Virus record (IMG/VR): IMGVR_UViG_3300002138_000054
Span: 1 to 28,239 of that record
DNA from: a virus
Length of the DNA stretch: 28,239 nucleotides
Reading direction: 5' to 3' (one strand)
The notes beneath the pieces were generated by a model that worked only from the letters and a program-made list of their open reading frames with translations, was not told where the DNA came from and did no database searches. The position numbers were made by a program, and so were the translations under genes. Positions 1 to 28,239 of the stretch are shown piece by piece. Position 1 is the first letter of the stretch. The number at the start of each line of letters is the position of its first letter.

Positions 1-7
1 AAACACT

Positions 8-15
8 TATAAATA
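8..15 (+). promoter_or_regulatory. T4-type late promoter upstream of gene 13
   Basis: An exact TATAAATA octamer lies 23 nt before the gp13 start codon. This is the -10 element recognised by RNA polymerase carrying gp55 with the gp45 clamp in T4-like phages. A TAGGAG ribosome binding site follows at about 20-25. It would begin the neck-to-terminase late transcript. Confidence 0.75.
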
Positions 16-30
16 AATTAGGAGAATAGT

Positions 31-771
31 ATGGCTGTCAATTCACGACAAACTTTAATAGATTATTGCCTGAGAGCACTCGGCGAGCCTGTTGTCGAGA
101 TTAACGTGGATGATCAGCAAGTAGAAGATCGTATCGATGAAGCAATCGAATACTATCGGCTATATCATCATGACGGTATCGAAAAAATATACTTAAAGTA
201 CTTAGTTACATCTGATGATGTAACGCAAAAATCAATTCCTTTAACTGATTTGATTTATGGTGTTACTCGAGTATTTCCAATTGCAGCTGGCACCGGCACA
301 TCTAAATCAATATTTGATTTACAATATCAACTTCGATTAAACGATTTATATGATTTGACATCTACTTCTATAATTTACTATACTCAAGTAATGTCACATC
401 TTGCTTTGCTCGATCAAACTTTAAATGGTCATCCACTCTATAGATTTAATAGACTTACTAATAGACTTTACATAGACGAAGATTGGGTTCAAAATATTCC
501 AGCTGGATCTTATGTTTTAGTAGAATGTTATCGTGCACTTGATCCTAGCGTTGTTACTAGAATGTACAATGAAGTGTGGCTCAAACATTATTGCACTGCA
601 CTTATCAAGAAGCAATGGGCGACAAACTTAAAGAAATTCCAAGGTATGCAACTTCCTGGTGGAGTTACTATCGATGGCGATAGACTTTATAGCGAAGCCA
701 ACGATGAAATAAAAGAACTCGAAAACGACATCATGAGTAAATCCGCACCTCTTGAATTTATGCTTGGCTGA
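31..771 (+). CDS. 13: Neck protein gp13 (head completion)
   Basis: This 246-aa protein matches the gp13 neck protein of T4-like phages. The N-terminus (TRQ-like 'SRQTLIDYCLRALGEP' followed by 'EINVDDQQ') is the conserved opening of the family, and the C-terminal half contains the conserved 'WLKHYCTALIKKQWATNLKKFQG' type helix region and a 'LPGGVTIDGD' stretch. In T4, gp13 and gp14 form the neck that closes the filled head and accepts the tail. It is shorter than T4 gp13 (309 aa), close to aquatic T4-like relatives. The start has a good TAGGAG site 6 nt upstream and a late promoter before it. The next gene is gp14, as expected. Confidence 0.93.
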   Translation: MAVNSRQTLIDYCLRALGEPVVEINVDDQQVEDRIDEAIEYYRLYHHDGIEKIYLKYLVTSDDVTQKSIPLTDLIYGVTRVFPIAAGTGTSKSIFDLQYQLRLNDLYDLTSTSIIYYTQVMSHLALLDQTLNGHPLYRFNRLTNRLYIDEDWVQNIPAGSYVLVECYRALDPSVVTRMYNEVWLKHYCTALIKKQWATNLKKFQGMQLPGGVTIDGDRLYSEANDEIKELENDIMSKSAPLEFMLG

Positions 772-778
772 AATTAAT

Positions 779-1501
779 ATGCCAAACGTATATTTTTCGC
801 ACGGAACCAAAAATGAACAATATCTTATCGAAGATTTGATCATTGAGTCTATTTCTATATGGGGTCAACAATTTTACTATGTACCAAGAACTTTAATTAA
901 TAAAGACGAAATACTTGGCGAAGACAGACTTTCCAAATTTGAAAATGCATATCCTATTGATATGTATTTAGAATCAGTTTCTGGATTTGAAGGTCAAGGC
1001 GCATTTGTTCAAAAATTTGGATTGATGATGGAGCAATCGGCAACTCTTACTGTTGCTCGTAGAACTTGGGAACGTGTAGTTGGAAAACATAATTCTACAA
1101 TTCTTCCCAATCGGCCATGTGAAGGTGATCTATTATATTTTCCATTAACAAATGGTTTGTTTGAAATTAAATTTGTAGAACATCAAGATCCATTTTACCA
1201 ACTCAAAAAGCTTTATGTTTATCGTCTTCAAGTAGAATTGTTTCAATACGCATCTGAAAGAATTGAAACAGGTATTGAAGAGATTGATGTATTTGAAAGT
1301 CTTAAAACTACTGACACAACTAAGCAAACAGACGTTGATATCGTTCAATCTTTTGGTGATAACAATGAGTTTAAGAATCAAGCTGGCGAGGTAATATTCA
1401 ATTCGTCTAACCCATTTGGTAATGTACCCTTAACCACATATACTGTCGACAGTGGAAGTATACACACTGATGCAGATAATGTAACAACAGATAGAGCATA
1501 A
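779..1501 (+). CDS. 14: Neck protein gp14 (head completion)
   Basis: This 240-aa protein matches gp14, the partner of gp13 in the head-tail neck. The recognisable core is 'YYVPRT', 'DEILGED', 'FENAYPIDMYLESV', 'GFEGQG' and 'FGLMMEQ', which parallels the T4 gp14 core of YYIPR, YGE, AYPIEMYVESV and GFSGQGTF. The open frame extends upstream to 752 inside gp13. I chose the ATG at 779 because family members begin close to the 'VYFSHGTKNEQ' stretch and because it lies 7 nt after the gp13 stop. The ribosome binding site is weak, so translational coupling to gp13 is likely. The C-terminal 60 residues are low complexity (Thr/Asp/Asn rich). Confidence 0.92.
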   Translation: MPNVYFSHGTKNEQYLIEDLIIESISIWGQQFYYVPRTLINKDEILGEDRLSKFENAYPIDMYLESVSGFEGQGAFVQKFGLMMEQSATLTVARRTWERVVGKHNSTILPNRPCEGDLLYFPLTNGLFEIKFVEHQDPFYQLKKLYVYRLQVELFQYASERIETGIEEIDVFESLKTTDTTKQTDVDIVQSFGDNNEFKNQAGEVIFNSSNPFGNVPLTTYTVDSGSIHTDADNVTTDRA

Positions 1502-1502
1502 T

Positions 1503-2144
1503 ATGGCAAAACTAACTATAAATGTAGGAACATCAGTAAATACTCGAACTGGGGATACGTTACGCGCTGCTTTTGTAAAAGCAAATAGCAATTTTACAGA
1601 GTTATATGCTCTTTCAAATGCAGACATACAGATTCCTTCTCAGACTGGAAAAGCTGGAAAAGTACTTAAGACAACAGGAACTACACTATTATTTGAAAAT
1701 ATTTCTTATAGTGAGCTTACCGATAAACCCGTATTGTTTGGTGGAAGCTATAACGATTTAACTAATAAGCCATTAATATTCAGTGGAGCATACGTAGATT
1801 TAGTTACCAATAGCGCAACATCTGTTGTTGATGCAGATGTTACACTCACTGCTAATACACTGGCGTTCTATTCATATATTCAGAGTGCTAGTGCAACAGC
1901 ACGAACTATTAATATTGCTAACTTAACTGATGGTAGGAATATTACGCTTTATCTAAGAAATACTAATGCTGCAGCTAAAACTATTAATATTGCTGCTTCT
2001 ATAACTGCCGCTTCTTTTGCTGGTGTAAACATGAGTAGAAGTGGCGCAGCAAGTGTGACATCGGTAACATTAGCTGCAGTTTCTGGCACAGCAGTAGTTA
2101 AAGTATTTAATGCAGGTGGTGTAATCTGTGGTTCTCTTAGCTAA
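1503..2144 (+). CDS. Putative fibre-like virion protein
   Basis: This 213-aa protein has no sure T4 counterpart. Residues 1-40 ('NVGTSVNTRTGDTLRAAF', 'ANSNFTELY') resemble a motif common at the start of phage tail-fibre and adhesin-like proteins. Residues 70-100 contain three spaced copies of a fibre-type unit (SYSELTDKP-like, SYNDLTNKP, AYVDLV), separated by about 17 residues. The remainder is Ala/Thr/Ser/Asn rich and predicted beta-structured. There is no signal peptide or membrane segment. It starts 1 nt after the gp14 stop and ends 2 nt before gp15, so it is co-expressed with neck and tail-terminator genes. A neck or collar fibre is a reasonable inference but not proven. Confidence 0.6.
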   Translation: MAKLTINVGTSVNTRTGDTLRAAFVKANSNFTELYALSNADIQIPSQTGKAGKVLKTTGTTLLFENISYSELTDKPVLFGGSYNDLTNKPLIFSGAYVDLVTNSATSVVDADVTLTANTLAFYSYIQSASATARTINIANLTDGRNITLYLRNTNAAAKTINIAASITAASFAGVNMSRSGAASVTSVTLAAVSGTAVVKVFNAGGVICGSLS

Positions 2145-2146
2145 TT

Positions 2147-2875
2147 ATGTTAAACAATAATATTTTCTATCATGGAATTACGCGAAAGATTATCGTTGCA
2201 TTCGGTAGTCTATTTAGTGACATTCGCATCAATAGGAAAATGGATGACGAAACAATACAAACTATTGCTGTCCCGATAGCATATGCGCCTAAAGAAAAAT
2301 GGCTCGTTAGAATAGAACAAGATCCTAATCTAGATAATCACACATATACTACTCTTCCTCGTTTATCATTTGAGATTACAGGAATGAATTATGATGCTGG
2401 TCGTAAAATGAATAGGATGGGTTTTGTAACATGCGGCGATGGTGATAGTAATATGACAAAGACATATTCACCTGTTCCATATAATATTGACATATCGCTT
2501 TATTGTTTAACTAAAACACAAGAAGACGCTCTTCAAATCGTAGAACAAATATTTCCAGTTTTTACGCCAGAGTACACTATAAGTTTAAAGGGTGTGCCAG
2601 AGAGTAATATTATTATAGACATTCCTATTATTCTTCAAGGTGTAAGTATTCAAGACGATTATGATGGAGACTTTAATCAACGTAGATTTGTAACATATAC
2701 AATGAATTTTACGTTAAAAGCTAATTTCTATGGACCAGTTGTTAATGGTAAGATTATAACTAATACTCTTATTGATGTTAATAATATAACTGATACTGCA
2801 ATATACGCAAATCATGACGCAGAAGGTAATCCTACTACTGGTGTTATAACAGATAATTGGACTGAGAATATCTAA
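2147..2875 (+). CDS. 15: Tail sheath stabiliser / tail terminator gp15
   Basis: This 242-aa protein matches gp15, the hexameric cap that completes the contractile tail and docks to the neck. Shared family features include the N-terminal 'FYHGITRKIIVAFGSLFSDIRINRK', the 'VPIAYAPKEKWL' strand (VPITYASKEH in T4), 'TLPRLSFEITGMNYD', 'IVEQIFPVFTP' and a C-terminal 'RRFVTYTMNFTLKANFYGPV'. The length is close to T4 gp15 (272 aa). The stop overlaps the gene 17 start in a TAATG junction, which implies translational coupling. In T4, gene 16 lies between 15 and 17, but it is absent here. Confidence 0.93.
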   Translation: MLNNNIFYHGITRKIIVAFGSLFSDIRINRKMDDETIQTIAVPIAYAPKEKWLVRIEQDPNLDNHTYTTLPRLSFEITGMNYDAGRKMNRMGFVTCGDGDSNMTKTYSPVPYNIDISLYCLTKTQEDALQIVEQIFPVFTPEYTISLKGVPESNIIIDIPIILQGVSIQDDYDGDFNQRRFVTYTMNFTLKANFYGPVVNGKIITNTLIDVNNITDTAIYANHDAEGNPTTGVITDNWTENI

Positions 2876-4491
2876 TGAGTAATGAACTAAAATTTTATAA
2901 TTCTAATTCAAACCTGAAAGCAGCAGGGCAATCAATATCATTCACTCAAGAACAACTTGAAGAATATGTTAAATGCGCAGAAGATCCTATATACTTCATA
3001 AATAACTATTGTCAAATCGTTACACTCGATGATGGCTTACAACCATTTAAATTATATCCATGCCAAGTCAATAAGATCAATATCATCCATAGGAACCGTA
3101 TGGTTATCCTTATGGAAGGACGACAGCAAGGTAAGACTACTACATCTGCTGCGTACATTCTTTGGTATACATTATTTCAAGAAGCAAAAACAGTTGCTAT
3201 TTTAGCACATAAAGCTTCTGCAGCTCGAGAAGTATTAGATCGTTATCAAATCATGTATGAATTACTTCCAAAGTGGATGCAACAAGGTGTTGTGACTTGG
3301 AATAAAGGTGACGTAGAATTAGAAAATAGATCAAAGGTGTTTACGTCTGCTACTACAACTTCTGGTATTCGTGGTAAAACAGTCAATATGTTGTATATTG
3401 ATGAAACGTCAATTATTCCAAATAGTATTGCCGAAGCTTTCTTTGCATCAGTTTACCCAACAATTTCATCTGGTTCTGATACAAAGATTTTGTTAAGTTC
3501 TACTCCTTTAGGATATAACCATTTCTGGAAATTTTGGAATGACGCTGAGCATGGAAGAAATGGATTCATTCCTCTATTCATTCCTTATTCTGAAATTCCA
3601 GGAAGAGATAAAGCATGGGCTGATAATCAACACAGACTCCTCGGTGATCTTAAGTTTAACCAAGAAGTATTATGTAAGTTTCTAGGTTCTAGCTTTACGC
3701 TTATTTCGTCTAATACAATTTCTCAAATGTCTCCTGGTGATATCGTTTATCATAAAGACGGCCTCGACATATATGATAAACCAGTAATTGAAAATATAGA
3801 TACTCCAGGACGATCTTATTGTTTAATTGCAGATACTGCAAAGGGTATTGGAGGAGATTATTCAGCTTTTGTAGTAGTTGATATGACAGAAATGCCGTAT
3901 CGAGTTGTTGCTAAATATAGAGACAACAAGATTAGTCCACTGTTATATCCATCTGTAATATATAAAATTGCAACAGAATACAATAAAGCATATGTTTTAA
4001 TCGAAATAAATTCGTCTGAGCAAGTTGCAGACATTCTTTATAATGAATATGAGTATGAAAATATGGTATTCGTCAATAGATCTGGAGATGGCCAAGTAAT
4101 CTCGGGTGGTTTTGGCGGTGGTCGTACTCAGTTTGGCGTAGTAACAGATAAACGTGTGAAAAGAATTGGATGTTCTAACTTTAAAACTTTAGTTGAAGAG
4201 AAAAAGCTTTTAATTCCAGATGCTGATATTATTTCTGAAATATCTACTTTCATTCAAGTTAAGAATTCATATGAAGCAGATGAAGGGTATCATGATGATT
4301 TAATTATGCCACTCATTCTATTCTCTTGGGCAACTACCAATTCATACTTTAAAGAACTCAGCAACATCAATATTAGACAGGTGATTTACGAAAACCAAAT
4401 GAAAATGATTGAGCAAGAATTAACTCCTTTTGGTTTCTATGATGATGGGCAAAGTTTAGAAAATCACAAGGGTTTAGAATTATTAAAATGA
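2875..4491 (+). CDS. 17: Terminase large subunit gp17 (packaging ATPase-nuclease)
   Basis: This 538-aa protein is the DNA packaging motor and headful nuclease. Visible motifs are Walker A GRQQGKTT (residues 82-89), Walker B MLYIDE (172-177), the coupling motif SSTPLG (208-213), and an RNase H-like nuclease domain with Asp320 in 'LIADTAKGIGGDYSAF' and the 'YHDD' motif at 472-475. T4 gp17 is 610 aa, and the shorter length is usual for aquatic relatives. The start overlaps the gp15 stop by one base. The last 40 codons (from Asn499) are repeated downstream of the following endonuclease relic, so the present C-terminal end (GLELLK) looks like a replacement end brought by a homing element. All catalytic motifs are intact. 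Confidence 0.97.
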   Translation: MSNELKFYNSNSNLKAAGQSISFTQEQLEEYVKCAEDPIYFINNYCQIVTLDDGLQPFKLYPCQVNKINIIHRNRMVILMEGRQQGKTTTSAAYILWYTLFQEAKTVAILAHKASAAREVLDRYQIMYELLPKWMQQGVVTWNKGDVELENRSKVFTSATTTSGIRGKTVNMLYIDETSIIPNSIAEAFFASVYPTISSGSDTKILLSSTPLGYNHFWKFWNDAEHGRNGFIPLFIPYSEIPGRDKAWADNQHRLLGDLKFNQEVLCKFLGSSFTLISSNTISQMSPGDIVYHKDGLDIYDKPVIENIDTPGRSYCLIADTAKGIGGDYSAFVVVDMTEMPYRVVAKYRDNKISPLLYPSVIYKIATEYNKAYVLIEINSSEQVADILYNEYEYENMVFVNRSGDGQVISGGFGGGRTQFGVVTDKRVKRIGCSNFKTLVEEKKLLIPDADIISEISTFIQVKNSYEADEGYHDDLIMPLILFSWATTNSYFKELSNINIRQVIYENQMKMIEQELTPFGFYDDGQSLENHKGLELLK

Positions 4492-4712
4492 CAACGCATC
4501 TTTACATTAAACGTCATGTTGAAACTGGCATGATGTATTTTGGAAAAACTTCAAAGAAAGATCCGTATGCATATAATGGATCTGGTGTACTATGGAAGCG
4601 TCATATAAAGAAGCATGGTGATAATATTCAAACCATATGGGTAAAAGAGTTTGATCTAGAACTGGTTCTAAACGTGGGCCATACAAGAAGAAATGAATTA
4701 TATAAATATTAG
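4488..4712 (+). CDS. Truncated GIY-YIG homing endonuclease relic
   Basis: This 74-aa frame overlaps the gene 17 stop in an ATGA junction. Its N-terminus has the GIY-YIG nuclease signature in the form 'LYIKRHVETGMMYFGKT', followed by 'DPYAYNGSGVLWKRHIKKHG', which matches the catalytic-domain start of phage homing endonucleases (usually about 150-250 aa). The conserved downstream catalytic residues and DNA-binding modules are missing. After residue about 58 the frame becomes unlike the family. The next frame reads 'TGSKRGPYKKK' before TGA at 4694-4696, like the basic C-terminal segment of such enzymes. This suggests an internal deletion plus frameshift. It is probably inactive, and its position inside a duplicated gene 17 tail shows its insertion history. 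Confidence 0.75.
   Translation: MTTHLYIKRHVETGMMYFGKTSKKDPYAYNGSGVLWKRHIKKHGDNIQTIWVKEFDLELVLNVGHTRRNELYKY
4701..4708 (+). promoter_or_regulatory. Possible late promoter at the end of the endonuclease relic
   Basis: An exact TATAAATA octamer spans the boundary between the endonuclease relic and the duplicated terminase tail. It could contribute to late transcription of the sheath gene 190 nt downstream. It may be fortuitous in AT-rich DNA. Confidence 0.4.
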
Positions 4713-4824
4713 ACAGGTGATTTACGAAAACCAAATGAAAATGATTGAACAGGAATTAACTCCTTTTGGTTTCTATGATGGACAACACACAGATGTGCGA
4801 GAAGGCTTGGAACTTCTCAAATAA
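4705..4824 (+). pseudogene. Orphan duplicate of the gene 17 3' end
   Basis: This stretch encodes, in frame, 39 residues plus a stop: NIRQVIYENQMK..., ending GQHTDVREGLELLK. That is the terminase C-terminus again. Bases 4705-4780 match 4369-4444 of gene 17 at 74 of 76 positions. The tails then diverge at the nucleotide level while still encoding GLELLK. There is no start codon in a suitable position, so it is a non-coding remnant. It is most simply the original 3' end of gene 17, displaced by insertion of the GIY-YIG element together with a substitute end. Confidence 0.85.
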
Positions 4825-4831
4825 CTCAAAT

Positions 4832-4839
4832 AATAAATA
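4832..4839 (+). promoter_or_regulatory. Late promoter variant upstream of tail sheath gene
   Basis: AATAAATA (one base from the TATAAATA consensus) lies 55 nt before the gp18 start. The same variant precedes gp19 at 7207-7214, which supports its use. A second possibility in the same gap is a sigma70-like pair, GTAGAC (4842-4847) and TATAAT (4866-4871), with the 18-bp spacing seen elsewhere in the window. Confidence 0.45.
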
Positions 4840-4894
4840 GAGTAGACAAGCTGATTTGTTTACCATATAATATAAACTCTCAAGGAGAACCACA

Positions 4895-7174
4895 ATGCCT
4901 TTTGCTCTCTCTCCAGGCGTAACAGTAATCGAGAAAGATTTCTCATCTATTATCCCTGCAGTTTCTACTTCCGCTGGTGCCTGCGCCGGTGTGTTTTCGT
5001 GGGGTCCCGTATCTGAACCAACTACAGTTACTTCGGAAGATGTTCTTGTAGCTCGTTTTGGTAAGCCTAACGATTCAAACTTTAAGTCTTTTTTCACGGC
5101 TGCTAACTTTTTATCATATACAAATAACTTAATTGTTAATCGTGTTGATACAACAGGTCTTCGAAATGCAGTTTCATCTGCTGGAGGCGAAGTTTTAGAC
5201 GTTACATTCGCAACTGCAGGTTCTGGCTTTAAACCAGGACATGCAACAACCGTTGCATTTAGTGCACCTCAAACTGCTGGTGGTGTTACAGCAACTGGAA
5301 CAGTCATTCTTGCTGGTGGTGCTGTAACAAGTTTCACAGTTGGTACTGGTGGTTCTGGGTATTTAGTTGCTCCTACAGTTACAATTAGTGCACCAGATGT
5401 TGAAGGTGGCGTAAGAGCCGTAGCTGTTGCTACTATTAGTAGCGGTGCTGTGGTATCAATTGCTTTAGTTTCTGGTCAAGAAGGTTCTGGTTATACAGTT
5501 GCTCCTACAGTTACAATTACAAACGCACCTTCTGGCGGTGTTAATGCCATAGCTACTGCTGTTATAGCAACATCAGCAATTTCAAAAATTAGAATTACTA
5601 ACGGTGGTTCTGGTTATACAGTTGCTCCTACAGTTACGATAACAGCAGCTAATCAGGGAAGTGTTGGAGCTGTCGTATTACCTACTACAATCGTAGCAGT
5701 TCTTTCTGCAAATTCTGGTGTTAAGATTAGAAATTCTGAACATTATCTTTCTAGCTTCCGCGATTATCAGCAATCTGTTTATGGTATGTTTGCTGCAAGA
5801 TATCCAGGTGCTTTAGGTAATGGTATTCAAGTTATCCTAATTGATAATGCTGTTTGGACTTGGGCATCAGCTAATTCTAGCAACACTACTGCTAAATTAA
5901 TTACAAATTCTTTTGCTGGCGCTCCTGGTAGTTCTGCACAAGCTGCTTTAAAATCAATTACAAACGATGAACTCCATGTATTAGTTCTTGATAGTTCTAC
6001 TGGAACATGGTCTGGAACTCCTAACAGCGTATTAGAAAAATACTCGTATCTTTCAAAGTTAAAGAGTGTTGTACGCAGTGATGGCACTAATCTTTATTTC
6101 CGCGATGCTATTAATTCTATTTCTAAGTATCTTTGGGTTCTAAATACTCCATCTTCTGTTCAAGTTAACGATCCACAAAACTTAGACTGGACACGTGACG
6201 TAAACACTATAGTTGCAGGTTCAAACTTACGAGATCTAAATGCTGCTGCATTAACTATCACGCTAGCTGGTGGCATTGATGATTTTGGAGCAACTGCTGG
6301 TAACGTTGAAGCTGCGTATATGCAATTCCTTAATACAGATTTGTATGATATTTCACTAGTTGCCTCAGGCGATGTAAGTATTTCTACTGCTAATAAATTA
6401 ATTGGCGATTTAGCTGAAGCACGACGTGATTGTGTTGTGTTTATATCTCCACGAAATGTAGATGGCACGCCAATTATTGCATCTGGTGATGATGGAGTTA
6501 CTGCTATTAAGACTTTCAAAGCTAATATGACAAACAGTTCATATGCAGTTCTTGATTCGGGCGCCAAGTATCAGTATGATCGTTATAACGATATGTATCG
6601 TTGGATTCCTTTAAATGGTGATATGGCTGGTTTATGTGCGCGCACAGATTACACAGCAGATCCTTGGTTCTCTCCAGGCGGATTTACTCGCGGCCAGATT
6701 AAAAATGTTGTTAAACTTGGTTTTAATCCAGGTCAAACAGAACGCGATAATCTTTATAAAGAAGGTGTTAATCCTATTGTTACATTCCCAGGTCAAGGTA
6801 CTATCTTGTTTGGCGATAAAACATTTACTTCTAAACCAAGTGCATTCGATCGTATTAACGTACGGCGTTTATTCATTGTTATTGAGAAGGCGATCGCGAT
6901 TGCTGCAAAGTATCAACTGTTTGAATTCAATGACGATTTTACTCAAGCTCAATTCCGAAACTTAGTTGAACCATTCTTACGGAATGTTCAAGGAAGACGT
7001 GGTATTGTTGACTTCCGCGTTAAGTGTGATGCAACTAATAACACCGGTGAAGTTATTGATCGAAATGAATTCGTTGCAAGTTTATTCATTAAACCAAATC
7101 GTTCTATCAACTTCATCACTCTAAATTTCGTAGCAGCTCGCTCTTCAGTAAGCTTCGATGAAATTGGTGGTTAA
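4895..7174 (+). CDS. 18: Tail sheath protein gp18 with a repeat insertion
   Basis: This 759-aa protein forms the contractile tail sheath. The N-terminus 'LSPGVTVIEKDFSSIIPAVSTSAGACAG' and the C-terminal domain ('NFVAARSSVSFDEIGG', 'FEFNDDFTQAQFRNLVEPFLRNVQGRRGI') are characteristic of T4-like sheaths, where this end carries the inter-subunit contacts. It is about 100 residues longer than T4 gp18 (659 aa). The excess lies at about residues 105-265 and consists of four repeats opening with a GSG(F/Y) motif (GSGFKPG, GSGYLVAPTVTI, then GSGYTVAPTVTI twice), a beta-rich repeat type found as a surface domain in many phage structural proteins. Start: AGGAG ribosome site 9 nt upstream. Confidence 0.95.
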   Translation: MPFALSPGVTVIEKDFSSIIPAVSTSAGACAGVFSWGPVSEPTTVTSEDVLVARFGKPNDSNFKSFFTAANFLSYTNNLIVNRVDTTGLRNAVSSAGGEVLDVTFATAGSGFKPGHATTVAFSAPQTAGGVTATGTVILAGGAVTSFTVGTGGSGYLVAPTVTISAPDVEGGVRAVAVATISSGAVVSIALVSGQEGSGYTVAPTVTITNAPSGGVNAIATAVIATSAISKIRITNGGSGYTVAPTVTITAANQGSVGAVVLPTTIVAVLSANSGVKIRNSEHYLSSFRDYQQSVYGMFAARYPGALGNGIQVILIDNAVWTWASANSSNTTAKLITNSFAGAPGSSAQAALKSITNDELHVLVLDSSTGTWSGTPNSVLEKYSYLSKLKSVVRSDGTNLYFRDAINSISKYLWVLNTPSSVQVNDPQNLDWTRDVNTIVAGSNLRDLNAAALTITLAGGIDDFGATAGNVEAAYMQFLNTDLYDISLVASGDVSISTANKLIGDLAEARRDCVVFISPRNVDGTPIIASGDDGVTAIKTFKANMTNSSYAVLDSGAKYQYDRYNDMYRWIPLNGDMAGLCARTDYTADPWFSPGGFTRGQIKNVVKLGFNPGQTERDNLYKEGVNPIVTFPGQGTILFGDKTFTSKPSAFDRINVRRLFIVIEKAIAIAAKYQLFEFNDDFTQAQFRNLVEPFLRNVQGRRGIVDFRVKCDATNNTGEVIDRNEFVASLFIKPNRSINFITLNFVAARSSVSFDEIGG
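5219..5640 (+). repeat. In-frame tandem repeats in the tail sheath gene
   Basis: Repeat units begin at 5219, 5351, 5483 and 5606 (spacing 132, 132 and 123 bp). Each opens with GGTTCTGG, encoding GSG. The third and fourth units share a perfect stretch of about 32 bp at 5483 and 5606. The high nucleotide identity suggests recent internal duplication or gene conversion. Confidence 0.85.
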
Positions 7175-7182
7175 TATAAAAT

Positions 7183-7203
7183 CTGGAGAGGATTTCTCTC
7201 CAG
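7183..7203 (+). other. Perfect 8-bp hairpin in the gp18-gp19 gap
   Basis: CTGGAGAG, a GATTT loop, then CTCTCCAG, placed 8 nt after the sheath stop. No T-run follows, so it does not look like an intrinsic terminator. It may stabilise or mark the processed 3' end of the abundant sheath mRNA. Confidence 0.6.
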
Positions 7204-7206
7204 GTG

Positions 7207-7214
7207 AATAAATA
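7207..7214 (+). promoter_or_regulatory. Late promoter variant upstream of tail tube gene
   Basis: AATAAATA lies 20 nt upstream of the gp19 start, directly after the 7183-7203 hairpin and before an AAAGGAG ribosome site. It differs from the late consensus in the first base only. Confidence 0.5.
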
Positions 7215-7234
7215 AGAACAAAGGAGTCATTTAC

Positions 7235-7825
7235 ATGGCAAATATTTCAGATTTTAAGGCACAACTTACTGGTGGCGGTGCACGCGCCAATCAGTTTAGA
7301 GTTGAATTATCTTTTCCATCATTTGTAACACTTGGAGTGGTTGCTGGATTACAGGCACAATTCTTGTGTAACGCTGCACAACTTCCGTCTTCTACAATAG
7401 AGCCTATCTCTGTTTTGTACAGAGGACGCCCAGTGAACTTTGCCGGTGAACGTACGTTCCAGCCTTGGACTATTGCAGTTTATAACGATACGAATTTTAA
7501 TATTCGTAATGCGTTAGAGCAATGGTCTAATGGTATTCAGAACAATGGTTCTACAACCGGTATTACGAATCCATTAAATTATCAAGCAGATCTTCAAGTT
7601 CATCAGTTAGATCGTAACGGTGCTACTGTTAAATCGTATAAGTTTATAGATTCATTCCCATCTGAGATAGGCGATATTCAGTTAGGCTTTGATCAAGGAA
7701 ACGCAATTGAAACGTTTAATGTCACATTTCAATATAATTATTGGATATCTGGCACTTCAACTCAGGGTAGCTCCTTTGGTGTTAATGCTACTATTAATAC
7801 ACCAGTTGGATCTTTCCCAGTATAA
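7235..7825 (+). CDS. 19: Tail tube protein gp19
   Basis: This 196-aa protein is the tail tube subunit, stacked as hexamers inside the sheath. It has the family landmarks 'GGARANQFRVEL', 'FLCNAAQLPSSTIEPISVLYRGRPVNFAGERTF' and 'W(T)IAVYND', and the C-terminal 'DSFPSEIGDIQLGFDQGNAIETFNVTFQYNYW' (compare LWPTNVGELQLDWDSNNEIQTFEVTLALDYW in T4). T4 gp19 is 163 aa, and the extra length is mostly a C-terminal Ser/Gly/Thr-rich extension after 'YNYWISG'. It has its own AAAGGAG ribosome site and an upstream late-promoter-like AATAAATA. Confidence 0.96.
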   Translation: MANISDFKAQLTGGGARANQFRVELSFPSFVTLGVVAGLQAQFLCNAAQLPSSTIEPISVLYRGRPVNFAGERTFQPWTIAVYNDTNFNIRNALEQWSNGIQNNGSTTGITNPLNYQADLQVHQLDRNGATVKSYKFIDSFPSEIGDIQLGFDQGNAIETFNVTFQYNYWISGTSTQGSSFGVNATINTPVGSFPV

Positions 7826-7843
7826 TGAAAAGATAATTTTATA

Positions 7844-9427
7844 ATGAATGTATTTGGTTTTGAAATAAAGCGCAAGCCCCAGCAACAGAATTTATCTGTG
7901 GTTGCTCCATCGTCTGATGATGGTTCAACTGTGTTAAATACTGCTGCTGGTTATTATGCGCAAGTGATGAATCTTGACACTGTTATTAAAACAGAAAATG
8001 ATTTGATTCGTAGATATCGCGAAATTGCGTTATATCCAGATACTGATGGTGCCATTGAAGATATCGTTAATGAAGCTATTGTAGCTGATGAAGATGGGCC
8101 ACCTATTCGTATTCAATTAGATGATGTTAAAGTTTCAGCATCTATTAAAACTAAAATCACTGAAGAATTTTCTAATATATTAGATTTATTAAAGTTTGAA
8201 AACAAAAGCCATGATATTTTTCGTACATGGTATGTAGATGGCAGATTATATTATCATATTTTAATTGATGATAAGAATCCTAAAAGCGGAATTGCCGAAC
8301 TAAGGCAAATAGATCCACGTAAGATTCGTAAGATTAAAAACGTCACTAAAGAGAAAACTCCTTCTGGCGTAGAAATAGTAAAATCGATTGAAGAGTATTA
8401 TTTGTATAATGATAAGGGTATTACAGAAGCTGCAACACAAGGTATTAAATTACCTTTAGATTCTGTTTTATATATTCCTTCTGGCAATATAGATCAGAAT
8501 TCTGGTATGATGTTATCATATCTTCATAAGTCAATTAAGATTGTAAATCAATTGAAGATGATGGAAGATGCGTTAGTTATCTATCGGATTAGCAGAGCGC
8601 CAGAACGCAGAATTTTTTATGTAGATGTAGGTAATCTACCTAAAGTTAAAGCGGAACAATATGTTAATGACATAATGAATAAGTTCCGCAACAAGATTGT
8701 TTATGATGCTACAACTGGTGAAGTTCGTGATGATCGTAAACATATGTCGATGATGGAAGACTTTTGGATGCCACGTCGTGAAGGTGGTAAAGGCACGGAG
8801 ATAACCACGCTTCCAGGTGGACAAACACTAGGACAAATCGAAGACATTGAGTATTTTCAGAATAAGCTATATCAATCATTAAATGTTCCAGCCAGTCGAT
8901 TACAAAAGACTGATGGTTTCAACCTAGGTCGCTCTTCTGAAATAACTCGTGATGAAATTAAGTTTACTAAATTTGTAGCTCGTATACGTAAAAAGTTTTC
9001 TAGTCTTTTCCTTGATGCTTTAAAAATACAATTAGTTATTAAAGGCATATGTACATTTGAAGATTGGGAACAAATACGTAAAGCTATTAGGTTTGACTTT
9101 ATACGTGATAATCATTATGCGGAACTTAAAGAAGCCGAATTAATGCAAGGCCGATTAAATATTCTTCAGATGATTGATCCATTCGTTGGTAAGTATTATT
9201 CTCCAACATATGTTAAGAAACATATCTTACGTTTAGATGATGAACAGATTGAAGAAATAACTACTGAAAACAAAGAATACACTCAGCAACAGCATGCTGA
9301 AGAGTTGTTGAAAATGAAAACACAAGGCGATGTTCAAAATGATTTGGCCGTTGATAAAGTTAAACAAATAGGCGAAATTCAGAATGAACTCGCTGCTGAT
9401 GCACCACAACAAAAGGGAAATACATAA
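7844..9427 (+). CDS. 20: Portal vertex protein gp20
   Basis: This 527-aa protein matches the dodecameric portal, through which DNA enters and leaves the head and on which the prohead is initiated. The length equals T4 gp20 (524 aa). Conserved family segments include 'LIRRYREIALYPDTDGAIEDIVNEAIV', 'WYVDGRLYYHILID', 'LRQIDPRKIRKIKNV', 'YRISRAPERRIFYVDVGNLPK', 'LPGGQTLGQIEDIEYFQNKLYQSLNVP' and 'RLQ...FNLGRSSEITRDEIKFTKF'. The C-terminus is Gln-rich and polar. The stop TAA overlaps the next ATG by one base (TAATG), so the small prohead protein is translationally coupled. Confidence 0.96.
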   Translation: MNVFGFEIKRKPQQQNLSVVAPSSDDGSTVLNTAAGYYAQVMNLDTVIKTENDLIRRYREIALYPDTDGAIEDIVNEAIVADEDGPPIRIQLDDVKVSASIKTKITEEFSNILDLLKFENKSHDIFRTWYVDGRLYYHILIDDKNPKSGIAELRQIDPRKIRKIKNVTKEKTPSGVEIVKSIEEYYLYNDKGITEAATQGIKLPLDSVLYIPSGNIDQNSGMMLSYLHKSIKIVNQLKMMEDALVIYRISRAPERRIFYVDVGNLPKVKAEQYVNDIMNKFRNKIVYDATTGEVRDDRKHMSMMEDFWMPRREGGKGTEITTLPGGQTLGQIEDIEYFQNKLYQSLNVPASRLQKTDGFNLGRSSEITRDEIKFTKFVARIRKKFSSLFLDALKIQLVIKGICTFEDWEQIRKAIRFDFIRDNHYAELKEAELMQGRLNILQMIDPFVGKYYSPTYVKKHILRLDDEQIEEITTENKEYTQQQHAEELLKMKTQGDVQNDLAVDKVKQIGEIQNELAADAPQQKGNT

Positions 9428-9621
9428 TGTCTACATATGCTTTAGTTGATTCACTTATCTCTGGCGATAGTATCGCAATAGAGAATACATTTAATACTGT
9501 AATGGCTAATAAAATTTCTACAGCGTTAGATTCTTTTAGAGTCCAAACTGCAAATAGTATGTTTGTTCCAAAAGAAGAATCGATAGAACAAGAAGTCGAT
9601 GATCACATTAGCTCAACTTAA
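9427..9621 (+). CDS. Small prohead core protein (gp67 position)
   Basis: This 64-aa protein follows the portal gene, where T4 has gp67 and where aquatic T4-like phages have a short conserved protein. The sequence 'YALVDSLISGDSIAIENTFNTVMANKISTALDSFR' is a predicted amphipathic helical region, followed by an acidic end (EESIEQEVDDH). T4 gp67 is a minor internal scaffold component processed by gp21. The placement supports that role, but the sequence resemblance to T4 gp67 itself is weak. The 3' end overlaps the next gene by 23 nt. Confidence 0.6.
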   Translation: MSTYALVDSLISGDSIAIENTFNTVMANKISTALDSFRVQTANSMFVPKEESIEQEVDDHISST

Positions 9622-10135
9622 AACTAAGTTATCCGAAAAATCGGGTATCATTGATAGTTTTATCTATCAGGGGGCTCGTGTTACTGTTAATGAAGATTTG
9701 CAAATAAGTATTGACGGAGAACTAATTGACGTAGAAGTTAAAGACTTAGAAGAAGCAAGAGGACATGCAAAACGTTGCATTAGTGCAAGCACAATATTAG
9801 AAGATATCGGCAGTATTATTCCAGAAGAAAAAATAGCAAATTTAATTAATAAATATCATACAACAGTAAAAGTTACAGATACTATAATCGAATCATATTT
9901 AGAACTTGCTTCTTCTAACTTATTTACAATTGATCCAGTTTTAATTGAAATTAAACAAAAAAATTCTTCTTTCGCAGGAAAGATAGAACATAAATTGAAT
10001 GATGGAAATTCTGTAGTGATTAATGAAGAGACACAAAATCTTTTAAATACGTTACTTGAAGATAAATATCAGATAGTAGAATACATGCGTGAATCAAAGC
10101 AAAATTTCATGCGAATAATTAAAGAGGTTACCTAA
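9599..10135 (+). CDS. Putative prohead core protein (gp68 position)
   Basis: This 178-aa protein lies between the small core protein and the protease, the position of T4 gp68. The N-terminal third is mixed ('MITLAQLKTKLSEKSGIID' and a short beta hairpin 'VTVNEDLQISIDGELIDVEV'). The rest is mostly helical, with charged segments and a C-terminal 'YQIVEYMRESKQNFMRIIKEV'. It has no membrane segment or catalytic motif. It overlaps the upstream gene by 23 nt and its stop overlaps the next ATG by one base, so it is tightly coupled into the prohead cluster. A role in the internal scaffold is inferred from position only. Confidence 0.55.
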   Translation: MITLAQLKTKLSEKSGIIDSFIYQGARVTVNEDLQISIDGELIDVEVKDLEEARGHAKRCISASTILEDIGSIIPEEKIANLINKYHTTVKVTDTIIESYLELASSNLFTIDPVLIEIKQKNSSFAGKIEHKLNDGNSVVINEETQNLLNTLLEDKYQIVEYMRESKQNFMRIIKEVT

Positions 10136-10560
10136 TGGCTGTTACAAAAACTATCTTAAAAAACACTCATCAAGAAGCAGTAGTAAAGATTAGTGGAACT
10201 GCTGCTTCAGCAACTATAGATATTAGTGCTGATTTACTAAATGCTAAACAAGAGTTAAATGGATCTACTGTTAGAGTAGATATTATAGATTGTATAGTTA
10301 CTGGACTTCTAGGTTCAGGTATTACTGTAGTTAGAAATAGTGTTCCTATTCTTGCATTTGCTCCAGAAAATTCAATCAAACTTAGTTTCGAAGGTGAAGG
10401 ATTTAGAGAGAATATTCAGAATAACGCAAATATCGTTGTAACTATTTCAGGTGCAGAAGCTCACATCTATTTAGTTCTTCGTAAAGTTGCTGGGTTTGCT
10501 TCTATGATTGAGACTGCTCAATTTGGATCTTATGATAACGAATCAGCAGTAGGAAGCTAA
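10135..10560 (+). CDS. Small putative virion or capsid-associated protein
   Basis: This 141-aa protein is predicted all-beta ('EAVVKISGTAASATIDIS', 'GSTVRVDIIDCIVTGLLGSGITVVRNSVPILAF', 'NANIVVTISGAEAHIYLVLRKV'). It is not in T4 at this position, but small beta-rich proteins of this kind occur between the core genes and the protease in aquatic T4-like phages. The location inside the prohead cluster, joined by one-base overlap to the gene before and one base from gp21, suggests a head protein such as a decoration or stabilising subunit. No experimentally known function can be assigned from the sequence. Confidence 0.55.
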   Translation: MAVTKTILKNTHQEAVVKISGTAASATIDISADLLNAKQELNGSTVRVDIIDCIVTGLLGSGITVVRNSVPILAFAPENSIKLSFEGEGFRENIQNNANIVVTISGAEAHIYLVLRKVAGFASMIETAQFGSYDNESAVGS

Positions 10561-10561
10561 T

Positions 10562-11215
10562 ATGAGATTAATTAGAGAAATAAACGAAACAACATCTTTA
10601 GTCGTAGAAAATAAACTCGGCAAAGGTAAAGAATATTTTATTGAAGGAATTTTTCTTCAATCAGAATTGCAAAATCGTAACGGCCGTCTTTATCCAGAAA
10701 AAGTTATGGATAAAGAAGTAGGTCGCTATATGGAAGCATTGGTTACGCAGAATCGCGCTTATGGTGAATTGGGACATCCTGATACACCACATATTAATTT
10801 AGATCGCGTATCACATCTTATCGTAGATCTTCGTAAAGAAGGAACGAATTATGTTGGTAAAGCAAAGATTTTAGAAACACCTATGGGTAAAATTGCTAGA
10901 GGTCTTTTAGACGGCGGAGCAAATTTAGGTGTTTCAAGCAGAGCGCTAGGTTCTCTCCAAATGAATAAAGAGGGAATTCAGGTTGTTCAAGACGATTTTA
11001 TGTTGTCAACGGCAGCGGACATCGTCGCAGACCCTTCAGCACCAGATGCATTCGTAAGAGGCATTATGGAATCTGTGGAATGGGTTTTTATTGATGGAAA
11101 ATTTGAGCAAAGACATATAGAGGAGACGCAGAAGTTAATTCGAAGAACTCCTTCAAAGAAACTAAACGAAACTTCTATTAAAGCTTTTCAGAATTTTCTA
11201 ACAAATCTGAAATAA
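10562..11215 (+). CDS. 21: Prohead maturation protease gp21
   Basis: This 217-aa serine protease cleaves the scaffold and the capsid protein during head maturation (T4 gp21 is 212 aa). The catalytic region is clear: His72 in 'YGELGHPDTPHINLDRVSH' and the nucleophilic serine in 'NLGVSSRALG' (Ser125/126), the arrangement of the herpesvirus-like prohead protease fold. The N-terminal 'FIEGIFLQSELQNRNGRLYP' is also characteristic of the family. The T4 enzyme cuts after (L/I)xE, and such sites are present in the gp22 and gp23 products encoded next. The protease is encoded immediately before its substrates. A late promoter separates it from gp22. Confidence 0.96.
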   Translation: MRLIREINETTSLVVENKLGKGKEYFIEGIFLQSELQNRNGRLYPEKVMDKEVGRYMEALVTQNRAYGELGHPDTPHINLDRVSHLIVDLRKEGTNYVGKAKILETPMGKIARGLLDGGANLGVSSRALGSLQMNKEGIQVVQDDFMLSTAADIVADPSAPDAFVRGIMESVEWVFIDGKFEQRHIEETQKLIRRTPSKKLNETSIKAFQNFLTNLK

Positions 11216-11222
11216 ACAAATA

Positions 11223-11230
11223 TATAAATA
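11223..11230 (+). promoter_or_regulatory. Late promoter for scaffold-capsid genes
   Basis: An exact TATAAATA lies 34 nt upstream of the gp22 start, with a TAGGAG ribosome site in between. It would drive the high-level gp22-gp23 transcript that ends at the terminator after gp23. Confidence 0.75.
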
Positions 11231-11263
11231 ATTAAGAACTCATCCAGTTATAGGAGATAAAAG

Positions 11264-12133
11264 ATGTCGATCGAACAAAAGATTGCTGAACTTCTTTCAG
11301 AATCAAAGAAGTTAAAAGCAGAAGAAACACAAACAGAAGATGTGACTACCGATGAAGTAGTTGCTGAGGAAGTAACTACCGATGAAGTAGTTACAGAACA
11401 AGTTAAAGAAGAAATTACAATTGACGTTTCAGCAGATGTCGCAGCACTCGTCAATGGTGAAGATCTTACAGAAGAATTTAAAACTAAAGCTGCTACGATT
11501 TTTGAAGCAGCAATAGTCACTCGTCTTAAAACGGAAGTTGCTAAGATAGAGGAAAAGTTTGAGTTCGAACTTGCAGAGCAAGTAGAAGAAATCAAAGAGG
11601 GTCTCGTTGACAAAGTTGATGGATATCTCAACTATATAGTTGAGCAGTGGATGATAGATAATGAACTTGCCCTTGACAATGGTATGAAGACAGACATCAT
11701 GGAAAGCTTTATTGCTGGCATGAAGACTCTTTTCACAGAACACTATATCGAAGTACCTGCAGAAAAGTATGACTTAGTTAGTGAGTTAGAAGAACAAGTT
11801 GAGACGTCAAACTCTAAGCTTGATGAACTACTCGCGTCTAATGTTGAACTAACAAAGCAGATTAACGAGATGAAGCGTGTTTCTTCGATTGGAGAATTTT
11901 GTGCAGACTTAGCAGATACAGATGCAGAAAAGTTTAAAGGCTTAGCCGAAGAACTTGCATTTGAAGATACTAATTCTTTCAAGACAAAACTTCAAACTAT
12001 TAAAGAAAATTATTTTGGTAAGAAAGCTATTGTAGATATTAAATCTCCAGTATCTGATGAACCTGTGCAATTAGATGAAGAAGTCAAGACTGTTGATCCA
12101 GTTATGGCCGGTTATCTAAAAGCACTTAAGTAA
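11264..12133 (+). CDS. 22: Prohead scaffold protein gp22
   Basis: This 289-aa, strongly acidic, largely coiled-coil protein matches the major internal scaffold of the T4-like prohead (T4 269 aa). Typical features are the N-terminal 'EQKIAELLSESKKL', long Glu/Lys-rich helices, 'LNYIVEQWMIDNELALDNGMKTDIMESFIAGMKTLFTEHYIEVP' in the centre, a coiled coil at about residues 165-205, and a C-terminal 'YLKALK'. Residues about 22-45 hold a tandem acidic repeat (VTTDEVV twice), encoded by a 30-bp direct repeat. Multiple LxE and IxE tripeptides are expected substrate sites for gp21. It sits directly before gp23 and shares its late promoter. Confidence 0.93.
   Translation: MSIEQKIAELLSESKKLKAEETQTEDVTTDEVVAEEVTTDEVVTEQVKEEITIDVSADVAALVNGEDLTEEFKTKAATIFEAAIVTRLKTEVAKIEEKFEFELAEQVEEIKEGLVDKVDGYLNYIVEQWMIDNELALDNGMKTDIMESFIAGMKTLFTEHYIEVPAEKYDLVSELEEQVETSNSKLDELLASNVELTKQINEMKRVSSIGEFCADLADTDAEKFKGLAEELAFEDTNSFKTKLQTIKENYFGKKAIVDIKSPVSDEPVQLDEEVKTVDPVMAGYLKALK
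11345..11392 (+). repeat. 30-bp-period direct repeat in gene 22
   Basis: The 18-bp sequence ACTACCGATGAAGTAGTT occurs at 11345-11362 and 11375-11392, encoding TTDEVV twice in the acidic N-terminal part of the scaffold. It looks like a simple in-frame duplication of ten codons. Confidence 0.8.
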
Positions 12134-12161
12134 CAATACACATCCACAAAGGAAAAATAAA

Positions 12162-13433
12162 ATGACTACACGTCCTGAATTAATTAAAAAGTGGGCTCCT
12201 ATTCTAGAGTCTACAAATGCTCCAGCTTTTAAAGATGACTATCGTCGTCAAGTAACTGCACAACTTCTTGAGAACCAAGAAAATGCAATGAAGCAAAGCG
12301 CACAAGCACTTAACGAAATCGCTAACATTGGCGGTGACGGTGTTTCTCTTGGCGCCGCTGGTTCAAATGCAAACATGGCAGGTTACGATCCAGTATTGAT
12401 CGCAATGGTACGCCGGTCAGCTCCACAGTTGATCGCTTATGACATCTGCGGTGTTCAACCAATGACACAACCTACGGGCTTAATCTTCGCAATGAAGAGC
12501 AAGTACTCCACACAAGCCGGTACTGAGGCTTTATTCAACGAAGCCGATACAGACTTCGCTGGTACAGGTACACATGCTGGTGCTAATCCAGTTGATGGCA
12601 CTTACACAACTGGTACTGGTATCACTACAGCAAACTCAGAAAACCTAGGCGATTCAGTTGCTTTTGGTCAAATGGCTTTCTCAATCGAGAAGACAACTGT
12701 TACTGCAAAAACACGAGCTCTACGTGCAGAATACACTGTTGAATTAGCACAAGACTTAAAAGCAGTTCATGGTCTTGACGCTGAAAACGAATTAAGCAAC
12801 ATTCTTTCTAGCGAAATCTTAAATGAAATCAACAGAGAAGTTGTTCGTACAGTTTATGCTTCTGCCAAAGTTGGTGCTCAAGCAGGTACAGCAGCTGCTG
12901 GTACTTTTGACCTTGACGTTGATTCTAACGGCCGCTGGTCTGTTGAGAAGTTTAAGGGTTTAATGTTCCAAATCGAGCGTGAAGCTAATGCGATTGCTCA
13001 AACAACTCGTCGTGGACGCGGTAACTTTATCGTTTGTTCAAGCGATGTTGCTTCTGCTTTAGCAATGGCTGGCATTCTTGATTATGCTCCTGCTCTTGCT
13101 AATAACTTAAACGTTGATGAATCTAGCACAACTTTTGCTGGTGTTCTAAACGGTAAGTATAAAGTGTATGTTGATCCATATTCAGCAAATGCTAATGCAG
13201 CCAACGCAACACAGTTCTTCGTTGTTGGTTACAAAGGTTCTAGCGCATATGATGCTGGTTTATTCTATTGCCCATACGTTCCATTAGAGAAAGTACGTGC
13301 AATTGATCCTGCAACATTCCAACCAAAGATTGGCTTTAAGACACGTTATGGAATGGTTGCAAACCCATTCACTAGTCTTTCTTCTGGCGCTAATATCTAT
13401 TACAGAAAAGTAGCTGTAACAAACCTCATGTAA
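12162..13433 (+). CDS. 23: Major capsid protein gp23
   Basis: This 423-aa protein is the main head shell subunit (HK97-like fold). Landmarks are the N-terminal 'LIKKWAPILES', the strongly conserved 'NMAGYDPVLIAMVRRSAPQLIAYDICGVQPMT' and 'GLIFAMKSKY', 'RALRAEYTVELAQDLKAVHGLDAENELSNILSSEILNEINREVV' in the middle, 'TTRRGRGNFIV', and the C-terminal 'GFKTRYGMVANPF'. It is shorter than T4 gp23 (521 aa), typical of aquatic relatives. A gp21-type site Leu50-Asn51-Glu52 lies just before 'IANIGGDG' and is the likely maturation point. Ribosome site AAAGG lies about 10 nt upstream. GC content and codon choice appear slightly higher than in the neighbours, which fits high expression. Confidence 0.97.
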   Translation: MTTRPELIKKWAPILESTNAPAFKDDYRRQVTAQLLENQENAMKQSAQALNEIANIGGDGVSLGAAGSNANMAGYDPVLIAMVRRSAPQLIAYDICGVQPMTQPTGLIFAMKSKYSTQAGTEALFNEADTDFAGTGTHAGANPVDGTYTTGTGITTANSENLGDSVAFGQMAFSIEKTTVTAKTRALRAEYTVELAQDLKAVHGLDAENELSNILSSEILNEINREVVRTVYASAKVGAQAGTAAAGTFDLDVDSNGRWSVEKFKGLMFQIEREANAIAQTTRRGRGNFIVCSSDVASALAMAGILDYAPALANNLNVDESSTTFAGVLNGKYKVYVDPYSANANAANATQFFVVGYKGSSAYDAGLFYCPYVPLEKVRAIDPATFQPKIGFKTRYGMVANPFTSLSSGANIYYRKVAVTNLM

Positions 13434-13446
13434 TAGAGGGTACATT

Positions 13447-13464
13447 CAACCTTAGGGTTGTTTT
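13447..13464 (+). terminator. Small upstream terminator-like hairpin
   Basis: CAACC, loop TTAG, GGTTG, then TTTT, placed between the gp23 stop and the main terminator. The short 5-bp stem makes it weak, but it may act in tandem with the stronger hairpin. Confidence 0.4.
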
Positions 13465-13491
13465 AAAGGGAGGCTTCGGCCTCCCTTTTTT
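13465..13491 (+). terminator. Strong intrinsic terminator after gp23
   Basis: A 10-bp stem AAAGGGAGGC / GCCTCCCTTT is closed by a TTCG tetraloop (13475-13478) and followed by a run of six T (13486-13491). This is the classic form of a rho-independent terminator and ends the head-gene transcript. Confidence 0.95.
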
Positions 13492-13494
13492 CCT

Positions 13495-13502
13495 TATAAA
13501 TA
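13495..13502 (+). promoter_or_regulatory. Late promoter directly before the tube-fold gene
   Basis: An exact TATAAATA lies between the terminator and the ATG at 13511. The expected transcription start, about 6-7 nt past the octamer, falls at 13508-13509, so the transcript would have almost no leader and no ribosome binding site. Confidence 0.7.
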
Positions 13503-13510
13503 AATATAAT

Positions 13511-14047
13511 ATGACAATACGAACTCTTTCTTGCCCGCTTCCAGCAAACTTAAATCCGTTATCACCTAATGGATATATGTTTTCACTTCGACGTTTGCCC
13601 GAATTAAGTTACTTCTGCCAAGAAGTATCTTTACCTTCTATATCATTACCCGAAGCTACTCAGCTAAATCCTTTTTCAAAGATTCCTTTAGCAGGTGATC
13701 AAATTGATTTTGACACTTTAAGAGTACAATTTCTTATAGACGAAAAAATGGAGAACTATAGAGCAATTCACGATTGGATTGTTGGATTGGGTTTTCCAGA
13801 AAACAACAGTCAATACACAGCAGCAATAGAAGGTGCAGCACTGCTTGGAGCAGACGAAGTTGCTAAATCATATTCAGATGCTACATTAGTTATTTTAGGA
13901 AACAATAACGTACCAATCCAAGTTATTCAATTTGCTGATTGTGTTCCAGAAAGTCTTGAAAGTATCACCTTTACTTCAACTAACCAAGACGTCCAATATC
14001 TAATTGGATCGGCAACTTTTAGATATACTTACTACAAATTTATCTAA
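13511..14047 (+). CDS. Tail-tube-fold structural protein (gp19/gp54-like)
   Basis: This 178-aa protein resembles the tail-tube superfamily. It has 'PLSPNGYMFSLRRLPELSYFCQEVSLPSI', 'FDTLRVQFLIDEKMENYRAIHDWIVGLGFP', and a C-terminal beta-strand segment ending 'SATFRYTYYKF'. The 'ENYRAIHDW' segment parallels 'CNYRAMQDWV' of T4 gp54, the tube initiator, and the layout parallels gp19. It is therefore likely a tube or baseplate-hub component, but which T4 protein it replaces is uncertain. It is separated from gp23 by a strong terminator and has a late promoter that ends 8 nt before its ATG, which makes a leaderless mRNA likely. The next gene has its own sigma70-like promoter. Confidence 0.75.
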   Translation: MTIRTLSCPLPANLNPLSPNGYMFSLRRLPELSYFCQEVSLPSISLPEATQLNPFSKIPLAGDQIDFDTLRVQFLIDEKMENYRAIHDWIVGLGFPENNSQYTAAIEGAALLGADEVAKSYSDATLVILGNNNVPIQVIQFADCVPESLESITFTSTNQDVQYLIGSATFRYTYYKFI

Positions 14048-14053
14048 TTATTA

Positions 14054-14083
14054 TTGTACAATCTTGTAAATCTATGGTATAAT
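14054..14083 (+). promoter_or_regulatory. Sigma70-like early promoter for uvsY-uvsW
   Basis: -35 TTGTAC (14054-14059), 18-bp spacer, -10 TATAAT (14078-14083), preceded by TATGG as an extended -10. It shares sequence and exact spacing with five other promoters in this window (16485, 20039, 22234, 23440, 24186). Confidence 0.8.
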
Positions 14084-14104
14084 AGATTTCATAGGAGATA
14101 TATT

Positions 14105-14542
14105 ATGACATTTGACGAGCTGCACGATTTGTGGGATGCTGATTGTAAGATCGACGATGATCGCTTAGATCGCGAATCAGTTAAAACACCAAACCTTCAT
14201 TCAAAATATTTACGCCATCTTATCCAGCATAAGATGAAGTTGTCTGCTCTTGAAATGGAGTATAACCTTTTACGCACTAGAAAATTTCGTTATTATCGCG
14301 GCGAGATGGCAAAGGTCGAACTTGAAGAATTGAAATGGGATCAATGGCAGGGCGTTAAACCACTTAAGAATGAGATGGAAGAATTTCTTGAAGGTGATTC
14401 TGATTTAAATAAAATTACTATTAAACGCCAATATATAAAAAATATGGTTGAAGGATTAGAGTCTATACTCAATCAGATTAAAGCTCGTGATTGGCAAATT
14501 CGTAACGCTATACAATGGAAACAATTTGTAGCAGGTTCATAA
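14105..14542 (+). CDS. uvsY: Recombination mediator UvsY
   Basis: This 145-aa, charged helical protein matches UvsY (T4 137 aa), which loads the UvsX recombinase onto gp32-coated single-stranded DNA. Visible family features are 'LHDLWDADCKIDDDRLDRES', 'TPNLHSKYLRHLIQHKMKL', 'RKFRYYRGEM' and the C-terminal 'ILNQIKARDWQIRNAIQWKQFVAG'. The frame is open upstream to 14054. I chose 14105 because it follows ATAGGAG by 8 nt and because the upstream extension would start inside the promoter. The stop overlaps the uvsW ATG by one base, as expected of a coupled pair. A sigma70-like promoter lies just upstream. Confidence 0.94.
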   Translation: MTFDELHDLWDADCKIDDDRLDRESVKTPNLHSKYLRHLIQHKMKLSALEMEYNLLRTRKFRYYRGEMAKVELEELKWDQWQGVKPLKNEMEEFLEGDSDLNKITIKRQYIKNMVEGLESILNQIKARDWQIRNAIQWKQFVAGS

Positions 14543-16029
14543 TGATTATTAATATTGAAAAGATAAACGACGTACACATCAGAGTTACATCTGATGATCA
14601 AGGTATTTTACAGGAAATATCTTCTTTCTTTTCATTTGAAATGCCAGGAGCACGATTCTCACCTCAATATCGTGCAAAAATTTGGGATGGTATTATACGG
14701 TTGTATGATCTCCATCGCAAAACTTTATATGTTGGTCTTCTTAAATATCTTTTAGAATTTGCAGAACGTAATGACTATGATGTCAAATATATTAACGATG
14801 TCGTATCAATTGATACTATTGATGTTAATCAATTAAAGGAATTCTTGATTTGGCTAAATCTATATGGCCGAGGAAAACCAATTGAAATATACGATTATCA
14901 GATTGAAGCTATTCATCATGCGTTAGAACAGAAACGCTGTCTTCTATTATCTCCTACATCTTCTGGTAAATCGCTGATCATCTATTCATCGATGAGATGG
15001 CATCTCGAGCATGGAAGAAAATGTATTGTTGTTGTACCAACTACTTCTCTTGTAGAACAACTCTATTCTGACTTTGAAGATTACTCTTCGGAGAATTCTT
15101 GGAAAGTAGATCGTTATTGCCAAAAATTGTATTCAGGATTTCCAAAAGAATTTCAAACTGACGTGTTAATTACTACATGGCAATCTATAGTGCATCAACC
15201 TGCTCTTTGGTTCAAACAGTTTAATGTAATATTTGGAGATGAAGCTCATAACTTTAAAGCTAAATCATTAACATCTATCATGGAAAAACTTTCTGTATGT
15301 AATTATAGAATAGGAACTACAGGAACACTGGACAATAAGAAAGTACATAAGCTTGTTTTAGAAGGAGTGTTTGGACCAGTACATAAGGTTATAACTACTA
15401 AACAATTAATGGATAGTGGTAGAGTTGCTCAACTTAAAATTACTGCGCTATTATTAAAATATGACGATATCACACGTCAAATAGTCAACAAAGCTTCTTA
15501 TCAAGAAGAGATGGACTATATAGTTAAGCATGATAAGAGAAATAAATTCATACGAAACCTTGCTTTAAAATGCGAAGGTAACACATTAGTACTTTTTCAG
15601 TACGTAGAAAAACATGGCAAAGTACTATATGAAATGATAAAGGATAAAACATCCGATAATCGAAAAGTGTTCTTTATCTTTGGTGGTACTGATACAGAAG
15701 CTCGTGAAGCTTCTCGTAAATTGATGGAAGATGAAACTGATGCAATTTGTATAGCATCTTTTGGAGTATTTTCTACCGGCATAAATATACCATCGATAGA
15801 AAACGTAATATTCGCTTCTCCTTCTAAATCAAAAATACGTAATCTTCAATCGATTGGTCGAGGTTTACGTTTAAAAGAAGGTAAATCACATTGCAACTTA
15901 TACGATATTGCAGATGACTTCCAAAGAAAATCTTGGAAGAATCATACGTTAGGCCATTTTGCAGAACGCCTCAAGATCTATTCTGAGGAACAATTTAAAT
16001 TTAAAATAATAGAGGTTCCTATTGAGTGA
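14542..16029 (+). CDS. uvsW: Recombination/repair helicase UvsW
   Basis: This 495-aa superfamily 2 helicase matches T4 UvsW (503 aa), which processes stalled forks, R-loops and recombination intermediates. The N-terminal 'FFSFEMPGARFSPQYRAKIWDGIIRL' is the UvsW DNA-binding domain. Helicase motifs follow: motif I 'SPTSSGKSLI' (Lys143), 'VPTTSLVEQ', motif II DEAH (233-236), motif III 'GTTGTL', 'FGVFSTGINIPSIENVIFA', and motif VI 'QSIGRGLR'. An upstream in-frame ATG at 14515 lies within uvsY. I prefer 14542 because it directly overlaps the uvsY stop and fits the family N-terminus. The 3' end overlaps the next gene by 8 nt. Confidence 0.95.
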   Translation: MIINIEKINDVHIRVTSDDQGILQEISSFFSFEMPGARFSPQYRAKIWDGIIRLYDLHRKTLYVGLLKYLLEFAERNDYDVKYINDVVSIDTIDVNQLKEFLIWLNLYGRGKPIEIYDYQIEAIHHALEQKRCLLLSPTSSGKSLIIYSSMRWHLEHGRKCIVVVPTTSLVEQLYSDFEDYSSENSWKVDRYCQKLYSGFPKEFQTDVLITTWQSIVHQPALWFKQFNVIFGDEAHNFKAKSLTSIMEKLSVCNYRIGTTGTLDNKKVHKLVLEGVFGPVHKVITTKQLMDSGRVAQLKITALLLKYDDITRQIVNKASYQEEMDYIVKHDKRNKFIRNLALKCEGNTLVLFQYVEKHGKVLYEMIKDKTSDNRKVFFIFGGTDTEAREASRKLMEDETDAICIASFGVFSTGINIPSIENVIFASPSKSKIRNLQSIGRGLRLKEGKSHCNLYDIADDFQRKSWKNHTLGHFAERLKIYSEEQFKFKIIEVPIE

Positions 16030-16402
16030 CTATGTAGTATTAAAACTCTGCACCGGCGAAGAATTGCTCGGAGAATTATTGAACGATGCTGTAGACGGAA
16101 TATCTGTGCTAAATCCCATTGAAGTCAGAAGTATCCCACAATGGAATAAAGGCGAACTACAAGAACATGTTGTAAGTAAACTGTATTGTAAATTCAGTGA
16201 TGATCATCGCTTCACTTTCAATAATAAAGATGTAGTATATTGCAAAGATCTAACTCCCAGTACTATCAGATACTATAAGAAGCTAGTATTTGCTTTTCTT
16301 TCAAATAAGTCTGAAGTAGATGAAGCTTATGAAGAACCAGATAATGAAGAACTTGAAAAGTTTCAAGAATTCATAAAGTCTAATGGAATAAAGATTCATT
16401 AA
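16022..16402 (+). CDS. Conserved hypothetical protein, possibly Sm-like
   Basis: This 126-aa protein of unknown function is read from a TTG at 16022, because no ATG lies in frame near the start and an AGAGGT ribosome site is placed 6 nt upstream. The opening 'DYVVLKLCTGEELLGELLNDAVDGISVLNPIEVR' has the pattern 'VVLKLxTGEExxGxL...I.V.NP' often seen in small phage proteins with an Sm-like beta barrel. That fold is my inference. The C-terminal 40 residues are acidic ('EVDEAYEEPDNEELEKFQEF'). It overlaps uvsW by 8 nt and precedes the gene 55 promoter region, a place where small conserved proteins also occur in aquatic relatives. Confidence 0.7.
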   Translation: MSDYVVLKLCTGEELLGELLNDAVDGISVLNPIEVRSIPQWNKGELQEHVVSKLYCKFSDDHRFTFNNKDVVYCKDLTPSTIRYYKKLVFAFLSNKSEVDEAYEEPDNEELEKFQEFIKSNGIKIH

Positions 16403-16404
16403 TA

Positions 16405-16412
16405 TATAAACA
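16405..16412 (+). promoter_or_regulatory. Weak late-promoter-like octamer before gene 55
   Basis: TATAAACA, one base from the late consensus, lies just after the preceding stop and 124 nt before the gp55 start. It could give late autoactivation of the sigma gene, but a chance match in AT-rich spacer is equally possible. Confidence 0.25.
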
Positions 16413-16484
16413 CCAAGATACATTATACACTAAAACCTCGAAGGTGTAAAATAAAAAACGTCAATCAAAAGTATAGCACAAATA

Positions 16485-16514
16485 TTGTACTTTTATTCTA
16501 TATTATAATATAAT
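16485..16514 (+). promoter_or_regulatory. Sigma70-like early promoter for gene 55
   Basis: -35 TTGTAC (16485-16490), 18-bp spacer, -10 TATAAT (16509-16514). An alternative overlapping TATAAT at 16504 would give a 13-bp spacer and is rejected. The spacing matches the other members of the shared promoter set. The rest of the 133-bp gap (16403-16535) contains no visible gene. Confidence 0.75.
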
Positions 16515-16535
16515 TAGTATTTGTATGGAGATCCT

Positions 16536-17111
16536 ATGGTCACACATTATGTAAACAACGCTGAAATGCTCGAATCGATTAAGCAGTATAAAACAAAAAT
16601 ACAAGACTCTCGTGCTATTGGAGAAAGTGACCCTAGAATTCCAGAGTACTTAGGCGAATGCATTTTAAAAATTGCAACTAGATTATCTTATAAACATAAC
16701 TTTATAAACTACTCATATCGCGATGACATGGTTTCAGATGGTATTGAAAACTGTATGCAATGCATGAACAGTTTTGATCCTAAAAAATCTTCGAATCCAT
16801 TCTCTTATTTTACTCAAGTCATTTATTTTGCCTTCTTACGAAGGATAGCTAAAGAAAAGAAACAGTCTTATATTAAAGGTAAGCTTATTCACGACTCAGC
16901 CTTTGATACATTTGAAATACAAGATCATGACGATGATGCACAGTTTAAGAATGAATACACTACATTCATGCAATCTTATGGAACTTTCGACGATTCTTTT
17001 GTGAAAAATAAAGAAAAGAAAAAGAAAGAAAAAATTAAAGAAGATCAGTCACTTGAAAAATTTCTTGACGTACCTCTTTCAGAAGAGCCAAGAGAACATA
17101 AAGATGATTGA
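16536..17111 (+). CDS. 55: Late-transcription sigma factor gp55
   Basis: This 191-aa protein matches the T4-family late sigma factor (185 aa in T4), which directs host RNA polymerase to TATAAATA promoters together with the gp45 clamp. Recognisable parts are 'ILKIATRLSYKHNFINYSYRDDMVSDGIENCMQCMNSFDPKKSSNPFSYFTQVIYFAFLRRIAKEKKQ', the sigma region 2-like segment, and a Lys/Glu-rich linker before 'SLEKFLDVPL'. That last stretch may be the clamp-binding tail. The frame is open from 16521, but ATG 16536 is preceded by GGAG with 5-nt spacing. It overlaps the next small gene by 8 nt. Many TATAAATA elements in this window are its expected targets. Confidence 0.94.
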   Translation: MVTHYVNNAEMLESIKQYKTKIQDSRAIGESDPRIPEYLGECILKIATRLSYKHNFINYSYRDDMVSDGIENCMQCMNSFDPKKSSNPFSYFTQVIYFAFLRRIAKEKKQSYIKGKLIHDSAFDTFEIQDHDDDAQFKNEYTTFMQSYGTFDDSFVKNKEKKKKEKIKEDQSLEKFLDVPLSEEPREHKDD

Positions 17112-17265
17112 TCGCGATTGGTTAGATAGAGTTGCTACTGCAGCAGATGTTTATTGTAGATTGCCTGATAGTAATGAAAAAGAAATAGATCGATTTTTAG
17201 AATATCTTTTTAAAGTATATGGTTATGCAGATCTTCTTGAAATAAGAAAGATAAAGAAACAATGA
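17104..17265 (+). CDS. Small conserved hypothetical protein before gp47
   Basis: This 53-aa protein reads 'MIDRDWLDRVATAADVYCRLPDSNEKEIDRFLEYLFKVYGY' then a basic end. It is predicted helical, with no motif I can name. The open frame reaches back into gene 55 (17053), but the ATG at 17104 is the more likely start because the upstream stretch duplicates gp55 coding sequence in another frame. It overlaps gp55 by 8 nt and gp47 by 4 nt, so it is part of the 55-47-46 operon. Confidence 0.6.
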   Translation: MIDRDWLDRVATAADVYCRLPDSNEKEIDRFLEYLFKVYGYADLLEIRKIKKQ

Positions 17266-18314
17266 AAGTAGCGATTATTACAGATCAACATTTTGGCGCA
17301 AGGAATGATAGCGCACAATGTTTAGATTATTATGAGCAATTTTACACAAATATATTTTTCCCAAAACTAAAAGATAGTGGTATTAAACATATTCTGATTC
17401 TTGGTGATACTTTTGATCGTAGGAAATTTATTAATTTTAATACTCTTGCCCGCGCTAAGCGAATGTTTTTTGATGTAGCATATAGTAATGATATCTTTAT
17501 TACTATGATTGCGGGTAACCATGATACTTATTATAAGAATACAAATGAAGTTAATAGTCCAGAATTAACTCTTGCAGAATATATCAATATAGTTATTATA
17601 ACACGACCTGAAACTATAGACGTACATGGAATTCCAATCTGCTTTCTCCCATGGATTTGCGCAGAAACATCTACAGATTCAATGAATGAAATAAAAACAA
17701 CTAAAGCTGATATTTGTATGGGTCACCTTGAAATTTCTGGTTTTGCAATGTATAGAGGAATTGAATCACATGATGGATTATCTAAAGATTCGTTTAGTAA
17801 ATTTGATATGGTATTTTCAGGACATTACCATCATCGGTCTGACGACGGCCATATTTATTATCTTGGGAATCCTTATGAATTAACTTGGCAGGACTATAAT
17901 GATCCTCGTGGATTTCATATATTTGATCTTGAGACACGTAAATTAGAATTCATTCAAAACACATATAGTTTGTTTGAACGATATGAATATGACGATACGA
18001 TAAACTCAGAAGATCCAATCTTCGCTAATTTTAAAGATAAGTACGTTAAGATTGTTGTTATTAATAAAACTAATCTTTATAAATTTGACAAGTTTATAAA
18101 CAGTGTGTATCAACACAATCCTCTTGAAGTTAAAATAATTGAAGACTTCTCCGAATTCACTGAAGGTGAAGTTGATGAGAATATTAATTTAGAAGATACT
18201 TCAAGTGTATTATCTAATTATATCGATTCTCTTGAAACAGAAGTAGATAAAGAAAAAGTTAAAACTTTCATGAAAAGCTTATACACTGAAGCTATTAATC
18301 GGGATGTAATATGA
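17262..18314 (+). CDS. 47: Recombination nuclease gp47 (Mre11-like)
   Basis: This 350-aa metallophosphoesterase nuclease is the Mre11 homologue that works with gp46 to resect DNA ends in phage recombination and host DNA degradation. The metal-binding motifs are all present: 'ITDQHFG' (Asp8, His10), 'LGDTFDRR' (Asp49), 'AGNHDTYY' (Asn86, His87, Asp88), 'MGHLEISG' (His155) and 'FSGHYHHR' (His188, His190). The length matches T4 gp47 (339 aa). The stop overlaps gp46 by 4 nt (ATGA), giving coupled production of the two subunits. Confidence 0.97.
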   Translation: MKVAIITDQHFGARNDSAQCLDYYEQFYTNIFFPKLKDSGIKHILILGDTFDRRKFINFNTLARAKRMFFDVAYSNDIFITMIAGNHDTYYKNTNEVNSPELTLAEYINIVIITRPETIDVHGIPICFLPWICAETSTDSMNEIKTTKADICMGHLEISGFAMYRGIESHDGLSKDSFSKFDMVFSGHYHHRSDDGHIYYLGNPYELTWQDYNDPRGFHIFDLETRKLEFIQNTYSLFERYEYDDTINSEDPIFANFKDKYVKIVVINKTNLYKFDKFINSVYQHNPLEVKIIEDFSEFTEGEVDENINLEDTSSVLSNYIDSLETEVDKEKVKTFMKSLYTEAINRDVI

Positions 18315-20023
18315 TCGTATTCAAAACATTGAGTTGGCGTAATTTTTTGTCAACTGGCAATGCAGAAAATAAAATTGTTCTAAACAAATCTCAAAGCACT
18401 TTAGTCATAGGAAGAAATGGCGAAGGCAAATCAACTATGCTTGACGCTTTGACTTTTGCTCTCTTTAGTAAACCTTTTCGTAACATCAATAAACCTCAGC
18501 TTGTTAATTCAATTAATGGCAAGAATTGCGTAGTAGAAATTGAGTTTGATATTGGTACTAATGAATACAAAATTATTCGTGGATTAAAGCCTAACATATT
18601 TGAAATTTGGTTAAATGGAAATAAGATAAATCAAGACGCTGCTTCTAAGGATTACCAAAACGTATTAGAACAACAAATCTTACGACTTAACTACAAAACA
18701 TTTACACAAGTAGTTATTCTAGGTTCAGCATCATTCGTTCCGTTTATGCAACTTCCGGCATGGCAACGTCGAGAAGTTATTGAAGACATTTTAGATATTA
18801 GCATCTTTTCTACAATGAATCAAATTTTAAAGGAAAGAGTGAATGAAAACAAAGATCAGCTCAACACGATTGACAATCAAATTAAAACTGCCAAATCGAA
18901 TGTTGAGATACAGAAAAAACTCATTGGGTCATTGGTTAGTTCTAAAAAACAACAGGTGGATCAGATCCGTAAACAAATTGCGGATAATGAAGAGGAACTT
19001 ACAACGAATGAGAAATCGCGTTTAGCCTTTAGTAATAAAATAAATTCTATACTTGCGTCTTCTGAAGATGAAAGTGATCTTAAACACTCTATAACATCAG
19101 TTATAAAATCTAAAACAACATTTGCTCATACTAAAGAACAGACTGAAAAGAATTTAACTTTCTTTAATGAAAACGAAGTATGTCCTTCATGCTCTCAAAA
19201 CATTCCTCATGAACATAAGACTGATATTATTACTCGTCTTAATCAAGATGTAATAGAGATACAATCAAGTATGAGCGTAATTGAAGACGCTTATGCCCAA
19301 TTGCTTGAGCGTCAAAACAAGTTTAATGAATCTTCAAAAAATATTCTAACTCTTAGCGCACAGTGTAATAGTTTAGTGTCAGCGAATACTCTATTAACAA
19401 AACAAAATATTAAACTGTTAAAAGATATTGAGAATGCTAATGGTGATACAAACAATATTGATGAAGAAAAGAATAAGCTTAAACAGATTGCAGATGAAGC
19501 TCTAATATTAATTGACGATAAGAATAGGCTTTATCAAGAAAAACAAATTCATGATATATCTTCTATTTTATTAAAAGACAGTGGAATTAAAACTGCAATT
19601 ATTAAAGAGTATCTCCCATTTATGAATAAGTTTATAAATGGTTATTTGACAGCAATGGATTTTTATGTGCACTTTGAATTAGATGAATCTTTTAACGAAG
19701 TCATCAAATCACGTTTTCGTGATGAATTCACGTATGCTTCTTTTTCAGAAGGCGAAAAGATGCGTATCGATCTTGCAATATTATTCACATGGCGTCAAAT
19801 CGCAAAAATGAAGAATTCAGTGAATACTAATCTTCTTATTCTTGATGAGATATTTGATTCTTCTCTAGATAACTCTGGCACCGATTATTTCTTATCTATC
19901 ATGAATGCAATAGGCGACAAATCTAACGTATTCGTAATATCGCATAAGGGCGATCAATTGTTTGATAAGTTCCATTCTGTGGTGAAGTTTGAAAAGAAGA
20001 ATGACTTCTCATCTATAGTCTAA
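18311..20023 (+). CDS. 46: Recombination ATPase gp46 (Rad50-like)
   Basis: This 570-aa SMC/Rad50-type ATPase is the partner of gp47 (T4 gp46 is 560 aa). Walker A 'GRNGEGKST' lies at residues 34-42. A long coiled coil with the zinc hook 'CPSCSQ' (Cys291, Cys294) follows, then the ABC signature 'FSEGEKMRID' (about 478-487), Walker B 'LLILDEIFD' (Asp512, Glu513) and 'VISHK'. All expected ATPase and hook residues are intact. It overlaps gp47 by 4 nt and ends the 55-47-46 cluster, after which a new sigma70-like promoter begins. Confidence 0.97.
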   Translation: MIVFKTLSWRNFLSTGNAENKIVLNKSQSTLVIGRNGEGKSTMLDALTFALFSKPFRNINKPQLVNSINGKNCVVEIEFDIGTNEYKIIRGLKPNIFEIWLNGNKINQDAASKDYQNVLEQQILRLNYKTFTQVVILGSASFVPFMQLPAWQRREVIEDILDISIFSTMNQILKERVNENKDQLNTIDNQIKTAKSNVEIQKKLIGSLVSSKKQQVDQIRKQIADNEEELTTNEKSRLAFSNKINSILASSEDESDLKHSITSVIKSKTTFAHTKEQTEKNLTFFNENEVCPSCSQNIPHEHKTDIITRLNQDVIEIQSSMSVIEDAYAQLLERQNKFNESSKNILTLSAQCNSLVSANTLLTKQNIKLLKDIENANGDTNNIDEEKNKLKQIADEALILIDDKNRLYQEKQIHDISSILLKDSGIKTAIIKEYLPFMNKFINGYLTAMDFYVHFELDESFNEVIKSRFRDEFTYASFSEGEKMRIDLAILFTWRQIAKMKNSVNTNLLILDEIFDSSLDNSGTDYFLSIMNAIGDKSNVFVISHKGDQLFDKFHSVVKFEKKNDFSSIV

Positions 20024-20038
20024 AACGTCTAAATAACG

Positions 20039-20068
20039 GTGTACAATAAATCGTAATTGATATATAAT
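20039..20068 (+). promoter_or_regulatory. Sigma70-like early promoter, leaderless gene
   Basis: -35 GTGTAC (20039-20044), 18-bp spacer, -10 TATAAT (20063-20068). The expected start of transcription is at or very near 20075, the A of the ATG of the next gene, and no ribosome site fits between. Confidence 0.72.
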
Positions 20069-20074
20069 TATATC

Positions 20075-22210
20075 ATGAATACGACAAATATCGCCTCAAA
20101 CACTCAAGATTTGCTAGCTAAATTGCTAGCTACTGAAAACGTTACGGTACTACGTAGTAACGTTTCTACAGCTTCTTTTGACATTAAAAATCGTGTATTA
20201 ACTCTTCCAACGTGGAAAGATTTGACGCCTGAAATCGAAGAAATGCTTATTCTTCATGAAGTCGGTCATGCTCTTTTCACTTCTGAAGAAGGTTATAGTA
20301 TAGTCTATACAGAGAAACGCCATCTTCGTGGCTATGCCAATATCATTGAAGATGTACGTATTGAAAAGAAAATGAAAGATCGTTATCCAGGTTCTCGTAA
20401 ATCGTTTAATTCTGGTTATACACAACTCAACGATCGAGATTTCTTTGGAGTTAAAGAAAGAAATCTTGCTTCTTTGTTATTCATTGATCGAATTAACTTA
20501 TATTATAAAGCTGGTTATTCGTGCGGAGTTAATTTTTCTCAACAAGAATCTGTAATGCTTGAAAAAGTTAACAAGTGCGTAACTGAAAAAGATGTCGTTC
20601 TTCTTGCAGAAGAAATTTATAATTATTGTCTACAAGACATGTCAGAAGATGAAGATGAACGTCGACAAAAGAAAGTATACGTCTCATCAAAAGATGACTT
20701 TGAAAATTCTGAAGATGAAGGTGATATAGATTATGACGATGTAGATGAGCAAGACGATGTAGATAAGCAAGACGAAGAATATGACTTTGACGTAGATATA
20801 CAACCAGAAACTATAGATAATTTTGAAAAAGCTCTTGACAAATATCAAGATCGTGATTCTCGTACATATTATCTAGATGCGCAATTTGAAGCACAAGGCG
20901 AAGATCCTCTTATTTCTTATAAGAAAATACTCGTAGAAATGCGTTTTCAATATATGGAAGAAGTCGAGTTGGCTTCTCATAAAAATCTAGAAGAAGGAAG
21001 TTTATATTGGGAAAAACGTATTAAGCAGCAAGCGTCTAAGTTTAAAATAGAAAGCAATAACATTGTCAACTATCTAGTAAAAGAATTTGAAATGCGCAAA
21101 TCAGCTACAGCTTGGAAGCGTACTAAAATTTCTAAAATAGGACAACTTGATACTCGTAAATTATTTGCATATAAACTTAAGGACGATTTGTTTAAGCAGA
21201 TCTCTAGAGTAGAAGAAGGTAAGAAACATGGAATGGTGTTTCTATTAGATTGGTCTGGCTCTATGTCAAATTACATGGATGAAACTGTAGAGCAAGTTGT
21301 GAATCTTGCAATGTTCTGCCATAAAGTTAATATTCCATATCAAGTCTTAGCATTTAGCGATACCTATGTTCGCGCTAAATCTGACGTTCACAAGATAAAT
21401 GATAAAGGATTAGACAACAGCGATAGTTTTTCTCTGTTAGAATTGTTTAGCCATAAAATGAATTCACGAGAATTTAATAAAATGTGTGAATTCATGCTTG
21501 ATAAGCCTTGGATGCGTGGGCGTAACAATACATTTGGACTTAACGGCACTCCATTAAATCATAGTCTAATTTATATGGTTGACTATATTGGGAAGTTTAT
21601 TAAAATCAATGATGTTGAGAAAATGAATCTCGTGATTTTGACAGATGGTGAGAGTAACGGTCTACATCACTATGATCACGCTAAACAAGATTCTTATGGG
21701 ATTAAATCTGGTCATATTAATATTTTAGAAAAAGGCGTAATGATCAAAATAAACGCTAAAACGTTTATTCGTGATAAAGTAACTCGCAAAGAATATAAAT
21801 TTACTGATGATGGCGCACAACAAACTGCTTCACTGTTAAAGTTAATTAAAGATCGATATAGATTGCGTGTTACAGCTTTTAATATAACTAATTATGGTTA
21901 TAGATCTATTGAAAGATTTATACGGTTTAATATCGAAAGTGATAAGTTCCAATCTAGCTCTGAACGATATCAGTTATGCACCAATATACAATCTAAATTG
22001 CGTAAAGAAAAAGGCGTAGTATTAAAAGAAGTTCCAGGACGCGATGAAACTTATCTTATTCTCTCTACTAATAAAATTGTAGATGAAGATCTAGATGGTG
22101 TTAAGAGCGATATGTCTGCAATTCAAATATCAAAACAACTCACTAAAATGTTCACATCACGCAAAACGTCTAGGGTTGTCTTAAATAGTTTCATAGGAGT
22201 TGTGGCATAA
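20075..22210 (+). CDS. CobT-like VWA protein with HExxH metallopeptidase motif
   Basis: This 711-aa protein has two recognisable parts. Near the N-terminus 'LILHEVGHALF' carries an HExxH zinc motif (His61-His65), and about 30 residues later 'ANIIEDVRIEKKM' may supply the third ligand. The centre (about 205-250) is a highly acidic linker. From about residue 388, 'VFLLDWSGSMS' gives a VWA MIDAS motif (Asp392, Ser394, Ser396), with 'NGTPLNHS' and 'VILTDGES' completing it. Such phage proteins are often labelled CobT-like or peptidase, but a role in B12 synthesis is unlikely. It precedes a MoxR/CobS-type ATPase, a classic VWA partner. ATG 20075 is preferred over TTG 20057, which lies inside the promoter spacer. 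The mRNA appears leaderless. Confidence 0.85.
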   Translation: MNTTNIASNTQDLLAKLLATENVTVLRSNVSTASFDIKNRVLTLPTWKDLTPEIEEMLILHEVGHALFTSEEGYSIVYTEKRHLRGYANIIEDVRIEKKMKDRYPGSRKSFNSGYTQLNDRDFFGVKERNLASLLFIDRINLYYKAGYSCGVNFSQQESVMLEKVNKCVTEKDVVLLAEEIYNYCLQDMSEDEDERRQKKVYVSSKDDFENSEDEGDIDYDDVDEQDDVDKQDEEYDFDVDIQPETIDNFEKALDKYQDRDSRTYYLDAQFEAQGEDPLISYKKILVEMRFQYMEEVELASHKNLEEGSLYWEKRIKQQASKFKIESNNIVNYLVKEFEMRKSATAWKRTKISKIGQLDTRKLFAYKLKDDLFKQISRVEEGKKHGMVFLLDWSGSMSNYMDETVEQVVNLAMFCHKVNIPYQVLAFSDTYVRAKSDVHKINDKGLDNSDSFSLLELFSHKMNSREFNKMCEFMLDKPWMRGRNNTFGLNGTPLNHSLIYMVDYIGKFIKINDVEKMNLVILTDGESNGLHHYDHAKQDSYGIKSGHINILEKGVMIKINAKTFIRDKVTRKEYKFTDDGAQQTASLLKLIKDRYRLRVTAFNITNYGYRSIERFIRFNIESDKFQSSSERYQLCTNIQSKLRKEKGVVLKEVPGRDETYLILSTNKIVDEDLDGVKSDMSAIQISKQLTKMFTSRKTSRVVLNSFIGVVA

Positions 22211-22233
22211 AATTAGAATTTAATTCAAAAAGC

Positions 22234-22263
22234 CTGTACAATAAATCATCTCTATGGTATAAT
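22234..22263 (+). promoter_or_regulatory. Sigma70-like early promoter for the AAA+ ATPase
   Basis: -35 CTGTAC (22234-22239), 18-bp spacer, -10 TATAAT (22258-22263) preceded by CTATGG. The segment TGTACAATAAATC is shared with the promoter at 20039, and CTATGGTATAATAG with the one at 14054. Confidence 0.82.
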
Positions 22264-22297
22264 AGTTATACAAACAGAAATAATTGATCAACTTAAT

Positions 22298-22315
22298 ATG
22301 AAGACTATATTATGA
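22298..22315 (+). other. Five-codon leader minicistron (MKTIL)
   Basis: ATG at 22298 opens a five-codon frame whose TGA (22313-22315) overlaps the ATG of the ATPase gene in an ATGA junction. A similar arrangement precedes the DUF5664 gene at 24241-24258. It may serve translational coupling, but it could be chance. Confidence 0.3.
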
Positions 22316-23436
22316 ACACCCGCACACAATTTTTAGATACTATTATGAGTGAATTTCCAGATGCATCATCATCTGGATGCGTAAGTCGCAAGCAAATTGC
22401 TCATACAATGAAAAAGCTAGGCGAAGTAAAATGGCCAATTTGGCTTATGCAAAACAGAGCTTCTCGTGGTCTTTATCTTCTTCCAGGTAAAAACCTCATG
22501 CCAGCACAAGAAGAAGTTGCTCAGGAACAAATTAATATGCAAGATGTTACAAGTCTTATTCCAAAAATAGACGCAAACTACGTTGCATATGGAAACTACA
22601 AAGACATAGAAGTTGTTATCAAATCACGACAATTTTATCCTGCTTATATTAGTGGTCCTACTGGAAACGGTAAATCTACAACAGTAGAACAAGCTTGTGC
22701 TAAAAATAGGCGTCCTCTTATTCGTGTAAATTTGAATATGATGACAGATGAAGATCAATTGATTGGATCTAAAACTCTTGTCGATGGTAATGTTGAAATT
22801 ATCGAAGGACCAATTCTTATCGCCATGCGAAATGGCATACCAATTCTTCTCGATGAAATCGATGCAGGTTCAGCAAATACTTTACTTTGCTTGCAACCAA
22901 TCCTTGAAGGAAAGCCCTATTACTTCAAGTTGAAGAATGAACTTATCTACCCAGCTCCAGGATTCACAGTTTTTGCTACTGCTAATACTAAAGGCAAAGG
23001 CAGTGATGATGGTCGCTATATAGGCACCAACGTTTTAAATGAAGCGTTCCTAGAACGTTTTGCGATCACTTTCAACCAAGACTATCCTAGTGCTTCAGTT
23101 GAAAATAAGATCGTTATGAATCTAATGAGGTCCTTGAATTGCGTAGACGAGCAATTTGCTGAAACACTTACTAAGTGGGCAGACGCAATCCGTAGGACTT
23201 TTGCAGATGGCGGAGTGGATGAAACTATTACCACACGCAGATTAGTGCATATTGTTCGTACGTTTTCTATGTTTAAAGATAAAAAGAAAGCCGTTGAATT
23301 GTGTATTAATCGATTTGATGACATCACTCGAAATGCATTCTTGAATCTTTTCGAAAAAGTGTCTAATCCAGATGTTATAACAGATACTCCCATTCAACCA
23401 GTTGAACCAGAACAAGTTGAAGAAATTCCATTCTAA
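22312..23436 (+). CDS. cobS: MoxR/CobS-type AAA+ ATPase
   Basis: This 374-aa AAA+ ATPase is of the CobS/MoxR group, common in aquatic T4-like phages. After an N-terminal small domain (residues 1-65, 'SRKQIAHTMKKLGEVKWPIWL...RGLYLLPG'), the ATPase core shows Walker A 'SGPTGNGKST' (Lys121), Walker B 'ILLDEIDAG' (Asp181, Glu182), a sensor-like 'FTVFATANT' and 'LNEAFLERF'. MoxR ATPases act as chaperones that remodel partners together with VWA proteins, and one such protein is encoded immediately upstream. The CobS name (cobaltochelatase subunit) reflects homology only. No B12 genes are present. The N-terminal domain is related to the next gene product. ATG 22312 lies 49 nt after the promoter -10. 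Confidence 0.88.
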   Translation: MNTRTQFLDTIMSEFPDASSSGCVSRKQIAHTMKKLGEVKWPIWLMQNRASRGLYLLPGKNLMPAQEEVAQEQINMQDVTSLIPKIDANYVAYGNYKDIEVVIKSRQFYPAYISGPTGNGKSTTVEQACAKNRRPLIRVNLNMMTDEDQLIGSKTLVDGNVEIIEGPILIAMRNGIPILLDEIDAGSANTLLCLQPILEGKPYYFKLKNELIYPAPGFTVFATANTKGKGSDDGRYIGTNVLNEAFLERFAITFNQDYPSASVENKIVMNLMRSLNCVDEQFAETLTKWADAIRRTFADGGVDETITTRRLVHIVRTFSMFKDKKKAVELCINRFDDITRNAFLNLFEKVSNPDVITDTPIQPVEPEQVEEIPF

Positions 23437-23439
23437 ATG

Positions 23440-23469
23440 GTGTACATTTAATCTGGGCTATGGTATAAT
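23440..23469 (+). promoter_or_regulatory. Sigma70-like early promoter for the small paralogue gene
   Basis: -35 GTGTAC (23440-23445), 18-bp spacer, -10 TATAAT (23464-23469) within CTATGGTATAATA. It starts only 3 nt after the ATPase stop. Confidence 0.82.
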
Positions 23470-23505
23470 ATCTTCTGAAACAGTGAAACCCGAAAGGTCT
23501 TATTT

Positions 23506-23859
23506 ATGAATTATTCTAAACTAACTAAAATTCAAAAGCGTTGTATTGACGCATTTATTAAACTAAAACCTGAACTTGAAACATGTTCAGAAATTACCCG
23601 ACCAGAAATTGAAGATCTTTTCAAAATTCTATTCGATGCACGCGAATCTGGTGGTGAGAAGATCGGGTACCCAATGTGGCTTGTAAAAGGCGACAAATCA
23701 GCTCGTGGTGTTTATAAGTTTCCCGCGCCTGGTCTTTCTGTAGAAGATTCTCAACCAGCTTCTAAAACTAAAATGGTATTACCTGCTGTAAAAGTTGAAG
23801 AAGAAGATAAAGAATTTTTTACAGATCTAAAAACTTATGGCATTATGGAAACAGCTTAA
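23506..23859 (+). CDS. Stand-alone paralogue of the AAA+ ATPase N-terminal domain
   Basis: This 117-aa protein has no named family that I recognise. It can be aligned with residues 1-75 of the preceding ATPase: 'SEITRPEIEDLFKILFDAR' with 'GCVSRKQIAHTMKKL', 'GEKIGYPMWLVKGDKSARGVYKFPAPGL' with 'GEVKWPIWLMQNRASRGLYLLPGKNL'. A winged-helix-like DNA- or protein-binding module is plausible. The C-terminal part is charged, with 'KVEEEDKEFFTDLKTYGIM'. It has its own promoter and a GAAAGG ribosome site 8 nt upstream. It may compete with or tether to the ATPase, but this is inference. Confidence 0.7.
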   Translation: MNYSKLTKIQKRCIDAFIKLKPELETCSEITRPEIEDLFKILFDARESGGEKIGYPMWLVKGDKSARGVYKFPAPGLSVEDSQPASKTKMVLPAVKVEEEDKEFFTDLKTYGIMETA

Positions 23860-23875
23860 CAAAAGCTGCTTTCTT
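23852..23875 (+). terminator. Possible weak terminator after the small paralogue
   Basis: CAGCTT, loop AACAA, AAGCTG, then CTTTCTT, overlapping the stop codon of the gene. The short 6-bp stem and interrupted T-run make it weak. A second short hairpin, TGAGA/TCTCA (23886-23899), precedes a T-rich stretch. Confidence 0.35.
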
Positions 23876-23934
23876 AATAGTATAGTGAGAATGATCTCAT
23901 TGTGCTTATTTTTATTAACATTATGGAGTTTTAA

Positions 23935-24180
23935 ATGACTAAACTTGCACGTCTTGAATCGTATCTAAACAGTGGCTCAGATGCCACTCCTCGTCAAATC
24001 ACCGGCATGTTCGGGTTGCAGAATCCTACTGCAGCTGTTCATGCACTGCGGAGTAAGGGTGTTTGTGTATACGCAAACCAAGCAGTACTTACGACAGGCG
24101 AGCGTACAGTTAAGTATGCCATCGGCCGACCAACTAAGCGGATGATTTCTGCTGCTCACGCACTTGGTCTATTTGCTTAA
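23935..24180 (+). CDS. Small putative winged-helix protein
   Basis: This 81-aa basic protein reads 'ARLESYLNSGSDATPRQITGMFGLQNPTAAVHALRSKGVCVYANQAVLTTGERTVKYAIGRPTKRM'. The pattern of a helix, 'TPRQITGMFGL', 'AAVHALRSKG' and then a beta hairpin is that of a winged helix-turn-helix domain. Similar small proteins occur in many phages. Binding to DNA and a regulatory role are inferences. The ribosome site GGAG precedes ATG 23935 by 7 nt. No convincing promoter of the 18-bp family was found before it, so it may be read through from 23440. A hairpin/promoter element follows it. Confidence 0.7.
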   Translation: MTKLARLESYLNSGSDATPRQITGMFGLQNPTAAVHALRSKGVCVYANQAVLTTGERTVKYAIGRPTKRMISAAHALGLFA

Positions 24181-24185
24181 TTAAA

Positions 24186-24215
24186 GTGTAATTTAAACGA
24201 GGGTTATGTTATAAT
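24186..24215 (+). promoter_or_regulatory. Sigma70-like promoter for DUF5664-gp45 genes
   Basis: -35 GTGTAA (24186-24191), 18-bp spacer, -10 TATAAT (24210-24215). The -10 hexamer lies in the loop of a perfect 12-bp inverted repeat (24198-24229). It is expected to lead the clamp and clamp-loader genes. Confidence 0.75.
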
Positions 24216-24229
24216 AGACATAACCCTCG
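24198..24229 (+). promoter_or_regulatory. Perfect 12-bp inverted repeat around a -10 box
   Basis: CGAGGGTTATGT, an 8-nt loop TATAATAG, then ACATAACCCTCG, followed by TTTATTA. In read-through RNA this forms a stable hairpin with a moderate U tract, so it can act as a terminator for upstream transcription. On DNA the same dyad embraces the promoter -10 and could be an operator. Confidence 0.7.
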
Positions 24230-24254
24230 TTTATTACTATATGGCAATTAACAT

Positions 24255-24623
24255 ATGACAATTAATTTATTATCGACTGCTAGAGAAACGATTGAAAAAT
24301 CTCAAACTGCTACTACTGGTGGGCGCAAATTCGATGGTAACAAATCTGAATATGGTTTGATTCCGCATATTGCTCTTGAAGAAATGGTTAAAGTTCTTAC
24401 CTTTGGTGCGCAAAAGTATGAACGTGATAATTGGAAAAAAGTACCAGATTCAAAACGCAGATATTTTGATGCTCTTCAAAGACATTTGTGGGCATGGAAA
24501 GGCGATGAGCAAATAGATCCAGAAAGTGGATACCATCACCTAGCGCATGCAATGTGTTGTTTGTTTTTCTTGTATGAGCATGATGTAGTATATTCAAATA
24601 ACGAAGAGATGAAAAAGGACTAA
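24255..24623 (+). CDS. DUF5664-type dATP/dGTP diphosphohydrolase-like protein
   Basis: This 122-aa protein matches the small phage family called dATP/dGTP diphosphohydrolase N-terminal domain (DUF5664), which includes the MazZ enzyme of 2-aminoadenine phages. Features are 'GRKFDGNKSEYGLIPHIALEEMVKVLTFGAQKYERDNWKKV', 'RRYFDALQRHLWAWKGDEQIDPESGYHHLAHAMCCLFFLYEHD', with conserved Glu and His residues of the MazG-like all-helical fold. The expected role is trimming the nucleotide pool. No PurZ or other Z-genome gene is in the window, so the substrate is unknown. It directly precedes the sliding clamp gene (3-nt gap) and so is co-expressed with replication genes. A five-codon frame (24241-24258) overlaps its start. 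Confidence 0.82.
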   Translation: MTINLLSTARETIEKSQTATTGGRKFDGNKSEYGLIPHIALEEMVKVLTFGAQKYERDNWKKVPDSKRRYFDALQRHLWAWKGDEQIDPESGYHHLAHAMCCLFFLYEHDVVYSNNEEMKKD

Positions 24624-24626
24624 CAA

Positions 24627-25292
24627 ATGCAATTATCTAAAGAAACACTAAACATCATTAAAAACTTTTCATTGATCAATGGAAGTTTAATGCTTAAAGC
24701 CGGCAATAAGTTGGCGACAATTTCAGAAGGCAAGAACGTCATGGCAGAAGTGACTATTGCTGAAACATTCCCAAGTGACTTTGGAATCTATGATCTTCAT
24801 GAATTCCTAGGTGTAACCTCTATTTTCGATAATACTGATCTTGACTTTAAAGAAAAGTATACGTTGATCTCTGATTCTACTAATACAAATTCTCGTATTA
24901 AATACTTTGCTGCAGGTGAAGGAGTTGTTAAAGCTCCACCAGCAACAATTAAATTTCCAAATGCAGATGTATCGTTTACACTAGATGCATCACAACTTGC
25001 AATGATTCAACGTACTGCAGGTATTCTTAAGGCAAGTGATGTTACTATTATGGGCGACGGCGTTACACTAAGCGTTATTGTTTCTGATAAAAAGAACGAT
25101 ACAGCTAATGCTTATACCCATTCGCTTGGTATTACTGACGAAACATTTAAAGCTCATCTAAAAGTTGAGAATCTTAAGATGATTCCAAATGATTATGAAG
25201 TGGCTATCTCAAAGAAGAAAATCTCTCGGTTCAAGCACACTGCTTCTGACCTAACATATTTTGTTGCTGTTGAATCTGACTCGGAGTTCTAA
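24627..25292 (+). CDS. 45: Sliding clamp gp45
   Basis: This 221-aa protein matches the trimeric DNA polymerase processivity clamp (T4 228 aa). It has the N-terminal 'LSKETLNIIKNFSLINGSLMLKAGNKLATIS', 'VMAEVTIAETFPSDFGIYDLHEFLGV' and a C-terminal 'YEVAISKKKISRFKHTASDLTYFVAVESDS', in line with the two-domain T4 clamp. Besides tethering gp43 polymerase, it activates gp55-dependent late transcription in T4. The stop overlaps the gp44 start by one base (TAATG). Confidence 0.95.
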   Translation: MQLSKETLNIIKNFSLINGSLMLKAGNKLATISEGKNVMAEVTIAETFPSDFGIYDLHEFLGVTSIFDNTDLDFKEKYTLISDSTNTNSRIKYFAAGEGVVKAPPATIKFPNADVSFTLDASQLAMIQRTAGILKASDVTIMGDGVTLSVIVSDKKNDTANAYTHSLGITDETFKAHLKVENLKMIPNDYEVAISKKKISRFKHTASDLTYFVAVESDSEF

Positions 25293-26230
25293 TGAGCAAT
25301 GCATTTTTATGGGTAGAACGCTATCGTCCTCAAACAATCGATGAGTGTATTCTACCAGACTCGATGAAGAATACATTCAAGGAGTTCATTAACTCTGGTG
25401 AATTGCCTAACTTCTTATTCTGTGGTGGAGCAGGCGTAGGTAAAACTACAGTTGCAAAAGCACTATGTAACGAGATTGGCGCTGAATATCTTTTCATCAA
25501 TGGTTCAGAAGAATCTGGTATCGATGTTCTTCGTAGCAAGATAAAAGGCTTTGCGTCTTCAGTATCACTCACTGATGCTAAGAAAGTCGTTATTCTTGAT
25601 GAAGCAGATTATCTTAACGCAAATTCAACTCAACCAGCTCTTCGTGGATTCATTGAAGAGTTTAGTAATAATTGTAGATTCATCTTTACGTGTAATTTTA
25701 AAAATCGTATTATTGAACCATTGCACTCACGCTGTGCAGTAATTGAATTTAAGATAGATAATCCTGAAAAAGCAAAGATTGCTAGTAACTTCTTTAAGCG
25801 TGTTAAAGGTATTCTTCAAACAGAAAATATTAAAGCTGACTCAAATGTAGTTGCAGAACTTATTAGCAAATATTTTCCAGACTATCGTAGAATCTTAAAT
25901 GAATTGCAAAGGTATTCTGTTAGTGGCGTTATCGATTCGGGTATTCTTGTAAATCTTAGCGATGAATCGTATGTAGAATTAATAAAGAACTTAAAAGCTA
26001 AGAACTTTACTGAAGCACGTAAGTGGGTTGCAAAGAATAGTGATATTGAATCAACTGAATTGTTCCGTAAACTTTATGATAAAGCGATTGATTATCTAGA
26101 GCAAGCATCTATTCCTCAATTAGTTTTAATCCTTGCAGAGTATCAATATAAGGCTGCGTTCGTAGCTGATCGTGAAATAAACACCATGGCAGCTCTTACG
26201 GAGATCATGGCGCAATTGAAATTCAAGTAA
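25292..26230 (+). CDS. 44: Clamp loader large subunit gp44
   Basis: This 312-aa AAA+ protein forms the ATPase ring that opens and loads gp45 (T4 319 aa). Motifs are the N-terminal 'LWVERYRPQTIDECILP', Walker A 'GGAGVGKTTVAKAL' (Lys51), Walker B 'VVILDEAD' (Asp103-Asp106), sensor 1 'FIFTCNF', and the arginine-finger SRC motif 'LHSRCAVIEF' (Arg147). The C-terminal helical collar follows. It sits between gp45 and a small gene before gp62, as in cyanophages. Confidence 0.97.
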   Translation: MSNAFLWVERYRPQTIDECILPDSMKNTFKEFINSGELPNFLFCGGAGVGKTTVAKALCNEIGAEYLFINGSEESGIDVLRSKIKGFASSVSLTDAKKVVILDEADYLNANSTQPALRGFIEEFSNNCRFIFTCNFKNRIIEPLHSRCAVIEFKIDNPEKAKIASNFFKRVKGILQTENIKADSNVVAELISKYFPDYRRILNELQRYSVSGVIDSGILVNLSDESYVELIKNLKAKNFTEARKWVAKNSDIESTELFRKLYDKAIDYLEQASIPQLVLILAEYQYKAAFVADREINTMAALTEIMAQLKFK

Positions 26231-26232
26231 AC

Positions 26233-26532
26233 GTGGAAGATATTATTCTTGCAATTATATTCTTTTTTATTGGATGGCATATGCGTGAAGTATATGCAAA
26301 GTATCTTACTGATAAATGGTTTGAAAGTAAGAGAACTGAATTTGAAAATAGTATAATGCACATTAGAATAGAAGACGACCAAGGTGAATTATATGTATAT
26401 TCAAAAGAAGACAACAAGTATCTTGCTCATGGTAAGAGTAAAGCAAATATTGAAAACATTTTAAATGAAAAATTTCCAGGGAAACTCTTTAATGCTTCTC
26501 CAGAAGATATTGAAAAGCTGAAATCAAAATGA
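26233..26532 (+). CDS. Small membrane-anchored conserved protein between gp44 and gp62
   Basis: This 99-aa protein begins at GTG 26233, 2 nt after the gp44 stop. The N-terminal 'IILAIIFFFIGWHM' is a predicted transmembrane helix, followed by a soluble domain 'MHIRIEDDQGELYVYSKEDNKYLAHGKSKANIENILNEKFPG'. The latter resembles a small conserved domain seen in aquatic T4-like phages at this place. Function is unknown. It overlaps gp62 by 4 nt (ATGA), so it is bound into the clamp-loader operon. Membrane attachment near replication genes is unusual and suggests a possible role in anchoring. Confidence 0.7.
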   Translation: MEDIILAIIFFFIGWHMREVYAKYLTDKWFESKRTEFENSIMHIRIEDDQGELYVYSKEDNKYLAHGKSKANIENILNEKFPGKLFNASPEDIEKLKSK

Positions 26533-26909
26533 CTTTTTTTGATTTTTTAAATGCAATTAATGACAGCAAGAAAGATCTTTTGCGTGAAGATCCTCATTGT
26601 GAAAAAGAATATAATTCGTTTATGATTAATCGCGGATTGTCTTACTTTCCAGATACTATACTTTATGCAAATGAAATGAATTCTGCTGCTCATATTCCAA
26701 AGCAATGGCAGTTTGACTTTTATAGAATAGGTATCTCAAAACGTAAAAGATTTAGTAAATGGCACAAGCGCGAAAAAGATTCTGATGATATTAAACTTAT
26801 AATGAAAGAGTATAATTACTCTTATCAGAAAGCAATACAAGCTTCTGAAATTATTAATGAAACACAGTTGCAAAATCTAAGAGAAAAATATGTAAGTGGA
26901 GGTCGTTAG
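26529..26909 (+). CDS. 62: Clamp loader small subunit gp62
   Basis: This 126-aa protein is the non-ATPase subunit of the gp44/62 clamp loader. The opening 'FFDFLNAINDSKKDLLREDPHCEKEYNSFMINRGLSYFPDTILYANEMN' and 'IPKQWQFDFYRIGISKRKRFSKWHK' are conserved in the T4-like family. It is clearly shorter than T4 gp62 (187 aa) but close to the short versions in aquatic relatives. It overlaps the preceding small gene by 4 nt. A late promoter begins 4 nt after its stop. Confidence 0.93.
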   Translation: MTFFDFLNAINDSKKDLLREDPHCEKEYNSFMINRGLSYFPDTILYANEMNSAAHIPKQWQFDFYRIGISKRKRFSKWHKREKDSDDIKLIMKEYNYSYQKAIQASEIINETQLQNLREKYVSGGR

Positions 26910-26912
26910 TCG

Positions 26913-26920
26913 TATAAATA
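26913..26920 (+). promoter_or_regulatory. Late promoter upstream of regA
   Basis: An exact TATAAATA starts 4 nt after the gp62 stop. Its expected transcription start (about 26926-26927) lies within the 5' arm of an inverted repeat that pairs with the regA start codon. Confidence 0.7.
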
Positions 26921-26973
26921 CTATAGTCATGGCAGATTATGATAACTGTAAAGGACTGTGAAAATGACTATAG
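26921..26973 (+). promoter_or_regulatory. Hairpin predicted to cover the regA start codon
   Basis: CTATAGTCAT (26921-26930) is the exact reverse complement of ATGACTATAG (26964-26973), whose first three bases are the regA start codon. The 33-nt loop includes the AAGGA ribosome site. RNA read through from gp62 carries both arms, whereas late RNA starts inside the 5' arm and would lose most of the stem. A ten-codon frame (26929-26961) lies in the loop. Confidence 0.6.
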
Positions 26974-27386
26974 AATTAATATACTACGATTGGTCGCCCG
27001 ACTCAATGCTCGAAGTGACGTTGCCAGAACCTGATAATTTCTTAAAGGTCCGTGAAACGCTTACTCGAATTGGAGTGGCTTCTAGAAAAGACAAAACACT
27101 GTATCAATCTTGCCACATTTTGCATAAGCAAGGTAGATACTTTATCGTTCATTTTAAAGAGTTGTTTGCGCTTGATGGTAAAGAGGCAAATATTACTTCT
27201 GGAGATATGGAACGTAGAAATACTATCGCTAGTCTCTTATCAGACTGGGGATTGTTGAAGATCGTTTTTCCGGCGAAAGCAGAAAAGCGAGTATCGTTGT
27301 CGCAGATAAAGGTTGTATCCTTCAAGGAAAAACCAGACTGGACGTTAACCGCCAAATATAATATTGGCAAAAAACCAACTAAGTAA
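26964..27386 (+). CDS. regA: Translational repressor RegA
   Basis: This 140-aa protein matches T4 RegA (122 aa), which binds start regions of early mRNAs and stops their translation. Core similarity is strong: 'DNFLKVRETLTRIGVASRKDKTLYQSCHILHKQGRYFIVHFKELFALDGKEANI' (T4: DFLKVKETLTRMGIAN..LYQSCHILQKKGLYYIVHFKEM), then 'LLSDWGLLKIV' and 'VVSFKEKPDWTLTAKYNIG'. It has an N-terminal extension of about 16 residues relative to T4. The frame is open at GTG 26958, but ATG 26964 is preferred (AAGGA 8 nt upstream). The leader can fold over this ATG, so RegA itself appears under RNA-structure control. Confidence 0.95.
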   Translation: MTIELIYYDWSPDSMLEVTLPEPDNFLKVRETLTRIGVASRKDKTLYQSCHILHKQGRYFIVHFKELFALDGKEANITSGDMERRNTIASLLSDWGLLKIVFPAKAEKRVSLSQIKVVSFKEKPDWTLTAKYNIGKKPTK

Positions 27387-27396
27387 TGGAGAATAT

Positions 27397-27609
27397 ATGT
27401 TGAAATTTGAATTGAATCTTGATGAAGCTAATCTAGTTCTAGCTGCTCTTGCAAAAGCTCCTTTTGAGCAAGTAGCAGGTCTTATCGGTAAACTTCGCGA
27501 ACAAGCTCAACCTCAGCTCCCAGCATTGGAAGCTGCACAAAAGGCCGCGCAAGAAGCTGCACAAACTTCTATGGCTAATACGCCAACGGAAAGAACACTG
27601 CCTAACTAA
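27397..27609 (+). CDS. Small conserved phage protein (FELNLDEAN type)
   Basis: This 70-aa protein reads 'LKFELNLDEANLVLAALAKAPFEQVAGLIGKLREQAQPQL' followed by an Ala/Gln-rich tail. Proteins opening with this pattern are frequent in diverse phages, but their function is unknown to me. A longer frame exists from TTG 27364 inside regA. I chose ATG 27397 because GGAG precedes it by 5 nt and because the family begins there. It is predicted helical. It lies between regA and hsp20, and its stop codon lies within the dyad surrounding the next late promoter. Confidence 0.78.
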   Translation: MLKFELNLDEANLVLAALAKAPFEQVAGLIGKLREQAQPQLPALEAAQKAAQEAAQTSMANTPTERTLPN

Positions 27610-27617
27610 TATAAATA
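27610..27617 (+). promoter_or_regulatory. Late promoter upstream of hsp20
   Basis: An exact TATAAATA lies in the centre of the inverted repeat ACTAATATA-AA-TATATTAGT (27605-27624). It would yield an RNA leader of about 110 nt before the hsp20 start. Confidence 0.7.
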
Positions 27618-27623
27618 TATTAG

Positions 27624-27727
27624 TCCCACTCGGGATGGGAACCAGCAGACTTGGCTCTGGTGAAACAATCCAAGGATTCAATGCATGCCAATTTTTGGAT
27701 GCAAAACTTTAACTCGCTTAATAGGAG
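27624..27727 (+). promoter_or_regulatory. Structured 5' leader of hsp20
   Basis: The leader holds several potential stems: TCCCA/TGGGA (27624-27640), ACCAG/CTGGT (27641-27661), and TGCAT-CCAA/TTGG-ATGCA with a one-base bulge (27682-27703). An alternative pairing, ATCCAA (27668-27673) with TTGGAT (27695-27700), excludes the last hairpin. The ribosome site TAGGAG lies at 27722-27727. No tRNA fold fits. A temperature- or state-sensitive leader is possible, but strong pairing to the ribosome site was not seen. Confidence 0.45.
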
Positions 27728-27733
27728 AAAACT

Positions 27734-28219
27734 ATGACTGATTTCAATATCGGTAAAATCGCATTTGGTCCAGCGTTCAAGGACTTCGACAAATTCTTTG
27801 TAGGGTTTGACGATCAAGTAGCTCGTATGCAAAAACTGCATAATGACGTTACTAAAAATTTCCCCAACTATCCTCCATACAACATTCGAAAGAATGGAGA
27901 AAACTCATATACTATTGAGATGGCAGTTGCTGGTTTCGGTCAAAACGAAATCGACATTGAGATCGAAGGTGGTAAGTTAATAGTCAAGGGTAACATTGCT
28001 TCAGCTGACGTAGAAGATAACTTCTTATTTAAAGGTATTGCTAATCGTGCGTTTACTCGTGCATTCTTTATCGATGACAAGTTTGAAGTTAAAGACGCTG
28101 AATTATTTAATGGTATGCTAAAGATTGCTTTGGATCGTTTGATTCCAGAAACGCAGAAACCAAAGAAAGTTCCTGTCAAATCTAAGAGTGAGAAGCAATT
28201 TCTCCAAGAAGGAGAATAA
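27734..28219 (+). CDS. hsp20: Small heat shock protein Hsp20 (alpha-crystallin domain)
   Basis: This 161-aa protein belongs to the IbpA-like small heat shock family that occurs in cyanophages and other aquatic T4-like phages at this site before gene 43. The N-terminal 'FGPAFKDFDKFFVGFDDQVARM' is IbpA-like. The alpha-crystallin domain follows ('YPPYNIRKNGENSYTIEMAVAGFGQNEIDIEIEGGKLIVKG', 'NFLFKGIANRAFTRAFFIDDKFEVKDAELFNGMLKIAL'), with 'LIPE' as the C-terminal anchor-type motif. It prevents aggregation of unfolded proteins, and in phages it may protect virion assembly. Ribosome site TAGGAG lies 6 nt upstream, with a late promoter and structured leader before it. Confidence 0.94.
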   Translation: MTDFNIGKIAFGPAFKDFDKFFVGFDDQVARMQKLHNDVTKNFPNYPPYNIRKNGENSYTIEMAVAGFGQNEIDIEIEGGKLIVKGNIASADVEDNFLFKGIANRAFTRAFFIDDKFEVKDAELFNGMLKIALDRLIPETQKPKKVPVKSKSEKQFLQEGE

Positions 28220-28239
28220 ATGATTCTTTCAATTAAAAA
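28220..28239 (+). CDS. Start of a further gene, cut by the window end
   Basis: ATG at 28220 follows directly after the hsp20 stop and is preceded by AAGGAG (28209-28214), a good ribosome site that lies within the hsp20 end. Only MILSIK can be read. In related phages a small protein and then DNA polymerase gene 43 follow, but nothing here identifies it. Confidence 0.5.

Follow-up and report, generated by a model that had tools for sequence, protein, structure and literature searches.

Free-standing homing endonucleases (HEGs) that bring a substitute end to the gene they invade are known from fungal mitochondria, where the same architecture as that described here occurs in atp6, atp9, cox2 and nad3 of Glomus sp. 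and, earlier, in atp6 of Allomyces macrogynus, and where the inserted ends of the hybrid genes were found by RT-PCR to be expressed in mRNA (PMC3630166). For phages, a review of the T4 HEGs describes intergenic HEGs, introns and split genes and no end replacement (PMC2988022), and a survey of phage HEGs similarly covers splicing, islands and HEGs that lie close to essential genes (PMC10448857). By design, the engineered home-and-rescue drive HomeR targets an essential gene in its 3' coding end and brings along a re-coded rescue (PMC7968924).

We examined a 28,239-nucleotide stretch of DNA from a marine T4-like virus (IMG/VR record IMGVR_UViG_3300002138_000054; hereafter the window) in which gene 17, coding for the terminase large subunit, has two 3' ends with the remains of a GIY-YIG HEG between them. 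As in Allomyces and Glomus, a free-standing HEG is accompanied by a divergent version of its target's 3' end, joined in frame to the resident gene, and it is the displaced native end that matches insertion-free relatives; unlike those systems, which are mitochondrial and mostly involve LAGLIDADG enzymes, the setting here is lytic phages, the HEG family is GIY-YIG/NUMOD3, and there is a version at the 5' end of a gene as well. The locus shares with the seg and mob HEGs of T4-like phages (PMC2988022) a GIY-YIG HEG beside an essential gene, a HEG start overlapping the upstream stop and presumed homing by break repair, and differs from them in that they sit between genes or split one, whereas here a gene end is replaced and the old end left behind. 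It indicates that a selfish nuclease gene can inhabit a phage gene that is essential, needing no intron, intein or split protein, by bringing a substitute end. Integrases likewise insert in the 3' ends of genes, as in prophage e14 in icd, and there too the gene end that the element displaces is made good by one of its own; that process uses a site-specific recombinase and duplicates the target by attachment-site recombination, whereas here there is no recombinase gene and the inserts of both the window and a second carrier (L081) consist of a gene end and a HEG only, and an integrase-type insertion was therefore rejected. As with HomeR, the target lies 3' in the coding region of an essential gene and the element brings a re-coded rescue for that end, although HomeR is synthetic and Cas9-based while the phage element is natural and its cutting presumed. 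Engineered home-and-rescue drives would have in this element a natural equivalent, which shares their known weakness, homology between rescue and target. Our search of the phage literature found gene splitting, introns and inteins and no end replacement; its coverage was incomplete and such absence is weak evidence, and gene-end replacement by a HEG is likely to be new in phages.

Two 3' ends of gene 17 and a homing endonuclease relic

The complete gene 17 of the window (538 aa, 2875-4491, + strand, as are all features of the locus given below) was identified from the list of open reading frames as coding for a T4-type terminase large subunit, with matches to Terminase_6N/6C (Pfam) and to terminases (PHROG). 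A reading of the sequence alone had proposed that the functional copy ends at 4491 and that a second in-frame end follows at 4705-4824, and two ends are indeed present, with the 538-aa terminase completed by the upstream copy. The displaced end keeps this frame open as far as 4824, but its homology starts earlier than had been proposed, at 4701 (TATAAATATT), and it therefore spans 4701-4824 (codon 498 to stop). Re-alignment gave the same result as first reported for the core repeat, with 74 of 76 positions agreeing between 4369-4444 and 4705-4780; the sequences diverge 3' of these, and both ends close on GLELLK in different synonymous codons (GGT TTA GAA TTA TTA AAA TGA upstream and GGC TTG GAA CTT CTC AAA TAA downstream). 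Recoding had been placed from about 4445, and comparison of alleles shows that the tail is recoded, codons 525-538 and the stop forming the functional gene 17 end (recoded patch 2, 4447-4491), but that upstream recoding already starts at codon 495 (4357). This first patch, codons 495-498 (4357-4368), adjoins the insertion point and emerged from comparison with empty alleles and with the closest relative found, L173; it reads CTC AGC AAC ATC in the window and TTA AGT AAT ATA in L173, all four changes being synonymous. A 9-bp repeat follows the stop of the downstream gene 17 copy, and the next gene after the displaced end, gp18, starts at 4895.

The GIY-YIG relic suspected between the two ends lies at 4488-4696, as defined by its ORF, PHROG and comparison with L081, and consists of the first ~56 codons of the HEG (4488-4654) followed, in another frame, by the last 13 codons and the old stop (4655-4696). 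The window ORF (74 aa, 4488-4712) shares an ATGA with the terminase gene, its start overlapping the stop of that gene. It is similar to homing endonucleases of phages (PHROG 314, E=4e-6) and is truncated and frame-shifted relative to L081, an internal deletion of ~318 bp and a frameshift separating the two. The region for the conserved N82 and E86 is gone, and the window HEG is therefore dead. The HEG of L081 is full-length (179 aa) and has the conserved LY-YFG motif, with W36, H39, N82 and E86 invariant in 18 relatives; these relatives are of the GIY-YIG/NUMOD3 family, and the L081 protein has NUMOD3 repeats, NUMOD3 being all that Pfam reports. The best PDB match of its AlphaFold model (mean pLDDT 84) is the I-TevI catalytic domain (Foldseek: probability 1.00, target TM 0.66, E 0.036), and the protein is predicted to be a GIY-YIG homing endonuclease with an I-TevI-like catalytic fold.

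The insert of the window is 336 bp, made up of the gene end and the HEG relic only. There was no Rfam match in 2800-5000 at E up to 0.1, and the terminase ORF is complete with its stop before the HEG; a group I intron or intein at the insertion was rejected on these grounds, in agreement with the suggestion of a non-intron, non-intein life inside an essential gene.

Insertion-free alleles and a second carrier

If the element displaced the original end, relatives without the insertion should match the downstream copy, and the functional end should match other carriers of the element; both expectations of the sequence-only reading were borne out. L173 is insertion-free; its identity to the window is 92.6% in the 3261 bp compared upstream and 95% in the 2773 bp compared downstream. 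Its gene 17 end (CAACACACAGATATGCGAGAAGGCTTGGAACTTCTCAAATAA) matches the downstream copy and differs from the functional tail. The downstream-type end is also found in about a dozen further insertion-free clade members (L167-L178), and AATATAAATATTAGACA is unbroken at the insertion point in every empty allele of the clade. As it is the downstream end that these relatives have, the functional end is the later arrival, and the final ~44 codons of gene 17 are element-borne, wholly or in part. Comparison with L173 places the insertion, expected near codon 499, at codon 498/499, and the original end does persist as a pseudogene, 4701-4824 matching the insertion-free alleles and resembling L173 except for the loss of one Asp codon. 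The description of the functional end as foreign fits its divergence from native ends, but no HEG-free donor lineage of the recoded end was found among ~150 gene 17 loci, the end being present only in the carrier L081. For phage phylogenies, this means that gene ends can be foreign and that adjacent 'duplicate' structural-gene fragments may be misannotated.

Among ~150 gene 17 loci, those in which both genes could be seen and read through have a gap of 45-95 bp between genes 17 and 18, and this insertion is present only in the window and its second assembly, L001 (403-bp gap), and in L081 (716-bp gap). L081 is ~77% identical to the window and has the same layout. Both carriers have AACATCAATATT upstream of the HEG and, downstream, HEG sequence and then TATAAATATTAGACA, and AAC ATC is present in both while AAT ATA is present in all GLELLK-clade empty alleles. 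Recoded patch 2 is likewise common to L081 and in no native allele; the L081 tail (GGTTTAGAGTTATTAAAATGA) differs from that of the window at one of 18 coding nucleotides and from native tails at 6-8, whereas the two recoded tails together differ from native tails at 5-8 of 18, and native tails from each other at a mean of 1.6 and a maximum of 5. The two carriers are not sister lineages, as the gp18 tree pairs the window with L173 (100/100), with L169 next to them, and places L081 elsewhere, which implies either separate acquisitions or replacement by empty alleles. No case for recent transfer between the window and L081 is made, because the identity of their HEGs (72%) is not above that of the flanks (77-79%). 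Two pattern scans of viral contigs gave no further carriers of the gene 17 element, and the genome contigs searched gave distant matches only. We also considered whether the empty alleles arose when the repeats recombined with each other, which is not supported: such an event would leave an AACATC patch, and since no empty allele of the clade has one, the empty alleles look original. We hold the architecture, its polarity and the recoding with very high confidence.

Probable origin of the substitute end and possible self-protection

Taken together, these comparisons make it highly probable that a HEG-borne copy replaced the end of gene 17. A free-standing GIY-YIG HEG would have entered gene 17 at codon 498/499 together with a recoded gene 17 end, the two forming one unit. 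The carried end would have fused in frame to the resident gene so that the essential terminase stayed whole, with its stop overlapped by the HEG start (ATGA), while the end previously in place was pushed downstream to become a pseudogene. With the native site gone, through synonymous recoding upstream and interruption downstream, the carrier would be protected from its own enzyme, and empty alleles would be cut and converted. The middle ~76 bp of both copies would later have been homogenised, and in the window genome the HEG would have died by internal deletion, leaving a fixed, inert element. The steps that we infer here are cleavage of the native site, homing, self-resistance and homogenisation by gene conversion.

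The last of these steps is a cost to the explanation, as the core is native-like in both copies and gene conversion has to be added to account for it. Five sites of the 79-bp core unite the two copies within a genome, and a single one, at the junction, unites like copies across genomes; the 21-bp tail has none of the first kind and six of the second (core versus tail, Fisher p=0.015), and a His codon in L081 is common to both of its core copies. This grouping of sites indicates that the core copies evolved together within each genome while the tails remained distinct, and the ~76-bp core was probably homogenised by gene conversion between the direct repeats. An alternative, which we consider unlikely, is that only the last ~14 codons and the HEG were imported, both cores belonging to the recipient and being joined at TATAAATATT by microhomology-guided template switching in break repair, with no later gene conversion needed. 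Such a limited import agrees with core copies that are lineage-specific in both carriers, and with a further locus (L150, below) that also has a perfect repeat just before divergent tails, but it leaves the recoded patch at codons 495-498 stranded on the far side of the core, and is difficult to reconcile with the identical junction in both carriers and with the recoded stretches of the Vibrio phages described below, which flank a 27-bp perfect match.

Ordinary recombination could also have produced a tandem duplication of the gene 17 end, with the HEG arriving later between the copies and the recoding reflecting drift. Near identity of the 76-bp core copies is what such an event predicts, but it is the functional copy that deviates, in nearly every tail codon, and the non-functional copy that is native-like, the reverse of expectation, and on this ground a plain tandem duplication was rejected; the same deviant tail and same junction in two diverged carriers, and recurrence of the design with the same HEG family at other genes, make this origin very improbable. 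A chimeric assembly of two strains might be imagined for a metagenomic virus record, but is scarcely credible and was ruled out by L001, in which the structure is the same and 5401 bp contain 4 mismatches, by the same architecture in the ~77% identical L081, and by the mirror image in cultured Vibrio phages.

If a HEG-borne copy replaced the gene end, the position of the recoding bears on how a carrier might escape its own enzyme. Between the window and L173, codons 480-494 are identical, codons 495-498 are all changed, codons 499-524 are nearly unchanged and codons 525-538 are recoded; apart from 495-498, nowhere upstream of the tail are four consecutive codons changed. The chance of four changes out of four at a prespecified place is ~2e-4 (gene-wide synonymous rate 0.126 per codon), a value that assumes independence, and the leucine and serine codons vary among empty alleles too while AAT ATA does not. 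The native insertion site is missing from both carrier copies, recoded upstream and interrupted downstream, which is the pattern expected of self-protection, and we regard the suggestion that the recoding serves as protection against self-cutting as evenly balanced. Resistance to cutting had initially been attributed to the recoded gene 17 end, but the GLELLK tail alone cannot give self-protection because the native tail remains intact at 4781-4824; any self-protection would have to involve the insertion point, and recoding of codons 495-498 there would fit immunity better. The question of immunity is testable, because each carrier offers paired native and altered junctions.

A motif scan located TATAAATA, which corresponds to the T4 late-promoter motif, at the native insertion site (4701-4708); it is kept in the downstream copy and destroyed in the recoded upstream copy. 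That it acts as a promoter is a guess, and this could explain the conservation of this coding stretch and hence why it would be a good target. Ten of the eleven WATAAATA matches in the window are on the coding strand, mostly just upstream of genes, and their total is not above chance; motifs of this kind occur ahead of genes such as gp13 and gp19 as well as at 4701-4708 and 4832-4839. Within the gp18-like tail sheath gene there are imperfect ~39-bp direct repeats at 5348-5387, 5483-5521 and 5603-5644 (motif GSGY-VAPTVTI), which suggests a repeated inserted domain.

Gene-end duplications at other phage genes

We surveyed 49 distinct HEG loci with usable flanks, and found four clear cases of gene-end duplication and one further group (L090) that is unclear. 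In the cultured Vibrio phages VB_VaC_SRILMA (PP083314.1, L086 2878-4568) and TDDLMA (L253), neck gene 13 is the target: its first ~37 codons run in frame into a HEG, 3' of which lies a full gene 13 whose start is recoded, a mirror image at the 5' end. In SRILMA the recoded N-terminus is VSRVNTKQ and the native one MARINTKV. Four insertion-free relatives (pv27, Va1, phiTY18 and phiKT1024), ~93-94% identical over the matching parts of the target gene, match the native-position fragment, which is 90-100% identical to them and falls to ~80% only in the last 29-bp block beside the insertion. The functional gene 13 is 62-65% and 70-72% identical to the insertion-free phages in its first two 60-bp blocks, and then 85-100% per block. 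The gene 13 pieces of SRILMA are annotated as two 'head-tail adaptor' genes.

Two further cases are at 3' ends. A metallophosphoesterase gene (L150 3822-5223, IMGVR_UViG_3300028388_001406) has a duplicated, divergent 3' end flanking an opposing GIY-YIG HEG, the duplicates sharing 54 bp at 98% before their tails diverge; empty relatives of this locus were looked for and none were found. In a head-maturation protease gene (L158 3130-5136, IMGVR_UViG_3300036715_000321) the last ~15 codons are duplicated beyond a GIY-YIG HEG, the copies (PAWTVALSDYHFSW and PAWAMALSDKHFSW) agreeing at 35 of 48 nucleotides over the last 16 codons, with codons that are largely different. For L150 and L158 we infer which of the ends is native. 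A weaker, possible case, which was not counted, is a spanin-like gene in L090-L098 (~3400-5080), with a degenerate partial second copy across a GIY-YIG HEG. No end duplication was detected at HEG relatives located beside or between genes in Acinetobacter Apostate, Rhizobium P10VF, Pseudomonas pf16, Escherichia E26 and Ochrobactrum ORM_20.

We tentatively suggest, at slightly less than an even call, that these loci represent a general phage class of natural home-and-rescue elements, in which either end of an essential structural gene would be open to invasion by a GIY-YIG HEG that brings a recoded, cleavage-resistant end, with a putative cut site at the insertion junction, which in gene 17 would be a conserved late-promoter-like motif. 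A different solution in the same gene 17 is seen in L199 (310-3057, IMGVR_UViG_3300001605_001436) and also in L198, where, as judged by eye, a split intein apparently breaks up the gene near codon 270, the order in L199 being the N-terminal part, an apparent GIY-YIG HEG ORF, and a C-terminal intein part joined to the remaining terminase.

Follow-up and report, generated by a model that had tools for sequence, protein, structure and literature searches.

A four-gene block in a T4-like phage

The window, a stretch of 28,239 nucleotides (IMG/VR record IMGVR_UViG_3300002138_000054), belongs to a T4-like phage and carries a gene pair that is usually mislabelled as vitamin B12 enzymes. An earlier note on this DNA had described a four-gene cassette, and we recovered all four open reading frames on the + strand at positions 20075-24180, encoding proteins of 711 (from the ATG), 374, 117 and 81 amino acids. 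The block and its flanks contain the following features:

17262..20023, + strand: gp47 and gp46 (Mre11/Rad50-like recombination nuclease), flanking; phrog, domain and synteny matches
20040..20068, + strand: promoter-like element TGTACAATAAATC...TATAAT, before gene 1
20075..22210, + strand: gene 1, zincin-VWA protein, 711 aa; phrog_459, AF2 models and conservation
20255..20269, + strand: HEVGH, residues 61-65, putative zinc ligands and catalytic Glu; 72/72
20339..20365, + strand: N89-I-I-E92-D93-V-R95-I-E97, on the next helix after HEVGH; N, E, D and R in 72/72
21248..21262, + strand: MIDAS motif DWSGS, residues 392-396; unvaried in 72/72
22235..22263, + strand: promoter-like element TGTACAATAAATC...TATAAT, before gene 2
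22312..23436, + strand: gene 2, MoxR/CobS-type AAA+ ATPase, 374 aa; AAA_5, CbbQ_C and phrog_249
22312..22500, + strand: ATPase N-terminal domain (SRKQIA...WPIWLMQNRASRGLYLLP), common to gene 3
22654..22677, + strand: Walker A GPTGNGKS, ATPase residues 115-122; K121 in 71/71
23441..23469, + strand: promoter-like element TGTACATTTAATC...TATAAT, before gene 3
23506..23859, + strand: gene 3, free copy of the ATPase N-domain, 117 aa; alignment and synteny
23935..24180, + strand: gene 4, putative winged-helix protein, 81 aa; phrog_4973
24627..26230, + strand: gp45 sliding clamp and gp44 clamp loader, flanking

Assignment of gp47 was based on phrog_100 (E=1e-110) and that of gp46 on SMC_N/AAA_23 domain matches and synteny. 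The phage also encodes its own prohead protease, at 10562. Early promoters had been proposed for three of the four genes. As sequence these elements are present: the window contains exactly three mismatch-free copies of TGTACAWTWAATC, one ahead of each of genes 1 to 3, and TATAAT lies at a 17-nt spacer from each copy; that they act early is presumed. The 30-base promoter consensus with fixed spacing found no match because spacing and the -10 flank vary, and the 13-base core matches.

Conserved sites of the two large proteins and their small neighbours

The 711-aa protein matched the phrog_459 family 'peptidase' (E=1.9e-164). AF2 models and conservation divide it into a zincin-like domain (residues 1-205), an acidic linker (~205-245), a helical region (245-380) and a VWA/MIDAS domain (383-711). 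The combination of an HExxH motif with a VWA MIDAS in one protein, read from the letters in the earlier note, is borne out by HEVGH at 61-65 and a complete MIDAS. We gathered 72 T4-like homologues using patterns that did not include HExxH; all of them end at one alignment column. H61, E62, H65, N89, E92, D93 and the MIDAS residues were unvaried in 72/72 of these sequences, and the residues of the HEVGH site were kept in 87/87 proteins whose fused N-terminus is intact.

Structure modelling placed HExxH on a helix (residues 52-68) of a confidently predicted N-domain (pLDDT 95.2). When this model was searched with Foldseek, the first 14 rows were zincins (selecase, jannalysin, abylysin, ArdC, IrrE/PprI and LTA4H), and the VIA rows were headed by ZMPSTE24, selecase, HtpX and ArdC. 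Zincins thus come closest to the model, though weakly, with a best E of 0.066 and Z no higher than 7.6. A PDB sequence search with the protein or its alignment gave no significant match. N89, E92 or D93 are putative candidates for the third zinc ligand, and patterns among relatives conflict: ICP2-type relatives have V at the E92 position with HExxH intact, while a BUCTxx99 relative keeps ED with HExxH absent. The rest of the N89-E97 motif holds candidate support residues for the putative zinc site.

Beyond the T4-like clade, relatives carried by ICEs, IncC plasmids and phage-plasmids also retain the zinc-type site. HExxH is gone from relatives in Acinetobacter, Pseudomonas and Stenotrophomonas phages or phage-plasmids, which keep VWA and ATPase, and from the CobT of B12 synthesis. 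The earlier reading of protein remodelling or regulated proteolysis gains from a motif that lies in a zincin-like domain and is kept in 72/72, and loses from its disappearance in the wider family. Proteolysis cannot be essential everywhere, since the pair persists in some phage lineages that lack HExxH. Our literature search found no report of peptidase activity.

The VWA domain carries the complete DxSxS-T-D set (D392/S394/S396, T492 and D524) in 72/72 homologues. Its best structural matches were NorD (Z 15.2) and the MDN1/Rea1 MIDAS (Z 15.0), with generic VWAs at <=12.0. The only Pfam match of the 711-aa protein was VWA_CoxE, at 13.2 bits and below cut-off.

The product of gene 2 matched AAA_5 (54.7 bits), CbbQ_C (25.1 bits) and phrog_249 (E=4e-101), and phmmer gave its best score with midasin. 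Walker A Lys, Walker B Asp/Glu, sensor-1 Asn and Arg-finger are kept in 70-71/71 homologues. An intact MoxR-type AAA+ ATPase thus adjoins a VWA protein with a complete MIDAS, as had been noted before. The ATPase N-terminal domain, which is possibly HTH-like, recurs in gene 3 with an alignment score of 57 (maximum of 1000 shuffles, 43), in agreement with the free copy recognised earlier. For the 81-aa protein a winged-helix or HTH-like fold is plausible. Genes 3 and 4 follow the ATPase in ~20 of the nearest relatives.

Relation to CobST and gene neighbourhoods of the pair

We wondered whether the vitamin B12 naming of such genes is justified. The ATPase scored 91 bits against the CobS equivalog TIGR01650 (cut-off 558.55), and the 711-aa protein gave no above-cut-off match to Pfam CobT or CobT_C. 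Equivalents of H61, N89 and D93 were found in 0/19 true B12 CobT proteins; the metal site absent from the CobT-type N-domain is intact in all 72 T4-like homologues. No other B12 gene was found among the window genes matched to families. A B12 role is accordingly unlikely, in line with the doubt voiced in the earlier note. Its comparison with CobS-CobT is nevertheless more than an analogy: the proteins are related. Profiles of the T4-like family and CobT, compared directly, matched only locally and weakly (48% probability), but hhalign joins the T4-like family to the VWA protein of ICEs and IncC plasmids (99.7%, E 8e-26, 477 columns), and ICE, phage-plasmid and related phage proteins match Pfam CobT families; homology to CobT follows from this chain. 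CobT chains were absent from the structural match lists, which proves nothing on kinship. True CobT appears to be a relative in which the zinc site has degenerated.

As to co-occurrence in phage genomes, the ATPase accompanies the zincin-VWA gene at 59/65 T4-like loci. Six loci with at least 2.5 kb downstream had no ATPase in the stretch; all but one of them (L053, which has an ATPase elsewhere on its contig) are fragments. Upstream of the pair lies gp46 at 36/50 T4-like loci having at least 4 kb upstream, and gp45/44 follow downstream at 38/48. On ICEs and IncC plasmids the order is ssb-bet-exo-AAA-DUF3150-VWA-primase. In phage-plasmids and related phages the pair is found near ligase, primase and PolIII-alpha, and in Zobellviridae near primase and polymerase. 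The pair thus sits among replication and recombination genes in four unrelated lineages. This is guilt by association, and replication genes form a large share of such genomes. The window 711-aa protein had no match on plasmids, where a more CobT-like phage relative was matched. Counting against the function proposed below, deletions of bet, exo, s067, s068 or s070 in SXT reduced transfer by at most 10-fold (PMC2791158); one of these would be the VWA gene. A literature search found nothing on DUF3150 or an IncC VWA/cobS operon.

Proposed function, alternatives and known systems

We propose, giving the idea about an even chance of being right, that the pair forms a MIDAS/zincin machine, powered by ATP, which remodels or cleaves proteins in phage or plasmid DNA metabolism, with proteolysis and substrate both putative. 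The products of genes 1 and 2 would together make up a MoxR-type machine of two components: the AAA+ ATPase would assemble into a ring, and the VWA of the 711-aa partner would dock on it, as is established for NorQD and midasin. A substrate protein would be held at the MIDAS site. Driven by ATP hydrolysis, the VWA would shift against the zincin domain, with the acidic linker as a flexible joint between them, and this would remodel the substrate and, given the intact HExxH site, probably clip it as well. Given the neighbours in four unrelated lineages, the substrate may act in DNA replication or recombination and could, for instance, sit at DNA ends, at forks or on repair intermediates. The products of genes 3 and 4 are likely small accessory proteins; the former perhaps extends the ATPase N-domain or competes with it. 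A bolder version strikes us as decidedly unlikely: here an AAA+-driven zincin found across mobile elements would strip or cut DNA-bound proteins as a crosslink or end-clearing protease, together with gp47/46 in T4-like phages and with Exo/Bet in ICEs and IncC plasmids, and CobT would have arisen from this family by loss of the zinc site.

The earlier note had suggested an action on host proteins, for which we found no evidence; the recurring neighbours point to replication and recombination instead. A related idea, which we consider unlikely though credible, is counter-defence or host takeover by an early machine that inactivates host restriction or other defence enzymes attacking incoming DNA. 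Promoter-like elements of the kind expected before early genes would fit, as would the presence of the pair in both lytic phages and conjugative elements, which all enter a hostile cell, and the zincin domain's weak structural similarity to ArdC, an antirestriction protein of plasmids. However, hundreds of T4-like phages carry the pair as a core, syntenic feature, unlike the patchy distribution usual for anti-defence genes; its flanking genes serve replication and recombination, and PADLOC gave no match for any window protein. Rather less likely, the N-domain could be a non-catalytic scaffold with a structural HExxH, the pair remodelling without cutting. The Acinetobacter, Pseudomonas and Stenotrophomonas phage relatives that retain VWA and ATPase without the histidines speak for this, but the site is unvaried in 72 T4-like sequences, catalytic Glu included.

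The same glutamate bears on metal insertion or enzyme activation as in NorQD/CbbQO, where the site would carry or deliver metal to a phage enzyme. NorD is the closest VWA match, the ATPase has a CbbQ_C domain and NorQD inserts iron (PMC13036017), yet E62 is as unvaried as the histidines and no one client enzyme lies beside the pair in all carrier elements, making this improbable. For pairs in jumbo phages, Iyer et al. (2021, PMC7824862) proposed a chaperone that helps to assemble virions and processes structural proteins by proteolysis; according to work cited there, MoxR-vWA systems aid tail assembly in an archaeal virus. For the present pair we regard this as very improbable: homologous machines with an intact site reside on ICEs and IncC plasmids, neither of which builds virions, and the genes lie in the replication block away from structural genes, in a phage with a prohead protease at 10562. 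Least credible of all is the proposal of Liu et al. (2021, PMC8651126) that a viral CobST joins the CobN of the host and so increases B12. In its favour, Pfam CobT families are matched by related phage and ICE proteins, and CobN/ChlH-type proteins occur in Prochlorococcus genomes. Against this stand the ATPase score far below the CobS cut-off, the zinc-type site lacking from 19/19 true CobT, the missing further B12 gene among family-matched window genes, and relatives that infect or reside in E. coli, a control species that yielded no CobN match.

Phage 'cobS' is widely counted as a vitamin B12 auxiliary metabolic gene of ocean viruses. If the pair instead remodels or cuts proteins in DNA metabolism, many statements about the ecology of viral B12 genes would have to be revised, and simple mutants could test a conserved but unstudied step of phage replication and of IncC resistance plasmid biology. 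Such a machine would also suggest an origin for the CobT N-domain.

The earlier label 'uncharacterised' does not hold, because the pair is already known as the cyanophage-core 'peptidase'/'CobS' (phrog_459/phrog_249), a pair of this kind has been proposed in jumbo phages (PMC7824862), and virion assembly with proteolysis and CobN hijack are published as hypothetical roles. Our analysis adds the invariant site conservation, the structural matches to zincins, NorD and midasin, and the shared replication/recombination neighbourhoods. The cyanophage-core pair has the same two proteins in the same order and position between gp46 and gp45; its peptidase is ~31% identical, and genes 3 and 4 stand beside the ATPase only in its nearer relatives. 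The group 2.2 jumbo-phage pair is likewise described as an N-terminal metallopeptidase-vWA fusion beside a MoxR ATPase (PMC7824862), and the role in virion assembly put forward for it does not fit the relatives on plasmids and ICEs. The ICE/IncC module shares a homologous zincin-VWA protein with the same site and a CobS-like AAA; it differs in an extra DUF3150 gene, other recombination enzymes and its place on conjugative elements. CobS-CobT has a related AAA and the N-domain plus VWA layout, but CobT lacks the HExxH/N/D site (0/19), partners with CobN and has another gene context. In NorQ-NorD, the NorD C-terminus touches NorQ at the post-sensor-1 loop and a VWA finger enters the AAA pore of the complex (PMC13036017); the likeness covers the MoxR AAA and the MIDAS-VWA partner, whereas NorD is a metal-insertion factor for nitric oxide reductase. 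Midasin/Rea1 comes near NorD in MIDAS similarity and gives the best phmmer score of the ATPase, but is one very large eukaryotic protein for ribosome assembly.

Gene order around the cassette

The 28,239-base virus record belongs to a T4-like phage. Along the window, head and tail gene families come first, followed by UvsY, UvsW, gp55, gp47-gp46, gp45, gp44, gp62, RegA and Hsp20, and the four reported genes lie between gp46 and gp45 together with a fifth. ORFs in the window match exactly the coordinates that the earlier note had given for the four genes:

20075-22210: gene 1, 711-aa putative zincin-VWA protein; phrog_459 'peptidase' (E 2e-164)
22312-23436: gene 2, 374-aa MoxR/CobS-type AAA+ ATPase; phrog_249 'porphyrin biosynthesis' (E 4e-101)
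23506-23859: gene 3, 117-aa protein
23935-24180: gene 4, 81-aa putative winged-helix protein; phrog_4973
24255: fifth gene, dATP/dGTP diphosphohydrolase N-domain protein

Gene 3 repeats the N-domain of the ATPase, as had been proposed, and in some 20 of the closest loci the ATPase is followed by genes 3 and 4. The promoter assigned previously to three of the four genes is found, as sequence, in three exact copies of TGTACAWTWAATC with TATAAT at 17 nt, one before each of genes 1-3. Resemblance to the -10 region ahead of genes 2 and 3 was also seen in TATGGTATAATA (14073-14084), at the start of a UvsY-like ORF, and in TATGTTATAATA (24205-24216), ahead of a dNTP pyrophosphohydrolase gene. Elsewhere, two distinct window genes (7235-7825 and 13511-14047) match the tail-tube family phrog_45.

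The pairing of genes 1 and 2 is neither chance nor rare. Relatives of gene 1 turned up in 463 phage records; Synechococcus, Prochlorococcus or 'Cyanophage' is the name on 450, and the remainder come from marine, Pelagibacter, Stenotrophomonas, Ochrobactrum and Pseudoalteromonas phages. Under those three cyanophage names the ATPase has identical tallies (365/61/24), so the two travel together. The ATPase is present in 59 of the 65 T4-like loci that extend 2.5 kb or more downstream, and in 55 of these it is adjacent and on the same strand. Of the T4-like loci, 36/50 have gp46 on the upstream side and 38/48 have gp45 or gp44 on the downstream side. cobS is listed as cyanophage core (Sullivan et al. 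2010, PMC3037559). In Pseudoalteromonas phage vB_Psh_XG4 (locus L010, 5914-8171), zincin and VWA are two separate adjoining ORFs, VWA first, and the ATPase is apparently split too.

The zinc-type site and its probable decay in CobT

H61, E62, H65, N89, E92, D93, R95 and the five MIDAS residues show zero variation in a 72-sequence alignment. Because its loci were retrieved by patterns taken from elsewhere in the protein, the invariance of the site was not built in. N89, E92 and D93 are candidates for a third ligand. Relatives that keep HExxH retain N89 and D93 as well; E92 is replaced by V in ICP2-type phages despite HExxH. AlphaFold2 models have pLDDT 78 (full protein) and 95 (residues 1-204). 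The top Foldseek rows for this N-domain are all zincins, but at E 0.07 or more, and a VIA search gave Z 7.6 at most; these matches back a zincin fold, short of proof. The nearest structures to the VWA domain, clearly above ordinary VWAs, are NorD in NorQD and the MIDAS domain of MDN1/Rea1.

Beyond T4-like contigs, scanning bacterial genomes revealed another group (L129-L150), carried by apparent ICEs or plasmids of Chromatiales, methylotrophs, and Desulfo- and Clostridia-type genomes. HExxH and N..ED.RIE are present in 22/22, of which only HExxH counts as an unbiased observation since the scan itself used N[VI][VIL]ED[AVS]RIE as one of its two patterns. All 17 members with full-length alignment share the MIDAS D.S.S. 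Homology between this group and the window family extends across 477 columns, and the group's proteins attain the Pfam CobT cut-off. In true CobT (one alphaproteobacterial family, n=19), H61, N89 and D93 are kept in 0/19 and E92 in 18/19, with R95 and E97 also kept. The histidines are also gone in three SSU5-kind phage or phage-plasmid rows (Acinetobacter, phiK7B1, BUCTxx99). A quick tree, with CobT on a long inner branch, needs three site changes, and its well-supported branches make at least two of these unavoidable. Their direction depends on the root; loss is the simpler reading, given the resemblance of the fold to other zincins.

In most ICE/plasmid modules (L101, L103, L129-L150) a DUF3150 gene, for which a literature search turned up no paper, directly precedes the VWA-zincin gene. 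Relatives of the IncC VWA-zincin protein occur in >1400 records of the plasmids collection, mostly conjugative, about 700 at 99% identity or more. In SSU5-like phage-plasmid ATPases (L093 4048-5310, L104 7985-9229), an N-terminal zinc-finger-like C..C...H..H replaces the T4-like N-domain.

Genomic setting and possible roles

A replication/recombination setting is common to four lineages with differing replication enzymes. T4-like loci read gp47-gp46-pair-gp45-gp44, and ICE/IncC loci ssb-bet/recT-exo-AAA-DUF3150-VWA with a zinc-ribbon/Toprim primase nearby. Neighbours are ligase, primase, recombinase and PolIII-alpha in phage-plasmids and Rhizobium or Stenotrophomonas phages, and primase and polymerase in Zobellviridae. 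Roseobacter phage CRP-810, with only an endonuclease V gene nearby, is a weak case. In SXT, deleting bet, exo, s067, s068 and s070 reduces transfer 10-fold or less (PMC2791158).

This setting bears on the virion assembly proposed for the MoxR/metallopeptidase-vWA pair described in jumbo phages (Iyer et al. 2021, PMC7824862). ICE and IncC relatives produce no virions and the window pair sits within the replication block, which argues that the role is not only virion assembly. A cobaltochelatase of B12 synthesis is an unlikely reading. The ATPase scores far under the CobS cut-off, and the window genes matched to families include no other B12 gene, in line with the earlier note. Relatives with an intact site are moreover carried in E. 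coli by IncC plasmids and by the K-12 phage PhiR41_1, and an E. coli control genome gave no CobN match. Prochlorococcus genomes do contain CobN-type proteins, so for cyanophages taken by themselves the B12 role proposed by Liu et al. 2021 (PMC8651126) keeps a low probability.

The pair is real and conserved, probably mis-named, and of an already described kind. What is new is the contrast of intact and decayed zinc-type sites across the CobT family, and the replication/recombination setting shared by phages, ICEs and plasmids.

For the gene 1 protein we infer zinc binding and cleavage of a substrate, and propose by analogy with NorQD that ATP hydrolysis would present MIDAS-bound protein to the zincin site. 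In NorQD, a VWA finger is inserted into the AAA pore, the NorD C-terminus contacts the post-sensor-1 loop, and ATP hydrolysis rotates the VWA relative to the N-domain, stretching the linker (PMC13036017). The gene 1 protein has an acidic linker of variable length between zincin and VWA; in the full-length AlphaFold2 model the third MIDAS residue precedes beta strands at 547-576, and the C-terminus falls at one common column in 72/72 homologues.
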